Source: Pseudanabaena mucicola str. Chao 1806 (GTDB taxonomy: Bacteria; Cyanobacteriota; Cyanobacteriia; Pseudanabaenales; Pseudanabaenaceae). Taken from it: 64,000 nucleotides of DNA. A program made the translations under genes and the position numbers. Below are positions 1 through 64,000 of the stretch, one piece after another; the first letter of the stretch is position 1, and every line of letters starts with the position of its first letter. The stretch spans positions 2,201,001-2,265,000 of the forward strand of contig NZ_CP097329.1 in NCBI RefSeq assembly GCF_030323025.1. The letters are read 5' to 3'. The notes beneath the pieces were generated by a model. It was not told the DNA's origin, searched no databases, and saw nothing but the letters and a program-made list of their open reading frames with translations.

Positions 1-33
1 TTACCCATCACCCATTACCAAATATTTTAAAAA

Positions 34-438
34 ATGACCCTAACTGTAAAAGTAATCTCCCCAGATCACACGATTCTGGATACTGTCGCAGAGGAAGTGA
101 TCTTACCGAGTTCCACGGGACAACTTGGTATTTTAACTGGTCACGCTCCTCTGATTTCCGCACTAGAAACAGGCGTATTACGTTTTCGGAAAGACAAAGC
201 TTGGGCAGCCGTCGCTCTTACAGGTGGTTTTGCTGAAGTTGAAGAAAATGAAGTAACCGTTTTGGTGCGTAATGGCGAACTTGGCAGTGAAATCAATGCT
301 GAAGAAGCTCGTCAAGAATTGGCAAAAGCTGAGCAAGATCTGGCTAATATCAAGCCTGATGATAAGCAAGGCAAAATTCAAGCTGAACAACATTTGCGTA
401 CTGCTCGCGCTAGAGTGCAAGCAACTACTCCGATTTAA
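34..438 (+). CDS. atpC: ATP synthase F1 epsilon subunit
   Basis: Epsilon subunit of the F0F1 ATP synthase, part of the central stalk between the rotor ring and the catalytic head, and a brake on ATP hydrolysis. The 134 residues match the family length. The N-terminal beta-sandwich opens with MTLTVKVISPD and carries the typical LPSSTGQLGILTGHAPL segment near residues 24-40. The C-terminal third (from about residue 88) is the charged two-helix part. In cyanobacteria atpC normally follows atpB, which would lie just before the window (inference). Two strong hairpins follow the stop codon, so this is probably the last gene of its operon. Confidence 0.97.
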   Translation: MTLTVKVISPDHTILDTVAEEVILPSSTGQLGILTGHAPLISALETGVLRFRKDKAWAAVALTGGFAEVEENEVTVLVRNGELGSEINAEEARQELAKAEQDLANIKPDDKQGKIQAEQHLRTARARVQATTPI

Positions 439-478
439 GTCATTTAATTATTGGTAGTGCTGCAAAGTAATTTTTTTA

Positions 479-519
479 GTAATTGTGTTGCGGGCGCTTC
501 GCGCCCGCAACACAATTAC
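479..519. repeat. GC-rich palindromic hairpin
   Basis: Perfect inverted repeat with 19-bp arms (479-497 and 501-519) and a 3-base loop. The core is a GCGC-TTC-GCGC type stem. Similar stems around CGCTTCGCG or CGCTACGCG occur at 3400-3426, 5974-6008, about 6098-6118 and 15002-15020, so this is a dispersed palindrome type. Confidence 0.75.
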
Positions 520-540
520 ATTGCATAACTACCCAATTAT

Positions 541-585
541 TTGACTAAAAAAGCACTCATCTTAAACGAGTGCTTTTTTAGTCAA
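541..585. terminator. Bidirectional terminator between atpC and the sigma factor
   Basis: Inverted repeat with 18-bp arms (541-558 and 568-585) around a 9-base loop, with A and T tracts inside the arms. It can terminate transcription from both sides. The sigma factor stop codon at 578-580 lies inside the right arm. Confidence 0.85.
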
Positions 586-1783
586 TGGGTGTAGCCAAAA
601 TCTTTTTGAGGGCAGTGATGCCTTTTTTGAGTTGTCGTGAAACTGTGATGGCACTAATGCCTAGAGTTTCCGCAACTTCACGATGCGTAAATTCTTTTAA
701 AAATACAAACTCGACGACTTCGCGGGTACGATCTTCTAATAGATCAAGAGCTTGTTGTAAACGAATACTATCTTCTTGGGCAAGTTGAAAGCTTTGATAT
801 TTATGATCTGTGACGAGATCGCCGATGGATGTTGAGCTATCTTCACTCTGCTCGACTGGAGTATCGAGACTAATGGGCGAACGGTTTTGGCAAGCGAGTT
901 TGATGTCGTACCACTCGCTGACGCTAATACCTAGCTCATCTGCAACTTCTTGGCTGGAAGGCTCATGACCAGTTTCGGTACGCTTGTTGCGAATGAACTT
1001 ACAGCCTTGATTGTAGGTAGTGAGCCAAGCACGCGGCATTCTTAACGTTGGACTCTTATCGCGTAAATAATGTTGTATTTCTCCTTTGATATAAGGTACG
1101 GCAAATGAACTAAAAGCATTGCCTTTGCTGACATCAAAGCGCTCGATCGCATTAATCAAGCCAATAGAACCAACCTGCATCAAGTCTTCAAAACTTTCTT
1201 GACATTGATTTTTCCAGTGATAGGCTTCACGTCTTACCAAGCCAATATTGAGGTTAACGAGTTGATTACGAAGTTCAGTTGTGGGATTCATACGGTAATC
1301 TTGCAAAATTTCGAGAGTTTCCTGCTTGCGTGTAGCCGTTGGGGTAATATCAATTTCCCGTTCATTCTGTGGTTCATTACGGCTATCTAGGTTTTGACTC
1401 TGTAAAAAATTCACTAAGTGTTGATAGATCTGTGATCGCGCAAATTCTGAAAAATCAATATCTTTTTCTAGATTAAATTGGGATAAAGCCTTTTTAAATC
1501 CTAATTTACCAATTTCTAGTAATTCACGATCACTTAACCGACGCTCTGCAGTTCGACGATTAGATACACGACGCTCAGAAGTAACTGGTCGATCACGTGA
1601 TCGTTGATTGCCAATCCTTGTTTGATTGATTAGAGAGATGGGTAAAGTAGCGATCGTTTCCCGAATCAAGCCCATATAAATTTCGACAATTTGCTCTTGC
1701 AAGTTTTCCGATGATGAAACTCGATAGGCTCTTAACAGAAGCAATATATTCTCATTTTTTGAAGAATTTGAATCTAATCGCAT
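578..1783 (-). CDS. SigF/SigJ-like group 3 sigma factor with duplicated region 2
   Basis: Alternative sigma-70 family factor of 401 aa that directs RNA polymerase to special promoters. The C-terminal 250 residues look like a complete cyanobacterial SigF-type factor: region 2 at about 150-245 (with DLMQVGSIGLINAIERFD), region 3 at about 255-310, and a region 4 helix-turn-helix near 345-395 (HREVAETLGISAITVSRQ). Synechocystis SigF is about 260 aa, so this protein carries an extra N-terminus. That part (about 12-130) is a diverged second copy of region 2: NLQEQIVEIYMGLIRE aligns with ELRNQLVNLNIGLVRR, and ELLEIGKLGFKKALSQFNLE with DLMQVGSIGLINAIERFDVS. The copy is split by an arginine-rich insert at about 55-85. 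SigF and SigJ types are both possible. Confidence 0.88.
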   Translation of the reverse strand: MRLDSNSSKNENILLLLRAYRVSSSENLQEQIVEIYMGLIRETIATLPISLINQTRIGNQRSRDRPVTSERRVSNRRTAERRLSDRELLEIGKLGFKKALSQFNLEKDIDFSEFARSQIYQHLVNFLQSQNLDSRNEPQNEREIDITPTATRKQETLEILQDYRMNPTTELRNQLVNLNIGLVRREAYHWKNQCQESFEDLMQVGSIGLINAIERFDVSKGNAFSSFAVPYIKGEIQHYLRDKSPTLRMPRAWLTTYNQGCKFIRNKRTETGHEPSSQEVADELGISVSEWYDIKLACQNRSPISLDTPVEQSEDSSTSIGDLVTDHKYQSFQLAQEDSIRLQQALDLLEDRTREVVEFVFLKEFTHREVAETLGISAITVSRQLKKGITALKKILATPID

Positions 1784-2122
1784 AGGGCAGCCATCCTCAA
1801 AGACGTATGCGGCTAGAAGATACGCCTAACATGTAACAAGAGAGTTTTGCATACATGTGCTTGATACCTATGATTGTCCCTTGCTCATAGACATGTAGAA
1901 AGATTTGATTCCCTGAAATTTTTATCAACCCCAATTCTGATTTAGTGTAAGACTACACAAAGATATAAGCAATATAAAACGTGAATCTTATACTATCTAA
2001 ATCTTAATGTGCATTTTTATATCCTAGATTATACAAGTATCTATATCCTAAATCGAAGCGAAATCTCAAAATAGAATTAAGATTACTCTAAGAATTTGCG
2101 GAAGTTTCACTTTTACAGACCC
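1784..2122. other. Intergenic stretch upstream of the sigma factor
   Basis: AT-rich 339 bp between the sigma factor start and the end of moeA, both on the minus strand. It should hold the sigma factor promoter, but I could not fix a -10/-35 pair. No open frame, hairpin or RNA gene was recognised. Confidence 0.5.
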
Positions 2123-3385
2123 TTAGACTATCATAATCATTACTTCGTCTCCTAATGGGACATAGGTCTGATTGACACGCATAACGGCGATTGCATTTGT
2201 GCTGATTGTACTCATTAAATTGCCAGAACTATAGTTATTAATTGGCTGAAAAATTGGGTTCCCATTGTAATAGGTGAGTTGCCCCCAGAGATAGGTTTCC
2301 CGTCTACCTTGAGCGTGCAAATCTTTAGCAGTAATAGCTTTGATAAATTGAGGATACCAATAATTACTATTTGCTCCACTTAATTTCGTGATTGCACCAC
2401 GAATAAATCGCCAGAAACTCATCATTGCCGAAACAGGATTTCCAGGAACTCCAAAATAGAGCATGATATCTTCACTCTCATTCACATTAATAGATCGATT
2501 GAGGGATGCAACGGTTAGGGGTTTACCTGGTTTAATTGCTACTGAACATACATGGATATTCGCTCCCATTTTTTCGAGAATTTCACCGATATAATCATAA
2601 TCACCAACGGAAACTCCCCCCGAAGAAATTATCATATCGGCAGAGGCGATCGCCTTTCTGATTACAAGCTCCATTTCGGCTTGATCATCACTTACTATGC
2701 CGAAGGGAATGGCGATCGCTCCTGACTGAGTAATTAGAGTAGACAGAGCATAGAGATTAGAATCAATGATCTGTCCCGATTGTAGACATTGAGAACACTC
2801 AAGGCTCACTAACTCATTACCTGTGGAAATAATGGCAATTTTAGGCTGACGATAAACTCTTACCTGTTGACATCTTGCTGAAGCTAAAGCACCTATTTCC
2901 GTTGCACCTAATTTCGTACCTGCACTAACAAGAGTTGTCCCAGCTTTAATAAATTCACCCCTATGTCTGACATATTCTCCCTGAGTTGGTTTGACCTTAA
3001 GTTGTAAAAAATTATCTAGGCGCTCAGTATCTTCTTGCATGATGACTGTATCTGCTCCATGCGGTAACATTCCGCCCGTAAAGATGCGGACACATTCGCC
3101 TTGTTGTAAGCATTTATTGACTGCCATTCCTGCAGGAATTTTATAGGGGGCAATCGCTAATTGCACATTTTGCCAGTCGCTTACGTCAGCAATATCAGCA
3201 TAACGTAGGGCATAACCATCCATTGCTGAGTTGTTCCAATGGGGAAAGTCCCATTTGCTGATCAGGTCTTCTGCTAAAATTCGGTTATTAGCCGCTAATA
3301 ACGGCAAAATTTCACTATCTTCTTTAGATGTAAAAGGTTTTACCAAATTTAAAATTATTTTTTCGGCTTCAGAGACGGGCAGCAT
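2123..3385 (-). CDS. moeA: Molybdopterin molybdotransferase MoeA
   Basis: Inserts molybdate into adenylylated molybdopterin in molybdenum cofactor synthesis, in the cytoplasm. The chosen start (ATG at 3385, MLPVSEAEKIILNLV) gives 420 aa, normal for MoeA. A longer frame to 3526 exists but would overlap trmD and run through a GC-rich hairpin (3400-3426), so I reject it. Visible family features are the N-terminal NSAMDGYALR near residue 53, STGNEL and GGVSVGDYD of the MoCF domain, and PGNPVSAMMSF. Domain IV is present at the C-terminus. Divergent from trmD, with about 58 bp between the starts. Confidence 0.93.
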   Translation of the reverse strand: MLPVSEAEKIILNLVKPFTSKEDSEILPLLAANNRILAEDLISKWDFPHWNNSAMDGYALRYADIADVSDWQNVQLAIAPYKIPAGMAVNKCLQQGECVRIFTGGMLPHGADTVIMQEDTERLDNFLQLKVKPTQGEYVRHRGEFIKAGTTLVSAGTKLGATEIGALASARCQQVRVYRQPKIAIISTGNELVSLECSQCLQSGQIIDSNLYALSTLITQSGAIAIPFGIVSDDQAEMELVIRKAIASADMIISSGGVSVGDYDYIGEILEKMGANIHVCSVAIKPGKPLTVASLNRSINVNESEDIMLYFGVPGNPVSAMMSFWRFIRGAITKLSGANSNYWYPQFIKAITAKDLHAQGRRETYLWGQLTYYNGNPIFQPINNYSSGNLMSTISTNAIAVMRVNQTYVPLGDEVMIMIV

Positions 3386-3399
3386 AGCTACATTAAAGG

Positions 3400-3426
3400 T
3401 AGAGGGCAGCGCTACGCGCTGCCCTC
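3400..3426. repeat. GC-rich hairpin between moeA and trmD
   Basis: Inverted repeat AGAGGGCAGCG / CGCTGCCCTCT around a short TACG-type loop, in the divergent promoter region. It belongs to the same loose class of GC-rich palindromes seen elsewhere in the window. Its location suggests an effect on one or both promoters, but that is only inference. Confidence 0.6.
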
Positions 3427-3443
3427 TACTATAGAATTTATTT

Positions 3444-4112
3444 ATGCGTATAGATATTGTCACTCTCTTTCCTGAATTTTTTACTTCACCTTTGCAGACA
3501 AGTTTGCTCGGAAAAGCGATCGCCAATCAAATTGCGGAAGTACATCTCACTAATCCCAGAGATTTCACTACCGATAAGCATCATCGAGTCGATGACGAAC
3601 CCTATGGCGGCGGTGCGGGAATGCTGATGAAGCCTGATCCTATTTTTGCGGCAGTGGAGTCTTTGCCAATTTTGCCAAAGCGTGTAATTATCTACATGAC
3701 TCCGCAAGGAGAGCCAATGAGACAGAATCTATTTAAAGAATTAGTAGGTTATGATCAGCTAGTTCTCATTTGCGGTAGCTATGAAGGAATTGATGAGCGT
3801 GTATGTGAACATCTCGTAAATCGCGAAGTTTCCCTTGGAGATTTTGTGCTGACCTGTGGCGAGATTCCAGCATTGGCACTAATTAATGGAGTAGTGCGTT
3901 TGCGTCCAGGGACTGTTGGGAAAGAAGATTCGCTTAAATTTGAGAGCTTTGAAGATGGATTATTAGACTATCCACAATATACGCGCCCACCAGTATTTCG
4001 GGGTTGGGAAGTTCCCGAGGTTTTGCGATCGGGTAATCACAAGCTAATTGCTGAATGGAGGAGGGAACAACAAATTTTAAGAACAAAACAGCGTCGCCCT
4101 GATATGCTCTAA
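3444..4112 (+). CDS. trmD: tRNA (guanine-N1-)-methyltransferase
   Basis: Methylates G37 next to the anticodon of tRNAs that read CNN codons, using S-adenosylmethionine, and so prevents frameshifting. The 222 aa start with the canonical MRIDIVTLFPEFF, which fixes the start codon. The trefoil-knot SPOUT domain shows PYGGGAGMLMKP near residue 54, ICGSYEGIDERV, and GDFVLTCGEIPALALINGVV near 133-152. The C-terminal domain includes the usual LLDYPQYTRP. It stands alone on this strand, divergent from moeA. Confidence 0.96.
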   Translation: MRIDIVTLFPEFFTSPLQTSLLGKAIANQIAEVHLTNPRDFTTDKHHRVDDEPYGGGAGMLMKPDPIFAAVESLPILPKRVIIYMTPQGEPMRQNLFKELVGYDQLVLICGSYEGIDERVCEHLVNREVSLGDFVLTCGEIPALALINGVVRLRPGTVGKEDSLKFESFEDGLLDYPQYTRPPVFRGWEVPEVLRSGNHKLIAEWRREQQILRTKQRRPDML

Positions 4113-4275
4113 TTTGTGTTAGTTCTAAAATGGAAAGAATAGAGGAAAATGAGACAAGAAATTCTAATGTTAAGCATTTAGCTTAGGTCAGATTGGCACA
4201 AAGCTGACTTGTTCTTACCCTAGAATAAAGCTATCTCCGAGACCTGATAGTTGGCACGGTCAACCCGCAAGTGTC

Positions 4276-4509
4276 TTGGAGATTTATGGACAATTTGATC
4301 GCCTTGAGTCGGTGATATATATCGAAAATCATCTAAAAAGCTTGAATACGAAGTACTACGGCGAGTTGACAGAACTGTTACGCAAGCATCCAGATTACCC
4401 AAGTTCTAATAATGGTACAGGGCTTTTACAGGTTATCGTTGGTCTGAAGATGCGCGCAACCTTTGAGCGACTCACCCAACAAACTGAACAGCATCTTGTT
4501 GCTGCTTAG
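4276..4509 (+). CDS. Small conserved-looking protein of unknown function
   Basis: A 77-codon frame starting at TTG and ending LVAA-stop; I do not recognise the family. The frame stays open upstream to 4174 without ATG or GTG, and that part reads like protein (KLSPRPDSWHGQPASVLEIY). The true start may therefore lie upstream at a rare codon (CTG at 4204), or a start may have been lost. The body is rich in charged helix (KYYGELTELLRKHPDY) and is followed by ridA. The opposite-strand frame is treated as a shadow. Confidence 0.55.
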   Translation: MEIYGQFDRLESVIYIENHLKSLNTKYYGELTELLRKHPDYPSSNNGTGLLQVIVGLKMRATFERLTQQTEQHLVAA

Positions 4510-4665
4510 TTCTCTATGATTTTATAAAGAACTAATTTTTAGTAACGGGGCAAAGCCATGCTATGAAAGATTGGTTCTTTATCAAACAAGAGCGTCGAGC
4601 CTCAGAAGCTAAAGCTACCAAAAGATTTTATACTTAGCCTTGGATCTATTGAAAAAATATCAAGC

Positions 4666-5058
4666 ATGAGTCAAAAAGAAGTTATCCGAAGCGCCAATGC
4701 TCCTGAACCCGTTGGTCCCTATAACCAAGCGATCGCAGTTTCGGCGACTAGCAAGTTGATTTTTATGGCAGGACAAATTGCGATCAATCCTGCCGTTGGT
4801 AAAATCGTGGCGACGACAGTGGAAGAACAAGCCGAACAGGTAATCAAAAATATTCAAGCCGTTCTCGATGAGGCAGGCGCAGATATCACCAATGTGATTA
4901 AAACGACCGTATTTCTCGCAGATATGGCAGATTTCCCCAAAGTCAATGCCGTCTATGGTAAATATTTTCTCGCTCCATTCCCAGCCCGTTCCACTGTGCA
5001 AGTAGCTAGACTTCCTCTCGATGCTCTTGTTGAGATTGAATGTATTGTGGCGATCTAA
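4666..5058 (+). CDS. ridA: RidA family reactive intermediate deaminase
   Basis: Hydrolyses 2-aminoacrylate and related enamine/imine by-products of PLP enzymes, protecting them from damage; a cytoplasmic trimer. The 130 aa cover the whole YjgF/YER057c/UK114 fold. Visible are GPYNQAI near residue 17, the GQI segment, the substrate-binding arginine in PARSTVQVARLP (about 105-116), and the C-terminal EIECIVAI. Probably monocistronic; a 72-bp perfect palindrome follows. Confidence 0.94.
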   Translation: MSQKEVIRSANAPEPVGPYNQAIAVSATSKLIFMAGQIAINPAVGKIVATTVEEQAEQVIKNIQAVLDEAGADITNVIKTTVFLADMADFPKVNAVYGKYFLAPFPARSTVQVARLPLDALVEIECIVAI

Positions 5059-5102
5059 GCATACGAAAAGTAGGGTGGGCAGTGCCCACCTGATTAAAAT
5101 TA

Positions 5103-5174
5103 AAATCTAAGCTCATAGCATTAAGCGAACTATATCAATTGATATAGTTCGCTTAATGCTATGAGCTTAGATTT
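5103..5174. repeat. 72-bp perfect palindrome
   Basis: Two 36-bp arms meet without a spacer between 5138 and 5139 (CAA|TTG), with no mismatch. There is no T-tract, so it is not a standard terminator. It lies between ridA and the Uma2 gene; the outer bases are AT-rich. It may be a palindromic mobile repeat or an extruding cruciform. Confidence 0.85.
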
Positions 5175-5327
5175 CCCAAATCAAGCGAATCTGAGAACTT
5201 ATGAATTGTTGTGGAAATGCTTTGCCCCTTAGTATCTACAACATCTATTTCAATTATTTCAATTCAAAAAACTGACGGATAGGGATGATTGCTATAATCA
5301 CCTTATCGCTCTGCCTAGGAAAACATC

Positions 5328-5924
5328 ATGACTCCAGCGATCGCCAATCCTGATCTCTCAAATCAAACACCAGCCGAAAAGCTGCTCTGGACAAGTGCCG
5401 ACCTTGAGCTATTGCCCGACAACGGCAACCGCTATGAAATTATTGATGGAGAACTTTACTTGACTAGAGCACCTCACAACAAACATCAAAAAACCTGTGG
5501 CAGATTTTTTACCGTTTTAGATATTTGGTCAGTTGCTACAAAATTAGGTGAAGCCGAGATTGGTGCAGGAGTGATTTTTGGTGATAACGATGATGTGATT
5601 CCTGATGTGGTGTGGCTCAGCAAAGAAAGACATACCGCTTTAGTTGATGATGCGGGACATTTCCGAGGTTCGCCCGAACTGGTGATTGAGGTGCTATCTG
5701 CGGGAACTGATAATGAGAAACGCGATCGCGAAGTGAAGTTAAAGCTCTATTCATCCCACGGTGTATTAGAGTATTGGATTGCAGATTGGAGGGCAAAGCA
5801 AATTCAAGTTTATCGTCGTGAAAATGGCGTTCTCAAATTAGCGATGACTTTGTTTGAGAAGGATCTACTTACCTCTCCATTGTTACCAGAATTCACTTGT
5901 CCGCTATCCCAGATTTTTGAGTAA
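5328..5924 (+). CDS. Uma2 family (DUF820) restriction-endonuclease-fold protein
   Basis: Uma2 proteins have a PD-(D/E)XK nuclease fold and are greatly expanded in cyanobacteria; their role is poorly known. The 198 aa are a usual length. The fold's acidic and lysine residues are visible in IPDVVWLS (about residue 87), PELVIEVLSAGT and the REVKLKLYSSHGVLEYWIAD stretch near 135-155. The N-terminus (SADLELLPDNGNRYEIIDGE) is typical. ATG at 5328 follows a weak AGGAAA. Flanked on both sides by palindromic repeats. Confidence 0.88.
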   Translation: MTPAIANPDLSNQTPAEKLLWTSADLELLPDNGNRYEIIDGELYLTRAPHNKHQKTCGRFFTVLDIWSVATKLGEAEIGAGVIFGDNDDVIPDVVWLSKERHTALVDDAGHFRGSPELVIEVLSAGTDNEKRDREVKLKLYSSHGVLEYWIADWRAKQIQVYRRENGVLKLAMTLFEKDLLTSPLLPEFTCPLSQIFE

Positions 5925-5973
5925 TCTTCTCAGCAAAGTCAAAGCGGAGCGCTGACCATATTTACCATTTTCT

Positions 5974-6008
5974 GCCAATTGCGCCGCGCTTCGCGCAGCG
6001 CAATTGGC
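5974..6008. repeat. Palindromic hairpin downstream of the Uma2 gene
   Basis: Outer arms GCCAATTGCGC (5974-5984) and GCGCAATTGGC (5998-6008) enclose an inner CGCGCTTCGCG stem. It is the same palindrome type as 479-519 and may act as a factor-independent stop or simply be a repeat. Confidence 0.65.
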
Positions 6009-6054
6009 TCTACGAATTCACGTTAAAAAATTGCATAGCCATTTTTTTATTTGG

Positions 6055-6159
6055 TAAGTAGCTAGACATAAGTAAACTAAAAACCGAGAGTTTTGTTCCG
6101 CCCGCTACGCGGGCGGAACAAAACTCTCGGTTTGGGTTTTAATTAAGTTGAGCTACTTA
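6055..6159. repeat. MITE-like repeat, family A, copy 1
   Basis: A 105-bp element with TAAGTAGCT / AGCTACTTA ends that continue as imperfect inverted repeats (TAAGTAGCTAGACATAAG against TAAGTAGCTCAACTTAAT). The inside is a long hairpin with a GTTCCGCCCGC-TAC-GCGGGCGGAAC core. The same element lies inverted at 14960-15063, and half copies are at 8203-8223 and 58517-58596. It has no coding capacity. Confidence 0.8.
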
Positions 6160-6207
6160 TGACATACTTAGAACTAATGGTCTAAAAATTAATTAAAAAC
6201 TGTAATA

Positions 6208-8181
6208 ATGAAAAGTCTGTGGTGCGATCGCGAAGCGGCGGAATATAAAACTGACTTAGGCTTAAGGGTATATACGTCAAGGTTGTTAGGGCGCGATCCG
6301 TCATTGGTGTTGCATGGTGGGGGCAATACTTCCGTCAAAATCCGTGAGAAAAATATTGTTGGTGAAGAAGAAGAGATTCTCTATGTAAAAGGAAGTGGCT
6401 GGGATTTAGAAACCATAGCCGAAGCAGGCTTTGCTCCTGTGCGGATGCTGCATTTATTGAAATTAGCAAAATTACAAGTTCTCTCTGATTCGCAGATGGT
6501 GAACGAACTGAAGACGCAAATGACCAAGGCAAGTGCACCTGCACCATCGGTAGAGACTATTCTTCATGCGAGTTTACCCTACAAGTTTGTCGATCATACC
6601 CATGCTGATGCGGTTATTTCTGTGACCAATACGGCGAATGGATGGGAACGGATTCAAGAAATCTATGGTGATGATGTGGTGATCATTCCCTATGTAATGC
6701 CAGGGTTTGACCTTGCGCGAGTCTGTGCTGAGAAATTTGCTGCCGAAAAAAGCGATCGCACCATTGGCATGGTGTTAATGAATCACGGTATTTTCTCCTT
6801 TGGCGAAACTGCACAGGAATCCTATGAGCGAATGATTGCGTTAGTTGATCGCGCAGAGGATTATCTCAAAAAACATGATGCTTGGGAAATTTCGCCACCA
6901 AATTCTCTTATTAGGGAAAGTGATGCAAGATCAGAGATTGCTAAGCTTCGGGCTGAAGTTGCTGAAGTTGCAGGATTTCCTGTAATTCTGAGTTCCCATA
7001 TGGACGGGCAAAATTTAGCCTTTGCTCAAAGGGAAGATGTAAAGATCGTTTCCCAACAAGGTTGTGCGACTCCCGATCATGTGATTCGCACCAAGCGATT
7101 GCCCCTAGTTGGCAGAGATGTCAAAGCCTATGCAGAGTTCTATCGCGCTTATTTTGCCGAGGAAGTTTCCAAATCAGCACAACCAGTGACGATTCTCGAT
7201 CCAGCGCCTCGCGTAATTCTCGATTACAAGTTAGGACTAGTCACCGTTGGCAAATCAGCAAAGGATGCCAAGATCGTCGCCGATATCTATGAACATACGA
7301 TGGAAATTATCCAGCGATCGCAACTTTTGGGCGGCTATCAAGCATTACCTGCTAGTGATATCTTTGCCGTGGAATATTGGGAATTAGAACAGGCAAAATT
7401 GAAGAAGGGCGGTTCTTCTCCTGCTTTTACGGGTGAGATTGCCCTAGTCACAGGTGCAGCTTCAGGCATTGGTAAGGCTTGCGTGGAGTCATTACTGAAG
7501 CGTGGGGCAGCAGTTGTGGGTTTAGATATTAATCCTGCTATTGATAAGCTATATGATCGCCCCGATTTTGTGGGTGTGACCTGTGATGTCAGTAATGAAA
7601 GTGCGATCGCCCATGCCCTCGATCAAGCGGTAATCGCCTTTGGTGGACTAGATATACTCATTCTCAATGCAGGTATTTTTCCCTCAGGTTGTCGCATTGA
7701 AAATCTCGATACCGCTACATGGCAAAAGGTAATGAATATCAATCTTGATGCAAATCTCGTCCTGATGCGCGAAGCCTATCCATTGCTGAAGCTTGCACCT
7801 AAGGGTGGACGGGTTGTGGCGATCGGTTCCAAAAATGTACCTGCTCCTGGACCTGCGGCGGCGGCTTATTCAGCCTCAAAGGCGGCGCTCACCCAATTAA
7901 TGCGGGTAGCGGCCCTAGAATGGAGTAAAGATCGTATTCGCATTAATACCCTGCATCCCAATGCTGTCTTTGATACGGGCATCTGGACAGAGGAAGTCTT
8001 GGCTGCACGTGCTCAGCATTACGGCTTAACGATTGAGGAATATAAAACCAATAATCTGTTGAGGGTGGAAATTACCAGTCATCACGTTGCGGAACTTGCT
8101 GCCGAGATGTGTGGAACGCTATTTGCCTGTACGACTGCGGCTCAAGTTCCCATTGATGGTGGCAATGATCGCGTGATCTAA
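6208..8181 (+). CDS. Bifunctional class II aldolase / short-chain dehydrogenase
   Basis: A fusion of 657 aa. The N-terminal half (about 10-400) is a class II aldolase domain of the kind fused in rhamnulose-1-phosphate aldolase/lactaldehyde dehydrogenase enzymes: LHGGGNTSVK near residue 35, and probable zinc-binding histidines in VDHTHADAV and LMNHGIFSFG. The C-terminal half (about 415-657) is an SDR: nucleotide motif VTGAASGIGKA, the LNAG motif, catalytic Ser before PGPAAAAYSASKAALTQ with the YxxxK pair, and a C-terminal IDGGN. Likely substrates are deoxysugar or sugar phosphates, but the exact substrate is not visible. It stands alone between two palindromic repeats. Confidence 0.9.
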   Translation: MKSLWCDREAAEYKTDLGLRVYTSRLLGRDPSLVLHGGGNTSVKIREKNIVGEEEEILYVKGSGWDLETIAEAGFAPVRMLHLLKLAKLQVLSDSQMVNELKTQMTKASAPAPSVETILHASLPYKFVDHTHADAVISVTNTANGWERIQEIYGDDVVIIPYVMPGFDLARVCAEKFAAEKSDRTIGMVLMNHGIFSFGETAQESYERMIALVDRAEDYLKKHDAWEISPPNSLIRESDARSEIAKLRAEVAEVAGFPVILSSHMDGQNLAFAQREDVKIVSQQGCATPDHVIRTKRLPLVGRDVKAYAEFYRAYFAEEVSKSAQPVTILDPAPRVILDYKLGLVTVGKSAKDAKIVADIYEHTMEIIQRSQLLGGYQALPASDIFAVEYWELEQAKLKKGGSSPAFTGEIALVTGAASGIGKACVESLLKRGAAVVGLDINPAIDKLYDRPDFVGVTCDVSNESAIAHALDQAVIAFGGLDILILNAGIFPSGCRIENLDTATWQKVMNINLDANLVLMREAYPLLKLAPKGGRVVAIGSKNVPAPGPAAAAYSASKAALTQLMRVAALEWSKDRIRINTLHPNAVFDTGIWTEEVLAARAQHYGLTIEEYKTNNLLRVEITSHHVAELAAEMCGTLFACTTAAQVPIDGGNDRVI

Positions 8182-8202
8182 TGAGAAATATATTGCAGTT
8201 CT

Positions 8203-8223
8203 TAAGTAGCTCAACTTAATTAA
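8203..8223. repeat. Half copy of MITE-like family A
   Basis: TAAGTAGCTCAACTTAATTAA is one end of the family A element, here without its hairpin or the other end. It follows the aldolase gene closely. It is probably a solo end or a decayed copy. Confidence 0.6.
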
Positions 8224-8250
8224 CGCGAGTTCGGGATAATTTGAAACAGT

Positions 8251-8320
8251 CCTTAAGAGAGGGTTTGCGTAGTAAACCATCTCTCAAGGACCAAAAGTAA
8301 ATTTACTTTTGGTCTTTTAA
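8251..8320. terminator. Double hairpin terminator region
   Basis: An imperfect hairpin at 8251-8290 is followed by a perfect 26-bp palindrome at 8289-8314 (GACCAAAAGTAAA and its complement) and a TTTT run. It sits between convergent genes, so it probably ends transcription from the aldolase gene and perhaps from the opposite strand. Confidence 0.7.
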
Positions 8321-8362
8321 AATTTGCCAGCTTAAATGAAACTGACGTTACTTAGAGCCGTG

Positions 8363-9994
8363 CTATTTGGACTTTCTCTTTCCATAGCGAATGAAATTAA
8401 TTAACTGCTTTGGAAAACTAACTAATCCTTTCCATAAACCAATAAAGAAATTCTCGATTTTGAGAATGATGGCATCTAACCAAAAAACCACAGTCATTAC
8501 TGGATTATAGACATAACCTAAAAGTGTTGCCTTTGCTTCGATCCATGCTCTTAATGGACGCTCATTCTCTGTCTCTGACGATGAACCTTGATAGGCTAAC
8601 AATTCTTCTTCAAATAACAAACTTCCTTTGAGCCGATCTTGAGAAATTTGCGTGGTTGTGGTTTCAAAACTTTGCAATTCCCCTGAAGAGTTAATAGCTG
8701 TCATATCTTGGGACTTCGTAAAGGCTTGAGACTCATATTCCATAGGAAGAGGCCAAGGACCACTATCATCACCAAAAACATCTTCCATTGTGAGCCATGA
8801 CTCCTCACGAGGAGCGATATCAGAAGTCTCATCTAGGGCGGGTTGTGATAACTGTCTACCAAAGAAATAGGCGATCGCTTCGGCAATTAATCTCTGTAAA
8901 CGTTCAAGCTGATCGTCAAATTTGAGTTCATCCGAACTTTTAGAACTAGATTTTTTTCCTTTGTTTGGAGAATCTTGAGAACTGGTTTGAATCTGATCGA
9001 CAGTTTTTCCTGATAGAAACTCCGATGCTTTTTGTTGAAAATTCTCAAGGACTTCACTAGGTGTTGCTGCATTACCATCAAGCGCCCGCTTACCTATGAA
9101 ATAGGCGATCGCCGCAGCAATCAATGCTCGTAATCGCTCTATGTTGGCATTTTGAGTTAAAGGTGCATTTTCTTTGATTGCAACCGTTGATTTGACACGC
9201 CTCCGCCCCAATTTAGGACTAGAGGGTAAAGCATCAGATTCTGTGGCTGATAAATCCGTTAATACTTCCTCGCTAGCTAAATTTTGTGTCTGAGCTTCAG
9301 CTTGACTACCGCGACCAAAGAAATAAGCGATCGCAGCCTCAATCAATCGACGTAACTGCTCTAGATTAAGATTTTTCCCTAGGGAAACATTTTCTGCTAA
9401 ACCATTACTCTCTCTTAAGACGTTCTCCAGAGCTTGGCGTTGTTCCACCTGTTGCTGCCAAATTTCCGCGAAGATCCGATTGGCAATTATTCTTGGCTCT
9501 AGTTCAGGATTATCGATATTTGTGAGATTATTAGGTTTGCGCTTGATGATCGCAGCAATATTGCGATCTAGTTGGAGTTTAGTACGATCAATCCAATTGA
9601 AAAATTTGACTAAAGGTCTTAAGAGTAAAGGAATATCTATGGGGATTTCAGGATTTCGTAACTCTTGCACTTGATCAATTAACTGCTCAATATTTTCAGT
9701 ATTTGTCTCAGATTCCGATAATAATCCGACTGACTCTGGTTGCGATCGCAGTTGTTCCCTATCCTTAGTTTTAGATCGACCCAATGCAGGAAAAATCTGC
9801 TTAGTCGTCGAGGCAAACAGATATACAGGATATAAAGCTGCTTTTGCTACTTGATAGGCAAGCAAGCGCGGTAAGTCCTTTACACTAGGCATCTGCCTCA
9901 ATTGGCGATCAACTAACCGTCTTGCACTGCGCCCTAATTTGGCAGGCAAGGATTGATCAATCCAATTAAAGAGTCGGCTTTGAAAACGTGGCAT
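8363..9994 (-). CDS. Unknown protein with three AIAYFFG helix repeats
   Basis: No known family recognised. ATG at 9994 gives 543 aa; a TTG at 10030 would start inside the petD terminator and is less likely. The N-terminus is basic (MPRFQSRLFNWIDQSLPAKL). Three copies of a helix follow, separated by Ser/Gln/Glu-rich, probably disordered linkers: LEQLRRLIEAAIAYFFGRGS, IERLRALIAAAIAYFIGKRA and LERLQRLIAEAIAYFFGRQL (about residues 210, 290 and 365). The C-terminal 80 residues contain hydrophobic stretches (LGYVYNPVMTVVFWLDAIIL) and a lysine-rich tail. It looks like a membrane-associated, multi-helix scaffold; function unknown. Downstream of petB-petD but separated by a terminator. Confidence 0.75.
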   Translation of the reverse strand: MPRFQSRLFNWIDQSLPAKLGRSARRLVDRQLRQMPSVKDLPRLLAYQVAKAALYPVYLFASTTKQIFPALGRSKTKDREQLRSQPESVGLLSESETNTENIEQLIDQVQELRNPEIPIDIPLLLRPLVKFFNWIDRTKLQLDRNIAAIIKRKPNNLTNIDNPELEPRIIANRIFAEIWQQQVEQRQALENVLRESNGLAENVSLGKNLNLEQLRRLIEAAIAYFFGRGSQAEAQTQNLASEEVLTDLSATESDALPSSPKLGRRRVKSTVAIKENAPLTQNANIERLRALIAAAIAYFIGKRALDGNAATPSEVLENFQQKASEFLSGKTVDQIQTSSQDSPNKGKKSSSKSSDELKFDDQLERLQRLIAEAIAYFFGRQLSQPALDETSDIAPREESWLTMEDVFGDDSGPWPLPMEYESQAFTKSQDMTAINSSGELQSFETTTTQISQDRLKGSLLFEEELLAYQGSSSETENERPLRAWIEAKATLLGYVYNPVMTVVFWLDAIILKIENFFIGLWKGLVSFPKQLINFIRYGKRKSK

Positions 9995-10031
9995 AGATAC
10001 ATCATAAAAAAAGAAAGGCACGATCGCCAAT

Positions 10032-10068
10032 AAAAAAGGATTCCGAGCTTTACTCGAAATCCTTTTTT
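10032..10068 (-). terminator. Terminator downstream of petD
   Basis: Hairpin with arms around AAAAAAGGAT(T/C)CGAG and CTCGAAATCCTTTTTT, ending in a T-run on either strand. It lies between petD and the next minus-strand gene, so it should end the petBD transcript. Confidence 0.8.
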
Positions 10069-10105
10069 ATGATTCAACACGTTGACTTGCAAAATGTTGA
10101 AATCT

Positions 10106-10591
10106 TTAGAACAATCCCAAGGTCAATGACTTGTCAATGGGCAAGGTAGAGCCGATACCCAAGTAAAGTGTAAAGGCAGTACCAAAGAGGAATACAGCCA
10201 TCGCTACAGGGCGACGGAAAGGATTTTGGAACTTGTTGACATTCTCAATGAAGGGAATGAGGATCAAGCCAACAGGAATCAAGCTTTGCAGCAATACGCC
10301 CAAAAGCTTGTTAGGTACGATCCGCAAAATTTGGAATGCAGGATACAAGAACCACTCTGGCAAAATTTCCAAAGGAGTCGCGAAGGGATTAGCAGGTTCG
10401 CCAACCAAGGTGGGGTCAAGCACTGCCAAACCGGTAATCAAAGCGATCGTGCCAGTAATAACAACTGGGAACATGTACAACAAGTCATTCGGCCAAGCTG
10501 GTTCGCCGTAATAGTTGTGACCCATGTTCTTTTCCAACTTTGCCCGCAAAATTGGATCATTCAAATCAGGAAGCTTCTCAGTTTTTGCCAT
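10106..10591 (-). CDS. petD: Cytochrome b6f complex subunit IV
   Basis: Subunit IV of the thylakoid cytochrome b6f complex, which passes electrons from plastoquinol to plastocyanin or cytochrome c6. It is the C-terminal half of a split cytochrome b. The 161 aa match PetD: N-terminal [20 protein letters not shown], the PEWF quinol-oxidation motif ([14 protein letters not shown], near residue 77), and three membrane helices. It follows petB by 82 bp on the same strand, as in most cyanobacteria. Confidence 0.98.
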
Positions 10592-10673
10592 GTTATTGCC
10601 CTACTATTGCAATGTATTTTTTCTAAAATTATCTAATACGAAAATCCTAAATTGGACTGTAAGATAACAAACC

Positions 10674-11321
10674 TTACAAAGGACCAGAAATGCCTTGTTT
10701 ACGAATCATCAAGAAGTGAGCCAGCATAAATACAGCAATTAACCAAGGCAATACAAATGTGTGCAAGCTGTAGAAACGGGTAAGGGTTGCTTGACCAACA
10801 CTTTGACCGCCACGGAGGAGTTCAACTAAGGTTCCGCCAACTACAGGAATTGCATCTGGGACGCCAGATACGATCTTTACCGCCCAGTAGCCTACTTGAT
10901 CCCAAGGTAAGGAATAGCCAGTTACACCGAAGGTAACGGTGATCACAGCCAAAATTACACCAGTAACCCAAGTCAATTCGCGGGGTTTTTTGAAACCACC
11001 AGTCAAGTACACACGGAAAACATGCAAGATCATCATCAATACCATCATGCTTGCAGACCAACGGTGAATTGAGCGGATCAACCAACCGAAGTTAACGTCG
11101 GTCATGATGTAGCGCACTGAGTCAAAGGCTTCAGTAACCGATGGCTTGTAATAAAAGGTCATCGCGAAACCAGTCGCGAATTGAATTAGGAAGCAGGTGA
11201 GGGTGATGCCACCTAAACAATAAAAAATATTGACATGGGGGGGAACGTACTTACTAGTAACGTCCTCGGCGATCGCCCCGACTTCAAGGCGATCGTTAAA
11301 CCAATCGTAAACTTTACTCAT
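10674..11321 (-). CDS. petB: Cytochrome b6
   Basis: Haem-bearing core subunit of the b6f complex, 215 aa, the standard length. Four membrane helices are visible. Haem b ligands are expected in the histidines of [20 protein letters not shown] and [12 protein letters not shown]...MLAHFLM. The cysteine in NIFYCLGG (residue 35) is the attachment point for the extra haem c' known from b6f complexes. First gene of petB-petD; the 166 bp upstream, shared with a divergent peptidase gene, should hold its promoter. Confidence 0.98.
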
Positions 11322-11487
11322 GTAATTGAAAAACCCAAGATTGCTGAACTAGTTAACAATTTTTTGATAGCTGTAATTTATTTTAATACTTATAATCAAG
11401 TGTAGGCAAACCTAAAGAAGGTTTTTAACAAGTTTCACTAAATATATAGAAAGATATAACAAGTTTTCTTGTTCTTGGTGAGCCTGC

Positions 11488-12159
11488 ATGAAAATACATT
11501 TGCGTTTCAGATTAGCAGTTTTTGTGATTTCTCTATCCTGCTCTTGTGTGACTCCTTTATTTGCTCAAGTTTGCTCCAAGGATTCTCAGGTAAATCTTGG
11601 AAATAACAACGAGGAATATCCACCAACTCAACGTGTTGCGTCTGTTCGCAGCGATCGCACCTTGAGTTTAGCTTGGGCTATACCCGCAGAATTTACGGCA
11701 ATCGAGCCATTTATAGGCAAAGAATATCAACTAGCGCAGCACGAAGGCATTGATTTTATTCATAGCAACCCGTTAGTTAATCAGGTTTTGGTGCGATCGG
11801 TTGCCGATGGCACGGTTATGTATGTGCGCCATGACTGCCCGCAATCCAATTCCTTTGAGCCTAATAATTTACATCGTGACTGTGGTGGTGATTGGGGCAA
11901 CCATATTGTGATTCGGCATCCGAATGGACTATTCACCCGTTATGCTCACCTCTACCCTGATAGCATTCAAGTAAAAGTTGGGCAGAGAATCACCCGTGGT
12001 CAAGTGCTTAGCTATATGGGCAATTCAGGACGCAGTGATACTAGACATCTACACTTTGAGTTAGGCGTGGCAATTAAGATCAATCCCTGTGCGCCAGCAC
12101 AATCTTTTCACTATGTTTACAATCCAGCCACTTATCTACAATGGAAAGATACCCAATAG
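11488..12159 (+). CDS. Secreted M23 (LytM) family metallopeptidase
   Basis: Predicted periplasmic peptidoglycan endopeptidase or divisome-regulating LytM factor, 223 aa. The N-terminus has a signal peptide (basic MKIHLRFR, then a hydrophobic stretch to about residue 26). Zinc ligands are visible as HEGID (about residue 90) and HLHFE (about 194), with HIVIRHPNGLFTRYAHL between them, so the active site looks complete. Some family members lack these ligands; this one does not. Divergent from petB. Confidence 0.87.
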   Translation: MKIHLRFRLAVFVISLSCSCVTPLFAQVCSKDSQVNLGNNNEEYPPTQRVASVRSDRTLSLAWAIPAEFTAIEPFIGKEYQLAQHEGIDFIHSNPLVNQVLVRSVADGTVMYVRHDCPQSNSFEPNNLHRDCGGDWGNHIVIRHPNGLFTRYAHLYPDSIQVKVGQRITRGQVLSYMGNSGRSDTRHLHFELGVAIKINPCAPAQSFHYVYNPATYLQWKDTQ

Positions 12160-12222
12160 AAAGTTGTGGCGCTTACTGCTTATTGGGTATTAACTATAGC
12201 TAACCTAGCAAAACTTAAATGT

Positions 12223-12804
12223 ATGAATGATTTAACTGATAAATCTCCTGAAAAAGATAGCGATCGCCAAGATACTAATAGTGTTGATATTCGCGAGATG
12301 AATATTGATGATATTGCGCCAATTTTTCACTTGGGTGAGCAATTATTTACTAGTGATTTGTATCCATACCTCTACCGCACATGGGACGAGTGGGAAGTAA
12401 TCGGGATGTATAACACTGATTCGGAATATTGCTTAGTTGCCGAAATTGACGATCAGCTTGCAGGTTTTATTCTTGGCACAATCATCAATAAAGCTTCGTG
12501 GAAATATGGCTATATTACTTGGTTGGGTGTAAATCCCAATTTTCAAAGGCGAGGAGTAGCTGATCGCCTAGTCGATAAGATCATCGAGCGGATGATTGAA
12601 GATAATGTGCGCCTAATGCTAGTCGATACCGATCCTGCAAATACGCCCGCCATTAATTTCTTCAATCGCAAAGGTTTCGGCAATGCCAGAGAGCATGTTT
12701 TTCTATCACTAAATCTTGCTAAACATGAATATTACGGCAGGTTGATCAATTACGAACGCGATAAAGCCGAGCGTAACCGTCCGCGATCGCGCCGTCGCAC
12801 TTAA
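12223..12804 (+). CDS. GNAT family N-acetyltransferase
   Basis: Transfers an acetyl group from acetyl-CoA to an amine; the target is unknown. ATG at 12223 gives 193 aa. A GTG at 12166 would add 19 residues (VALTAYWVLTIANLAKLKC), probably the translated intergenic sequence, so I prefer 12223. The GNAT fold is seen from about residue 25 (VDIREMNIDDIAPIFHLGE), with the acetyl-CoA loop VNPNFQRRGVADRLVDKII near 110. The C-terminus is unusually basic (KAERNRPRSRRRT). Confidence 0.85.
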   Translation: MNDLTDKSPEKDSDRQDTNSVDIREMNIDDIAPIFHLGEQLFTSDLYPYLYRTWDEWEVIGMYNTDSEYCLVAEIDDQLAGFILGTIINKASWKYGYITWLGVNPNFQRRGVADRLVDKIIERMIEDNVRLMLVDTDPANTPAINFFNRKGFGNAREHVFLSLNLAKHEYYGRLINYERDKAERNRPRSRRRT

Positions 12805-12847
12805 CAGCTACATCAGGAATCGTTGTATATAACCCGATTAGCAAAAA

Positions 12848-12965
12848 TTACAGTTCTTTGGGGTTAATTCCCTTATCTCTGAGCTTTTCACAAGTCTTTG
12901 CACCTTCTTTTAGCTTGGAGTCGTGCCTCCTCAACTTCTTTGATTAAAACTTCCTATGCGACCAC
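12848..12965 (-). pseudogene. Remnant of an Uma2-family gene (C-terminal tail)
   Basis: Read on the minus strand, this stretch gives EVEEARLQAKRR and, after one frame change, EKLRDKGINPKEL-stop. That is the charged tail typical of Uma2 proteins; the intact gene at 39853-40608 ends in EKLENYLRSMGINPDDI. No upstream part of the gene remains. A decayed fragment. Confidence 0.55.
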
Positions 12966-13088
12966 TGAAAGAATTGTAAATCGCATAATCTTAGTACAGG
13001 ACAAAAAAACTGATTTGGCTCTTCTCTTCAAAGGCTTGCCAGTTTTCCCTTAGGGACTTGATTAGGAAAAAAGGTATTACCGAGTTTG

Positions 13089-13140
13089 TACGGCTTCGAC
13101 TTCGCTCAGCTAACGTTAGTTGAGCGAAGTCGAAGCCGTA
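13089..13140. repeat. Near-perfect palindrome, GGCTTCGACTTCGCTCA type
   Basis: Arms of 20 bp (13089-13108 and 13121-13140) with a CTAACGTTAG centre and one mismatched pair, making about 52 bp in all. The GGCTTCGAC(T/A)(T/A)CGCTCAGC sequence also occurs at about 51291, a common cyanobacterial dispersed palindrome. The rest of 12805-13203 holds only a short Uma2 remnant and a half copy of the AGTACAGG repeat near 12993. Confidence 0.65.
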
Positions 13141-13203
13141 GGTACTTTAATTTATCGCAAGTCCCTTAAAGCAGTAAAATTTCATCACAAAAAAATAATT
13201 TCT

Positions 13204-13755
13204 TTACTGGCTCTTGAGTAGTTCCATTTGTTTAGCTTGGATTAAGCCTCTTAAGTACGGATTTTTTCTTTGTTCACGGGTAATCTGGTTAAATTCCTTA
13301 TTGGTAAAACCATGACGGTGAATTTCTTTTTCGGTGAAGCTCTGTAGTTGATTACAGAGTTCCTGCAAAAATTCGGGTGGTTGAGAGATGTTGCAAACTT
13401 TGGTTTGTTGTGATTCAGCAAGATTAGCAACAGTTGACCAATTGGAATTACTTTTAGCAGCCCGAAAAATTTCTAAACGTTTGTTTTCGATCGCATTTAC
13501 GGCTGAGGCATAGCGAGTTAACTGGTCGTTACCAAAAACTGTCTGGGCTAAAATATTATTTAATTGGGTGACTGATTGATCAGTTTGGGCAAAAGTTAAG
13601 GAATGATCTCGATTAATTAAAGGTTCCACAATCATCGATATCGCTAAACTTAAGACAAGTAAACTAAGTGTAACTATTCCTCTCTGGTACTCGGCTACAT
13701 ACTTTGGGAAATTATTTTTGGGATTACCTGAATGCATCTGATACTGCATGTTCAT
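13204..13755 (-). CDS. DUF4168 family exported protein
   Basis: Function unknown. The 183 aa begin with a basic segment followed by one hydrophobic helix at about 27-45 (GIVTLSLLVLSLAISMIVE), a membrane anchor or signal peptide. The rest matches the DUF4168 pattern: LTRYASAVNAIENKRLEIF (about 80-98) and FTNKEFNQITREQRKNPYL near the C-terminus. The family is found in cyanobacteria and proteobacteria as periplasmic helical proteins. It lies downstream of prfB on the same strand, with 53 bp between. Confidence 0.7.
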   Translation of the reverse strand: MNMQYQMHSGNPKNNFPKYVAEYQRGIVTLSLLVLSLAISMIVEPLINRDHSLTFAQTDQSVTQLNNILAQTVFGNDQLTRYASAVNAIENKRLEIFRAAKSNSNWSTVANLAESQQTKVCNISQPPEFLQELCNQLQSFTEKEIHRHGFTNKEFNQITREQRKNPYLRGLIQAKQMELLKSQ

Positions 13756-13808
13756 AACTGAGAGCTACTATGCCAAAACTACTAAGGACGTATATACACA
13801 ATATTGAC

Positions 13809-14922
13809 TCAAATAATCTGATTTTGTTGCCTTAAATATGACTGAATGAAAGGTTCGAGATCACCATTCATCACATTTTGGATATTCGTAGTTTCTTCCC
13901 CTGTACGCAGATCTTTGACGAGTTGGTACGGATGAAAAACATAGTTGCGGATCTGGTTACCCCATGCAGCTTCAACCATATCCCCACGAATATCGGCGAT
14001 CTTTTGAGCGTGTTGCTCTTGGGCAATAATTAGCAACTTAGCCTTGAGCAAACGCATTGCATTTTCTTTATTTTGCAATTGCGATCGCTCTTGGGTACAA
14101 CGCACTGAAATACCAGTAGGTAGATGGGTAATGCGTACCGCCGTTTCAACCTTGTTGACGTTTTGACCACCCTTACCACCTGCTCGCGTGGTCGTAATTT
14201 CAAGTTCCTTGGGATCAATATCGAGATCGACATTTTCCTCCAATAACGGCATTACCTCCACACCTGCAAAACTAGTCTGGCGCTTGTCATTGGCATTAAA
14301 TGGGGAAATCCTGACCAGACGATGTGTCCCTTTTTCAGGAGCAAGATAGCCATAGGCATAGCGCCCATGGACTAATAGTGTGACAGACTTAATACCTGCC
14401 TCTTCCCCCTCAGATATTTCTGAAATTTCGACCTTATAACCTTGAGATTCACAAAAACGGGTATACATTCTTAGGAGCATTTCTGTCCAATCCTGTGCGT
14501 CAGTGCCACCTGCCCCTGCATTAATGGTTAGTACTGCGTCATATTTATCATAAGTACCAGATAGTAATTGTTCTAGATCCCAGCGATCTAGTTCTTGCGA
14601 TAGTTCTCGAAGACTTTGTTTGGCTTCATCAGCTAGAGATGGGTCATCTTCGATTGCGAGCAATTCAGTGATCGTCTCAAGGTTTTCGATAGTTTTACGC
14701 CAGCACTCAAATTTAGTGATATAGGATTTTAAAGCATCTAGATCACGCATTATTTTTTGCGCTTGGCTACTATTTTCCCAAAATTCTGTTTGGGAAGCAG
14801 TTTGCTCTAGGTCGCTAATTTTTGCTGCGATCGCGGGTACATCAAAGATAGTCCTGAGCAATGCTCAGGCGCAGAGATAAAAGTTGAGTTTGGCGTGCGA
14901 TCTCTGTAACGTCCACTGACAA
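13809..14922 (-). CDS. prfB: Peptide chain release factor 2, with programmed +1 frameshift
   Basis: Terminates translation at UGA and UAA. The main frame (14843-13809) carries the GGQ catalytic loop ([15 protein letters not shown]) and the [17 protein letters not shown] region. The N-terminus lies in another frame. Starting at TTG 14922 (GTG 14916 is an alternative; GGGAG lies just upstream), about 26 codons lead to CTT at 14847-14845, followed by TGA at 14844-14842. Slipping +1 gives ...[13 protein letters not shown], the classical prfB join. Full length is about 370 aa. Autoregulated: when RF2 is low, the ribosome pauses at UGA and shifts frame. Confidence 0.93.
14842..14857 (-). promoter_or_regulatory. 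prfB recoding site (CTT TGA)
   Basis: On the minus strand the sequence reads CAGGACTATCTTTGAT. CTTTGA is the universal prfB slip site. The AGGA just upstream resembles the internal Shine-Dalgarno element that stimulates the shift in E. coli, though it is weaker than AGGGGG. Confidence 0.9.
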
Positions 14923-14959
14923 TATGTCTCCCAAATATAGCGATTAGTTTTCTAATAGG

Positions 14960-15063
14960 TAAGTAGCTCAACTTAATTAAAACCTATAGCCAAGGTTTGT
15001 TCCGCCTGCTACGCGGGCGGAACAAACTTCTCAGTTTTTAGTTTACTTATGTCTAGCTACTTA
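14960..15063. repeat. MITE-like repeat, family A, copy 2 (inverted)
   Basis: Same element as 6055-6159 in the opposite orientation: it starts TAAGTAGCTCAACTTAATTAA and ends TTACTTATGTCTAGCTACTTA. The inner hairpin has GTTCCGCCTGC-TAC-GCGGGCGGAAC and differs from copy 1 in several stem bases. Confidence 0.8.
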
Positions 15064-15682
15064 TATAGCTTTTCTCTGAGTTTCATTAATTTGGTAACTA
15101 AATTCCGCGAAACTAAGTTTATTGGCATAGTCCACCTAAAAATACAGCCCTCAAGATTATTGCATTGGTCTATAAATGTGGCTATAACTATAGTCTAACT
15201 TAGCTATAGAAATTCATTAAGCTGCCATTCATAGCTATTGCTCCTATAATTATCCACTATATTCTCAGAATAAAAATTTTAATCCGAAATAAAGATTGGA
15301 GCAGGAACATGAATACCAAATATGACTAAACACCCATTATGATAAAACAGATCGCTATGATGAAGTCCTGATCAAAGTTCGCTATAGAGATCAACCAGTT
15401 GGCTATCGCATCATTTACAGTAGCTCCTCATGTAAATTCAGCAAAAATGGGATTAACTCGATCCAAAACTAGCTTGAAGTTTAAGTTTTAATGCAATAAA
15501 TTTGAATACACAGCTAATGACTAAATTATTTTAATGTATAAGGTTTAGGTCTTAAGGTACGGGTCGAGTTACTGCTCTAACTCTTGATAAAAACCTATAA
15601 TTCAAACCATTTGTAGAGTAAAGTAGAACGAGATTAACCTAAATGCTTCCTAGTAGCCTTATACTTTTCGCTATTAAGCGAC
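15064..15682. other. AT-rich intergenic stretch with a small open remnant
   Basis: No convincing gene. An open frame at 15326-15472 (+) without a start codon encodes a protein-like stretch (DRYDEVLIKVRYRDQPVGY) and may be the remains of a gene I cannot name. The region leads into the first copy of the 880-bp repeat at 15683. Confidence 0.4.
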
Positions 15683-15707
15683 ATCTATTTCTTGTCTTGG
15701 TGAGCTA

Positions 15708-16055
15708 ATGAGAGAAACACACGTTAGTCACACACTATTTATTACAGATGCGAGAGGTAGCAGGAAACTCGCACTTGATGGATTAAAGTACACAATTGGG
15801 CGGGATGTGAATAATAATATCCAGCTTTATTCACGATTTGTATCCCGTCAACATGCTGTATTGCTTAGAGTCCCTGGAGAAGGAGGCAAGTATTCGTTTC
15901 GGATTATTGATGGGGATTTGTCTGGTAAGCCAAGTGTCAATGGTGTGATCATCAATCACCACTTGAAAGTTGTGTCTTCCTATGATTTGCGGAATGGCGA
16001 TGTGATTACGCTTGCGCCTAATGTGGAATTAACCTATCTGGGTAGTCCTAATTAA
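15708..16055 (+). CDS. FHA domain protein, copy 1
   Basis: A 115-aa protein consisting almost entirely of one forkhead-associated domain, which binds phosphothreonine peptides from Ser/Thr kinases. Visible FHA residues: YTIGRDVNNNIQL (about 27-39), FVSRQHAVLL (about 43-52) and PSVNGVIINHHL (about 75-86). A GGTGAGC-type element precedes the ATG. Identical to the protein at 17642-17989. It lies 3' of the broken intI, in the place where the rest of the integrase should be, which suggests it replaced that part. Confidence 0.85.
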   Translation: MRETHVSHTLFITDARGSRKLALDGLKYTIGRDVNNNIQLYSRFVSRQHAVLLRVPGEGGKYSFRIIDGDLSGKPSVNGVIINHHLKVVSSYDLRNGDVITLAPNVELTYLGSPN

Positions 16056-16136
16056 GATTAATAGCTTTGCCAGTCACTGGTCAGTTAATGAGGGTTAGTT
16101 TTTGAAACGCCCATTTCAAACCGAGTAATACACCGA

Positions 16137-16421
16137 TCACGTTTTAAATGACCAGTGCCCGTTTTCATTCATTGCTAAATGGGTTAAAAATTCTTTTACT
16201 TCATCGCCGCACATCTCGCTAGGAGACGGTTTATTGTGAAAAAAAATAAATCGCCGAATCCATTACACATAGGATTTTTCGGTTTGATAGGAGTAATGCT
16301 TAACCCGAATGGCATCCCTAACTCGATCTAACATCTTTCTAGGTGGCGGCTCAATCTGCCCATTTGAGGCTAGGGCAGGCATCTGATTTTTCAGTACAGG
16401 CTTGGGTATGTTATCCAACAT
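16137..16421 (-). pseudogene. Integron integrase intI, N-terminal remnant, copy 1
   Basis: On the minus strand from ATG 16421: a 25-residue leader, then PPPRKMLDRVRDAIRVKHYS and YQTEKSYV, an in-frame TAA at 16265-16263, WIRRFIFFHNKPSPSEM, and EVKEFLTHLAMNEN. This is the N-terminal SAM-like domain of integron integrases (family pattern: LDQVRDAIRVKHYS, RTEKSYVDWIKRFI, HPSEMG, EVEAFLTHLAV). Similarity ends after about 88 codons and the catalytic domain is absent, so no active enzyme can be made. Its orientation, facing away from the cassettes, is the standard one. Confidence 0.88.
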
Positions 16422-16499
16422 TTTGCTTAATAAAATTCTATAGGGGGATATTACCCTGCAAGAAACTAGATATTACGCTTATTAGTTGCTTTATCTAGC

Positions 16500-16564
16500 A
16501 AGTCGTGAGATATTTATCCTATAAAAGTATTTATCCTGTAATTTGCAAGATAATATATAGTTCG
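16500..16564. other. Candidate attI recombination site, copy 1
   Basis: The repeat common to both copies ends at GTT (16560-16562), 139 bp upstream of the intI start, where attI is expected. The leader contains a direct repeat of TATTTATCCT. In this copy the next bases are CGTCAGC, not the GTTRRRY pattern of cassette junctions. Confidence 0.55.
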
Positions 16565-16601
16565 TCAGCAATAGTCTTCATACCGCAGAGGAGGATCACA
16601 G

Positions 16602-17519
16602 ATGAAAATCAGCCGTCGCGACATAATCACAGGCGCTGTTGGCGCGATTGCTGGCGTTACTGGCACCGCCTTGGCTACTTTGGCTTTGAAGCCAAGATCG
16701 GAAGCAAATGTCACATCAGCAGTGAGCTTTCGCATCGAGAACTCGTTTCGGGTTGTCGAAGCTAACGGCTTACCAGGACACGAAATCGGCGACTTTCCCA
16801 ACCAACACGATCCGATTGCCATAAAATCGCAGCAACATAGATTGCGGATGCCAGTGCGTCCTGTCCACAGTAATGAACCGATACCGATCGATATGTGGTG
16901 GTTCGGAGTGGCAGTGAACGGTATCCCATTCGATCCGTCTGGGCCATTCTGGAACGGCGATGTTTCCAGCGGCTGGCAGTTTGAAGTTCTGCATCCGGCA
17001 AACTCGATGGCCTTGGGCATCGACCGAAATAACGCACATACGCAGGGACCTGGAATGTACCATTACCACGGCCTGCCTGCCGGACTGTTGGCAAGATTGG
17101 TCAGCGAAAATCCGTCAGGGGTGATGCAGTTGGTGGGATACGCGGCGGATGGATATCCAATCTATGGACCGGAATGCCCTGCAACACCGAATGATCTTAA
17201 GAGTCCACCGAGGCGTTTGCGTTCAAGTTATCGAATGGCAGATGTCAAACGCGCGAATGGCCCTGGCGGAAGACCAGACGGAAGATTCGTCGAGGATCAT
17301 GTTTACGACCGAGAGTATGGCGATCTGGACGAATGCAATGGACGTTTTGGTCCCACGCCTGAATTCCCGAACGGGATCTACTACTACGTACTCACGGATA
17401 GTTTTCCTTACATTCCACGCTTCTATCGTGGTCAGCCCGACAAGAGTTTTCAACATGGACCGCCACCGGGTGTCTCGGCACCTATTCCACCGGAGTTGCG
17501 CAACTATCGAGGCGTTTGA
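16602..17519 (+). CDS. Tat-exported YHYH domain protein
   Basis: A 305-aa protein with a twin-arginine signal (SRRDIITGAVGAIAGVTGTA) and a YHYH domain named for the MYHYHGLPAGL motif near residue 150. The family is periplasmic and of unknown enzymatic function; members often sit near copper or redox proteins. A strong AGGAGG lies 7 bases before the ATG. Base composition and codon use are visibly more GC-rich than the neighbours, and the gene sits exactly between two copies of an 880-bp repeat, so it was very probably acquired from elsewhere. No attC site was found after it, so it is not a standard cassette. Confidence 0.85.
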   Translation: MKISRRDIITGAVGAIAGVTGTALATLALKPRSEANVTSAVSFRIENSFRVVEANGLPGHEIGDFPNQHDPIAIKSQQHRLRMPVRPVHSNEPIPIDMWWFGVAVNGIPFDPSGPFWNGDVSSGWQFEVLHPANSMALGIDRNNAHTQGPGMYHYHGLPAGLLARLVSENPSGVMQLVGYAADGYPIYGPECPATPNDLKSPPRRLRSSYRMADVKRANGPGGRPDGRFVEDHVYDREYGDLDECNGRFGPTPEFPNGIYYYVLTDSFPYIPRFYRGQPDKSFQHGPPPGVSAPIPPELRNYRGV

Positions 17520-17641
17520 CCGACTGACAGATGTTGCGTCAGGTGGTCGGGGGAGGGCGTACGTCGATCCTTGTTATTTCTCTTAGATGTTTGTTGGCCA
17601 GCTCTTAGCCAACATTATCTATTTCTTGTCTTGGTGAGCTA

Positions 17642-17989
17642 ATGAGAGAAACACACGTTAGTCACACACTATTTATTACAGATGCGAGAGGTAGCAGGAA
17701 ACTCGCACTTGATGGATTAAAGTACACAATTGGGCGGGATGTGAATAATAATATCCAGCTTTATTCACGATTTGTATCCCGTCAACATGCTGTATTGCTT
17801 AGAGTCCCTGGAGAAGGAGGCAAGTATTCGTTTCGGATTATTGATGGGGATTTGTCTGGTAAGCCAAGTGTCAATGGTGTGATCATCAATCACCACTTGA
17901 AAGTTGTGTCTTCCTATGATTTGCGGAATGGCGATGTGATTACGCTTGCGCCTAATGTGGAATTAACCTATCTGGGTAGTCCTAATTAA
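17642..17989 (+). CDS. FHA domain protein, copy 2
   Basis: The 115 residues are identical to the protein at 15708-16055 (phosphothreonine-binding FHA domain). The upstream 25 bp including the ribosome binding region are also identical, but sequences further upstream differ, so the two genes may have different promoters. Confidence 0.85.
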   Translation: MRETHVSHTLFITDARGSRKLALDGLKYTIGRDVNNNIQLYSRFVSRQHAVLLRVPGEGGKYSFRIIDGDLSGKPSVNGVIINHHLKVVSSYDLRNGDVITLAPNVELTYLGSPN

Positions 17990-18070
17990 GATTAATAGCT
18001 TTGCCAGTCACTGGTCAGTTAATGAGGGTTAGTTTTTGAAACGCCCATTTCAAACCGAGTAATACACCGA

Positions 18071-18355
18071 TCACGTTTTAAATGACCAGTGCCCGTTTTC
18101 ATTCATTGCTAAATGGGTTAAAAATTCTTTTACTTCATCGCCGCACATCTCGCTAGGAGACGGTTTATTGTGAAAAAAAATAAATCGCCGAATCCATTAC
18201 ACATAGGATTTTTCGGTTTGATAGGAGTAATGCTTAACCCGAATGGCATCCCTAACTTGATCTAACATCTTTCTAGGTGGCGGCTCAATCTGCCCATTTG
18301 AGGCTAGGGCAGGCATCTGATTTTTCAGTACAGGCTTGGGTATGTTATCCAACAT
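18071..18355 (-). pseudogene. Integron integrase intI, N-terminal remnant, copy 2
   Basis: Same broken gene as 16137-16421 with the same in-frame TAA (here 18199-18197). The one differing base restores glutamine in LDQVRDAIRV, the family consensus, where copy 1 has arginine. The catalytic domain is missing here too. Confidence 0.88.
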
Positions 18356-18433
18356 TTTGCTTAATAAAATTCTATAGGGGGATATTACCCTGCAAGAAAC
18401 TAGATATTACGCTTATTAGTTGCTTTATCTAGC

Positions 18434-18500
18434 AAGTCGTGAGATATTTATCCTATAAAAGTATTTATCCTGTAATTTGCAAGATAATATATAGTTATGC
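18434..18500. other. Candidate attI site, copy 2, head of the cassette array
   Basis: GTTATGC at 18494-18500 forms the junction between the intI leader and the first cassette. The GTT is the expected crossover triplet and lies 139 bp from the intI start. Confidence 0.65.
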
Positions 18501-18707
18501 CTAACCGATACGCTCATTAAAGTTGTCTATTATCAGCCAAGTTTAAGCAAGCAAAAATTATCTGCTTCGTTGATGAGTTCCGATAGATTGTTGGCGATCG
18601 CAAAGATAAATAATTGATAAGCGATCAGCGCATAACACATCATTGAAGCGGACTAAATTCTAATATTTCAGTTGAGAGCGAAAGTTCTCATCCGCTCAAT
18701 TAAGCCG
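18495..18707 (+). mobile_element. Small gene cassette, copy 1 (about 213 bp)
   Basis: Runs from the attI junction to the crossover G of attC1. It has no plus-strand gene. Two close relatives lie at 19446-19661 and 22529-22745. The first ~130 bp are nearly the same in all three; the attC loop of copy 1 differs from the other two. Confidence 0.8.
18533..18640 (-). CDS. Possible 35-aa antisense peptide in the small cassette, copy 1
   Basis: Minus-strand frame MCYALIAYQLFIFAIA...LLKLG, beginning at an ATG next to the attC R'' end. The frame is open in all three cassette copies, with both silent and amino acid changes. No ribosome binding site is clear. It could be chance conservation of a recently copied repeat. 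Confidence 0.3.
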   Translation of the reverse strand: MCYALIAYQLFIFAIANNLSELINEADNFCLLKLG

Positions 18708-18713
18708 TTAGAA
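18630..18713 (+). other. attC site 1
   Basis: R'' GCATAAC (18630-18636); L'' TTGAAGCGGA pairs with L' TCCGCTCAA, leaving a bulged A as in known attC sites; R' GTTAGAA at 18707-18713. About 84 bp. Confidence 0.82.
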
Positions 18714-18886
18714 CGCCTCAGCAAAACCCATTCTACTACTTGACGTTTGTCGCAGCATATTTCCTTGTCATCAGAAAGTTGCCCTGATACTCGAGAAGTG
18801 AGAGACTCATCTATACTGTGTCAATTTATTAGAAATAGTACCTGCAGAATTGCTTAGCGATTAAAGAAAATGGTAAACTCATCAAT

Positions 18887-19333
18887 ATGAATGCACTCCG
18901 TACGAAAGTTGAAGAGTTCTATCGGAAAATATGGAACGATCATGATAAGAGTGCAATACACGCACTCGTGAATGATGATTTTAGCTTTCGAGGATCTCTT
19001 GGACAAGCAAAAAGAGGACATGATGGCTTCGCTGAATATGTTGATATGGTGCATAAAGCGTTAGGCAACTATAAATGCACTATCGTGGATTTGGTGGTAG
19101 AAGAACCAAAGGCTTTTGCAAGAATGGAGTTTTCTGGAATTCATTCTGGCAGATTTATGGGATACGAGCCAACAGGCAAGATTGTGAGCTGGGCTGGCTG
19201 TGCCTTATTCACATTTAAAAATAATAAAGTATTGGATTTGTGGGTTCTGGGAGATCTCAAAGCCTTAGATGAACAACTCAAGAAGAATGAATTGCATCGA
19301 TTAAGCAGCAAAGTTCCTCAAGATCCAATTTGA
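18887..19333 (+). CDS. SnoaL-like / ester cyclase family protein (cassette gene)
   Basis: A 148-aa protein with a SnoaL/NTF2-like fold: FYRKIWNDHDKSAIHALVND at the start, FRGSLGQAKRGHDGFAEYV near residue 35, and PTGKIVSWAGCALFTFKNNK near 105. Members act as small cyclases, isomerases or simple binding proteins; the substrate cannot be read from sequence. It fills the second cassette (18708-19445), and its attC R'' is the exact complement of the cassette's first bases, so it is an intact mobile unit. 174 bp lie between the cassette start and the ATG, enough for an own promoter. Confidence 0.82.
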   Translation: MNALRTKVEEFYRKIWNDHDKSAIHALVNDDFSFRGSLGQAKRGHDGFAEYVDMVHKALGNYKCTIVDLVVEEPKAFARMEFSGIHSGRFMGYEPTGKIVSWAGCALFTFKNNKVLDLWVLGDLKALDEQLKKNELHRLSSKVPQDPI

Positions 19334-19337
19334 GGCG

Positions 19338-19451
19338 TTCTAACATGACGCTGGAGTTGACCGCGTAGGGGCTAGCCCGAAATGGTTCTATAACCTTTAT
19401 GATTGGGCTGGGCTGCCTGGCGCGGCGCGGCAACTCAGCTTATCGTTATGC
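19338..19451 (+). other. attC site 2
   Basis: R'' GTTCTAAC (19337-19344), R' GTTATGC (19445-19451). L'' GCTGGAGTTGACCGCG pairs with CGCGGCAACTCAGC if one G and one A are bulged, the classical extrahelical bases. About 114 bp with a large GC-rich variable loop. The clearest attC in the array. Confidence 0.9.
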
Positions 19452-19661
19452 CTAACCGAAACGCTCATTAAAGTTGTCTATTATCAGCCAAGTTTAAGCA
19501 AGCAAAAATTGTCAGCTTCGTTGATGAGTTCCGATAGATTGTTGGCGATCGCAAAGACAAATAACTGATAAGCGATCGGGGTATAACACATCATTGGATT
19601 GGACAATATCAGAGTAATTTGTGCTTAGTTGAACGGAATCTATTGCCTCTCAATTAAGCCG
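19446..19661 (+). mobile_element. Small gene cassette, copy 2 (about 216 bp)
   Basis: Nearly the same sequence as 18495-18707 and 22529-22745. No plus-strand gene. It begins with TTATGCC and ends in attC3. Confidence 0.8.
19484..19591 (-). CDS. Possible 35-aa antisense peptide in the small cassette, copy 2
   Basis: Minus-strand frame MCYTPIAYQLFVFAIA...LLKLG, equivalent to that at 18533-18640, with changes A-L to T-P and I to V plus three silent changes. Coding status unproven. Confidence 0.3.
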   Translation of the reverse strand: MCYTPIAYQLFVFAIANNLSELINEADNFCLLKLG

Positions 19662-19667
19662 TTAGAC
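19581..19667 (+). other. attC site 3
   Basis: R'' GTATAAC (19581-19587), R' GTTAGAC (19661-19667). The L' side CTCAATTAAGCC is shared with attC1 and attC6. About 87 bp. Confidence 0.78.
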
Positions 19668-19738
19668 CACTGGATTTTAGGTTGAGACATTATTGAGCAA
19701 TCAAAGCGTCTCAAATGATTAGTAATGGAGCATGAGTA

Positions 19739-20536
19739 ATGAAAGCAAAATATTGGCTGCTTGGCGGAATTAGCTCAATCGCATTTGGATTTTTTCTCAA
19801 TGTATCCTATCAGTCTTTTCTATCTAAAAATTTTCCTACCGGATCTTTTGATTTCTCAACAGCACAAGCCTATAATTTTTGGATATTCACTTTATTTTTA
19901 GTCGGCTTGATCGCTCTGATCATCGGTGCAAGTTTAGTTGCCTTTCAAAAATCTTCTCGTGATCGTTGGCATCGCTGGTATAAGCTGCTAGCCGCAGGCT
20001 TTTTGTTAAGCATAATTTGGGCAATCGTTGGTGCATCCGTGCAAACCTTCATGGGAGATGTGCTGTTTTGGCTGGGTTATCAAAAACCAGTAATTTCTAA
20101 CTACAGCCAACTAGAGCAGTTGTTGCAGGCAAACAACTGGAAAGAAGCAAATGAACTAACAAGCTTGAGAATTAGAGCAGTTTCTAAGACGCGAATTTCT
20201 GATGGTAGCGTTTATCCAACAATCTCCAGTTTTAGTCACCTACCTTGTGCGGATTTTCAAGCGATCGATCAACTCTGGGTCAAGTATAGTAGCGATCGAT
20301 TTGGATTTAGCGTCCAGCGACGGATTTATGAGAATCTCAATGTTCCCCCAAGCAATCCTTTAAATCCTCCTGCCGACAGATTTGACATAATGAAGAGCTT
20401 TTTAAAGGAGGTTGAACGAGATGATGCGATTGGATCGCTCCCCTCTATAGGAATACGGCTGTCAACACCAATTAGTAATAGCTGGCTATTTGCAGCCGAG
20501 GAATCGATGAAGCGACAAAAATGGTGTGGATTTTAA
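19739..20536 (+). CDS. Membrane protein with GUN4 domain (cassette gene)
   Basis: 265 aa. The N-terminal 115 residues hold three hydrophobic helices (about 5-25, 45-68, 83-105). The C-terminal part is a GUN4 domain: YSQLEQLLQANNWKEANELT (about 121-140), LPCADFQAIDQLWVKYSSDR and FGFSVQRRIY. GUN4 binds porphyrins and stimulates magnesium chelatase in chlorophyll synthesis; in many cyanobacterial proteins the domain is reused as a sensor. The tail after this domain (FLKEVERDDAI...) is degenerate. A cyanobacterium-specific domain inside a cassette means the gene was captured from a phototroph. Confidence 0.82.
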   Translation: MKAKYWLLGGISSIAFGFFLNVSYQSFLSKNFPTGSFDFSTAQAYNFWIFTLFLVGLIALIIGASLVAFQKSSRDRWHRWYKLLAAGFLLSIIWAIVGASVQTFMGDVLFWLGYQKPVISNYSQLEQLLQANNWKEANELTSLRIRAVSKTRISDGSVYPTISSFSHLPCADFQAIDQLWVKYSSDRFGFSVQRRIYENLNVPPSNPLNPPADRFDIMKSFLKEVERDDAIGSLPSIGIRLSTPISNSWLFAAEESMKRQKWCGF

Positions 20537-20848
20537 CGCAATCACATCGCTTCCCATTTCCCATTGTGACGATCGGCAACAAAGAGAAGCTTGATGAGTA
20601 GAAATACTGTGAACGATGCGCTAGTCGGCTAGTTGAGATTCTGTTTTATATTGACAATCATATGGATATTTCCCTAACTTTGATAAATTTTAGTCCCTGC
20701 TTCCCTATATCTGCACTTCAGGCTTCCTGCCTTTACTAAAATTGTCCGGAGCATTGATATGGGGATCGGTCGAGTTTATATTCCTTAGCTCTATTTTCTC
20801 GTTGGTTGAATGCGCGATCTCAGTTGAGAGTTACTTCGTCAGGTCGGG
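20537..20848. other. Non-coding part of the GUN4 cassette
   Basis: 312 bp between the GUN4 gene and attC4. No reading frame or hairpin of note was seen. Long 3' non-coding stretches are unusual in cassettes and may reflect a lost gene. Confidence 0.45.
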
Positions 20849-20933
20849 GTCTAACCAGTCGTTGGAGCGCCGGTTTGAGGTCTTCTTGTCTGCGTTCTAG
20901 TTCTCTCGCCACCGCTCAACTAACCCGTTAGAC
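20849..20933 (+). other. attC site 4
   Basis: R'' GTCTAAC (20849-20855) is the complement of the first bases of its own cassette (GTTAGAC at 19661). R' GTTAGAC is at 20927-20933. L'' GTTGGAGCG pairs with CGCTCAAC, with a bulged G. About 85 bp. Confidence 0.85.
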
Positions 20934-20976
20934 CGCAAGAGCCAAAAAACAATTCATAATCAGTATTGAAAAACAC

Positions 20977-21345
20977 ATGAGAATGCCCAACAGATCGATG
21001 AGGTCTCGCACACCAAACAAAGCAGCTTTAGTTTTAGCTATTTGCTTCACCATATTGAGCATTAATTTTTTTGATCCATTAACTGCGAATGCTTGTGGAA
21101 GATTTGATGTTGCTTGTAAAGCTAGAAAAGCAAGAGACGAAGCTAAAAAAGCAGCATACAGGACGAATATTTACTATGTTCAAGCATTAGCAGCTACAAA
21201 ACTCGCCAAACGAAAAGGTGTAATCAGGGGTAGTGATTGCCGCGATATAGTTGAAACTGGATCTTGGGCTGGAGATGGAGCGGCGGCGGCATCTGGTGTG
21301 GCATTATCAATATCTGGACTTGTGGTAAAGATGCTGGGAATTTAA
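20977..21345 (+). CDS. Small exported protein of unknown function (cassette gene)
   Basis: 122 aa, no family recognised. Basic N-terminus (MRMPNRSMRSRTPNK) followed by a hydrophobic stretch ending near ANACG, a plausible signal peptide. The mature part has three to four cysteines including CGRFDVACKARKARDEAKK, then an Ala/Gly-rich C-terminus that could be a second membrane segment (AAAASGVALSISGLVVKML). First gene of the cassette that starts at 20928; its own attC is missing. Confidence 0.6.
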   Translation: MRMPNRSMRSRTPNKAALVLAICFTILSINFFDPLTANACGRFDVACKARKARDEAKKAAYRTNIYYVQALAATKLAKRKGVIRGSDCRDIVETGSWAGDGAAAASGVALSISGLVVKMLGI

Positions 21346-21417
21346 TGTGTAGTGATGCAGGAATGTAAGCAATTTATGTTGCTGTACAGGAAATCCGTAT
21401 TTACATCCTAATCCAGA

Positions 21418-21550
21418 TGTAGGGTGCGTTAATGAAAATTTACGCACCTTATTTTTGCCTAAACGAACACAATTTTTAGAGTAGTTTTCGGTCAGTGCGA
21501 TCGCTGATCTTGTAGGGTGCGTTAACGAAATGTAACGCGCCTTATTTGTT
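21418..21550. repeat. Two copies of a GTAGGGTGCGTTA palindromic repeat
   Basis: GTAGGGTGCGTTAATGAAAATTTACGCACC (21419-21448) and GTAGGGTGCGTTAACGAAATGTAACGCGCC (about 21512-21541) are related hairpins. The GTAGGGTGCGTTA motif is a frequent cyanobacterial dispersed repeat. The pair sits where a cassette boundary is expected but absent. Confidence 0.55.
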
Positions 21551-21616
21551 GCAAGTGTTAAGCGTAAGACTCTCCAAGCTAGAATAGATGGGTCAAGTCG
21601 CAACAAGGTCAAATGT

Positions 21617-21796
21617 ATGGCAGTTCGTCAACGACGTTACAGCAAAGAAGAATTAGCTCGGCGTGGGCAAGAATTTTATGATGCAGGGAGTAGTGAATCG
21701 ACGTTCTGAAGCCACAATTCTTGTAATGCGATCGCTGGTGATTTCAACGATAATGAGATTTTAGATAGTTTGGAAACATTCTTGGGTATGTAAAAG
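21617..21796 (+). pseudogene. Decayed gene remnants
   Basis: A frame from 21617 reads MAVRQRRYSKEELARRGQEF then stops at about 21709; it resembles the N-terminus of a small cyanobacterial protein family beginning RRYSKEE(F/L)A(R)RG. After a frame change, DFNDNEILDSLETFLGM-stop (to 21796) reads like another C-terminus. Probably deletion remnants. Confidence 0.4.
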
Positions 21797-21798
21797 CT

Positions 21799-22023
21799 AT
21801 GGAAGTTAAAGAAATTAAAATCTGTGTTGATGCAGAATCGGCAAAAATTTATGAATCAGCTATATTTGCTGATCGACAAAAGCTTGATGCTCTTCTTAGC
21901 TTGAGGCTGAAAGAATTTGCCAGAAAACGCCGACCACTAGAGGCTGTGATGAGCGATATTAGTCGTAAAGCACAAGCTAGAGGGTTAACTCCAGAAATTT
22001 TAAATAATTTGCTGAGTGAATAA
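21799..22023 (+). CDS. Putative antitoxin of a PIN-type toxin-antitoxin pair
   Basis: 74 aa, rich in charged helix (VDAESAKIYESAIFADRQKL) with a C-terminal SDISRKAQARGLTPEILNNL that resembles the toxin-binding tail of VapB-like antitoxins. Its stop overlaps the start of the downstream PIN-domain toxin by 8 bases, typical translational coupling of toxin-antitoxin operons. Start ATG at 21799. Confidence 0.7.
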   Translation: MEVKEIKICVDAESAKIYESAIFADRQKLDALLSLRLKEFARKRRPLEAVMSDISRKAQARGLTPEILNNLLSE

Positions 22024-22453
22024 AGTGCGATACGTTTTTGATACCAACGTGATTATTAGCTCAGTGCTATTTGAGGTTAGTAAGCCTGACTTAGCAATTA
22101 GATATGCACTTCAAAACGGCAACATCTTGTTCTCATTAGAACTAATAGAAGAGCTTGACGAGGTTCTCAGTCGTGCAAAATTCAGAAAATATATCACAGA
22201 TGAAGAGAGAGAAGAATTTTTAGATGGCTTCATAGATAGGGGAATATTGATTAAAGTAGTAGATGTTGTCAAGGAGTGCCGTGATCCCAAAGATGATAAG
22301 ATTTTAGAGTTATCTCTTAGCGGTAAAGCTGATTTGATCATCAGTGGAGATAAGGATCTATTGATTCTCGATCCGTTTCGCTCAATTGCAATAAAATCTG
22401 TTGATCAGTTTCTAAAAAGCATTGGTTATGATGCACCAAACAAAGAGGCATAA
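22016..22453 (+). CDS. PIN-domain toxin (COG1569 type)
   Basis: 145 aa from GTG 22016 (GTG 22025 possible). PIN-fold ribonuclease of the putative-toxin group: YVFDTNVIISSVLFE with the first acidic residue at the start, SLELIEELDEVLSR near residue 41, KECRDPKDDKILELSLSGKA and DLIISGDKDLL near 108 carrying the remaining acidic residues. All expected active-site acids are present. Toxin-antitoxin pairs are common in sedentary integron arrays, where they are thought to stabilise them. The stop lies just before attC5. Confidence 0.85.
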   Translation: MNKVRYVFDTNVIISSVLFEVSKPDLAIRYALQNGNILFSLELIEELDEVLSRAKFRKYITDEEREEFLDGFIDRGILIKVVDVVKECRDPKDDKILELSLSGKADLIISGDKDLLILDPFRSIAIKSVDQFLKSIGYDAPNKEA

Positions 22454-22534
22454 CACATCACTGCACCCGACCGTAATTTAAAATTATTGCAATCATCCAA
22501 AGTTAGTGACGGCGAGTGAGTTTAGCCGTTATGC
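22448..22534 (+). other. attC site 5
   Basis: R'' GCATAAC (22448-22454) overlaps the toxin stop codon; R' GTTATGC at 22528-22534. The inner arms pair less well than in other sites. R'' predicts a cassette beginning GTTATGC, yet the cassette upstream begins GTTAGACC, so a junction has been lost. Confidence 0.75.
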
Positions 22535-22745
22535 CTAACCGATACGCTCATTAAAGTTGTCTATTATCAGCCAAGTTTAAGCAAGCAAAAATTATCTGCT
22601 TCGTTGATGAGTTCCGAGAGATGATCGGCGATCGCAAAGATAAATAATTGATAAGCGATCGGTGCATAACACATCATTGGAGCGGACAATAATCAGAGTA
22701 AATTGTGCTTAGTTGAACGGAATCTATTGCCTCTCAATTAAGCCG
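22529..22745 (+). mobile_element. Small gene cassette, copy 3 (about 217 bp)
   Basis: Third copy of the nearly empty cassette (compare 18495-18707 and 19446-19661), with clustered base changes near GAGAGATGATCGGCGATCGC. Ends in attC6. Confidence 0.8.
22567..22674 (-). CDS. Possible 35-aa antisense peptide in the small cassette, copy 3
   Basis: Minus-strand frame MCYAPIAYQLFIFAIADHLS...LLKLG; compared with copy 1, L to P and N-N to D-H, with two silent changes. Open in all three copies; expression unknown. Confidence 0.3.
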   Translation of the reverse strand: MCYAPIAYQLFIFAIADHLSELINEADNFCLLKLG

Positions 22746-22751
22746 TTAGAC
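22664..22751 (+). other. attC site 6
   Basis: R'' GCATAAC (22664-22670), R' GTTAGAC (22745-22751). L'' TTGGAGCGGACAATA pairs imperfectly with TATTGCCTCTCAA, with bulges. About 88 bp. Confidence 0.8.
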
Positions 22752-22767
22752 TCCACGGAGATATGTC

Positions 22768-23154
22768 ATGCGCGTCCTCGATCAGGTGGTTGCCCTCAAC
22801 CTGTCGCTAGTTATGGCTCATCAGGCGGACGCAGCGTACTGGAAGGAGTGGGAAATGTTTGGACTCCCCGGTGGAATCCAGCTTTTCACTCTCTTCAACC
22901 TTGCCGCATTTATTCTCTTGCTGTGGTGCTTTGTGGCAGTGGTTACACGCAAGCGTTCAGGGCTAAGAGGCTCATTCGTTATCGCTGCGCTTTCGGGAGT
23001 TGTCCTACCGATTCATGCTGCCTTTGGTCTCGCTGGCTTCACACAGTTTCATCTGCCCGTCTCCATCGCAATAATCGTCGGTACCTTTGGCATCTCCCTT
23101 TTGCAAGCAAACCTTACATGGCGCGCTCGTTCAGAATTTACGGTTGAGACCTAG
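22768..23154 (+). CDS. Small membrane protein (cassette gene)
   Basis: 128 aa with about three to four hydrophobic helices (about 35-60, 70-90, 95-112) and an N-terminal MAHQADAAYWKEWEMFGLPG that resembles small membrane proteins of the DUF6713 type (tentative). The DNA is GC-richer than its neighbours. The start ATG at 22768 follows GGAG. The frame at 22713-23147 is a shadow. The stop codon lies within the R'' end of attC7, a tight fit typical of cassettes. Confidence 0.7.
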   Translation: MRVLDQVVALNLSLVMAHQADAAYWKEWEMFGLPGGIQLFTLFNLAAFILLLWCFVAVVTRKRSGLRGSFVIAALSGVVLPIHAAFGLAGFTQFHLPVSIAIIVGTFGISLLQANLTWRARSEFTVET

Positions 23155-23259
23155 CATCTCGTTCAATCGGACTTGCAACGGCGTTCCTGCGCCGAGCGTC
23201 ATTTCATTCTCCCTCGGCTTCGTAACTCTGTCTCAAGCTGGTTAATTCAAACGTTAGGT
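23149..23259 (+). other. attC site 7
   Basis: R'' ACCTAGC (23149-23155, one mismatch to consensus) and R' GTTAGGT (23253-23259). AATCGGACTTG pairs with CAAGCTGGTT with wobble pairs and a bulged A. About 111 bp. The IS element begins 3 bp after R'. Confidence 0.78.
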
Positions 23260-23262
23260 TGA

Positions 23263-24518
23263 CTGAGATCTTGCACCATTCCCAAAAGCTTTAAGTAGGA
23301 ATGGGTTTGAGAACAATTTTAAAACCATAACGAGCAGCAATATCAGCATTAATTCGGATGTATCGGAGGAGTTTTAACCAAAGGACAGAAGGGAATAAAA
23401 CAGAAAGTGTCAAATCAGAGGCAGCCTTCCAGTCCAAGACAGGAGGTGGCGACCATTGAGTACTCCAGTGAGCCAAAAGATAAGCAATCAGAGATAGAAT
23501 TAGCCAACGAAAAACTCCAAGTTTTGTAGACTGCCCAAAACAATGTAAACCAAAGCGATGTTTAATGGTTTTGAAAAATCCCTCAATCGCCCAACGCTTA
23601 CGACCCAACATCACCAGATAAGCACCCGAATAAGGATGAGAAGAAATCACAAAGCGTAACTCTCGTTTGCTATCAGCTCTTTTGAGCCAGAACCAAGAGA
23701 TGGTAAATGTGGTACTTAGCCCTTCGAGTAAAACTTGTTGCCCCCGTTTGCCATGACGATAAAGTTGTTTGACCGAACGCCCATCTTGAAGCTTACGATT
23801 GCAGCGTATGCCCACAACAACTCGCCAAGCCTTTGCTCGGACTGTATTTAAAAACTTGACTGTGCAAAACTCAGTATCAGCAAGAACAATTACTTTCCTG
23901 CCTTGGGTTAATCGCTTTGGCACTGTTCCCAACAATTTACAAGCTAAGTCTGATGGACTCGCATATCCCTTGCCGCGCCACACTCTAAAACTCCATGGTA
24001 TTCGCCACTCACCGTAGACTAGATAAAGTAAGACTAGATGAAGTCCTCGCTTACCGTTGAGCATCCTTACCCATGGGGCTGAGCCGTCAGCCGTCGAGGT
24101 ATTTAGATGCAAAAACTTGCCGCATTTTGTCAATGTGGTCAAGTCAATCAAGATCTTCAATGGACTCCCTTTGTATGGTCGATGCTGAGCGATTTGCTCT
24201 AAGATGATCTGACGGGTTATCCGAATCACTGACCGCGTAGACCAGTTATAGTGATTTTGAAACCGACTTAACGAACTGGCTGATTTTACTTGCGTATGTT
24301 GAGGTAAAGGATGTCCCTGCGCTTCGAGAAATAGTCCCAATATCGCATTCAGACTGGCTTTTTGATACACACTAGGCATAAAGCTCAGAAGGCTATAAAC
24401 TAACCTTTGGGCGTGCTTAACGATGCTTTCCATATCGTTATTTAAATTAGTACTACGCCCTTTTTTTCACATCTCTCGTCTTTTTGCAACCCCTTTTTAG
24501 AATGGTGCAAGATCTCAG
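23263..24518 (-). mobile_element. IS4-like insertion sequence (1256 bp)
   Basis: Terminal inverted repeats CTGAGATCTTGCACCATTC (left) and its perfect complement on the right, flanked by TTGA on both sides (23259-23262 and 24519-24522), a 4-bp target duplication. It contains one full transposase gene on the minus strand. Both ends are intact, so it may be active. Confidence 0.9.
23291..24433 (-). CDS. DDE transposase, IS4-like
   Basis: 380 aa, full length. DDE acidic residues are probable at LKILIDLTTL (about 90), VIVLADTEFC (about 187) and the RKRWAIEGFFKTIKHRFGL block (about 280) with the Y/R-x3-E-x-K pattern of the IS4 superfamily. The exact IS group cannot be set by eye. No frameshift or stop. 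Confidence 0.85.
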   Translation of the reverse strand: MESIVKHAQRLVYSLLSFMPSVYQKASLNAILGLFLEAQGHPLPQHTQVKSASSLSRFQNHYNWSTRSVIRITRQIILEQIAQHRPYKGSPLKILIDLTTLTKCGKFLHLNTSTADGSAPWVRMLNGKRGLHLVLLYLVYGEWRIPWSFRVWRGKGYASPSDLACKLLGTVPKRLTQGRKVIVLADTEFCTVKFLNTVRAKAWRVVVGIRCNRKLQDGRSVKQLYRHGKRGQQVLLEGLSTTFTISWFWLKRADSKRELRFVISSHPYSGAYLVMLGRKRWAIEGFFKTIKHRFGLHCFGQSTKLGVFRWLILSLIAYLLAHWSTQWSPPPVLDWKAASDLTLSVLFPSVLWLKLLRYIRINADIAARYGFKIVLKPIPT

Positions 24519-24532
24519 TTGACAAACAATAT

Positions 24533-25744
24533 ATGAAGGACAGTTTGGAATATTCTAAATTTCTATTAGTGGCAGGAATTGTTTGGTCTGTGATAACTTT
24601 GAGTGCTGAAGGATTCGCAAACGGAAACCTATCTTATCCAGTTGTCGGTACTGGACAATCTGTGTCTTACAACGCAGAAGGTGCAATTCCATCTCCAGAA
24701 ACCCATGATGACTATTTTGGTCAAGATGCCAATAATGAGTTGCTCAAACCTCAATACGTAGACAACAATGATGGAACAATAACTGACTCGAACACTGGAT
24801 TGATTTGGCAGAAGAAGCTTGGAACCAAAATGACTTTAGCCCAAGCTCAACTTGCACTACAAGAGTTAAATCGGAAGGGACCAACTGATTGGCGAATCCC
24901 AACCGTCAAGGAACTCTATTCATTGATTCAGTATTCTGGTCAGGTGTTTGGTGATAAGTCGGTTCGGCTGTTTATAGATACTAACTATTTTGAACAGCCG
25001 ATTGGGAACGTATATTTGGGCGAACGAGAGATTGACGCTCAAGTTTGGAGTTCGACTCCTTTCAATGGGTTGACAATGGGGCGCGACCATTCTCATTTTG
25101 GTGTCAATTTCGTAGACGGTCGCGTAAAGGCCTATCCACTTCTTGATCCCCGATCTGGTTCACCAAGCAAAATGTACTTTCGTTTTGTTCGGGGCAACCC
25201 AATGTATGGAAAAAACAATTTCAGAGATAATGGAGACGGAACGATTTCTGACCTTGCTACAGGACTGATGTGGCAAAAGGAAGACAGTCATATTGGGATG
25301 AACTGGAAGAATGCACTGGTATACTGTAGACAGCAGACAACAGGAGGTTTTCATGATTGGAGAATGCCTAGCGTCAAGGAACTTCAAACCCTAGTAGATT
25401 ACTCTGTATCTTTCCAAGTAAATTCTCGACCAGCAGCATCTTCGCTCTTCAAATTTTCGCAAATAACAACGCCCGACCTAAAGCCTGACATTCCCTATTA
25501 TTGGACTGGAACAACATTGCTTGACGGTCCAGTTGCTGGAAATATGGCTTTATATGTTGTGTTTGGTACCGCATTAGCTAAACCATTTTCTTCATTGATT
25601 GATGCACATGGTTCTGGGGCAATTAGATCAGACCCAAAATCTAAGAGCGGGAATGAAAATCAACCAGTGTATTTCGGTCCGCAGGGTGATTTGCAAATTG
25701 TGAACAATTTCGTGCGTTGCGTTAGACGAATGCGTCAGCAATAG
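24533..25744 (+). CDS. Exported protein with two DUF1566 domains (cassette gene)
   Basis: 403 aa with an N-terminal signal-like stretch (YSKFLLVAGIVWSVITLSAE). Two DUF1566 (Lcl C-terminal-like) repeats: DGTITDSNTGLIWQKKLG with DWRIPTVKELYSLIQYS (about 80-145), and DGTISDLATGLMWQKEDS with DWRMPSVKELQTLVDYS (about 235-290). Each ends in a FVR(G/C)VR type strand. The family is secreted, often lipoprotein-associated, of unknown role. The ATG lies only 14 bp from the IS end, so the insertion probably separated the gene from any promoter in the upstream array. Confidence 0.85.
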   Translation: MKDSLEYSKFLLVAGIVWSVITLSAEGFANGNLSYPVVGTGQSVSYNAEGAIPSPETHDDYFGQDANNELLKPQYVDNNDGTITDSNTGLIWQKKLGTKMTLAQAQLALQELNRKGPTDWRIPTVKELYSLIQYSGQVFGDKSVRLFIDTNYFEQPIGNVYLGEREIDAQVWSSTPFNGLTMGRDHSHFGVNFVDGRVKAYPLLDPRSGSPSKMYFRFVRGNPMYGKNNFRDNGDGTISDLATGLMWQKEDSHIGMNWKNALVYCRQQTTGGFHDWRMPSVKELQTLVDYSVSFQVNSRPAASSLFKFSQITTPDLKPDIPYYWTGTTLLDGPVAGNMALYVVFGTALAKPFSSLIDAHGSGAIRSDPKSKSGNENQPVYFGPQGDLQIVNNFVRCVRRMRQQ

Positions 25745-25747
25745 AAA

Positions 25748-25799
25748 CATAACGCCTAGATAACCTGATGGTTAACCATCAGGTTATCTAGGCGTTATG
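25748..25799 (+). other. Perfect 52-bp palindrome, possible terminal attC
   Basis: CATAACGCCTAGATAACC... and its exact complement, centre GGTTAACC. The ends (CATAAC and GTTATG) match the R''/R' sequences of this array, and it closes the last cassette. Unlike normal attC sites it has no bulged base and no variable loop. It may also act as a terminator. Confidence 0.6.
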
Positions 25800-25830
25800 C
25801 GTTTTCTTAAGTGGAGGGATCGCTGCAAAC

Positions 25831-26748
25831 TTAACTCTCTACTCGACTTGCTACTTCCCTTACAAGTTTGCGTAACCACTGATTAGCTGGATCAGCATCC
25901 CTTACCCTAGACCAAATTGAGATATGGTTAATAGGTGGGCAATCAATTGGAGTAGCGATCGCCACGAGATCGGACTGAATTGCATATCGTTGGGCGATCG
26001 AAGCTGGTAATGTTACCACCAAATCCGATGCGGCAACTACAGCGAGAGCAGTAATAAAACTGGGCAGTTGTAGCACAATTCGACGATGTAAGCCCAACTT
26101 ATCCAGTGCAATATCCACCGCCGATCCACCACTGTTGCCTACTGCGGTCACCTGCACATGGTTGAGAGTTGAAAATTGCTCGACCGATAGACAGTTGCCA
26201 GCAGGGTGTTGCCGCCGCATTAGGGTGATGTAGGTGTCTTTATACAGAAGCTCTTGACAAAGATAACTCGGCAAGGTTGCCTGAGCAACCCCGAAAGCAA
26301 GATCAATACTGCCATCATGCAGACATTCCGCCGCAATGTTAAACAGAGGAATTACCATCACATCTAGTTGTGGTGCGACCTGAGCGATCAGCGTCATTAG
26401 TTTGGGAAGAAAAACAATCATCTCATGGTCAGTCGCCGCCAAAGTGATGCAACCCGTCAACAGTTGCGGACTGAAGGGAACATCGGATATGAGATGGGTA
26501 ATATCATTGAGCAGTCGTTTGAGTTGGGGATGAAGCGCGATCGCCCTTGGTGTTGGCATCAGTCCATCTCCACCCCGTACCAAAATAGGATCGTTCATCA
26601 ATTTGCGAATCCTTGCCAAGGCTCGACTCATTGCAGGCTGACTCATATGCATACGATCAGCAGCCCAAGTTACATTGCGTTGCTCAATCAAAGCATTCAA
26701 AAGCACCAAAAGATTGAGATCGATTCCTCGTAAATCCACTTCATGCAT
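25831..26748 (-). CDS. LysR-type transcriptional regulator
   Basis: 305 aa. The N-terminal winged helix-turn-helix shows LNLLVLLNALIEQRNVTWAA and RMHMSQPAMSRALARIRKLM (about 10-55). The C-terminal substrate-binding domain (about 90-300) shows features of the NodD/PcpR-like branch (LAATDHEMIVFLPKLM). It is divergent from the NmrA-like gene with 81 bp between, the usual arrangement for a LysR regulator and its target. An ATATGCATAT palindrome at 26763-26772 is a candidate operator. The gene lies just beyond the integron's last site. Confidence 0.9.
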   Translation of the reverse strand: MHEVDLRGIDLNLLVLLNALIEQRNVTWAADRMHMSQPAMSRALARIRKLMNDPILVRGGDGLMPTPRAIALHPQLKRLLNDITHLISDVPFSPQLLTGCITLAATDHEMIVFLPKLMTLIAQVAPQLDVMVIPLFNIAAECLHDGSIDLAFGVAQATLPSYLCQELLYKDTYITLMRRQHPAGNCLSVEQFSTLNHVQVTAVGNSGGSAVDIALDKLGLHRRIVLQLPSFITALAVVAASDLVVTLPASIAQRYAIQSDLVAIATPIDCPPINHISIWSRVRDADPANQWLRKLVREVASRVES

Positions 26749-26829
26749 GACAATTATATAAAATATGCATATCTGTTATAACCTGATCGGCTCTAAGCTG
26801 AAATTAAGAAGCGTTAACAGAAAACAACG

Positions 26830-27711
26830 ATGGATAAACCAATGAATGACAGTCACCTCATCTTGGTAGTAGGGGCAACGGGAAAACAGGGAGGATCCGT
26901 AGCCCGACACCTACTAAACAATGGATTTAGAGTAAAAGCCTTGACCCGCAATGCTAAAAGCCCTGCTGCCAGGCGATTGGTAGAGCGGGGAGCAGAAGTT
27001 GTGGTCGGGAATTTGGACGATCAGGAATCTTTGAAAGAAGTAGTTGTGGGAGTAACGGGAGTATTTTCTATGCAAAATTACTGGGAAAAAGGGGTGGGCT
27101 ACGAAGGTGAAATCCGCCAAGGTAAAAATTTGGCAGATATTGCCAAAGCCTTAGGTGTTCAGCACTTTGTGCAATCGACTATGGCAGATGGCTGCACATT
27201 TCCTCATCAACTTGAACACTTCAAGTCCAAAGCAGAAGTCGAAAAATACATTAAAGCAATTCAACTTCCCTACACCTTTCTGGGAACGGTGACCTTCATG
27301 GACAATATAATCGATTCAGCATTTGGAGGCGAGTGGACATTTCCGTTCATTTCTGGTATCATGAAACCTGATATTCCTTATCAAATGCTGGCAGTCGATG
27401 ATATGGGGGGAATTGCTGCGGCTGTGTTCGCAAATCCTACTAAATATATCGGGCAGAAAATCAACATGGCAAGTGATTGCCCAACTGTTCCAGAGATGAA
27501 GCAACTCTACAAAGAAGTGAGCGGTAGGTCAGCAAAATGGTTCACGTTGCCAGCCTGGTTATGTCAGTTGATGAACCGTGAATTTGTTGAGCAGTTAAAA
27601 TGGCAATCTGCGGGAAATTGGGTCTTCAGAACCGATGAGGCAAGGGATATTTACCCAAACCTGACATCGTTTGAGGAGTTTCTACGCATTCATCAAGTCA
27701 AGAACCTGTAA
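26830..27711 (+). CDS. NmrA-like NAD(P)-binding protein
   Basis: 293 aa, atypical short-chain dehydrogenase fold. The NAD(P)-binding motif VVGATGKQGGSVARHLL is near residue 12; the HSCARG/NmrA pattern continues with VKALTRN, GAEVVVGNLDD and SMQNYWEKGVGYEGEIRQGK. Such proteins are redox sensors or quinone-type reductases; no catalytic Tyr-Lys pair is evident. First gene of a probable two-gene operon with the hydrolase 19 bp downstream; likely controlled by the divergent LysR. Confidence 0.85.
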   Translation: MDKPMNDSHLILVVGATGKQGGSVARHLLNNGFRVKALTRNAKSPAARRLVERGAEVVVGNLDDQESLKEVVVGVTGVFSMQNYWEKGVGYEGEIRQGKNLADIAKALGVQHFVQSTMADGCTFPHQLEHFKSKAEVEKYIKAIQLPYTFLGTVTFMDNIIDSAFGGEWTFPFISGIMKPDIPYQMLAVDDMGGIAAAVFANPTKYIGQKINMASDCPTVPEMKQLYKEVSGRSAKWFTLPAWLCQLMNREFVEQLKWQSAGNWVFRTDEARDIYPNLTSFEEFLRIHQVKNL

Positions 27712-27730
27712 TGGCAGTTGAGAACTCAAC

Positions 27731-28525
27731 ATGAATGAACTATTAATTAAAACGAATCTGGGACGCATATCTGTCGTATTGGATGACGGCACAACTGATA
27801 TACCAATTATTTATCTGCATGGGGTCTTTTTGGACAAAACCCTATGGACTCAGGTTAGCAGTCCCGCTAAAGGCAGGATGCAGGTTTTTGTGGATATGCC
27901 CGCCCATGGAAATAGCGATAATGTTGGGCATGATTGGAGTTTGAATGATTGTGTCGAAATGCTCATCCGTATTATGGATGAGTTAACTGTGCAACGATGT
28001 GTAGTCATCGGACATTCCTGGGGAAGCATGACAGCTTTGCAGGCAGCGATTCAGTTTCCCGATCGGTTCGCAGCTCTCGGCCTTTTCAATATGCCGTTTA
28101 AAAGAACAAAGGGGCTGAGTCGGATTACTTTTGCACTGCAAAAACGCATGGCTATTTTTCCAGCTTTCTTTGCTAAGCAGGCGGCTATGGCACTTTATTC
28201 CCCAATCCTTCTAGAAAAGCGACCCGAATTGATCGCCCAGATGCAAGCAAGGCTATCAAAGCGTCCCGCAAGAGAGATTGCGCGGACAATCGAAGCAGTC
28301 ATCTTGAAAGCTCAGGATGCAGTTTCCCTTATTCAAAATCTCCAAGTACCTGCTATGGCTGTTATCGGAGAAACAGATTACGTTGGCATCCCACCAAAGC
28401 TAGAGGTTATTACAGTTCCGGGAGGGCATATCAGTCCACTGGAGGCTGAGGAAGATGCAAGGAATGTAATTAAGCGAGTCCTTGATTTAGCGGCACTGGT
28501 TCCGCGAGATGGGACAAAGCCCTGA
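27731..28525 (+). CDS. Alpha/beta hydrolase
   Basis: 264 aa. IIYLHGVFLDKTLW carries the HG oxyanion motif (about 25), GHSWGSMTAL holds the nucleophile serine (about 98), and the catalytic histidine is in VPGGHISPLE (about 240). The substrate is unknown. Starts 19 bp after the NmrA-like gene, so probably co-transcribed. Confidence 0.85.
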   Translation: MNELLIKTNLGRISVVLDDGTTDIPIIYLHGVFLDKTLWTQVSSPAKGRMQVFVDMPAHGNSDNVGHDWSLNDCVEMLIRIMDELTVQRCVVIGHSWGSMTALQAAIQFPDRFAALGLFNMPFKRTKGLSRITFALQKRMAIFPAFFAKQAAMALYSPILLEKRPELIAQMQARLSKRPAREIARTIEAVILKAQDAVSLIQNLQVPAMAVIGETDYVGIPPKLEVITVPGGHISPLEAEEDARNVIKRVLDLAALVPRDGTKP

Positions 28526-28594
28526 AACCCTTTTGGTCTCTGGATTTCGACGATTTGATCTTAGAACGGCTAAAAACTTTGCCTGACAAGGTTT

Positions 28595-28752
28595 TTAGCT
28601 AAATAATCCTATCAGGCGGAACCAGTACCCATCTAGGTGACAAGCAAAATATTTCTCAATTGCCTGCCCATATACAGTCCACATTCGATCTAGCATCTTG
28701 AACCCTTCGCCTGTGATTACAGCAAAAGCACCTCGCCGATCCCTGTTTATGA
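28595..28752 (-). pseudogene. MarR-family regulator remnant
   Basis: Minus strand reads NRDRRGAFAVITGEGFKMLD followed by RMWTVYGQAIEKYFACHL, the wing and dimerisation helix of MarR-type regulators (usual pattern DRRG-ITxxG). The N-terminal DNA-binding helices are gone; a MITE-like repeat (28756-28830) starts where they should be, and the C-terminus runs into unrelated sequence. Confidence 0.65.
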
Positions 28753-28755
28753 GAT

Positions 28756-28830
28756 TTAGGACTTACGCAAACCGAACGAATTTACTAGGCTTGAGGTAGA
28801 TGTCACATCTACCCAATGCATAAGTCCTAA
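28756..28830. repeat. MITE-like repeat, TTAGGACTTA ends, copy 1
   Basis: Ends TTAGGACTTA and TAAGTCCTAA, inner stem GGTAGATGT / ACATCTACC. About 75 bp. Related to 28975-29067; a similar inner stem is at about 61308-61350. Cuts into the MarR remnant. Confidence 0.75.
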
Positions 28831-28974
28831 CTAATTTAGATGAGATTTACTTCTACTTATCACCATAATTACTCAAAATAATTTATCTACGCATACCTGT
28901 AAGGCATTACAATGAGCGAGTATTAATTTAAAATCGCATTAAATAAAGAAACAGTACAAATATTTCTTCATTTA

Positions 28975-29067
28975 TAGGACTGACGCAATGCTAACGAGTT
29001 TACTGGATTTTGAGTAGATGTGGCGGAAGGTTTGCCCGTGCCACATCTACTTGATGCCTAAGTCCTA
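28975..29067. repeat. MITE-like repeat, TAGGACT ends, copy 2
   Basis: Ends TAGGACTGACGCAATG and TGCCTAAGTCCTA with an inner AGTAGATGTGGC...GCCACATCTACT stem. 93 bp. The remaining intergenic DNA at 28831-28974 is AT-rich without recognisable features. Confidence 0.75.
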
Positions 29068-29157
29068 ATTTACAAAAATTACTGAGTTTAGTTTTTAAAT
29101 CGAAAAATTGTGATCACAATTTTTCTTCTCGATTTGGTATCAGAGATATGGAAGTGC

Positions 29158-30042
29158 ATGAAAAAAGATAGTTGGTTCCATATTGCACTACGATGGAGAG
29201 GCTCAGTAGTTCCAGAAGTGTTACCACGATCTCTATTATGTGGACTTTTTGGCGCTCTAATTTACATTTTTCATCTATTTAAAATTCAAGTTTCTCTTCC
29301 GATTTTAGGTGGCATCATTCCAAATATTGTGTTGGGCTTATTACTGGTATTCCGTACAAATACAGCCTATGAAAGATTTTGGGAAGGACGTAAAGCATGG
29401 GGACTATTGGTAAATACGGTACGGAATCTATCCAGACAAATATTAGTCGCAATTTCAGAACAAGAACCGCGCGATCGCCAAGCAAAAATCGCCGCAGTTA
29501 AGCTATTACCAGCCTTTGCGATCGCCTTAAAACTACATTTACGATCAGAGCCGATTAATGCGGAACTAGCAGCTAATCTCTCTGCTGCTCAATTTGATCG
29601 CCTGAAAACAATGAATCATCCACCGCTCGAAATCGCCTTTTGGATTAGCAGTTATTTACAGGAACAGACTCATCAGGGCAAACTTGATCGCTACCAACTA
29701 GGCGATATGATTAACCTATTGCATCAAATGACGGATGTGGTGGGTATTTGTGAGCGAATTCTCAGAACTCCAATACCCTTAGCTTATTCTATTCACCTGA
29801 AGCAGTTACTCATGATTTATTGTCTGTCATTACCATTTCAAATGGTTGATCAACTGGAATGGATGACAGCCCCAATTGTAGCCTTGATTAGTTTTACGCT
29901 CTTAGGCATTGAAGAGATTGGCATTCAAATAGAAGATCCCTTTGGGCATGATGCCAATGATTTGCCCCTAGACAATATCTGCAATACTATGATGCGAAAT
30001 ATTGAAGACTTAGTATCTATTTGTCCTGACAAATTTGCATAA
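29158..30042 (+). CDS. Bestrophin-like (UPF0187) anion channel family protein
   Basis: Membrane protein related to bestrophins; algal relatives carry bicarbonate or chloride across thylakoids, and the cyanobacterial role is not settled. ATG at 29158 with GGAAG upstream gives 294 aa; a GTG at 29110 is possible. Family blocks: LRWRGSVVPEVLPR near the start, VLGLLLVFRTNTAYERFWEGRK split across residues 63-85 (the bestrophin RTNTAYERFWEGR signature), and the C-terminal IEEIGIQIEDPFGHDANDLP. About four hydrophobic segments. Convergent with crtB. Confidence 0.87.
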   Translation: MKKDSWFHIALRWRGSVVPEVLPRSLLCGLFGALIYIFHLFKIQVSLPILGGIIPNIVLGLLLVFRTNTAYERFWEGRKAWGLLVNTVRNLSRQILVAISEQEPRDRQAKIAAVKLLPAFAIALKLHLRSEPINAELAANLSAAQFDRLKTMNHPPLEIAFWISSYLQEQTHQGKLDRYQLGDMINLLHQMTDVVGICERILRTPIPLAYSIHLKQLLMIYCLSLPFQMVDQLEWMTAPIVALISFTLLGIEEIGIQIEDPFGHDANDLPLDNICNTMMRNIEDLVSICPDKFA

Positions 30043-30070
30043 AAAAAGAGTGCTTTGCACTCTTTTTTTA
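30041..30070. terminator. Bidirectional terminator between bestrophin and crtB genes
   Basis: Hairpin AAAAAAAGAGTG / CACTCTTTTTTT with a short loop; works for both convergent genes. The left arm overlaps the bestrophin stop codon. Confidence 0.9.
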
Positions 30071-31015
30071 TTAACATGTCTGAGCTTTGAGCCAGGCCCA
30101 AGGTAAAGCTAGCACCTTACCAGAGTTGGGGACAAAAGCACGCTGCTTAAAGACTTCGTAGTGATTTTTTTCAATTGCTTTTAAAATATTGCGATACAAA
30201 ATTAAGGATGACCACACTGGCCATCGGGCATCGCGACAGAGTGCGGAAATACCATCCTCAGCATGTTGATAAAATTCTCGCGCTCTTTGGATTTGAAAAC
30301 GCATTAACTCGATCCAGCGATCATCGACGACACCATTTAATAAATCTTTTTCGGTATAGTCGAAATAGTGTAGATCCTCAAGGGGTAAATAAATTCGCCC
30401 TCGCTGAGCATCTTCACCAATATCGCGCAAAATATTTGTTAATTGCATGGCAATGCCCAAAGCGATCGCGGCTTCAGTCGCCGAACAAATTACTGAGGGA
30501 TCTTTCGTCTCGAAGCCCATGATTGCTGCCGACATCAAGCCTACTGTCCCTGCGACACGATAGCAATACAAATGCAGATCCTCAAAGGTTTGGTAGCGAT
30601 CGTACTTGAGATCCATCCGCATTCCTGAGATCATGTCTTTAAAAGGTTGGATGGGCATAGGGTACTGCTTAACGGTATCCGAGAGGGCAATATCTGATGC
30701 ATGAATCGGATCGCCGCGAAATGTCGCTTCTAGCTGTTTCTCCCAGTTAAAGAGCGTTTCCGCATCGGTAGTTTCCGCCTGCATCCCATCTACAAGCTCG
30801 TCGGTACGCCGACACCAAGCATATATCGCCCAAACTGCTCGCCGTTTTGCTTCAGACATCAGCATTGTGCCAAGATAAAAGGTCTTAGCATACTTTGCCG
30901 TAATACAACGACAAATCTCGTAGGCTTCCTCCAGACTGACTGGCTGACGCATTCCCATCGGCTTAGGCACTGACGACAGATGGATTTGACTGGTTTTGGT
31001 TAGAGGTTCGACCAA
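30071..31015 (-). CDS. crtB: Phytoene synthase
   Basis: Joins two geranylgeranyl diphosphates to phytoene, the first step of carotenoid synthesis. The two aspartate-rich motifs are RRTDELVDG (DELVD, about residue 72) and [19 protein letters not shown] (DIGED, about 195). TTG at 31015 (GGGAAG 8 bases upstream) gives 314 aa; ATG at 30958, just after the crtP stop, would give 295 and GTG at 30970 would give 299. Known cyanobacterial enzymes are near 308 aa, so the start is uncertain. It follows crtP directly and may overlap it by 53 bp. Confidence 0.95.
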
Positions 31016-32426
31016 GGACTTTACTTCCCGAAGATTGACTTGCTTTTTGATTTGGGTTTTGACTTGCTTGATGGATTTCCTGTGCTGTTAGCTTACCAGA
31101 AAGTACCGCCCCTTCCATACTGCCAAAAAAGGGTTGTGCTGTATAGCTACCTGACAAAAAGAAATTAGATATTGGTGTAGCTTGGCCGGGACGGAATTGT
31201 TCACGTCCGGGTGTGGCTGTATAAATTGATCGCGGAGTCTTGACGACATGGGACTTTAAGACTTTGGCAGGGCTAGGGAGATGCTGCGGAAATAGTTTGG
31301 CAAGTTCATTGAGGGTTGCTTCCACAATTTCGCTATTGGGGCGATCAATCCAATCGGCAGCAGGGGCAAAGACTAGCTCTAGCATCGATTTGTCAGGATC
31401 GGCATATTCCTTGCAGGAGTTGCTCATATCTGAGTAAACACTGAGCAGTGGCGATCGCGAAAATAGGGTGTGATCAATATCGGTAAGTTTGCGATCAAAC
31501 CAGATCTGCACACTGATTACGGGTACGCCTTCAAGGTTGTCTAGTTGTTGAAAATAGGGCAAGCCTTGCCAAGTGTCAGGAATATAGTTTTTAAATGCGT
31601 CCACTGACATGGCGGAAACGTAGGCATCGGCAAAGATTTCGCGACTAGGTGAGCCGTCTGTACCTTGGACGATTAACTTTTGGACATTGCCATCTTGATC
31701 GGTGACAATTTCCTTGAGCGCTACACCTGTATGCACTTCGCCGCCTCTTGCCACAACATAATCGACGATGGGCTGACAGAGACGTTCAGGAGGTGCGCCA
31801 TCTAGGTAGGCAATTTTTGAGCCATCTTTTTGTTGGAGAAATTTGTTGAGGGCGCGAAGGGGAATCGTTGCGGAAATGACATCGGGATCGATAAATTTGA
31901 GGGATTTACAAACGGCAATAAAAATATCGGTAGTAATGTCCTTACCGATGCCGCGCATTTCTAGCCATTCCTCGAAGGTGTATTTGTCCATCGAGACAAC
32001 GTAGTCATCGCCACGAATAATTGCAGGAATTAGCCCGATCGCAAACCGAATTTTCTGCTCCCATGTGAGCATATCGTTGTTACGCAGAATCGAGACAATG
32101 ATATTAAAGGGGGATGGGATATCGGGTACATCAAACCATGAAAGCACTCCTGGCTTTTCGGGTTGATTAAAAATTAAAGCATGGCGCTTCCATTGCAGGC
32201 GATCGAGGATATTTAGCTCACCCATCAGTTGCAACATATTGGGATAAGCGCCAAAAAAGTTATGTAATCCTGTTTCGATCCAATCGCCATCGGCATCTTT
32301 CCATGCCGCTACTAAGCCGCCGAGAACGTTACTGCGCTCTAGCAATATCGGCTGATGTCCTAAATCCACCAAATACTTGGCACAGGATAATCCTGCTAAC
32401 CCTCCTCCAGCGATCGCCACGCGCAT
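30963..32426 (-). CDS. crtP: 15-cis-phytoene desaturase
   Basis: Plant-type phytoene desaturase (Pds/CrtP), introduces two double bases to give zeta-carotene, using FAD and plastoquinone, on the membrane. 487 aa. The FAD-binding motif [19 protein letters not shown] is at the N-terminus and fixes the start. Other family blocks include [15 protein letters not shown] (about 52) and the C-terminal [20 protein letters not shown]. The last 40 residues are Gln/Ser-rich. First gene of crtP-crtB, as in many cyanobacteria. Confidence 0.96.
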
Positions 32427-32548
32427 ATTGCTCTAGTACCTGTACGTTTAATTTTTTTGATTACTTAAATCCATCTTACTTTGCAAAGCTTAATAATTTA
32501 CTAATTTTTTGTCTAAACTGGAGCAAATCTTTGATTAGGATTACTCTA

Positions 32549-32672
32549 AGTACAGGACAAAAAGCTTAAAACTCTCTCCCAGCAAAGCTTTTAGCTAAAA
32601 TACTTGCAATCTATACTGTGTAATGGTTTCAGCCGATTATGTCGTTTCATTTTTGATTTTTTGTCATGTACT
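32549..32672. repeat. MITE-like repeat, AGTACAGGACAAAAA ends
   Basis: Ends AGTACAGGACAAAAA and TTTTTTGTCATGTACT (one mismatch), 124 bp, no coding capacity. A half copy lies at about 12993. It sits 18 bp from the IS982 element; they are separate by their end sequences. Confidence 0.7.
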
Positions 32673-32690
32673 AAGAGGATTACTATATGA

Positions 32691-33687
32691 ACGCGATGTG
32701 CAACAAAGAATTAAGAATCAACCAAATCTTCAAACTGTAAAGGAAGAAGAGAATATCGGTTGAGCCAAAAACACATGGTATGAGCAAGGATTTTGCGATT
32801 AAGGCGACTAGAAAGATGCCAGATATCCCTAGCCCAAACTATATCAAGGTGAAAGCGTCCAACTAACTGACCAATGACAGTCTCAATCAAACGCCTTACC
32901 TTGACAATCAAACGTACCCACCAACGAGGACGAGAATCATGCATATTCGAGCGCAAAGCTGTTTGTAAATCAACGGCAAATGTCTGTAAATCTTGCTTGA
33001 GAGGTTGACTTAGATAGCCTTTGTCACCAATCAGGAAACCATGAATATTGGAGACTAAATCCCAGAGAGTTTCCCGTTCATCGCCATTAGCAGGAGTAAG
33101 CGCAAACTGGGTAATTACACCGCTACCACTAATGAGCACATGACCATGAAAGCCATAGTAATGCATATCCTTAGCAGCACAGTAACCATAGTCCGCCATA
33201 TCTGAAAAGCTACGACAACGGGATGCACGGCAGAGGTAACACAGTGGTATGGGTACACCATCAATCAGATGCACATCATCATCTAAAGCACCTAACTGTT
33301 CAGCTAGTTTTTGTTGGAGTATCGCTTTGTACTGCCACAGATTGGCGGCTTGTCGGACAAAGGTGGTACGACTTTTTAAGGCTGGAAACCATTCCCTCCA
33401 ATGCTTACGAAAATATTTCCAGATCCCTATGTCAGTCTCAATACCCTGATACTCAGCTACGATTTCCATTGTCATCACTTCGCTGTCACTTAGGGCTGGT
33501 GCAAATCCTTTGGCTCTGACCCGCTGCTCGGTTGTTATTTCTTTGAGTAGTTCATCGATTTTGCAAAATACCGCAATGATAAAATATTCTATAGAAAACA
33601 TAATGCTCACCGCTAATGGCGTTAGTTCTATTTTCTAACACTTTCCGCTGTGAGTTTTTTTGGCCTTTTCTTAGTTGCACATCGCGT
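32691..33687 (-). mobile_element. IS982 family insertion sequence (997 bp)
   Basis: Imperfect terminal inverted repeats ACGCGATGTGCAAC(A)AAGAA and complement ...TTCTTAGTTGCACATCGCGT, flanked by ATATGA on each side (32685-32690 and 33688-33693), a 6-bp target duplication. The transposase is intact, so the copy may be active. Confidence 0.92.
32711..33610 (-). CDS. IS982 family transposase
   Basis: 299 aa, full length for IS982. Family blocks: LSDSEVMTMEIVAEYQGIE (about 40), GIWKYFRKHWREWFPAL (about 62) and SRTTFVRQAANLWQYK. Acidic catalytic residues are probable in VHLIDGVPIPLC (about 115) and FLIGDKGYLSQPL (about 193), with a late Glu in VRRLIETVIGQL. No stop or shift. Confidence 0.92.
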   Translation of the reverse strand: MSIMFSIEYFIIAVFCKIDELLKEITTEQRVRAKGFAPALSDSEVMTMEIVAEYQGIETDIGIWKYFRKHWREWFPALKSRTTFVRQAANLWQYKAILQQKLAEQLGALDDDVHLIDGVPIPLCYLCRASRCRSFSDMADYGYCAAKDMHYYGFHGHVLISGSGVITQFALTPANGDERETLWDLVSNIHGFLIGDKGYLSQPLKQDLQTFAVDLQTALRSNMHDSRPRWWVRLIVKVRRLIETVIGQLVGRFHLDIVWARDIWHLSSRLNRKILAHTMCFWLNRYSLLPLQFEDLVDS

Positions 33688-33801
33688 ATATGATGTCTAG
33701 TAATCTCGTGTGGGAATAACGGTGAGAAGTATTTCTGGCAAGAGAACAGCAAGAGATTACATTGTGCCAGCACTTATCAAGTCCAAGCCGAGGATAAGCA
33801 A

Positions 33802-34257
33802 CTATTTATTTTCACGAAGCCCAAAGTAAAAACCAATCGCTGCACCCACCAAACTCGACTGAGCGGTTAATATCAGGGACACTAGATCTTTGGTTCCAGT
33901 TTGGTCTTTAATTTTTTCCTTGGTTGTATCTGAGGCTGAGTAGTAAAAAATCTTGTCTATCAAAATAATCAAAAATATGCCGACTATTGTTGCCACAAAA
34001 CCTCTAACTAGCCACTTTGCAAGTCTGGCTCTCGTTTCTTCTTGTATAAGAGGTAGATTTTCTAAAGTAAGAAGTTTGTCAGTGGGGAGTGATGGTATTT
34101 GAGATTTACTCTTTGTATCTGGGAGATCTAACTTATCTATGTCTACTGGCGCTATGTTCTGAGGCTGACCTGAAGAACTAGACTTACTTGTATTTATATT
34201 TTGCTCTTCAGGCAAACCTGCGGTAATGCTATCAATATTTTCACTCTGATCACTCAT
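33802..34257 (-). CDS. Hypothetical membrane protein
   Basis: 151 aa, unknown. The first 75 residues are polar and probably disordered (Ser, Gln, Pro, Asp rich); two hydrophobic helices follow (FVATIVGIFLIILIDKIFYY at about 91-110, and SLVGAAIGFYFGL near the C-terminus). Its start overlaps the stop of the upstream RHH-like gene in a TAATG arrangement, so the two are translated together. AT-rich accessory region. Confidence 0.7.
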   Translation of the reverse strand: MSDQSENIDSITAGLPEEQNINTSKSSSSGQPQNIAPVDIDKLDLPDTKSKSQIPSLPTDKLLTLENLPLIQEETRARLAKWLVRGFVATIVGIFLIILIDKIFYYSASDTTKEKIKDQTGTKDLVSLILTAQSSLVGAAIGFYFGLRENK

Positions 34258-34529
34258 TAGCTTGGCAAGGATTGTAATATCTTTTCAACATCTTTAGCTG
34301 CTGTCCAAGAAATTTCTTGCATAGAGCCACCTTGCTTTTTAATCAAGAATTTTGAATTTTCCTTTAGCTCACTCTGAATGTAGCTGTCTGTAGCGATCGC
34401 GTGACGCAAGGCAACTGAAAGTGGCACTCCCATAAGCTGAGCCAAATACTTAAGCTCTTGTAAAATATCTTCAGGAATAATGACAGATCTTTGGGGGATG
34501 CTGTTATTCACTATCTGTTCAACTGACAT
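34257..34529 (-). CDS. Small ribbon-helix-helix-like protein
   Basis: 90 aa. QRSVIIPEDILQELKYLAQL followed by MGVPLSVALRHAIATDSYIQ looks like a ribbon-helix-helix DNA-binding domain (beta strand, then two helices), as in antitoxins and plasmid repressors; the C-terminal KKQGGSMQEISW is consistent with a partner-binding tail. GGAG lies 8 bases before ATG 34529. Coupled by a TAATG overlap to the membrane protein at 33802-34257, which is not a known toxin. Confidence 0.65.
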   Translation of the reverse strand: MSVEQIVNNSIPQRSVIIPEDILQELKYLAQLMGVPLSVALRHAIATDSYIQSELKENSKFLIKKQGGSMQEISWTAAKDVEKILQSLPS

Positions 34530-34689
34530 GAGTCTATCTCCTTCAATCTATAGAATAGAATTGATGCTTATCTAGCGTAGCACATTTGCATTGAAATGTA
34601 ATGTAAAACTTTGTCTATTCACTAATTGTGCCAGAAGCAAAAACTATTGCAACCGGCACAAGATTGTAATTCAAAATTTGGAGTCAACA

Positions 34690-34887
34690 TCACTTAGAAT
34701 TACCTTCCTCAAATATGACAATGTGCGGCTTGGGCTGCTTGGGCTGCAAATTTTGAGTAGATAATGAATCTAAATCAAAAATTACATCTCTCAAGACTTC
34801 AATTATCAATTTGAATGGAGGCTCTCTGGAGTCCAGATCGGCGAAAATCATATCGATATGGATGGTGGAATTTTGCTCTGTATTCAT
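34690..34887 (-). CDS. Small hypothetical protein
   Basis: 65 aa, no family recognised; acidic and helical (FKLIIEVLRDVIFDLDSL). A good AGGTG lies 6 bases upstream of ATG 34887, which supports a real gene. Contained in the AT-rich accessory island. Confidence 0.5.
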   Translation of the reverse strand: MNTEQNSTIHIDMIFADLDSREPPFKLIIEVLRDVIFDLDSLSTQNLQPKQPKPHIVIFEEGNSK

Positions 34888-35171
34888 GATTGCACCTATG
34901 AATTCATTCGCTTCACTCTAGCATACAAATTAATGGCTGAAGTTGTTGACATATAAAGGTTTGAGACATTCACAAAATTCCTAAAAATACCGATTCTTGT
35001 TTATTTTATATTTAAAGTACTTGGTCTGTTTCTTACCGTAAATTGCCGCTTCTTTGACTACTAAAGGCAATTTTAGGAATTACCAATAACTACCTATTAA
35101 TTCTATTTACATTGAATAGTTATTTATGGAATATATGTTTATCACTAATTAACCTTTTGAGTGAGGCAATT

Positions 35172-35447
35172 ATGGCAAATATAACTTCGCCAGAACAAGC
35201 AAATTCGGTTAACTACTACAACCGAGATTCTCTGAGGGTGATGTATGAGGTTCAGAAAGAAGAATGTTCTAGAATTAAGCTAATTACAGCATCAGGACTG
35301 TCTCACGAGTTTTATAGACCTCTTTTTGGCAGCTTGATCTTAGAACACGATGGAGTAAGGACATTCATTCAAAAATTTGGCGCATGGGGAAAGCAGGCTA
35401 GTTTTACGACCTATGAGCCAGTATCAATGGAGATTGAATATGATTAG
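35172..35447 (+). CDS. Small hypothetical protein
   Basis: 91 aa from ATG 35172 (GTGAGG upstream); a longer frame from 35112 lacks a good site. Unknown family. It has mixed alpha/beta character with EFYRPLFGSLILEHDGVRTF and a C-terminal FTTYEPVSMEIEYD. It may be linked to the NYN gene 148 bp downstream. Confidence 0.6.
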   Translation: MANITSPEQANSVNYYNRDSLRVMYEVQKEECSRIKLITASGLSHEFYRPLFGSLILEHDGVRTFIQKFGAWGKQASFTTYEPVSMEIEYD

Positions 35448-35594
35448 GTATTTGGGGGAATTGATCTTCTTCCTTTGATAAGGCTAACTCCCCTGAATAT
35501 CTCAAAGTCTATCTTCAGTCTTAACTAAGTTTCATGTTTCAAGAGTGTATGACTAATTAATATCAAAATTATCTAGTACTAAGGATAAAACCTC

Positions 35595-36032
35595 ATGAAA
35601 TCAAGAGTTGCCCTTTATTTGGACTATGAGAATGTTTCAGATGTAGAACTAGTAGAGAATTGCATCGATTTTGCATTATCTCAGGGTGAGATTGTAATTC
35701 AGAATGCTTACACTAAGCAATGGAGAAATTCACGAACTGATGGTAACTTTCTTAGAAGGTTGGGATTTTCTCTTGTAAACGTTATACTGAATATCAAGAA
35801 TAGTGTTGATTGCAAGTGTATGTTTGATTGCATGGATGCACTACATGACAAATCATCACCTGACGTTTTTATTTTTGTAACTGGAGATGGTGACTATGCC
35901 CACCTGCTCAATATCTTGAAAGGGAATCATAAAAAAACCGTAGTATTTGCTAGGCGAGGATCGGGAAGTAGAAAACTTAGAAGAATTGCCCATGAGTTTT
36001 ACTTTCTGGATGAAGTACTTGCATTTGCTTAG
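35595..36032 (+). CDS. NYN domain (LabA/DUF88-like) protein
   Basis: 145 aa, a PIN-like RNase fold. First acidic motif ALYLDYENVS (about 7-16), middle SVDCKCMFDCMDALHDKSSP (about 75-94, the position of the usual K-x-VD...D), and third motif FVTGDGDYAHLL (about 98-109). The acidic residues for metal binding appear present. NYN proteins process RNA or act in stress and defence; the single domain without a LOTUS partner is common in bacteria. Two small genes precede it and a NACHT protein follows. Confidence 0.82.
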   Translation: MKSRVALYLDYENVSDVELVENCIDFALSQGEIVIQNAYTKQWRNSRTDGNFLRRLGFSLVNVILNIKNSVDCKCMFDCMDALHDKSSPDVFIFVTGDGDYAHLLNILKGNHKKTVVFARRGSGSRKLRRIAHEFYFLDEVLAFA

Positions 36033-36635
36033 CCATATAAAGCTAAAATAAAAATGGGTTTTATTAATTCTATATTTGACTAAAGTTTTGCCTAAATGGC
36101 ATCTAAAAAATATGTATGAAGAATAGTTTGTAGACTACTAGGGCGTGTCATCAATTAGGAAGACAGACTTGAAAGGGTTGAGTGGCTTGACTGAAAAAAT
36201 TGTAGTCTTTTTTGCCTATTTTTTTCTATCTTGCAACGACCGATTAGCCTTATCCCCCAGTTTAATTGATGACACGCCCTAGGACTTGTATCAAGATTTA
36301 ATGACATCAGAGGCAGGAGCTAAAATACCGATCATTGCCAATGAATTCCGTGTAATACCGATATTTGCAAGGATTTCTTTATTGCTTTATATATTCTCTA
36401 TGTAGTATATTAATGTCTCTTTGATAACTTAATGAGATGACCTAATCTTTCTGTAAATAGATAGATACTGCCTATTGAGGCTGCAGGTAATATAGACTAG
36501 TATCTGAATCTCGCTATATTTACAACTCAATAGATGTACTCCTTAATTCCTCAACAGCATGTAAGTGATACTTAGCCTAAATCTAAACCCGAAAACCCAC
36601 TCATTTAACTAACATAAAAAGTTTACAAGGAAAGT
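36033..36635. other. AT-rich intergenic region upstream of the NACHT gene
   Basis: 603 bp without a gene. It contains the GGGCGTGTCATCAATT MITE (36141-36279). The remaining ~350 bp before the NACHT start are AT-rich and should carry its promoter; no operator or hairpin was recognised. Confidence 0.5.
36141..36279. mobile_element. MITE with GGGCGTGTCATCAATT ends
   Basis: Ends GGGCGTGTCATCAATTA and TTAATTGATGACACGCCC, 139 bp, no coding capacity, with TA on both sides (36139-36140, 36280-36281). The ends resemble those of IS5 or IS630-type elements known as MITE sources in cyanobacteria; the parent is not in the window. Confidence 0.75.
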
Positions 36636-39248
36636 ATGTCTAGCGATTTGAATGAGAACAATAAAAAACTTAGTGGTCGTAGTAGCAAGATCGTTGACAC
36701 TACAGTATTTAGTTGGCTCAAAAGATCCTATGAAAATGACTTTCACGGCTCTCCTAGTAAACTAATAGAAAAGCTAGATAAAGCTTTTGAAAGAGAGATC
36801 AAGAAAGCTAAGGATGGCACTGGCTCTCTACTATCTGACAAGACTATTCGTAACTTTTTTATTGGGGATGCGCCACCAACGGCTTCGCTCAAGACTCTTA
36901 ATTATCTGTGTCATGTTTTGCTAGGATACAAAAATTATGGCGAAGCCCTTGAGAAAAAATCAGAAATACCAAGTCGTTCTGAGCTTGAAGACAATGAAAG
37001 TAAGAGATTAGATTTAAATAAAAATGAGCGAATTCTAGAACTAGAGAATGAATCTTGCCTAGAAGAAATCTTGCAACCATATCTACTCAAGACAAGAGAA
37101 AAATTAAACACTATGAAAGTGTTAGATATGAGAGAAAGGTTGCCATTAGACGACATCTATACTGAAACCTACTTCTGGAAAAACTCAACTTTTGTTACAG
37201 ATCGCATAGCAAGAATTTCTGATGCCAGTCTCCCAGTAAAGAATTTACGGATCAATGCTTTTGACAAAATCAGGGAAATTCAGCATCTTATGATTATGGG
37301 TGGTCCTGGTACTGGTAAAACTGCTTTTCTTAAAAAAGTTGGTTTGAGATACCTTGATAAAGATATTAGTAATCGAGATTTTGGCAAATGGTATGTGCCA
37401 ATATATGTGTCCGTCAAAATCTTTGGAGCGAAAATAGAATCTACAAACTTAAAATCAGTTCTTTTAGAAAGACTAGCTGATTTTATTCAGCCCAATGATT
37501 TTGAAAAAATGCTTCGTAAGGGACAGTTCTTCCTTTTATTAGATGCTTTGGACGAGTATAGCAATCTTAATGCTATGTGTAACAGAATAGAAGAGTTTTT
37601 AGAAATATATGATAGTAATAGGATTATTATTACCAATCGTCTAGGTATTCCTGACTGTAAGATTGCAGAATTCGATGAAGTTGAGATCGCTGAGTTTGAC
37701 AAAGAGCAAATATCTGTGTTTGCAAAAAAATGGTTCGATGCAACTAAAAAGAAAGAACTAGAATTCGATGCAGAAGCAGAAGAGATGTATGAAGAAGACT
37801 GGGAGCCATTGGAAATGGCTGAAAAATTTTTACATGAGTTAGCTAGGAATAATGCAATTGCTGGCGCTTGCATCAATCCTCTAATTCTTACTTACGTCTG
37901 TCTTAGATTTAAGGAAGAGTATGGACTCCCCAAAAATATTAGTGGTCTTTTAAAGGATATAGTATATATCCTATTAAAGAGATGGGATGCTACTCGTAGG
38001 ATTAAGCGAATTCCTAATGATGCTGATAGGTTGTCAGATGATCGCAAAATTGAACTATTCGGGAAGATTGCCTATAAGGGTTTTGCTAAAGAGCCATCTA
38101 GGCAGTTCCTTTGGTGTGAAGACGAGCTAATAGAAGAGATTAAAATATTTTTGAAGAATGTATCAACCATTAACAGTAGCGAAATTGATAGTAGTACCAA
38201 ACTAATGTTAGAAGTTATGATTCGAGATCATGGTTTGTTTATTCCTCAAGGTAAAATGCATTCTTTCCCTCATTTAACATACCAAGAATATTTTGTAGCT
38301 GATTACATCCAATCTCATCTAAGTAGTGATCTAAAGCTTTTATGTAAAACATTAGATGATTATCTATTTGATCGTCAATGGGAGCAAGTTTTTCTGATGC
38401 TAACAGAAAAACTTAATGATGCTGGTGATTTCTTCAAACATATGTTTTGGCATATCAACACTTCCATCAAAGGTAAAGATGAAATACAAGGAATGTTACA
38501 TTGGTTGAATGATTTTACCAGTTCGCTAAATGTTAATACTTCTGCTTGGCGTTCCTTCCTCCTCGCTACGGATCTGGAAACATCTATATACCTTAGACGG
38601 CATAGTATTGATATAAACTACAGCTATGCCCAAGAATTATCAGATCAAGCTGTATTGTTTAATAAAAAGAGAAATAAAATCACACCTAATCAGCCAAAAC
38701 TAGTAGTAGCTCTATATTTAGTTATCATCTACGACCTAGTTATAGATCTTTTAGGTGATTTAAAAGATTTAAAGGACAAGCCTAGGCTCAAGGCAGCATC
38801 AGAATTTGCTATGAAAGAATTGAGAATTGATACAGAGACAACTATCAACAAAGAACTAGATCTCGCCATTGCAAAAGCAAAACTAATTGATGATATGCCC
38901 ACTTTGATGGAAAAATTAAACGATTTGAGAGAATCTATGCCAAAAATTTCAGAATATTCAGGATATAGGGATTGGAAAGATTGGAATAACGAAGTCTTAG
39001 GTTTAATGAATGATTTCTTTAATATTGGGCATAAAGTTGTATTTACCCCAGATACTCAGAAAGCATTAGATGACTACATATATGCTAATAACTTGCTTAT
39101 GAAATGTATTCTGGGAGAGAACGTATCAGATTCTAATTTAAGGGAAAAGATTTTTGATCACATGCTTTTACCATTTGATTTAATTCCCCAAGAACAACTA
39201 CTACCATTTAGTCACACGAATAATCTTATTTTTGCTGAAATAAGCTAG
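36636..39248 (+). CDS. NACHT-domain NTPase, possible NLR-like defence protein
   Basis: 870 aa. About residues 15-105 form a helical N-terminal module (VFSWLKRSYENDFHGSPSKL). A linker at about 150-180 has VLDMRERLPLDDIYTETYFW, typical just before NACHT in bacterial proteins. The NACHT domain has Walker A GGPGTGKT (about 224-231), Walker B FLLLDALDEY (about 299-308) and IIITNRLG. A winged-helix part ends with FPHLTYQEYFVADYI (about 547-561). The C-terminal 300 residues are helical, without clear repeats. Bacterial NACHT proteins (bNACHT, Avs) sense phage proteins and trigger abortive infection; a role here is inference. Base composition is lower in GC than in core genes. Confidence 0.83.
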   Translation: MSSDLNENNKKLSGRSSKIVDTTVFSWLKRSYENDFHGSPSKLIEKLDKAFEREIKKAKDGTGSLLSDKTIRNFFIGDAPPTASLKTLNYLCHVLLGYKNYGEALEKKSEIPSRSELEDNESKRLDLNKNERILELENESCLEEILQPYLLKTREKLNTMKVLDMRERLPLDDIYTETYFWKNSTFVTDRIARISDASLPVKNLRINAFDKIREIQHLMIMGGPGTGKTAFLKKVGLRYLDKDISNRDFGKWYVPIYVSVKIFGAKIESTNLKSVLLERLADFIQPNDFEKMLRKGQFFLLLDALDEYSNLNAMCNRIEEFLEIYDSNRIIITNRLGIPDCKIAEFDEVEIAEFDKEQISVFAKKWFDATKKKELEFDAEAEEMYEEDWEPLEMAEKFLHELARNNAIAGACINPLILTYVCLRFKEEYGLPKNISGLLKDIVYILLKRWDATRRIKRIPNDADRLSDDRKIELFGKIAYKGFAKEPSRQFLWCEDELIEEIKIFLKNVSTINSSEIDSSTKLMLEVMIRDHGLFIPQGKMHSFPHLTYQEYFVADYIQSHLSSDLKLLCKTLDDYLFDRQWEQVFLMLTEKLNDAGDFFKHMFWHINTSIKGKDEIQGMLHWLNDFTSSLNVNTSAWRSFLLATDLETSIYLRRHSIDINYSYAQELSDQAVLFNKKRNKITPNQPKLVVALYLVIIYDLVIDLLGDLKDLKDKPRLKAASEFAMKELRIDTETTINKELDLAIAKAKLIDDMPTLMEKLNDLRESMPKISEYSGYRDWKDWNNEVLGLMNDFFNIGHKVVFTPDTQKALDDYIYANNLLMKCILGENVSDSNLREKIFDHMLLPFDLIPQEQLLPFSHTNNLIFAEIS

Positions 39249-39566
39249 TCTCATTATCACCTTGTTAGAACTTGAAAGCAGCAGATATAGATGCATATCT
39301 GCTGCTTTATGTTTTAAAAACCTGTTATCTTGAGATTTTGGCATAAAATCTTACAGAAACACACTACTGACACCAATTAAGTTTTCTAGTCACCTTAACT
39401 AAGAAACGTTACAAGCACATAAGAAATATTGATAATGTGTTTCATTATTGACCAAGTTGGCGACCCAACCCAAGATTAAGAATTAATAAAATTACCGTCT
39501 GGTACCGAACAATACCGCCAATATCCTTAAAATATAAATTAAAGATTTCATTTTGAGGTAATGGCT
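39249..39566. other. Intergenic region downstream of the NACHT gene
   Basis: 318 bp. A possible hairpin AAAGCAGCAGATAT / ATATCTGCTGCTTT (39277-39307) just after the NACHT stop could be its terminator. The rest is AT-rich without features. Confidence 0.55.
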
Positions 39567-39806
39567 ATGGTGAGTAAACTAACGCTTTTAAAAATCAGCC
39601 TCATACTACCAGCATTATTCTTTTTATTTGATGAACCTAAAACCGTCAACTCTTCTCATTCTAGTCTGACCGCTACTTTCTTAGACATGGTTCACTGTTA
39701 CGACTCTATTGCTACCAACCCCATTCCTATTGGGCAATCAACTGATCCAAATGATCCAGGCGGTTCTGGAAGAATTGATATAACTACTAGAGGGAGATCG
39801 AGCTAA
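39567..39806 (+). CDS. Small exported peptide-like protein of unknown function
   Basis: 79 aa from ATG 39567 (GAGGTA 8 bases upstream; ATG 39561 would be too close). Signal peptide-like hydrophobic stretch (ISLILPALFFLF). The C-terminus, STDPNDPGGSGRIDITTRGR, is polar and glycine-rich. No family recognised. Confidence 0.5.
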   Translation: MVSKLTLLKISLILPALFFLFDEPKTVNSSHSSLTATFLDMVHCYDSIATNPIPIGQSTDPNDPGGSGRIDITTRGRSS

Positions 39807-39852
39807 ATCTGTTTGAAACATTGCTTTATTCGCTTTGTGTGGAGATACAACT

Positions 39853-40608
39853 ATGGTCATTATTTCTGGTCAGCGTTTACCAACTGCCGAAGAACTGCCT
39901 CACAGTGACGATACCCCCGTGGATAACGAGCTTCAAAATCATATTCCCAATCTTTTATTAAATATTCTGCTCAGTATTTGGGGCGATCGCCAAGATTGGT
40001 TTTTTGGTGTGGATATGGCAGTGTATTACGACCCTAACAAGCCGCAGATCGTCCCCGATGGCTTTTTGGCAATGGGTGTACCTCGAAATACAGGCGATCG
40101 CGGTCGGCTGAGTTATTTAGTATGGCAAGAACAATATGTCTTACCAAAATTGGTACTAGAAGTTGTCTCCGAAAAATACAATGGCGAATATGAGAAAAAG
40201 CTAGAGGACTATCAAAGTATCGGGGTGCTTTACTATGTGATTTACAACCCCTTAGCGGGAAAGCAATCAAGATATAAGCAACGCCAACCTTTAGAGGTTT
40301 ATCAACTGGTCAATCAAAAATATCAGCTATTAATAGGCAATCCTGTATGGCTGCCTGAGATTGGTTTAGCGCTCGGTTATGAAAACGCAGATCATGCCAA
40401 CTGGGAACGGGAATGGTTATTTTGGTATGACGAAACAGGTCAAAGGTATTTAACCGATCGCGAGAAGATCGCGGCGGCGGAATCAACAATTTTGGCAATG
40501 TGGGAAGCAAATGAGCAGGAACGTCAAGCTAAAGAGCAAGAACGTCAATCTAAGGAAAAATTAGAAAATTATCTCAGGTCAATGGGGATTAACCCTGATG
40601 ACATTTGA
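39853..40608 (+). CDS. Uma2 family (DUF820) protein with charged tail
   Basis: 251 aa from ATG 39853 (GGAG upstream). PD-(D/E)XK-like core: IVPDGFLAMGVPR (about 60), LPKLVLEVVSEKYNGEYEKK (about 97-116) and LEDYQSIGVLYYVIYNP. The C-terminus has a helical repeat of (Q)ERQ(A/S)KEQ and ends YLRSMGINPDDI, common in larger Uma2 proteins. A related but decayed tail lies at 12848-12965. Confidence 0.87.
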   Translation: MVIISGQRLPTAEELPHSDDTPVDNELQNHIPNLLLNILLSIWGDRQDWFFGVDMAVYYDPNKPQIVPDGFLAMGVPRNTGDRGRLSYLVWQEQYVLPKLVLEVVSEKYNGEYEKKLEDYQSIGVLYYVIYNPLAGKQSRYKQRQPLEVYQLVNQKYQLLIGNPVWLPEIGLALGYENADHANWEREWLFWYDETGQRYLTDREKIAAAESTILAMWEANEQERQAKEQERQSKEKLENYLRSMGINPDDI

Positions 40609-40717
40609 TGATAGAGGTGCTTCGCACCTCTATCATCAACGGCATATATATTGAGGGCGCAAACCACTGTAAACTACAGAAATTAGATTTACAGTCTTTT
40701 AGTCATTTTTAGCCAAT

Positions 40718-41632
40718 ATGGTAAAAAGCCTCGTTGTTCCCCCTGAGCTATCTCCCAAGACATCTCGCAAGCTATGGATGGCGGCGATTAAACTACCAAT
40801 GTATAGTGTGGCAATTGTACCGATCGCCACGGGTACAGCGATCGCCTATCGCGATACTGGGGCAATTAACTGGGGCATCTTTTTCACCTTTTTGGTCTCT
40901 GCAATTTTGATTTTAGTTTGGGAAAATCTCTGTAATGACGTATTTGATGCGGAGACAGGGATTGATGTCAATAAGGCGCATTCGGTGGTCAATCTCACGG
41001 GCAGGAAAAATGTGATCTTTGCGATCGCCAATATTTGTTTATTGCTGGGTATCGGTGGCGTATTCGCGATTTCATGGCTACAGCAGGATTTGGTGGTGGT
41101 CGGTGCGATCGCCATTTGTTGTTTTCTGGGCTATATCTACCAAGGTCCTCCCTTTCGCTTGGGATATCAAGGCTTAGGTGAAATTTTATGCTTTTTCGCC
41201 TTTGGACCTCTAGGAGTTTCCGCCGCCTATTACAGTCAAGCCAAGTCTTGGTCAGTTGGCTCTCTTGCTGCCGCGATCATTGTTGGGATTATCACTAGCT
41301 TGATTTTGTTCTGTTCCCATTTCAATCAAGTTGCCGATGATCTAGCAGCAGGCAAAAAATCCCCTGTAGTGAGACTAGGAACTAAGCGATCGGCTCAGCT
41401 TTTGCCTTGGCTCTGTGGGGTGATTTATGCAATTACGATCATCGCAATCGCTTGTAACTTTTTCCCAATCTGGACAGCGATCGTATTGGTCAGCTTACCG
41501 ATCGCTTGGAATTTATGTACCTTCATTGGCGAGAATCACGATCAGGCGGATCTGTTACTCAATTGTCGATTTATTGCAGTGGCTTTACATTTTGTCGTTG
41601 GCTCAGGGCTGAGTATTAGCTTGATTTTCTAA
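40718..41632 (+). CDS. menA: 2-carboxy-1,4-naphthoquinone phytyltransferase
   Basis: UbiA-family membrane prenyltransferase that attaches the phytyl chain in phylloquinone (photosystem I A1) synthesis. 304 aa, eight or nine helices. The substrate-binding aspartate motif is NDVFDAETGIDVNKAHSVVN (about 70-90), and the second one is HFNQVADDLAAGKKSPVVRL (about 200). The N-terminal KLPMYSVAIVPIATGTAIAY is typical of MenA. Alone on this strand, convergent with the P-type ATPase gene. Confidence 0.94.
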   Translation: MVKSLVVPPELSPKTSRKLWMAAIKLPMYSVAIVPIATGTAIAYRDTGAINWGIFFTFLVSAILILVWENLCNDVFDAETGIDVNKAHSVVNLTGRKNVIFAIANICLLLGIGGVFAISWLQQDLVVVGAIAICCFLGYIYQGPPFRLGYQGLGEILCFFAFGPLGVSAAYYSQAKSWSVGSLAAAIIVGIITSLILFCSHFNQVADDLAAGKKSPVVRLGTKRSAQLLPWLCGVIYAITIIAIACNFFPIWTAIVLVSLPIAWNLCTFIGENHDQADLLLNCRFIAVALHFVVGSGLSISLIF

Positions 41633-41634
41633 TC

Positions 41635-41664
41635 AAAAAAGCGGTACTTTGTACCGCTTTTTTT
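41635..41664. terminator. Bidirectional terminator menA / P-type ATPase
   Basis: AAAAAAGCGGTAC and GTACCGCTTTTTT with a TTT loop. Ends both convergent genes. Confidence 0.92.
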
Positions 41665-44281
41665 AGGCATTTCTCCATTTGAGGAACTCAAACCAAATAA
41701 CGCTGGCAATACCTGATAGGAGGGCGATCGCTAAATCTTCAAATTGTAGATAGGAAAACTGGAAGAGTTGCCTTAAAAAAGGAACGTATAGAATTAATCC
41801 TAGAAATGCGATCGCGCCACAAATAATCCACCAAATGGAAGCATTGGGAACTTTCATCGTACTGAGGATCGTTCTTGTCCATGAGCGATTGGTGAGAATC
41901 ATCGCAAGGTTAGACACAATTAAGGTGGTAAAGACTAAGCCCCTTGCACCACAGGCTCCTGCACTACATAAGACCATATCAGGGGCAAATTTGCCGTGAT
42001 AATTAGCGATCGCATAGACAATTACTAACACTACTAAGACGCTCAAGCCTTGGAAAAGCGATAACCATAATGTGCGTCGATCAAAGAGTGGTTCCTTGGG
42101 ATTACGGGGTGGACGCTGCATCACATTAGCTTCGGCGGACTCTGCTTCAAAGGCGATCGTACAGGCGGGATCGATAATCAGATGTAGGAAGGCAATATGA
42201 ATTGGCAAAAGTACTAACGACCATTGCATGAAAATAGGAACTAAGGATATACCTGCGATCGGTATATGAACGGCGAGGGTATATGCCATGCCTTTCTTGA
42301 GATTATCGAAAATGCGGCGACCGAGTTTCACTGATTCCACAATTGAGGTGAAGTCATCATTCAGTAACACTAAATCTGCGGATTCTCGCGCCACATCTGT
42401 CCCTCTGCCACCCATGGCAATACCAATGTGAGCCGCCTTCAGCGCAGGTGCATCATTGACTCCATCGCCTGTCATCGCCACGATTTCGCCGCTTTGTTTC
42501 AGCGCATTCACAATCAGGAGCTTTTGTTCAGGGACAACACGAGCAAAAATATTCGTACTGCGAATCCGCGATCGCAGTTGGTCTTCAGTCATTTGTTCTA
42601 GTTCTGCACCTGTGATCACTTCCCCACTGGTTAGCCCAATTTGTTTGGCAATATTTTGCGCTGTTGAGGGATAGTCACCTGTAATCATCACGACCCGAAT
42701 TCCTGCTTGATAACATTCGGCGATCGCTGGGGCAACCGAAGCACGCACGGGATCGGCTAAGCCCACTAAGCCAATAAATTCAAAATCAAAATCATGCTGG
42801 CGTAAAGGTAGAGAACCATCCGCAGGTGGTTGATGTCTTGAGCTATGAGCAGAGAGTGAACCTTTAGCCACACCAAGGACTCTTAACCCTGAGGCTGCCA
42901 TGATATTTGCTTGTATTTCTAAATCCGTGAGCATCTCAGGACTGAAATGACAAAGATCAGCGATCGCTTCGGGCGCTCCTTTAGCAGCAATTTCCTTTGC
43001 ACCACCTGTGATAGGTTCCCAAACACAGGACATCGCGCGTAACTCTCCTGATAAGGGATATTCGCGCAAGGTATTCCACTCATCATGGAGATGTTCTGTA
43101 CCTGCTAGTAGCTGAGAACCCACTAATTTCAGAGCCTTTTCCATTGGGTCAAAGGGATCTTTGCGACTGGCGAGAATGCCATATTCAATTAGTCGGTGGA
43201 AATCCTCTGGCAAGGCTTCTCGCTCATGTAAGGTGAGATCGTAAAAAGCAGGATTTTGCGAACCTTCTTGATAAACAAATAATTGCTGCACTGTCATTTG
43301 ATTGAGAGTGAGCGTTCCTGTTTTATCTACACAAAGGACAGTTGCTGAGCCAAGGGTTTCGACAACAGGAATCCGTCGTGTGAGGACATTTTGTCGCGAA
43401 AATCGCCATGCACCCAATGCTAAAAAGATGGCGAGAACTACAGGGATTTCATTGGGCAAAATCGCCATTCCTAGAGCTAAGCCTGCTAATACACCATGCA
43501 ACCAATCGCCGCGAGTAATTCCATAAATCACCACGGCAATGATACAAATAGTGATCGCCAAAATCGTTAATTGTTTAACAATCTGCCGCGTTTCCCGTTG
43601 CAACTTAGAATCTTCCTGTCCAATCGTTTGGAGAGCCTTACCGATTTTGCCCATTTCCGTTTTGGAGCCAGTGGCTTGGACTTCAATGATCGCCTGTCCC
43701 TGTACCACTAAAGTTCCTGAATAGACATAGGGCAAATCGTCACCACCAGCACGATTGATGGGTAAAGGTAAACTTTCATCGATCGCAACTTTTCGCACAG
43801 GAAGAGATTCCCCTGTTAAGAGTGATTCATCGACAGTGAGATGCGTTGACCAGAGCAATATGCCATCCGCAGGAATGCGATCGCCTTCCGCAATTACAAT
43901 CAAATCCCCCCGCACCACTTCTCGACCTGCGATCCGTTTACGTTCTCCATTGCGAATGACAAGGGCGCGAGGACTAGATAGATCGCGCAAAGCTTCGAGG
44001 GATTTCTCTGTTTTTTGTTCTTGATAGAGATTAATCCCCACAATAAAAAACACAAAACCTAGTAATATCAATGCTTCCTGAGCATCACCAAGAAATAGAT
44101 AAATACCGCCACAACCAAGTAATAGTAAGAAAATTGGTTCGCTAGCAATTTCCAAAATAATCCCCCAAATATTGCGGCGATCGCTAGCTGGCAATTCGTT
44201 ATATCCCTCAGATTGAAGGCGTTGGCTAACTTCCTGTTCTGAGAGTCCTGTTAACTCTTGTGGATTAATTACAGCGCTCAT
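41663..44281 (-). CDS. Cation-transporting P-type ATPase
   Basis: 872 aa, complete P2-like pump. N-terminal cation-ATPase domain (GLSEQEVSQRLQSEGYNELP); TGES loop (about 156); phosphorylation motif CVDKTGTLTLNQM (about 316-328); MTGDGVNDAPAL hinge (about 605). In M4 the ion-site segment reads LPNEIPVVLAIFLALG; most relatives have PE(E/G). M6 has IIDPACTIAFEAES. Ten hydrophobic helices fit. The ion (calcium or another) cannot be assigned by eye. Confidence 0.9.
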   Translation of the reverse strand: MSAVINPQELTGLSEQEVSQRLQSEGYNELPASDRRNIWGIILEIASEPIFLLLLGCGGIYLFLGDAQEALILLGFVFFIVGINLYQEQKTEKSLEALRDLSSPRALVIRNGERKRIAGREVVRGDLIVIAEGDRIPADGILLWSTHLTVDESLLTGESLPVRKVAIDESLPLPINRAGGDDLPYVYSGTLVVQGQAIIEVQATGSKTEMGKIGKALQTIGQEDSKLQRETRQIVKQLTILAITICIIAVVIYGITRGDWLHGVLAGLALGMAILPNEIPVVLAIFLALGAWRFSRQNVLTRRIPVVETLGSATVLCVDKTGTLTLNQMTVQQLFVYQEGSQNPAFYDLTLHEREALPEDFHRLIEYGILASRKDPFDPMEKALKLVGSQLLAGTEHLHDEWNTLREYPLSGELRAMSCVWEPITGGAKEIAAKGAPEAIADLCHFSPEMLTDLEIQANIMAASGLRVLGVAKGSLSAHSSRHQPPADGSLPLRQHDFDFEFIGLVGLADPVRASVAPAIAECYQAGIRVVMITGDYPSTAQNIAKQIGLTSGEVITGAELEQMTEDQLRSRIRSTNIFARVVPEQKLLIVNALKQSGEIVAMTGDGVNDAPALKAAHIGIAMGGRGTDVARESADLVLLNDDFTSIVESVKLGRRIFDNLKKGMAYTLAVHIPIAGISLVPIFMQWSLVLLPIHIAFLHLIIDPACTIAFEAESAEANVMQRPPRNPKEPLFDRRTLWLSLFQGLSVLVVLVIVYAIANYHGKFAPDMVLCSAGACGARGLVFTTLIVSNLAMILTNRSWTRTILSTMKVPNASIWWIICGAIAFLGLILYVPFLRQLFQFSYLQFEDLAIALLSGIASVIWFEFLKWRNA

Positions 44282-44736
44282 AGGTTTATCACCAACTTTG
44301 GGAAACTTTGAGGATAATCAAATGCTTTGCGATCGCAAATGTTGATTATGCATTTGTTTCGATCTTAGGCTAGTTCTATCGACGTTGTACAGTGTTTATT
44401 GTCACACAGCACTATTAATGAGAAGTATCGTCTATAGCAATTAGTAAAAGATAGAAATAGTAGCTAATATGGAAGTCTAATCGCTATACATAGCAAGACT
44501 TTTGCCTATAGAACTCGTCATAGATAATCGCTTGTAATTTTCATGCAGTGATTTACTAAGTTTAGTAACTTTTTTGTGTGTAGAGGCAATTAATAAATTC
44601 ATAGCAAAAGATGAAAATCTGAATGTATGAAATTTTTGGTTAAGATTTTTGTAACGGCTATTTGTTTTTTGAGAGGTAGATTTAAGCTTTGTGGTAGACA
44701 ATGGCAAATTGTGATGTCAGTTTGAGGCTTTTAATA
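44282..44736. other. Intergenic region before the TPR-CHAT gene
   Basis: Divergent promoter region of the ATPase and TPR-CHAT genes, AT-rich. A 76-codon minus-strand frame at 44477-44707 has unlikely composition (Ser/Lys/Thr) and is not accepted as a gene. No hairpin or RNA was recognised. Confidence 0.5.
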
Positions 44737-47700
44737 ATGAATCGTTTAGCTGGTTTTGGGATAATCACGGCTTTATTGGCGGGTGTGCCTTCTATAGTCA
44801 TTGTTGAAAGTGTGCAGGCGCAAACAGTGCAAGATCGCAAAGCAGAAGCTGAGCGCCTTAGCCAGCAAGGGATTAAGTTATATCAAGCCAGTCATTATCA
44901 AGAAGCAATTCAAGTATTTGAATCTGCTTTAGGAATCTATCGCGATATCAAAGATCACAAGGGTGAAGCAGCGTCACTCGTTCGTCTGGGTGCTACATAC
45001 AGAAGTCTCGGACAGCCCCAGAGAACCATCGAATACTATCAGCAATCCTTAGCAGTCCAAAAACAAATCGGCGATCGCACTGGAGAAGCAATATCACTTA
45101 TTAGTCTAGGTGCTGCGTACAAAAATCTCGGACAGTACCAGAGAGCAATTGAATACTTGCAGCAATCCTTAGCAGTCTTTAAACAAAGCGGCGCTAGTGC
45201 TTGTACATCTAGGAGCAAAAGCGCAGATTGCTTAGATGCTCGCAAGGGTGAAGCAGCATCAATTGGTCATCTCGCTGAAGCATATAACGGACTAAGACAA
45301 CACCAGAGAGCGATAGAATACTTGCAGCAATCCCTAGCAATTGAAAAGCAAATCGGCGATCGCAATGGAGAAGCAGCGTTTCTCAATGATCTTGGTAATG
45401 CATACAAAAATTTCGGACAGTACCAGAAAGCGATCAATCTCTTTCAGCAATCTCTTGCCATCTATAAGCAAGTCGGCGATCTCAAGGGTGAAGCAGCGTC
45501 ACTCAATAATCTGGGTGCTACATACAGAAATCTTGGACAGTACCAGAAAGCGATTGATTTTTCTTTGCAATCCTTAGCGATCCGAAAGCAGATCGGAGAT
45601 CGCTATGGTGAAGCAACGTCTCTCAATGAGCTGGCTGCTGAATACTATAATCTCGGACAATATCAAAAAGCGATTGATTACTTTCAGCAAACTCTTGCCA
45701 TCTATAAGCAAATCGGTGCTCGCGCTAGTGAAGCAACCTCTCTCAATAATCTGGGCGTTGCATATGTTGCTCTCGGACAATACCAGAAAGCGATTGATTA
45801 TTATCAGCAATCCTTAGTAATCCAAAAACAAATCGGCAATCCCAATGGTGAAGCGCCATCACTAACTGGTCTGGGCGCTGCATACAAATATCTTGGGCAA
45901 TACCAAAAAGCGATTGAATACTATCAGCAATCTCTTACCATCTATAAGCAAATTGGCGATCGCAATAGTGAAGCAACCTCTCTCAATAATCTGGGTCACG
46001 TATACGACGATCTCGGACAGTACCAAAAAGCGATCAATTTCTATCAGCAATCCTTAGCAATCCAACAGCAAATTGGCGATCGCAGTGGTGAAACAACATC
46101 TCTCAGTAATCTGGGTGCTGCATACAACAGTCTCGGACAGCATCAGAAAGCGATTGATTATTATCAGCAATCCTTAGCGATCCGAAAGCAAATCGGCGAT
46201 CGCAATGGTGAAGCAACGCCTCTCAATAATCTGGGTTCAGCCTACAAAAGTCTTGGACAGTACCAGAAAGCCATTGATTTCTATCAGCAATCTCTCGTCA
46301 TCAAAAAGCAGATTGGAGATCGCAATGGTGAAGCAACATCACTTGGTAATTTAGGCGCAGCCTACGACAGTCTCGGACAGTACCAGAAAGCCATTGATTA
46401 CTTTCAGCAATCCTTAGCAATCGAAAAGCAGATTGGAGATCGTAGTGGTGAAGCAACGTCTCTCAATAATTTGGGTGTTGTCTTTTACAAACTCAATCAA
46501 CCCGCAATCTCGATTGTCTTTCTCAAACAAGCTATCAATACCTATGAAGCTATTCGCAAAGACATCAAAGGATTGAAAAAAGAAGAACAGCAATCTTATA
46601 CTGCTAGGATAGCCAATAGCTATCGTGACCTCGCCGATATCCTAATTAAACAAGATCGCGTGATGGAAGCACTGCAAATCCTCGATCTGCTCAAAGTCCA
46701 AGAACTCGAAGACTATCTCAAAAATATCAAAGGTAACGACAGATCAGCGCAGGGTGTCAGACTATTAGCACCAGAAAAAGCTCTTAGCGATAAACTCTTA
46801 ACCATTAACTCTGACAATAGCAAAGAAATCAATAACCAACTTACCAACCAAATCCAACAACTTCCCAAATCCGAAATTAACAAAGTCCCCGACTATCTCA
46901 ACCAAATCCCGCAGGGAAATGTGCTGATCTATCCCTTAATCCTCAGTGACAGACTAGAAATCATTCTCTTTGCTCCCAACACCTTACCCATTCATCGCAC
47001 TGTCAATATCAAAAAAGATGATCTAGAAAAATTAATCACCGAATTTCGTGCAGGACTACAGGATAGCGGCTTTGAAGACTTTCGAGAACCATCGCAGCAA
47101 CTCTATAGGCTCCTGATTAAACCCATCGAAACCGAACTCATCAACGCCAAAACTACTACGATTCTCTATGCCCCTGATGGTATCCTGCGTTATGTTCCTC
47201 TTGCTGCCCTCAATGATGGCAAACAATGGCTAGCTGAGAAATATCGCATTAGTAATCTCATTGCCTATAGCCTCAGTGATTTTAGTCCTCAGCCGAAAAC
47301 AGAACCAAGTATCCTCGCAGGAGCCTTTGGCGGTAAAGATGGAGAGCGCAAATTTGGACAAATTGCCCTACCTGCTAGTATTACCGAAGTGAAGGGAATA
47401 TCGAATTTATTCCCAAATTCTTTTGCTCTATTTGAAAATGACTTTAGCCGTGCTACTACTGAAGCCAAATTCAAAAACTATAATATTCTCCATTTTGCCA
47501 CCCATGCTGAATTTAATACAGGTGCGCCTGATAACTCCTTCATCATTTTTGGTAATGGCGACAAGATCCGATTGAGTGAACTCACTGACTGGCAAATTCC
47601 TAATGTGAATTTAATCGTACTTAGTGCTTGTCAAACTGGCTTAAGTACACTTGGCTCTGGGGTAGAAATCTTAGGCTTTGGTTATCAAGTGCAGAAAGTC

Positions 47701-47907
47701 GGAGCAAAACAGGCGATCGCTTCTCTCTGGTCTGTTAGTGATGATGGGACTCAGGCTTTGATGGCAGCTTTTTATCGGGAACTGCAAAAAGGTGATGTCA
47801 CACCGATTGAGGCTTTGCATAGGGCGCAAGTTGCTCTAATTAAATCAGAAAAGTTTAGTCATCCGAGTTACTGGTCTGCTTTCTTTGCGATCGGCAATGG
47901 CTTGTAG
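44737..47907 (+). CDS. TPR-CHAT protein (exported caspase-like peptidase)
   Basis: 1056 aa from ATG 44737, which gives a clean signal peptide (MNRLAGFGIITALLAG... ending VQAQ); ATG 44701 would add 12 residues. Thirteen 40-residue TPR units of the kinesin light chain type (consensus LGQYQKAIDYYQQSLAI, spaced by KQIGDRNGEATSLNNLG) fill about residues 45-600. The C-terminal CHAT domain carries the His-Cys pair: HFATHAEF (His near residue 923) and LSACQTGL (Cys near 965). CHAT peptidases with TPRs resemble the separase-like Craspase partner and other defence or death effectors, but exported cyanobacterial ones have no known role. Confidence 0.92.
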   Translation: MNRLAGFGIITALLAGVPSIVIVESVQAQTVQDRKAEAERLSQQGIKLYQASHYQEAIQVFESALGIYRDIKDHKGEAASLVRLGATYRSLGQPQRTIEYYQQSLAVQKQIGDRTGEAISLISLGAAYKNLGQYQRAIEYLQQSLAVFKQSGASACTSRSKSADCLDARKGEAASIGHLAEAYNGLRQHQRAIEYLQQSLAIEKQIGDRNGEAAFLNDLGNAYKNFGQYQKAINLFQQSLAIYKQVGDLKGEAASLNNLGATYRNLGQYQKAIDFSLQSLAIRKQIGDRYGEATSLNELAAEYYNLGQYQKAIDYFQQTLAIYKQIGARASEATSLNNLGVAYVALGQYQKAIDYYQQSLVIQKQIGNPNGEAPSLTGLGAAYKYLGQYQKAIEYYQQSLTIYKQIGDRNSEATSLNNLGHVYDDLGQYQKAINFYQQSLAIQQQIGDRSGETTSLSNLGAAYNSLGQHQKAIDYYQQSLAIRKQIGDRNGEATPLNNLGSAYKSLGQYQKAIDFYQQSLVIKKQIGDRNGEATSLGNLGAAYDSLGQYQKAIDYFQQSLAIEKQIGDRSGEATSLNNLGVVFYKLNQPAISIVFLKQAINTYEAIRKDIKGLKKEEQQSYTARIANSYRDLADILIKQDRVMEALQILDLLKVQELEDYLKNIKGNDRSAQGVRLLAPEKALSDKLLTINSDNSKEINNQLTNQIQQLPKSEINKVPDYLNQIPQGNVLIYPLILSDRLEIILFAPNTLPIHRTVNIKKDDLEKLITEFRAGLQDSGFEDFREPSQQLYRLLIKPIETELINAKTTTILYAPDGILRYVPLAALNDGKQWLAEKYRISNLIAYSLSDFSPQPKTEPSILAGAFGGKDGERKFGQIALPASITEVKGISNLFPNSFALFENDFSRATTEAKFKNYNILHFATHAEFNTGAPDNSFIIFGNGDKIRLSELTDWQIPNVNLIVLSACQTGLSTLGSGVEILGFGYQVQKVGAKQAIASLWSVSDDGTQALMAAFYRELQKGDVTPIEALHRAQVALIKSEKFSHPSYWSAFFAIGNGL
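45000..46490 (+). repeat. Tandem 120-bp repeats encoding TPR units
   Basis: About twelve in-frame 120-bp units, highly similar at the DNA level (GGACAGTACCAGAAAGCGATTGA... in most). The second is extended by about 45 bp (45190-45245). The similarity suggests recent expansion or gene conversion. Confidence 0.85.
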
Positions 47908-47917
47908 CGCTCATCTC

Positions 47918-48847
47918 TTAAATTTTGCCTGCAATTTGTAGAAGTGTCACTTCCCAAACTAGTCGAGGCTGAACATAACGAGCAATTAATTCTCTTGCCT
48001 TATCAAGATGTTGCAAGATGGATTTCGACTTTTGTTGTTCCCAAAAATAATTTTGCAAATAGTCAATCAGCCAAAGTTGCAAATCGACTTCTAAATCTTT
48101 AGTAATTTGTTTAGCGATCATCATTGCATTACGAGGCTCTTGAGGGATGTGGCGCACGGAGTTTAACAATTCGATGGGAATACTTTTAAATCTCTCAAAT
48201 GAATCGATCGCTTGTCCTGCGGAACCTTGGGCAAGTGACACCACATCGGGGGGAATATCTGTATGTCCTTCACGGGTGAGAATTTCCTGCATTTGGGCTT
48301 GGTTTAGTCTAGTGAAAGGAATGCGTTGGCATCGAGAGACGAGCGTAGGCAAAATCGAGCCTGCATCGGGAACGATCAAGATAATGGTAGCGTAGAGAGG
48401 TTCTTCGAGGGTTTTGAGGAGGCTATTAGCAGCCGATTCTGCCATGGATTGTGCTTCTTCGATAACCACCACTGATCGCTTGCATTCGAGGGGAGCCCGA
48501 CTGACAAATTCACTAATTTCCCTAACTTGCTCAATGCGAATTTGGGGCAAGACGCGACGTTTTAACCCTGCTGCCTCTGCTTCCTTAGCTGTTAGCATTT
48601 TGCCCTTATCTAGATAGGTCGGCTCGACCCAAAGTAAATCAGGATGATTGCGATCGCTCAGTCGATTTGCGGACTTGCGATCACCTAATAAAATTTCTGC
48701 AAATGCTGAGGCAGTTTTACTGCGCCCCACACCACTTGCACCTGCAAATAAGTAGGCAGGGGCAATGCGATCGCGTTTGATCGCAGCCTTTAGTAAAGTG
48801 ATTGCTTGCGATTGCCCAACAACAATATCAAAGGGGGATGCACTCAC
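47918..48847 (-). CDS. holB: DNA polymerase III delta' subunit
   Basis: Clamp-loader subunit, AAA+ fold, 309 aa. FDIVVGQSQAITLLKAAIKR at the start; Walker A-like GASGVGRSKTAS (about 37-48); SRAPLECKRSVVVIEEAQSM with a DEAQ-like Walker B; NSLLKTLEEP and SRCQRIPFTRL (arginine finger in SRC). Zinc-finger cysteines are absent, as is usual for cyanobacterial delta'. Likely in one operon with the two small genes upstream; two bases separate it from 48850-49404. Confidence 0.92.
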   Translation of the reverse strand: MSASPFDIVVGQSQAITLLKAAIKRDRIAPAYLFAGASGVGRSKTASAFAEILLGDRKSANRLSDRNHPDLLWVEPTYLDKGKMLTAKEAEAAGLKRRVLPQIRIEQVREISEFVSRAPLECKRSVVVIEEAQSMAESAANSLLKTLEEPLYATIILIVPDAGSILPTLVSRCQRIPFTRLNQAQMQEILTREGHTDIPPDVVSLAQGSAGQAIDSFERFKSIPIELLNSVRHIPQEPRNAMMIAKQITKDLEVDLQLWLIDYLQNYFWEQQKSKSILQHLDKARELIARYVQPRLVWEVTLLQIAGKI

Positions 48848-48849
48848 AG

Positions 48850-49404
48850 CTAGTCATTCCACAATTCTTGTTGCGATCGATTGGATCTATAGGATCTTGA
48901 ACTTAGGCGATCACGGCGATCAATGGATGTCTCTAGGTCATTTAAAGTACGCCGACGTAGCCACCAGCGAATAGCTTCATCTACCGTTTCCGCAGGATTA
49001 TTCGAGATTTCCAACAGTTCTGTAAATAAATCTGGGGAAATCGCAACTTTGTACATATCAGATTCAGGGTTAGCGTCATGGTGATCGACTGTCTCGTTCT
49101 GCATATCTGTAATTAATTCTGGTAAATCAATTAAAGTTGACGTATTTAGCTCATGAATATTACGAATACTGGATGCGTCACCTTTTGCCTTATCTATGGG
49201 TTTGAGAACAGCATTGAGGCGACTGACAGCGATCGCCGCCGATGACGTGGGACTGGTATTGGATTTAAGTCTATTGTTGCCCATATCCGATTTGCCTAGC
49301 TTACGCTGACTAAGATTAATGATCATGAACATCACGAGAACTAAAACAAATTGAGATAGCCCAATCATCACGAGCAGCTTATTTTGGATCAAAAATTCAA
49401 ACAT
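48850..49404 (-). CDS. Membrane-anchored protein sharing a domain with its neighbour
   Basis: 184 aa, family not recognised. One N-terminal helix (LVMIGLSQFVLVLVMFMII, about 10-30) is followed by a long polar linker. The C-terminal domain, DLFTELLEISNNPAETVDEA then IRWWLRRRTLNDLE (about 127-158), resembles the C-terminus of the separate protein at 49496-49750. Both end in a WND tripeptide. It lies 2 bp before holB, so probably co-transcribed. Possible role in DNA replication or septum, purely by context. Confidence 0.65.
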   Translation of the reverse strand: MFEFLIQNKLLVMIGLSQFVLVLVMFMIINLSQRKLGKSDMGNNRLKSNTSPTSSAAIAVSRLNAVLKPIDKAKGDASSIRNIHELNTSTLIDLPELITDMQNETVDHHDANPESDMYKVAISPDLFTELLEISNNPAETVDEAIRWWLRRRTLNDLETSIDRRDRLSSRSYRSNRSQQELWND

Positions 49405-49495
49405 AAATCTTGGGGATCAGCCTATGCAGCATAGCGAATCAGTCTTAGGTTTTGATTGAGAAAATTAGCAAAAAATAGAGCTTTAGTTAATGCTC

Positions 49496-49750
49496 CTAGT
49501 CATTCCACTCGCCACGCGGAGGCACAACAGGGTTCATCGTCAAGGGACGAGAGCGATCAGCTTCCTTGATAGCACGACGTTGTAGCCATTGACGGATTGC
49601 GGTATCGATCGCCTGTTCGGGATCATTGGTCACTTCTCCGAGTTCCGCTAGCAAAGCAGGATCAATTTCTACACTTTTTAGCACCTCATTAAATACTGCT
49701 TCATTAGCCGCTTGGGTTGTTTGCTGGATGTTCGCGTTATCTTCTGGCAT
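49496..49750 (-). CDS. Small protein, paralogue of the neighbouring C-terminal domain
   Basis: 84 aa. DPALLAELGEVTNDPEQAID, then TAIRQWLQRRAIKEADRS, corresponds to the C-terminal domain of 48850-49404 with the same pattern: acidic, N(N/D)P, then IR-W-L-RR, ending EWND. Family unknown. First gene of a probable operon with that gene and holB. Confidence 0.65.
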   Translation of the reverse strand: MPEDNANIQQTTQAANEAVFNEVLKSVEIDPALLAELGEVTNDPEQAIDTAIRQWLQRRAIKEADRSRPLTMNPVVPPRGEWND

Positions 49751-49994
49751 AAGGACTATTTAAATTAACTAGCTGAGGTTAACTGGCACTATGCAGATTC
49801 TACCTAGATTTGTTACCGTCTGAATGTACAGTGCGATCGCAATCTTACTTCAAAGCATAGCTGTTTTGGATCTCGTCCTATTTGCGAGAAACGATTGCTT
49901 GACAATACTTTCAATAAATATTGAAGTTTTTGATGACCAAAAACTCTGTATTCTGGAATAATCACAGTTTCCTGTAAATCACACGTTAGTATCC

Positions 49995-51254
49995 ATGTCT
50001 CCACTTCAGGTCACACGCGGCACTCGCGACATCCTCGCCCCCGAAATTTATTACTGGCAGCAGTTAGAGACAACTGCGCGTCAAGTCCTTATGCAAGCTG
50101 CCTATACCGAAATTCGTACCCCTATTTTTGAGGCAACTGAGCTATTTGCACGGGGCATCGGTGAAAACACTGATATTGTCGGCAAAGAAATGTACACCTT
50201 TAATGATCGAGGTGATCGTTCTCTGACTTTACGACCCGAAGGGACAGCAGGAGTAGCGAGATCCTATATTGAAAATAAATTGTTTGCTCAAGGTGGTGTT
50301 CAGCGACTTTGGTATATGGGGGCAATGTTTCGCTACGAACGTCCTCAAGCAGGTCGTCAGCGTCAATTTCACCAATTAGGAGTAGAAGTATTAGGAAGTG
50401 CTGATCCGCGTGCTGATGCCGAAGTGATCGCGATCGCCAGTGATTTTTTGCAAGCCGTCGGTTTGACTGATCTCGTGGTTGATCTGAATTCAGTTGGCAG
50501 TTCCGAAGATCGGGTTGCCTATCGTCAGGCTTTGGTAGAGTATTTCACGCCTTTTGTTGAGGAAATTGATGTGGATTCCCGCGATCGCCTCACCCGCAAT
50601 CCTCTCCGTATCCTCGATAGCAAAGACAAACGCACTCAAGAAATCTCTCAAGATGCGCCCAGCATTCTCGACTATCTCAGCCTCGACTCCCAGCAACATT
50701 TCGAGAAAGTTCAAAATCTCTTAACAGATCTGGGAATTGCCTATCGGATTAACCCCCGTCTTGTGCGCGGGCTTGACTACTACACTCGCACGGCTTTCGA
50801 GATTCAATCCAATCAACTCGGTGCACAGTCAGCAGTCTGTGGAGGTGGTCGCTATGATCGCTTAATAGCCGAACTCGGCGGAGCAGATGTACCTGCGGTC
50901 GGTTGGGCGATCGGCTTAGAGCGTTTAGTCATTCTCATGCAACAGGTTGATGAGCAAAAACAAGCAGCGATCGATTTCTACGTGATTTCGCGAGGTGAAC
51001 AGGCAGAAACGAAGTCTCTATTAATCGCTCAAACGCTCCGTAAAGTAGGATTTACTGTGGAACTCGATCTCAGTGGTGCGAAGTTTGATAAACAGTTCAA
51101 ACGGGCTAGTAATGCCAAGGCTAAGGCTGCGTTGGTAATCGGTGATAGCGAAATCGCAGCAGGTCAAGTTCAAGTCAAGTGGCTGGAATCAGGTGAGCAG
51201 GAAGCCGTAGCGATCGCTGATCTCAGTTCTAAATTTGAGTCCTTGCACTCATAA
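49995..51254 (+). CDS. hisS: Histidyl-tRNA synthetase
   Basis: Class II aminoacyl-tRNA synthetase, 419 aa, normal length. QVTRGTRDILAPEIYYW at the start; motif 1 YTEIRTPIFEATELFARGIG; motif 2 RYERPQAGRQRQFHQLGVE; histidine-A motif LVRGLDYYTRTAFEI; motif 3 GGGRYDRLIAELGG and GWAIGLERL. C-terminal anticodon-binding domain from about 325. ATG 49995 is the first good start. Confidence 0.97.
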   Translation: MSPLQVTRGTRDILAPEIYYWQQLETTARQVLMQAAYTEIRTPIFEATELFARGIGENTDIVGKEMYTFNDRGDRSLTLRPEGTAGVARSYIENKLFAQGGVQRLWYMGAMFRYERPQAGRQRQFHQLGVEVLGSADPRADAEVIAIASDFLQAVGLTDLVVDLNSVGSSEDRVAYRQALVEYFTPFVEEIDVDSRDRLTRNPLRILDSKDKRTQEISQDAPSILDYLSLDSQQHFEKVQNLLTDLGIAYRINPRLVRGLDYYTRTAFEIQSNQLGAQSAVCGGGRYDRLIAELGGADVPAVGWAIGLERLVILMQQVDEQKQAAIDFYVISRGEQAETKSLLIAQTLRKVGFTVELDLSGAKFDKQFKRASNAKAKAALVIGDSEIAAGQVQVKWLESGEQEAVAIADLSSKFESLHS

Positions 51255-51317
51255 GTTTTTTGAGTCTTGTTTGAGGCATAGATATCAGTGGCTTCGACTA
51301 CGCTCAGCCACCTTTGA

Positions 51318-51363
51318 TATAGCGGTTTTCAAATGAGTGTGTACTCATTTGAAAACCGCTATA
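51318..51363. repeat. Palindromic repeat TATAGCGGTTTTCAAATGAGT
   Basis: Perfect 21-bp arms with a GTGT loop. A related, longer copy lies at 61181-61285. The first half of this intergenic region also carries a GGCTTCGACTACGCTCAGCC hairpin (51291-51312). Confidence 0.8.
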
Positions 51364-51522
51364 CACCGCCATTTGCGAGGCGCAAATGGCATTATCAAAC
51401 TCAGGGTGCGCTTCCACAAACCTAGAAATTTACAAATAATTTATGAATGCTATTATGTTTGAGTATTAAATAACTTCCATACAAGTACCACTGGGAACCG
51501 ATTATCTCACAAAATTTATTTG

Positions 51523-51568
51523 TAATTTGGGAGAATTTTGCTAGAAAGAAAAATTCTCCCAAATTACA
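51523..51568. terminator. Terminator between hisS and the response regulator
   Basis: Arms GTAATTTGGGAGAATTTT (51523-51540) and its complement (51551-51568) around a 10-base loop. It overlaps the response regulator stop codon and likely ends both converging transcripts. Confidence 0.8.
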
Positions 51569-51959
51569 AGTACTGTTGGATTGTAGCAGCAAGTTGCTTG
51601 AGCTTGATCGGTTTACTCATATAGTCGGTTGCGCCTGCTTCTAGACATTTCTCTCGATCGCCTGCCATAGCAAGAGCTGTCAGGGCAATAATCGGTAAGT
51701 CCGTTAGATTATTCTTGTTACGGATTAGCTTGATTGCTTCGATACCATCCATACTTGGCATTTGGATATCCATCAATACTAAATCTGGAGATGCTGAGAG
51801 TATCAAATCAACTGCCTCCTGACCATCCTTTGCGATAATCAGTCGATAGCCCTTCGCTTGGAGATATGCAGAAATAGTAATTATATTAGCTTCATTGTCT
51901 TCCGCTAATAAAATTAGTGGTGGCGAAATGGCATCTTCGTTATTATCGATGGTGGACAT
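51564..51959 (-). CDS. Single-domain response regulator
   Basis: 131 aa, receiver domain only. The acidic pocket is LLAEDNEAN (about 18-26), the phosphoacceptor aspartate is in SPDLVLMDIQMPSMDG (about residue 62), with Thr in IIALTALAM and Lys in MSKPIKL (about 117). It begins 5 bp after the giant histidine kinase and is probably its partner. No output domain, so it works by protein contact. Confidence 0.92.
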   Translation of the reverse strand: MSTIDNNEDAISPPLILLAEDNEANIITISAYLQAKGYRLIIAKDGQEAVDLILSASPDLVLMDIQMPSMDGIEAIKLIRNKNNLTDLPIIALTALAMAGDREKCLEAGATDYMSKPIKLKQLAATIQQYL

Positions 51960-51964
51960 AGATT

Positions 51965-54900
51965 CTACGGGATCTGAAGATGATTTAGTAAGGTAGGTGG
52001 GAGTGTGTCAGCGAAATAGGGAAGTGAAATCATAAAGCGACTGCCAACACCAAATTCGCTAGATGCATGAACATGACCGCCATGCAGTTCAACAATGCGC
52101 TTGACTAAGGCTAACCCTAAGCCAGTACCCTCATATTGACGGTTAAGGGCGCTATCGACTTGGATAAATGGCTGAAATAATTTTTTCAGATTTTCAGATG
52201 TAATGCCTATGCCCGTATCAGTTACTACAAATGTTACCCAATGTCTAATATTTTCACTAATACTATCATGGATATTGAGCATGGGTTTAGATTCCAAGTT
52301 TACATCTAGACTAATACATCCTCCTGATGGGGTAAATTTTACAGCATTATTGAGGAGATTAATTAATACTTGGCGAATTCTTCGTTCGTCAATAATGAGA
52401 TCTGGCAGTTGAGAGCCAATATTTAAAGTCAGTTGTAATTTCTTTTGGATTGCCTGTTGGTTGATAAAAACTACACTAGATTGACAGAGTTGATGGATAT
52501 TGGTCAACGCAACTTCTAAAGTCACTTCGCCAGATTCGATTTTAGCGAGATCAAGAATGTCATTAATCAGTTCTAATAAATGGTTGCCGCTCTTTTCAAT
52601 GGTTTGTAAGACATTTTTCTGTTGATCGTTGAGACTCCCAAATACTTCTTCACATAGACCTTCGGTAATACCTAAAATTGCATTGAGAGGAGTCCGCAAC
52701 TCATGGCTCATATTGGCAAGAAATTCGTCTTTGAGTCGGGTTGCACGGGCTAGTTCTTGGTTGGAGAGAGCTAACTGTTGATTAGTGCGCGTTAGTTGCT
52801 GTTGAGCTTTTTGCCGATCGCTTAATTCACGTTGGACTTGCTCAAATAGGCTGGCTTGTTGAATGGCGATCGCTAATTGGTTGGCGATTTGTTGGAGTAG
52901 TTGTGCTTCTTCATCCTGCCAGATTCTTTTTGATTGGCAAGCATGGACTACTAAAACTCCCCATAGTTTATTTTCTTGGGAAGAAGTAACCCCACGATAA
53001 TTTTTTTGAGCATGAAGCTCTTGTAGGATCGGGGCGACAATTTTCGACTGGAACAAACCTTCGCAGGAATCTTCCACCAAGTAATCTGTCCAAGTACTAT
53101 TAATCATATCAGGAACAATGCGAGGTTGACCTTGCCAGTAACAATCGAGAATTTCTTGAACCCAAACTTCGTCTTCCCAATGTTGTTTTTTGAGGCTGAC
53201 AAATTCACTGGACACACTTTCTTCGACAATTTGACAGCGACCATCATTATAGATACGGAAGACAATTACGCGATCGCATTGCAAAACTTCTTTGACCTGT
53301 TGGGTTACGGTTTCAAGAATTTCATTAAGGTCGAGGGATTCGCGAATGCGTTGAGTAATCGCGCCTAGAGTACGTTGTTGATTGAGTTGCTGGACTATAG
53401 CAGCTTCAGCTTGCTGACGAATTTTTAGCTCTGTTTGGACTTGTTGATAGAGATTGGCTTGGTAAATAGCGATCGCTAATTGACTGGCAATTTGTTCTAA
53501 TAGTTCAACTTCCCATGTTTCCCAAACATAGGGCTGGCTATTGTGATACATCGCAAAGAGTCCCCAGATGCTATCACCTACAAAAATTGGTGAGATTACA
53601 TAGGCTCTCGCTTGGAATTGTTCTAATAGGTCAATGTGATAGGGTTGTAAGTCAGCTTGGTAGATATCATTAACCGTCATGGTTTCATAGTGACGGAATC
53701 TGCTGAGATAGGTTTCTTGGAGGTAGATGTCTTCCCAAATTTTTTGTACATGAGTACCTAATAGTTCCACCCACCCATCAATTTTAGATTCAATAATTAA
53801 TTCACCCATACTATCAGCATGAAAGCGATAGATAGCAGCACGATCTGCCTTTAATAGATGTCTTACTTCCGCTACGGCTGTATAGAGAATATCTTCAGTA
53901 TCAAGAGATTGGCGAATTGCTTGGGTAATCGTCAAGAGAAGTTGCTTTTGCATAGCCTGCTGTTGCAGTTGCTCTTCTGCTTGTTTTTGATCAGTGATGT
54001 CTTGGTTAATTCCTGTTAGTTTGACAAGCTGACCTTGAGCATCAAAGTGTCCTAACGCCATCGACCTGATCCAACGCAATGCACCATCAGGTCGGTGAAT
54101 GCGAAACTCCATATCAATTTCCCGTTTCCCTGTGATTATTTCTTGTAATTTTTGATTGATTGGTAGGAAATCATCGGGATGTAGAATTGTTAACCAGTCC
54201 TGATAGGTGGCAGGGTGATCTAGGCTTTGTAAGCCATAAATCTCATAGCTACGTTGATCCCAAACTATCTCATCCTTTAAGTTCCACTCCCAAGAACCAA
54301 TCGCTCCAGCCTGTAGAGATAGATTGAGACGATTGGAGAGGCTACGGAGTTGATCTTCCGATTGTTTGCGATCACTAATATCAATAATTACACAGATGGC
54401 TTCATTATTGCTTCCTTGCAACAATGCAGCCCCAATCAAAATTGCAATTCGACTACCATCTTTACGATAATATTCCTTTTCCCAAGGTGTAACTTCTCCA
54501 TATTTAATTAATTGCTCCATGCACTCATAGTCTTTAGCTAGATATTCTTCTGGTGTTATAGCTATCCAATCAATTGTCCCAGACTCTAGCTCTTGCCTAG
54601 AGTATCCAATCATCTCCAAGAAACGATTATTTGTATCGATAATATGTCCTTGAAAATCAGCAAAGAGCATCCCGACCACGTTAGAATCAAACATCCGACG
54701 GAAACGTTCTTCGCTCTCACGTAAGGCTCGTTCAATCTTTTGGCGATCGCGAATATCACGGAAAATACCTTGAACGATGGGCTTGCTGTCAAATTCGATC
54801 ACTGAAGCCGAAATATCAACGGGGATGACATCTCCATGCTTGGTTACAAAATTCACCCCAAATACTTGCGCGATTTCTTGATTCGTGATCTGCTCAAAGA

Positions 54901-57900
54901 GGGTGGCAATTTCGGGTAAACCCTCTGGAGGTTGCAGTTGGGTAAAGTGCATAGCTGCAAATTCTTCACGACTATAGCCCAATAGCTTCTCAGCTTTGCT
55001 ATTCACTTCCAAAATTTTCCCCTGTATATCCGCTAGTACAATCGCATCACTGGCTCCATCCATGAGAGTTCGATAGCGGGTTTCGCGTTCTTGGACTAGT
55101 TCGTTGACACGCTCTTCTAGATCTATATTGATACGTTCGAGTTCTAATTCTGCCATCTTCAAACTAGTGATGTCAATTATTGTTCCTTGCGATCGGATCA
55201 GGCTACCATCTTCGGCATACATAGTCTCGCATTGGGCTTGCACATATTTAATTCTGCCATCGGGCATCAAGAGGCGATTGATAATTTTGTGGGAAGTGCG
55301 ATCGCTTAGAGGATTTTTATAGGCAGTATCAACCATTTCACGATCATCAGGATGCACTACATTGAGAAACATGTCATAGGATACAGTAGCTTGTTGTGGA
55401 TCAATCTCAAAAATCCGAAAGGTTTCATCCGACCAATACAGCGTATTCTCAACTAAATCTAGTTCCCAATTTCCTAAATGGGCTATACGCTGAGCTTCTC
55501 TAAAGAGTTGCTCAGCTCTTTTTAATTCATTTTCTGCTTGTTTGCGTTCAGTCACATCTAGAATGATTCCTACCCAACTAACTTGTTGATTCTTTAATCT
55601 TTCAATTTGGACGTTAGCTTGCAGCCATTTCGTTTTTCCTGATGGTGTGATAATCCGCCATTCATGCTGAAAGTTTCGCATATTGGTGAGACTTTTTTCG
55701 CCAGCCGCAATATAACCTGCTAGATCATCTGGATGTATTTGGTTAAGGAGAAGATTAGAATCAGTCAAGGCTTCAGCAATATCGATTTCTAAAATTTCTG
55801 CTGCGGGAGGACTAATGTAAGTGAACTCTACAGATCCATCAGGATTTTGCACCAATGTATAGAGTATCCCTGGGACAGTTGCCGCGATCTTCTGGAAACG
55901 CGCTTCACTCTCCGCAAGCTTTAGTTCATTTTGTTTGCGATCGCTAATATCGCGAGCGAGTAGCAATACCTCATTATCGTTATAAGGAACAACGCGCACT
56001 TCCTCAATGTGAATATAGCCTTCTGTCGAAAAATCCTGCTCATAGGTCTGCAATGACTGGGTTTTCAAGGAATGCTCGATAAACTCCTTACGCTTTTGAG
56101 CTAAGTTAGGTGGTAGAGTCTCTGATACATGGGTACCTCCCATATTCTCTAAATTACCCACAACGCGATGCTGCTCAGGAATGTTGGCAATCTCTAAATA
56201 GAATCCTTCTCGATTAGCCCGCATGAATAGATCGGGTATTGCTTGAATTAAAGCGCGTTGATGGGCTTCACTTGCCTTAAGCGCGTCTTCTGATTGCTTG
56301 CGATCACTAATATCCGCAATCATCCCAATTACACCAAATCCTTCACCCTCAGAATTAGAAAACAATTGATTGCGGTCTTCCATCCAAATGTAATGTCCAC
56401 GCTGATGTCTGACACGATATTGAGCAAAGAAATTACTTCTATCGCTTCGAGTAGATTCAAGAACTTGCTGAAAATGTGGCTGATCGTCTGGATGAATTAT
56501 GTCTATCCATCCCTGCAAACTAAGTGGTAACTCAGCATGAGTATATCCAAGGATAAGCTCTGTATTTGCGCCCCAAGTTATCACCCCATTAATGAAATCA
56601 TACTCATATAAGATTTGTCCACTTGCTCTACCTGCTGATTCATAGCGATGCTGCCATTCTCTCAATTCCGATACTTGCTGCTGGATTAAAATTTCTGCCC
56701 TTTGACGTTCTGCTAATTGAGTCTGGACTTGCTGATAGGTTAGGGATTGTTGAATAGCGATCGCTAAATGTACAGAAATATCCTGCAAAAGCCTTGCTTC
56801 ATCACTCAGCCAATGGCGATAGTCATGACATTGATGAGCAATTAACAGTCCCCATAACTGACCAGACAAGCTAATCGGAACAACAAGATTTGCTTTAACT
56901 TGATATCTTTCTAGTTGTTCAATATGGCATGCGGTATAACCGACAGCATAGATATTATTTACCAAGATGGGTTGATTTTTGTTATATGAAGCGATCTCCC
57001 GATTATGAAAACAAAAGTCATTAATCTGGCTACCTAAGGCTGTCATAACACCATCTTCTACCGATTCCGCAAGAATGAGACCACTCCAGTCAGGCTGAAA
57101 TTGATATACCAATACGCGATCGCACTTGATAAATTCGCGCACTTCCGCCACGCAGATATCCAAAATCTCTTGGAGATTAAGGGAGTGACAAATATGAATG
57201 GCAATTTCGTTAACTAGTTTTTCCTTTGCAACTTTAGTGATTAGAGAATTGGTACGAACTTCTAGCTCTTGCTCTAAATGAGTATTGCGGTTTTCCAGTA
57301 GTGCCATTTTCTCCATTTCGAGGCACAACACCTTACTTTCTAAAATTTCTGCCAAGTTGTATATTCCCAAGGGATTCAGAAACTGCAACAAACTACTCTG
57401 AGTAATGATTCCCAATAGTTCACCCTGTTTCCCTGTGACCACTAATCGACAAATCAACTGCCTGTCCATCAACTCCTGTGCTGATAATAGCGAATCATCT
57501 GGGGCGATCTCAAAAACGGGTGTACTCATCACCGATGCTGCTGTGCAATTTTCGAGGCTTAAGCCCAATCCTTGAAACTGTACAAGATTTTGTTCTGTAA
57601 CTAGTCCCACTGGGCGTTGTAACTGCCGCTCAGATAGATTATCTTGAAGAACAATTGGTTCAACAATGATGACGCAACTAACATTATTTTTTGATAGCAA
57701 CTTGGCAATCCCTAGCATTGAAATCGTCGGGGCTGCACAAATTACATCTTGAGTCATCACATCCGCAACAATGCGTAACCGCAAGAGATTAACAGGGCTA
57801 AAGATTTGACGCAAACTTTCATGGGTAATTAGACCGACGACACAATTTTGATCATTGACGATAGGCAAATGGTGGATATGATGCTGCTGAAGTATGTTGA

Positions 57901-58285
57901 TGGTCTGAAGGAGATCTGTAAAGTTTGCCTCACGTAGGGTGACAACCGAAGATGTCATCACATCGCGGATGATCAGATGATCGAGAGAAACATATTTAGT
58001 ACTGAGATGGATAATATCTCGTTCAGTCAGAATGCCTATTACCTGTCCGTCTTCTACTACCAATACACAACTTGAGCGCCATTCTGCATATTGCTCATCA
58101 ATAGGGCTAAAGCCTACATAGACATTACATCGTGATCGCTCATTAGTCATTTGATAGATTGCATCTGTGACCATCACATTAGGATTAACTACTAATGGAT
58201 TAGGCACAATTGCTAATTTCAACTGAGAGGGTGTGAGTGTTGTTACGTTCACAGATGACCACCAGATACTTAGACTAATGAACAA
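51965..58285 (-). CDS. Giant sensor histidine kinase: CBS x4, cyanobacteriochrome GAF, PAS x7, GAF x2, kinase core
   Basis: 2106 aa. Four CBS motifs (about 25-315) suggest adenosine-nucleotide sensing. A GAF domain at about 360-520 has NDFCFHNRE with Cys425 and YTACHIEQLERYQVKANLVV with Cys453: the DXCF and CH cysteines, 28 apart as in TePixJ-type cyanobacteriochromes, so it probably binds a bilin. Seven PAS/PAC units follow (about 545-1445), then two GAFs; the first of these has Tyr in place of the CH cysteine (LQPYHIDLLEQFQ), so no bilin there. The kinase core has H-box ANMSHELRTPLNAI with His1861 and an HATPase ending LGLALVKRIVELHGGHVH. No membrane helix. The response regulator follows by 5 bp. 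Confidence 0.93.
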   Translation of the reverse strand: MFISLSIWWSSVNVTTLTPSQLKLAIVPNPLVVNPNVMVTDAIYQMTNERSRCNVYVGFSPIDEQYAEWRSSCVLVVEDGQVIGILTERDIIHLSTKYVSLDHLIIRDVMTSSVVTLREANFTDLLQTINILQQHHIHHLPIVNDQNCVVGLITHESLRQIFSPVNLLRLRIVADVMTQDVICAAPTISMLGIAKLLSKNNVSCVIIVEPIVLQDNLSERQLQRPVGLVTEQNLVQFQGLGLSLENCTAASVMSTPVFEIAPDDSLLSAQELMDRQLICRLVVTGKQGELLGIITQSSLLQFLNPLGIYNLAEILESKVLCLEMEKMALLENRNTHLEQELEVRTNSLITKVAKEKLVNEIAIHICHSLNLQEILDICVAEVREFIKCDRVLVYQFQPDWSGLILAESVEDGVMTALGSQINDFCFHNREIASYNKNQPILVNNIYAVGYTACHIEQLERYQVKANLVVPISLSGQLWGLLIAHQCHDYRHWLSDEARLLQDISVHLAIAIQQSLTYQQVQTQLAERQRAEILIQQQVSELREWQHRYESAGRASGQILYEYDFINGVITWGANTELILGYTHAELPLSLQGWIDIIHPDDQPHFQQVLESTRSDRSNFFAQYRVRHQRGHYIWMEDRNQLFSNSEGEGFGVIGMIADISDRKQSEDALKASEAHQRALIQAIPDLFMRANREGFYLEIANIPEQHRVVGNLENMGGTHVSETLPPNLAQKRKEFIEHSLKTQSLQTYEQDFSTEGYIHIEEVRVVPYNDNEVLLLARDISDRKQNELKLAESEARFQKIAATVPGILYTLVQNPDGSVEFTYISPPAAEILEIDIAEALTDSNLLLNQIHPDDLAGYIAAGEKSLTNMRNFQHEWRIITPSGKTKWLQANVQIERLKNQQVSWVGIILDVTERKQAENELKRAEQLFREAQRIAHLGNWELDLVENTLYWSDETFRIFEIDPQQATVSYDMFLNVVHPDDREMVDTAYKNPLSDRTSHKIINRLLMPDGRIKYVQAQCETMYAEDGSLIRSQGTIIDITSLKMAELELERINIDLEERVNELVQERETRYRTLMDGASDAIVLADIQGKILEVNSKAEKLLGYSREEFAAMHFTQLQPPEGLPEIATLFEQITNQEIAQVFGVNFVTKHGDVIPVDISASVIEFDSKPIVQGIFRDIRDRQKIERALRESEERFRRMFDSNVVGMLFADFQGHIIDTNNRFLEMIGYSRQELESGTIDWIAITPEEYLAKDYECMEQLIKYGEVTPWEKEYYRKDGSRIAILIGAALLQGSNNEAICVIIDISDRKQSEDQLRSLSNRLNLSLQAGAIGSWEWNLKDEIVWDQRSYEIYGLQSLDHPATYQDWLTILHPDDFLPINQKLQEIITGKREIDMEFRIHRPDGALRWIRSMALGHFDAQGQLVKLTGINQDITDQKQAEEQLQQQAMQKQLLLTITQAIRQSLDTEDILYTAVAEVRHLLKADRAAIYRFHADSMGELIIESKIDGWVELLGTHVQKIWEDIYLQETYLSRFRHYETMTVNDIYQADLQPYHIDLLEQFQARAYVISPIFVGDSIWGLFAMYHNSQPYVWETWEVELLEQIASQLAIAIYQANLYQQVQTELKIRQQAEAAIVQQLNQQRTLGAITQRIRESLDLNEILETVTQQVKEVLQCDRVIVFRIYNDGRCQIVEESVSSEFVSLKKQHWEDEVWVQEILDCYWQGQPRIVPDMINSTWTDYLVEDSCEGLFQSKIVAPILQELHAQKNYRGVTSSQENKLWGVLVVHACQSKRIWQDEEAQLLQQIANQLAIAIQQASLFEQVQRELSDRQKAQQQLTRTNQQLALSNQELARATRLKDEFLANMSHELRTPLNAILGITEGLCEEVFGSLNDQQKNVLQTIEKSGNHLLELINDILDLAKIESGEVTLEVALTNIHQLCQSSVVFINQQAIQKKLQLTLNIGSQLPDLIIDERRIRQVLINLLNNAVKFTPSGGCISLDVNLESKPMLNIHDSISENIRHWVTFVVTDTGIGITSENLKKLFQPFIQVDSALNRQYEGTGLGLALVKRIVELHGGHVHASSEFGVGSRFMISLPYFADTLPPTLLNHLQIP

Positions 58286-58669
58286 AAATTGGTTAAATTA
58301 TTTCAATGGAAAACTGCAATAGCTTTTGCCATTTTCATAGATTTATTCCTGCAATCTTCCCGACTTGATAAACATATAAACATTACTATGTAAAGCAATA
58401 GACTGAAATAATTTTATCTATAGTTTCGTTTACTAATGGCTAGTCATTTACAAATGAAAATAGTTTTCTTTAGCAAAGTTTTTCCTGAGAAACGAGAAAC
58501 TTGCTGTAGAGCAATTAAGTTGCTAGACATATGTAAACTAAAAACCTAGAAATATTTTTAAAAGTGGCACTTAGCGCCACTTTTAAAAATATTTCTGTAC
58601 TACTCAAAACCTCAATAGGCTATAACTTATTTTGCCAAGCTGCCTAAAACTTATATGTAATATTAAAAC
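58286..58669. repeat. Intergenic region with half MITE family A and hairpin
   Basis: Holds the promoter region of the kinase gene. AAGTTGCTAGACATATGTAAAC at 58517-58538 is one end of family A. It is followed by a hairpin with 22-bp-type arms (58548-58596, AGAAATATTTTTAAAAGTGG-C...) instead of the usual GC-rich stem. The rest is AT-rich. Confidence 0.6.
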
Positions 58670-59110
58670 TTATATGTAATACATTGTAGTGGCAATTTGG
58701 CGCTGGCGCTGGCGATCGCAAAGATCCTTCAATGTACAGCTATCTAAAACATGAGAAGCTGCCTTTTGAGCAGCCTCCCATGCTTCACGAATTACTGACA
58801 GAGATGCACTCTCTTGACCTAACTTGTTATTGTTTTCCGTGATCGGCTCATAACCCTCAATGCCCTGAATAATCTGCAACAAGCTAATTTCCCAAGGCTC
58901 ACGCGCTAAGATATATCCCCCTTTTGATCCACGCTGACTTTTAACAAGTCCCTGACGTTTTAGTGTGGCAAGTAACTGCTCCAAATAGCGATCAGGGATA
59001 TTTTGTAGGTTAGCGATTTGACGAATCTGGAGAGGTTGATCGATCGCAAAATGATTCGCTAGCTCCAGCATAGCCAAGATTGCATATTCACTCTTTAAAG
59101 AAAGTTCCAC
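58670..59110 (-). CDS. Rrf2 family transcriptional regulator
   Basis: 146 aa with a winged helix-turn-helix: LSLKSEYAILAMLELANHF, IRQIANLQNIPDRYLEQLLA and RGSKGGYILAREPWEISLLQ. IscR-type members bind an iron-sulfur cluster through three cysteines near 92-104; here that region (ITENNNKLGQESASLS) has none, and only two cysteines occur near the C-terminus (SCTLKDLCD). It is therefore more like the CymR/cluster-free subgroup. Target unknown. Confidence 0.88.
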   Translation of the reverse strand: MELSLKSEYAILAMLELANHFAIDQPLQIRQIANLQNIPDRYLEQLLATLKRQGLVKSQRGSKGGYILAREPWEISLLQIIQGIEGYEPITENNNKLGQESASLSVIREAWEAAQKAASHVLDSCTLKDLCDRQRQRQIATTMYYI

Positions 59111-59309
59111 AACTGTCTGTAACTCTTATTTTTGAAGGTGTTTTTTTAAGTTTATTTAAAACTTAGGTAGTTGTGATCGATAACCAAAAGTGTTAGACGA
59201 TCCTTGACTACTGCATTCTATGATACTACGGCATAGCACTGTAAATTCTGGATTAATAAAGAGCAATTTCCTATGTCGTGATTGCATCGTAACAGGCTGC
59301 GTAATCTAA

Positions 59310-59720
59310 TTATCTGGGAGTTAATGGCTGGATGTAGCGACTATTAGCCCGAACAAAACACACATCTTCGCTTCTTATTCCACGTACTGGCATCCAAGGC
59401 TTGCCATTGTAATCGAGAGGATTAACTAAAACCTCATCGGAGCCACCACGATACATCTCTACCTCTAGCAACGAGTCTGCAGCATAAACTCGCACTATTG
59501 GGCTATCAATACTTGCTAATTGTCTACAGTTTAGCCCATCAACTCTTACTAACCAGAGAGACCCAGGCGATTGCTTACTACTGTTATTTTCAGCTTGGAC
59601 AGAGGTTTCATTGCGATAGTAGTTACCTTGAGCATCCACAGGGACTTGAGCATGGGCGAAAAATGGCAAGCTGCTTAGGAGCAGCATAGAATAGGTTAGA
59701 GATTTCAAAAAAGTATTCAT
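59310..59720 (-). CDS. Exported protein of unknown function (possible SH3-like)
   Basis: 136 aa from ATG 59720, giving a clear signal peptide (MNTFLKSLTYSMLLLSSLPF... ending AHAQ); the longer frame to 59834 would run over the xseA start and lacks this advantage. The mature part has LNCRQLASIDSPIVRVYAAD, a pattern seen in bacterial SH3-like secreted proteins, and one further cysteine. Divergent from xseA with 22 bp between the starts. Confidence 0.65.
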   Translation of the reverse strand: MNTFLKSLTYSMLLLSSLPFFAHAQVPVDAQGNYYRNETSVQAENNSSKQSPGSLWLVRVDGLNCRQLASIDSPIVRVYAADSLLEVEMYRGGSDEVLVNPLDYNGKPWMPVRGIRSEDVCFVRANSRYIQPLTPR

Positions 59721-59742
59721 AGGACGGATTGCAGAAGAGGTT

Positions 59743-60969
59743 ATGGGCAGTTCTAAAGAGGCGATTACTATAGCTAATTTGACGCAGGCAATTACGCTTT
59801 TGTTGCGCGAAGAAATTGGGACTGTGCGCGTCAAGGGGGAAATTTCAGGCTTTATGACTGCAGCTTCTGGACATCGCTATTTTATCCTTAAGGATGATTC
59901 GGCACAGATTGACTGTGTAATGTGGTCTAGTCGCAGTTTATCCTTTCGTCCCAAAAATGGATTACAGGTAGTCGTACAGGGACGATTGACGGTGTATGCT
60001 CCACGTGGCAAGTATCAGATTGATTGCGAGCGCATGAGTGCCGCAGGTGAGGGTGATCTCTATCTTGCCTTTGCAGCCCTCAAGGAAGAATTAGCAGCAC
60101 GTGGCTATTTCGATCCTGAACACAAACGCGATATTCCCAGTTTGCCCCTCAAAATTGGAGTTGTCACTTCCCCAACGGGAGCTGTGATTCAAGACATTCT
60201 CAGCACATTAAATAGGCGATCGCCCCATTGTCAGATTTATTTCTGTCCAGCCACAGTCCAAGGCGAAGATGCACCCAATGAAATTGCGAAAGCGATCGCT
60301 ACTTTGCAAGCCACAGATGCCGATGTTTTGATTGTGGGGCGAGGTGGTGGCTCGATTGAAGACCTTTGGGCGTTTAATACTTTGCCTGTTGCCGAAGCCA
60401 TTTATCATTCACCCATTCCGATTATTTCCGCAGTCGGACATGAGACAGATTTTACAATCGCTGATTTTGTTGCTGATTTACGGGCGGCAACACCTACGGC
60501 GGCAGCAGAAATTGTGTCTCAATGCGATCGCGATACGCTCATGCAACAGATTGACTTTTGGGAAAGTCGTATCACTCGCAGCGTGCAGCAAGAAATGCAC
60601 AATTATCACCAAAGATTAAATTCCCTTACCAATAGCTATGCTCTACAAAACTTTCGCGATCGCCTCCATGATCGCGCTCAACAGTTAGATGCAGCCGAGC
60701 AGTCCATGCAAAAATCGCTTTCCCGTCATCTCCGACAATCCACGACTAAACTCGATAGCATTACTGCCCATTTGCGATCGCTGTATCCCCTATCCCCCTT
60801 ACAACGTGGTTTTGCGCTCTTAAAATTAGGCGATCACTTACTGACTAATGACGAATCTCTTTCGGAATTGGCGGGGACATTTGCTAAAGTGGAAATCGTC
60901 AGAAGTTCTGAAATCGCCCAAGCTAGCATCGAGGAAGTAATCAAGAAAGTATATGACCAAACTGAATGA
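59743..60969 (+). CDS. xseA: Exodeoxyribonuclease VII large subunit
   Basis: Catalytic and DNA-binding subunit of ExoVII, which degrades single-stranded DNA. 408 aa. N-terminal OB fold (GTVRVKGEISGFMTAASGHRY with FILKDDSAQIDCVMW), then the nuclease domain: VVTSPTGAVIQDILSTLNRR, GRGGGSIEDLWAFN, AVGHETDFTIADFVADLRAA, TPTAAAE. The C-terminal helical part from about 265 binds XseB. xseB overlaps its end by 17 bp. Confidence 0.95.
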   Translation: MGSSKEAITIANLTQAITLLLREEIGTVRVKGEISGFMTAASGHRYFILKDDSAQIDCVMWSSRSLSFRPKNGLQVVVQGRLTVYAPRGKYQIDCERMSAAGEGDLYLAFAALKEELAARGYFDPEHKRDIPSLPLKIGVVTSPTGAVIQDILSTLNRRSPHCQIYFCPATVQGEDAPNEIAKAIATLQATDADVLIVGRGGGSIEDLWAFNTLPVAEAIYHSPIPIISAVGHETDFTIADFVADLRAATPTAAAEIVSQCDRDTLMQQIDFWESRITRSVQQEMHNYHQRLNSLTNSYALQNFRDRLHDRAQQLDAAEQSMQKSLSRHLRQSTTKLDSITAHLRSLYPLSPLQRGFALLKLGDHLLTNDESLSELAGTFAKVEIVRSSEIAQASIEEVIKKVYDQTE

Positions 60970-61168
60970 TGTCCAAAAAAATCTAGAAGCTCTCTCCTTT
61001 GAGGAACAGTTGCAACGCCTCGAAGAAATTGTGGAAATTCTTGATGATGGGGAAGCGGCTCTCGATGAAATGCTGAAGCTCTATGAAGAAGGAATGCAGC
61101 GATCACAGTATTGCCGTGAATATCTCGAAAAAGCCGAACAGAAGGTTACATTGATTCAAAACTCCTAA
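60953..61168 (+). CDS. xseB: Exodeoxyribonuclease VII small subunit
   Basis: 71 aa, normal length. LSFEEQLQRLEEIVEILDDG and the downstream LYEEGMQRSQYCREYLEKAE helix are the family signature. Overlaps xseA by 17 bp, so translation is coupled. Forms the multi-copy stalk around the XseA helices. Confidence 0.95.
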   Translation: MTKLNDVQKNLEALSFEEQLQRLEEIVEILDDGEAALDEMLKLYEEGMQRSQYCREYLEKAEQKVTLIQNS

Positions 61169-61180
61169 CCAAGGCGACAA

Positions 61181-61285
61181 TATAGCGGTTTTCATTTTGC
61201 CTACGGCAAAATGAAAACTCAAAACTCTTACTGGGACTGATTTTTTGTTTTCAAATGAGTACACACTCATTTGAAAACCGCTATA
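61181..61285. repeat. MITE-like repeat with TATAGCGGTTTTCA ends
   Basis: Ends TATAGCGGTTTTCATTTTGC and its counterpart ...AAATGAGTACACACTCATTTGAAAACCGCTATA, with internal hairpins. About 105 bp. A shorter relative is at 51318-51363. A hairpin related to the TAGGACT family (AGTAGATGTGGTAT) follows at about 61308-61350. Confidence 0.7.
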
Positions 61286-61369
61286 CACAAACCAAACAAA
61301 TTTAGATTTGAAGTAGATGTGGTATGAGCAAAGCCCATACCACATTACCTAATGGGTAATTACTAAACT

Positions 61370-61795
61370 CTATATACCAGTCCAATATCCATCAGGTTGA
61401 ACAATACCACCAAATTGAAGAACTTTCTCGAATGTCATTACATAAGTCCATGCTACACCTAAAGAGTTTCTATCTAAATCAAAAACTTCTATCTCATATC
61501 GATTATATAAATTTTCAAAATTAGGACGTGTACTTTGATAACCTTCTAACTCGTCAAGGGATTCTAAAATACTGGCATCTGGAAATGAGAGTAAATAGCC
61601 TTTAACAGGAGAATTACCGCTAATCATGGCAGGATATCCCATTGGTAGGGCAAATAATTCACCATAGACGATCGCTTGTTGCTGCGCGATCACTTTACCA
61701 TCACAGTATGCTTTATAGTTAGACTCATTGGGCTTGAGTGTACCATAGACAAAAACTTGACAAAAAAGTGCTGTTTGCATATTTGCCATCATCAT
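61370..61795 (-). CDS. Gamma-glutamylcyclotransferase-like protein
   Basis: 141 aa, GGCT/AIG2 fold. FVYGTLKPNESNYKAY near residue 11 carries the substrate loop (YGTL); LDELEGYQSTRP (about 77) holds the conserved catalytic Glu. Acts on gamma-glutamyl peptides or amines, releasing 5-oxoproline; the substrate is unknown. ATG 61795 or the internal Met at +2 or +5 are possible. Confidence 0.85.
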   Translation of the reverse strand: MMMANMQTALFCQVFVYGTLKPNESNYKAYCDGKVIAQQQAIVYGELFALPMGYPAMISGNSPVKGYLLSFPDASILESLDELEGYQSTRPNFENLYNRYEIEVFDLDRNSLGVAWTYVMTFEKVLQFGGIVQPDGYWTGI

Positions 61796-61941
61796 ATTTA
61801 TGTATGTAGCTGTATCTCCTTGCTTAGAACTAGATTCTTAAGGGCTGGTGCTATGGTCTCCTTAAGAGGGATTCTTTCGTAACTCATAATTAATCTGTAC
61901 ACCTTAGACTGAACGAGGATAAATACATAGCATCTCCTCTA

Positions 61942-62748
61942 TCAACTCAACTGCTGCAATTCAGCCATAGTTTTCTGAACATTGATTGCAATTTTCAAGG
62001 TAGTATCAAAAATACGTCCATATTCCTGAGCTTTTGAACCCATCTGCATTGATTCAAAGGCTGTTAAATCAATATCAAAATGGTCAGGATGAAAATCAGG
62101 ATGTTCGCGTAATATCCGTTCAGTTTTCAAGGCTCTGGCAATATCATTTCGGGTCATGCGTAGAGATGCGATCGCCGATTCACGCGACTCCAACTTAATG
62201 GTATTGCCAGCCTCCTGCAATTGATCAAACACATCAATATCCCGCACCAGCTTATTGCATTTATCTACTTCCGTAAATAGACGCATCACAACTCGCGGAA
62301 TTTGTAAGTTTGATTGTTTTGACTTATGCCAACGTTGATCAATCCACTGAATTAAAAACCAAGCCAAAACCCCACTAGTGACCGCCAAAATCAAACAAAG
62401 GCAAATCAAACCCAAGGGAGCACTCATCAGGACATATAGGAAGTAAATAGCTGCGGCTAAGGCAATTCCAAAGCAAACAACCGCAACTTCTGCTAATTCA
62501 ATCGCTACACCCAAACCTCCTAATAAGAGGCTAATCAGTAGTATGGTTCCTGCTAAACGCAATGCGGACAAAAAAATACTCGCAAATAAGGCAAATGCGA
62601 TCACACTAATCCCAGAGCAGATCGCACGATGAATGATGATCTGTCGTGGAGTCAACTGGTACGATAGCAAAATCTTTTGGCGATCAAAACCAGTCAATTC
62701 CAAAAGTTCTGCTTCAGAAATTAATAATCGCTCCAGATCAGCTTTCAT
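61942..62748 (-). CDS. Hypothetical membrane protein
   Basis: 268 aa, unknown. After a short polar N-terminus (LERLLISEAELLELTGFDRQ) there are four hydrophobic segments between about 40 and 140. The C-terminal ~120 residues are cytoplasmic-like and helical (NDIARALKTERILREHPDFH). Lies 70 bp from the DUF3386 gene on the same strand, possibly one operon. Confidence 0.72.
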   Translation of the reverse strand: MKADLERLLISEAELLELTGFDRQKILLSYQLTPRQIIIHRAICSGISVIAFALFASIFLSALRLAGTILLISLLLGGLGVAIELAEVAVVCFGIALAAAIYFLYVLMSAPLGLICLCLILAVTSGVLAWFLIQWIDQRWHKSKQSNLQIPRVVMRLFTEVDKCNKLVRDIDVFDQLQEAGNTIKLESRESAIASLRMTRNDIARALKTERILREHPDFHPDHFDIDLTAFESMQMGSKAQEYGRIFDTTLKIAINVQKTMAELQQLS

Positions 62749-62818
62749 AAATTTAGCTTGGTAATCCTAAAACTATAGTCAGGATCGATAGCACAAAGAG
62801 CTACCGATCCTGACTTTT

Positions 62819-63535
62819 CTAGCCTAATAGCTGAATATCACTAAAGATGATTTCGTAGTTCTTGGTTTTGCCTTGCTCGTTAGATTGGACGACCTGCTTA
62901 GTCATCACATAGTAACTGCCCACTTTTTCATAAGTATCTTCAAAGCGGGCTTGACGCACGATCTCATCATTCATGGGATTACGGAATACTGCGGTATAAA
63001 GTGAGGAAATGTAGCCTTCACCCGTATCTAAATGACCAAGGTGATTAATCACAAAGCCAATTCTGCCCATCACACGGCTCACCATCGAGATCTCATTACC
63101 ACGTACTTTGTAATTCGATCCCATCGAGTCACCTGTTACCAGAATTTCCACTGCCCCTGAATCATCAGTTTCACCCATGGAAAAGCTGGATTTGCCATGG
63201 GCTTCTTCAAAGGTTTTACGTTTGCGATGGGTGACGACATCCCGCAATTGGTTATAAAGCCACTCTTGACCTTCATCAACGGATACGGTCTTTTCTTCGC
63301 CACTAGGGGTGCGACTGGTACGCTCAACTAATTGTGGTTCATCCATGCTCACTTCCACTGTGAGATCGCCATTGATGCGAGCTTTCCCCGTACGAACCAA
63401 GCCATCGATCGCTACCGATACATTAGCAGTTAGTCCAGGGAATTTACTATCCCAAGTATATCGGTTTTCATAGGCTGCCTGAAATATATCGCGAGCCTGA
63501 GTTTTGAATTTAGAATCTGAGACTGTTGTAACCAT
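62819..63535 (-). CDS. DUF3386 family protein
   Basis: 238 aa, near full family length. ARDIFQAAYENRYTWDSKFP at the start and GFVINHLGHLDTGEGYISSL near 160 are typical of DUF3386, found in cyanobacteria and chloroplast-bearing organisms. Role unknown. Soluble; no signal peptide. Weak upstream site; 41 bp from the upstream DUF3352-like gene. Confidence 0.85.
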   Translation of the reverse strand: MVTTVSDSKFKTQARDIFQAAYENRYTWDSKFPGLTANVSVAIDGLVRTGKARINGDLTVEVSMDEPQLVERTSRTPSGEEKTVSVDEGQEWLYNQLRDVVTHRKRKTFEEAHGKSSFSMGETDDSGAVEILVTGDSMGSNYKVRGNEISMVSRVMGRIGFVINHLGHLDTGEGYISSLYTAVFRNPMNDEIVRQARFEDTYEKVGSYYVMTKQVVQSNEQGKTKNYEIIFSDIQLLG

Positions 63536-63576
63536 TTTTTTGCAAAAAGTATTGAATATTCTTAATATTGTACCTA

Positions 63577-64000
63577 TTAATTCCCAGGGGTGGGCTTGAG
63601 GGTAAATAGGAAGTCTAAACGGGTGGTTTTCGAGTCCACATTAGTGGAAGTTACCGCAATACCGTTAATCGCATCAAGAACGGCTCGAATTTCAGTAAAG
63701 TTGGGATTGGTCTTAACTTCGGGAGGCAAGAGGCGATCAGCAAGGGTGAGGGCTGTCGTCATATTCAGATAGAAATAACCACCATTGGATTTGGGCAGCC
63801 CAGTTGTTAAAATTTGAAAAGGACTGCTGGCAGGTAAACTATTCGTAGGCTTGGGAACAAAGGTGTCGGCGAGATCACCCATTGCCCAGAACACAAAATT
63901 GTTATCTAACGTGCCACGGGTGGCGACATTGGTATTGGCAATTGACCAAGTGACTACGGATTTATCACCAATTTGTTTTTGTTTTAACTCAACGCCTTTG
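63577..64000 (-). CDS. DUF3352-like protein, 3' part
   Basis: Only the C-terminal ~140 residues are in the window; the frame stays open to 64000, so the start lies beyond it. The sequence (SVVTWSIANTNVATRGTLDN, then NFVFWAMGDLADTF and LNMTTALTLADRLL) resembles DUF3352 proteins of cyanobacteria, which are exported or lipoprotein-like. Same strand as DUF3386. Confidence 0.72.
   Translation of the reverse strand, partial: KGVELKQKQIGDKSVVTWSIANTNVATRGTLDNNFVFWAMGDLADTFVPKPTNSLPASSPFQILTTGLPKSNGGYFYLNMTTALTLADRLLPPEVKTNPNFTEIRAVLDAINGIAVTSTNVDSKTTRLDFLFTLKPTPGN

Follow-up and report, generated by a model that had tools for sequence, protein, structure and literature searches.

How a bacterial NACHT protein without a recognisable effector acts after sensing infection is a puzzle, and it is raised by an 870-aa protein encoded in the window analysed here, a 64,000-nucleotide stretch of the 4.53 Mb, single-contig genome of Pseudanabaena mucicola str. 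Chao 1806. The gene lies in an island in which, read from the left, an IS982 copy, a two-TM protein gene (−), an RHH gene (−), a gene for a 111-aa protein (+), a NYN gene (+), a MITE-like element and the NACHT gene (+) follow one another. Genomes and loci used for comparison carry G and L labels, and the features of the region are as follows.

32531..39837, no strand: strain-specific island, 7307 bp, in place of 139 bp of ancestral intergenic DNA (blastn against G058, G002, G021, G022 and others)
32691..33687, minus: IS982 copy that carries the 6-bp direct repeat ATATGA at both ends and has terminal inverted repeats of 20 bp, which are 95% complementary
32711–33610: IS982 transposase (NF033520, 241 bits)
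33802..34257, minus: small two-TM protein, one of an RHH-linked membrane protein family, predicted TM helices at residues 82–100 and 125–143
34257..34529, minus: RHH protein, encoded ahead of the TM gene in the RHH-TM pair (RHH_3 match at E 0.0025, under the profile's cut-off)
35112–35447, plus: 111-aa hypothetical protein
35595..36032, plus: NYN-domain protein, putative RNase (PF01936, E 6.9e-21)
36138..36282, no strand: MITE-like element, 145 bp, with 20-bp perfect terminal inverted repeats
36636..39248, plus: predicted NACHT STAND ATPase, 870 aa (HTH-like domain at ~17–107, NACHT at ~205–370 and following, NCH2 at 757–846)
39275..39308, plus: terminator-like hairpin with a 14-bp stem, directly 3' of the NACHT gene
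39561..39806, plus: 81-aa ORF with one hydrophobic stretch
39835–40608: Uma2 gene, in essence outside the island

The stretch 32531–39837 is a strain-specific insertion, AT-rich and poor in HIP1 sites. The same-species genome G058 has 139 bp at this site, between flanks 98.2–99.6% identical to those of the window, and the insertion is absent from all 23 other genomes of the genus that can be judged. The left flanking gene, which we take to be phytoene-desaturase-like (pds-like), and the UbiA gene lie 155–1138 bp apart on one contig in 23 of the 25 other genus genomes (the gap in G006 was judged from a partial copy of the left flanking gene at a contig end), and on different contigs in the remaining two, G001 and G007. 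The four largest gaps, of 1113–1138 bp, belong to G021, G058, G002 and G022, and all contain Uma2. Because these four closest genomes retain the coding part of Uma2 next to UbiA, and the insertion replaced only its 5' leader, the gene is essentially outside the island. Apart from mobile-element fragments and short stretches, no island DNA was found elsewhere in the four. GC content is 36.2% within the island (a fraction of 0.352 without the IS982 copy) against 42.5% in the rest of the window. A single HIP1 site was counted where 9.54 were expected (window total 75; Poisson P(≤1) 7.6e-4), and the longest HIP1-free gap of the whole window runs from 34393 to 39983. A preliminary description of the DNA had spoken of an AT-rich accessory island with a change in composition and fewer HIP1 octamers than its flanks, all of which is borne out, and domain searches recovered the genes it listed (IS982, two-TM, RHH-like, NYN, the 870-aa NACHT protein and Uma2). 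Its placing of the island between IS982 and Uma2 needs correction, however, as the edges at 32531 and 39837 put IS982 inside and Uma2 outside. No Rfam match was found in 32000–41000.

The IS982 copy at the left end is a later insertion within island-like DNA. The 30 bp to its right, 33688–33717 (ATATGATGTCTAGTAATCTCGTGTGG), closely resemble the Uma2 leader of G058, G002, G021 and G022 (TATGATGTTTAGTAATCTCATGTGG), so IS982 split a second Uma2-leader-like sequence at the island's left end. The MITE-like element has 88–90% copies in G058 (C107) and G021 (C7), and only partial matches elsewhere in its own genome. Hairpins of the terminator-like type were found at 4 sites, compared with 3.2 expected in shuffled sequences. 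Comparison by eye shows the stretch LEHDGVRT both in the 111-aa protein and in one of 112 aa from G011 (L242:6849–7187), which is also encoded near an RHH gene. No relatives of the 81-aa peptide were found in the 25 other genus genomes. A conserved secreted peptide following the NACHT gene (39561–39806, equated with 6047–6280 of L083) was considered and rejected, since BLASTP gave no alignment and the genus search no relative.

Sequence matches identify the 870-aa protein as a STAND ATPase of the NACHT-NCH2 type. NCH2 (PF22727) was matched at the C-terminus over the whole profile, 1–96 (E 1.1e-13; 51.6 bits, cut-off 27), and the Pfam NACHT profile was matched at E 1.3e-5 with 25.5 bits, 1.2 bits under its cut-off of 26.7. 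Both profiles were matched by 15 out of 15 aligned members of the subfamily at E≤0.01, and the P-loop GGPGTGKT, the DxxDE stretch LLLDALDE and the sensor residues are invariant in all 15. The AlphaFold model (pLDDT 77, pTM 0.66) has the NLR-like order, NACHT and then helical domains. Over residues ~137–846 it resembles NLRC4 (Z 23.0; 450 residues, 6.5 Å), NLRP3 (Z 22.4) and NOD2 (Z 21.1), and a profile search of PDB sequences found NLRP3 and NLRC4. The NACHT module and C-terminal helical region noted earlier as resembling anti-phage NLR relatives are upheld by the NCH2 match and by the NLR-like model. The search of defence models suggested there lends no support: PADLOC gave no whole-family match to the protein and P-loop-level matches only (mad8, E 0.0081; GajB, E 0.048). 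The nearest full-length relatives are 33–35% identical, and residues 1–150 have no meaningful Pfam, NCBIfam or PADLOC domain that would represent an enzymatic effector.

Residues 17–107 make up a domain that Pfam does not name, modelled with a pLDDT of 89 when folded alone. The best VIA-align match is TP901-1 CI (Z 6.3), and the top 30 rows are, judging from their titles, HTH/lambda-repressor-type proteins; Foldseek returned nothing below E 1 (best E 1.1). On this weak evidence, the closest counterpart of the first ~100 residues would be the five-helix HTH fold of lambda-repressor/XRE-like proteins. When a profile of these residues was run against 291 genomes of the class, 6 matched (G000, G054, G133, G177, G213 and G258), four of them being rows of the profile itself and the match in G133 being weak, and in every one of the six the domain is fused to NACHT. 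The NACHT profile, by contrast, matched 168 of the 291 genomes at E≤1e-60. The window protein shares NACHT and NCH2 with other cyanobacterial NCH2-NACHT proteins (PF22727), but differs from them in an N-terminal domain that was found in only these six genomes of the sample.

The protein can be assigned to a small, mostly cyanobacterial subfamily, for which 21 loci were compared: the window, G006 (L083), G054 (L084), L144–L155, L162, L164, L170 (G258), L171 (G213), L226 (G177) and L245, on a Nostoc plasmid. The weak N-terminal match in G133 (L239) was excluded. The G213 gene is the same gene as one on a Leptolyngbya boryana plasmid. Contig profile searches with the single NACHT protein found no relative, and with the alignment they found 27 loci. 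No NACHT match was found among 50,697 phage records; viral contigs gave 4 distant matches to part of the protein only, and 2 RHH genes, neither with a TM partner. Two NACHT loci are broken, L164 and L226, the latter by an ISL3 transposase. Three Nostocales groups (L148/L151/L155, L145/L146/L147 and L150/L153/L154) have conserved neighbourhoods, unlike a fast-moving defence gene. It had been suggested that syntenic conservation in most relatives would point to a housekeeping role; there is none at the window locus, although the subfamily partly exhibits it in these Nostocales groups. In the last group, a small protein with a single hydrophobic segment, related among the three loci, is encoded just upstream of NACHT (L150:5413–5631, L153:4030–4236 and L154:5296–5559).

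The tightest partner of the NACHT subfamily is a Cys/His microprotein of ~60 aa, present at 19 of the 21 loci. The strict motif CxHxxGxxWxxGCC was found at 16 loci and nowhere else among the loci then examined, and a variant, CHRKLGxxWxDGCC, at three more (L164, L170 and L226). L170 and L226 scored E 0.26 and 0.063 with a profile of the other microproteins and were accepted on this variant motif. The gene follows NACHT on the same strand; the exceptions are L150, L153 and L154, which have it upstream. It was not found in the window or L083, the two Pseudanabaena loci. Strong matches in the 291 genomes are confined to four loci, all of them rows of the profile used (A10, with rows from G054, G213, G177 and G258), which therefore match by construction; the next-best match reaches 25 bits and crosses stop codons. 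The microprotein has no Pfam or PADLOC match.

A second linkage involves the RHH-TM pair, which is divergent to NACHT at 4 of the 21 loci (the window, G006, G258 and G177), the pair in G006 having the same order as in the window. RHH-NACHT distances at these four cassette loci are 899, 1667, 1802 and 2107 bp. A profile made only of the window and G006 RHH rows matched 10 further genomes, one of which, G258, has its RHH gene 1.8 kb from a subfamily NACHT gene. Profile A5, which had no G177 row, gave 47 RHH matches in 43 of the 291 genomes, including G177, where the gene is again divergent and 1.7 kb away. About 0.0006 RHH-NACHT pairs would be expected by chance among 23 strong RHH matches in 291 genomes, whereas 3 were seen (2 without the window); the estimate assumes random places and is optimistic, as G258 and G177 represent one family and are not fully independent. 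Cassettes of the window and G006 are at different places, and those of L170 and L226 have their proteins in common but not their flanks. In the NACHT tree as in the RHH-TM tree, G258 and G177 group together with full support; the pairing of the window with G006 is weak for RHH-TM (90/78), and the NACHT tree, with long branches, does not resolve it. The remaining 17 loci lack RHH-TM, L149 being judged for 1.3 kb upstream only; no pair was found in L244, or in L245 and the stretch upstream of it. Nine NACHT loci without the N-terminal domain (L181–L189) gave no RHH match at E≤0.01.

RHH-TM is, as far as the family matches go, a general cyanobacterial unit that has been combined with NACHT, and its toxin character is only putative. 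The RHH loci retrieved numbered 29, namely G006 and 28 of the 47 sample matches. A TM gene adjoins the RHH gene on the same strand in 24 of them, only 4 of which have NACHT; the five without a TM gene comprise one at a contig end and the four weakest matches. Hydropathy analysis of 14 TM proteins gave at least one strong hydrophobic segment in all 14 and two or more in 13. No toxin family match was found for the TM protein, and a PHROG ‘hemolysin’ match (E 4.6e-5) spans one TM helix only. In G023, the RHH and TM parts are fused into one 223-aa frame (L238:7475–8146). At three Pseudanabaena loci (L229, L233 and L238), a kinase-like gene comes immediately after the pair, with a Pkinase domain of the Ser/Thr type confirmed in L229 only; the next gene in L229 and L233 starts, we assume, like RNase PH. 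Given this kinase neighbour and the predominance of RHH-TM pairs without NACHT, the membrane protein does not have to act as a killer.

NYN, which the preliminary description had named alongside NACHT, fares poorly as a general partner: no relative was detectable at the three other cassette loci (L083, L170 and L226). It is near only 2 of the 21 NACHT loci, the window and L162, whose NYN gene is of another type and is 1.1 kb away from NACHT. The window NYN has one further, weak match in the genus (G020; 26 genomes), and L174 and L175, RHH-TM loci closely related to each other, also have NYN relatives nearby. It is probably unrelated, independent cargo.

Several known systems invite comparison. 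The window protein shares with bNACHT proteins the tripartite STAND ATPase architecture, a central NACHT, a C-terminal helical sensor region and an accessory distribution, as described in PMC12169576. There, bNACHT25 and bNACHT32 belong to clade 6, with NCH1, and bNACHT02 and bNACHT12 to clade 14, with SNaCT; the window protein has NCH2 instead. Its N-terminus is HTH-like in place of a PD-(D/E)XK nuclease, and small genes are linked to it here. It resembles animal NLRs (NLRC4, NLRP3 and NOD2) in the modelled NACHT and following helical domains, but is 11–18% identical to them, has no LRR and gave no CARD/PYD-type match at its N-terminus. The RHH-TM pair recalls type II toxin-antitoxin systems with RHH antitoxins in that a short RHH gene comes first and the second overlaps it or is close behind; it differs in that no known toxin family matches the product of the second gene, a two-TM protein of putative toxicity that is fused to the RHH part in G023.

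The presence in an island of a NACHT gene whose product has the build of human inflammasome sensors, beside RHH and membrane-protein genes, suggests an infection-triggered switch whose output comes from separate genes. In the bNACHT proteins that have been studied, sensing falls to the C-terminus, oligomerisation to NACHT and the effector role to the N-terminus, and E. coli bNACHT02 and bNACHT12 are protective without a readily discernible effector domain (PMC12169576). Conflict systems with effectors supplied by adjacent standalone genes are reported by Kaur et al. (PMC7159879). These two precedents lead us to propose a switch with a separately encoded output, the latter because no enzymatic effector is recognisable in the NACHT protein. 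NCH2 and the preceding helices would sense an infection cue, and ATP binding would make the protein oligomerise, as it does other members of the NACHT class. The output would then come from proteins encoded separately, with the small membrane protein as the likeliest candidate, acting by membrane damage or signalling. The membrane protein would be controlled by the RHH protein and perhaps also by the HTH-like domain, and in most relatives the Cys/His microprotein may take part instead or as well.

We tentatively favour the reading that the island carries an infection switch, NLR-like and from a subfamily of its own, presumably defensive, with its output separately encoded and perhaps residing in the membrane protein; we put this a little short of an even chance. 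In its favour, the island is strain-specific and the RHH-TM order is kept in four genomes at differing places with different flanks. The 17 loci without RHH-TM tell against it, as does the PADLOC search, in which no family was matched above the P-loop level, and a simple toxin or defence-island story has to contend with RHH-TM occurring widely without NACHT and with the conserved Nostocales neighbourhoods. Those same 17 loci, the unstable link to NYN and the protection given by bNACHT02 and bNACHT12 (PMC12169576) would suit a self-contained anti-phage bNACHT, in which NACHT alone, through its helical N-terminus or an unrecognised effector, stops infection and RHH-TM, NYN and the rest are passengers. 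Yet the RHH-TM linkage recurs in the same divergent order in two lineages and at different places, and the microprotein accompanies 19 of 21 loci, which argues for partner genes and leaves the self-contained version unlikely.

Slightly less probable again is a ligand-responsive STAND transcription regulator, whose HTH-like domain would bind DNA and switch the membrane-protein operon in stress or development. The modelled N-terminus, the divergent neighbouring operon, the kinase gene beside RHH-TM elsewhere and the conserved Nostocales neighbourhoods are consistent with it, but the evidence for the HTH fold is weak (Z 6.3, Foldseek E > 1) and the distribution is strain-specific and mobile, here and on two plasmids. 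Moreover, the bacterial NACHT-type STAND proteins of known function are defensive according to PMC12169576. Finally, the genes could be neutral or decaying cargo that arrived by recombination and has no present function in the strain, as the IS982 and MITE-like elements within the island and the broken copies in G177 (ISL3 transposase) and L164 might indicate; with all window coding frames intact and the ATPase motifs complete, we consider this improbable.

A broader form of the favoured separate-output switch is possible, although we hold it with somewhat more reserve: HTH-NACHT-NCH2 proteins may be a new kind of STAND immune switch without an effector of their own, acting via a dedicated partner, which would be the microprotein in most hosts and, also or instead, the RHH/two-TM operon in others. 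A literature search of limited scope found no paper on NACHT-partner linkage, though one may exist. Through gene linkage, the subfamily gives two testable candidate partners, the Cys/His microprotein and the RHH/two-TM operon. If either is the output, NLR-like switches can act by way of small proteins encoded apart from them, and this in cyanobacteria that are open to genetic work.
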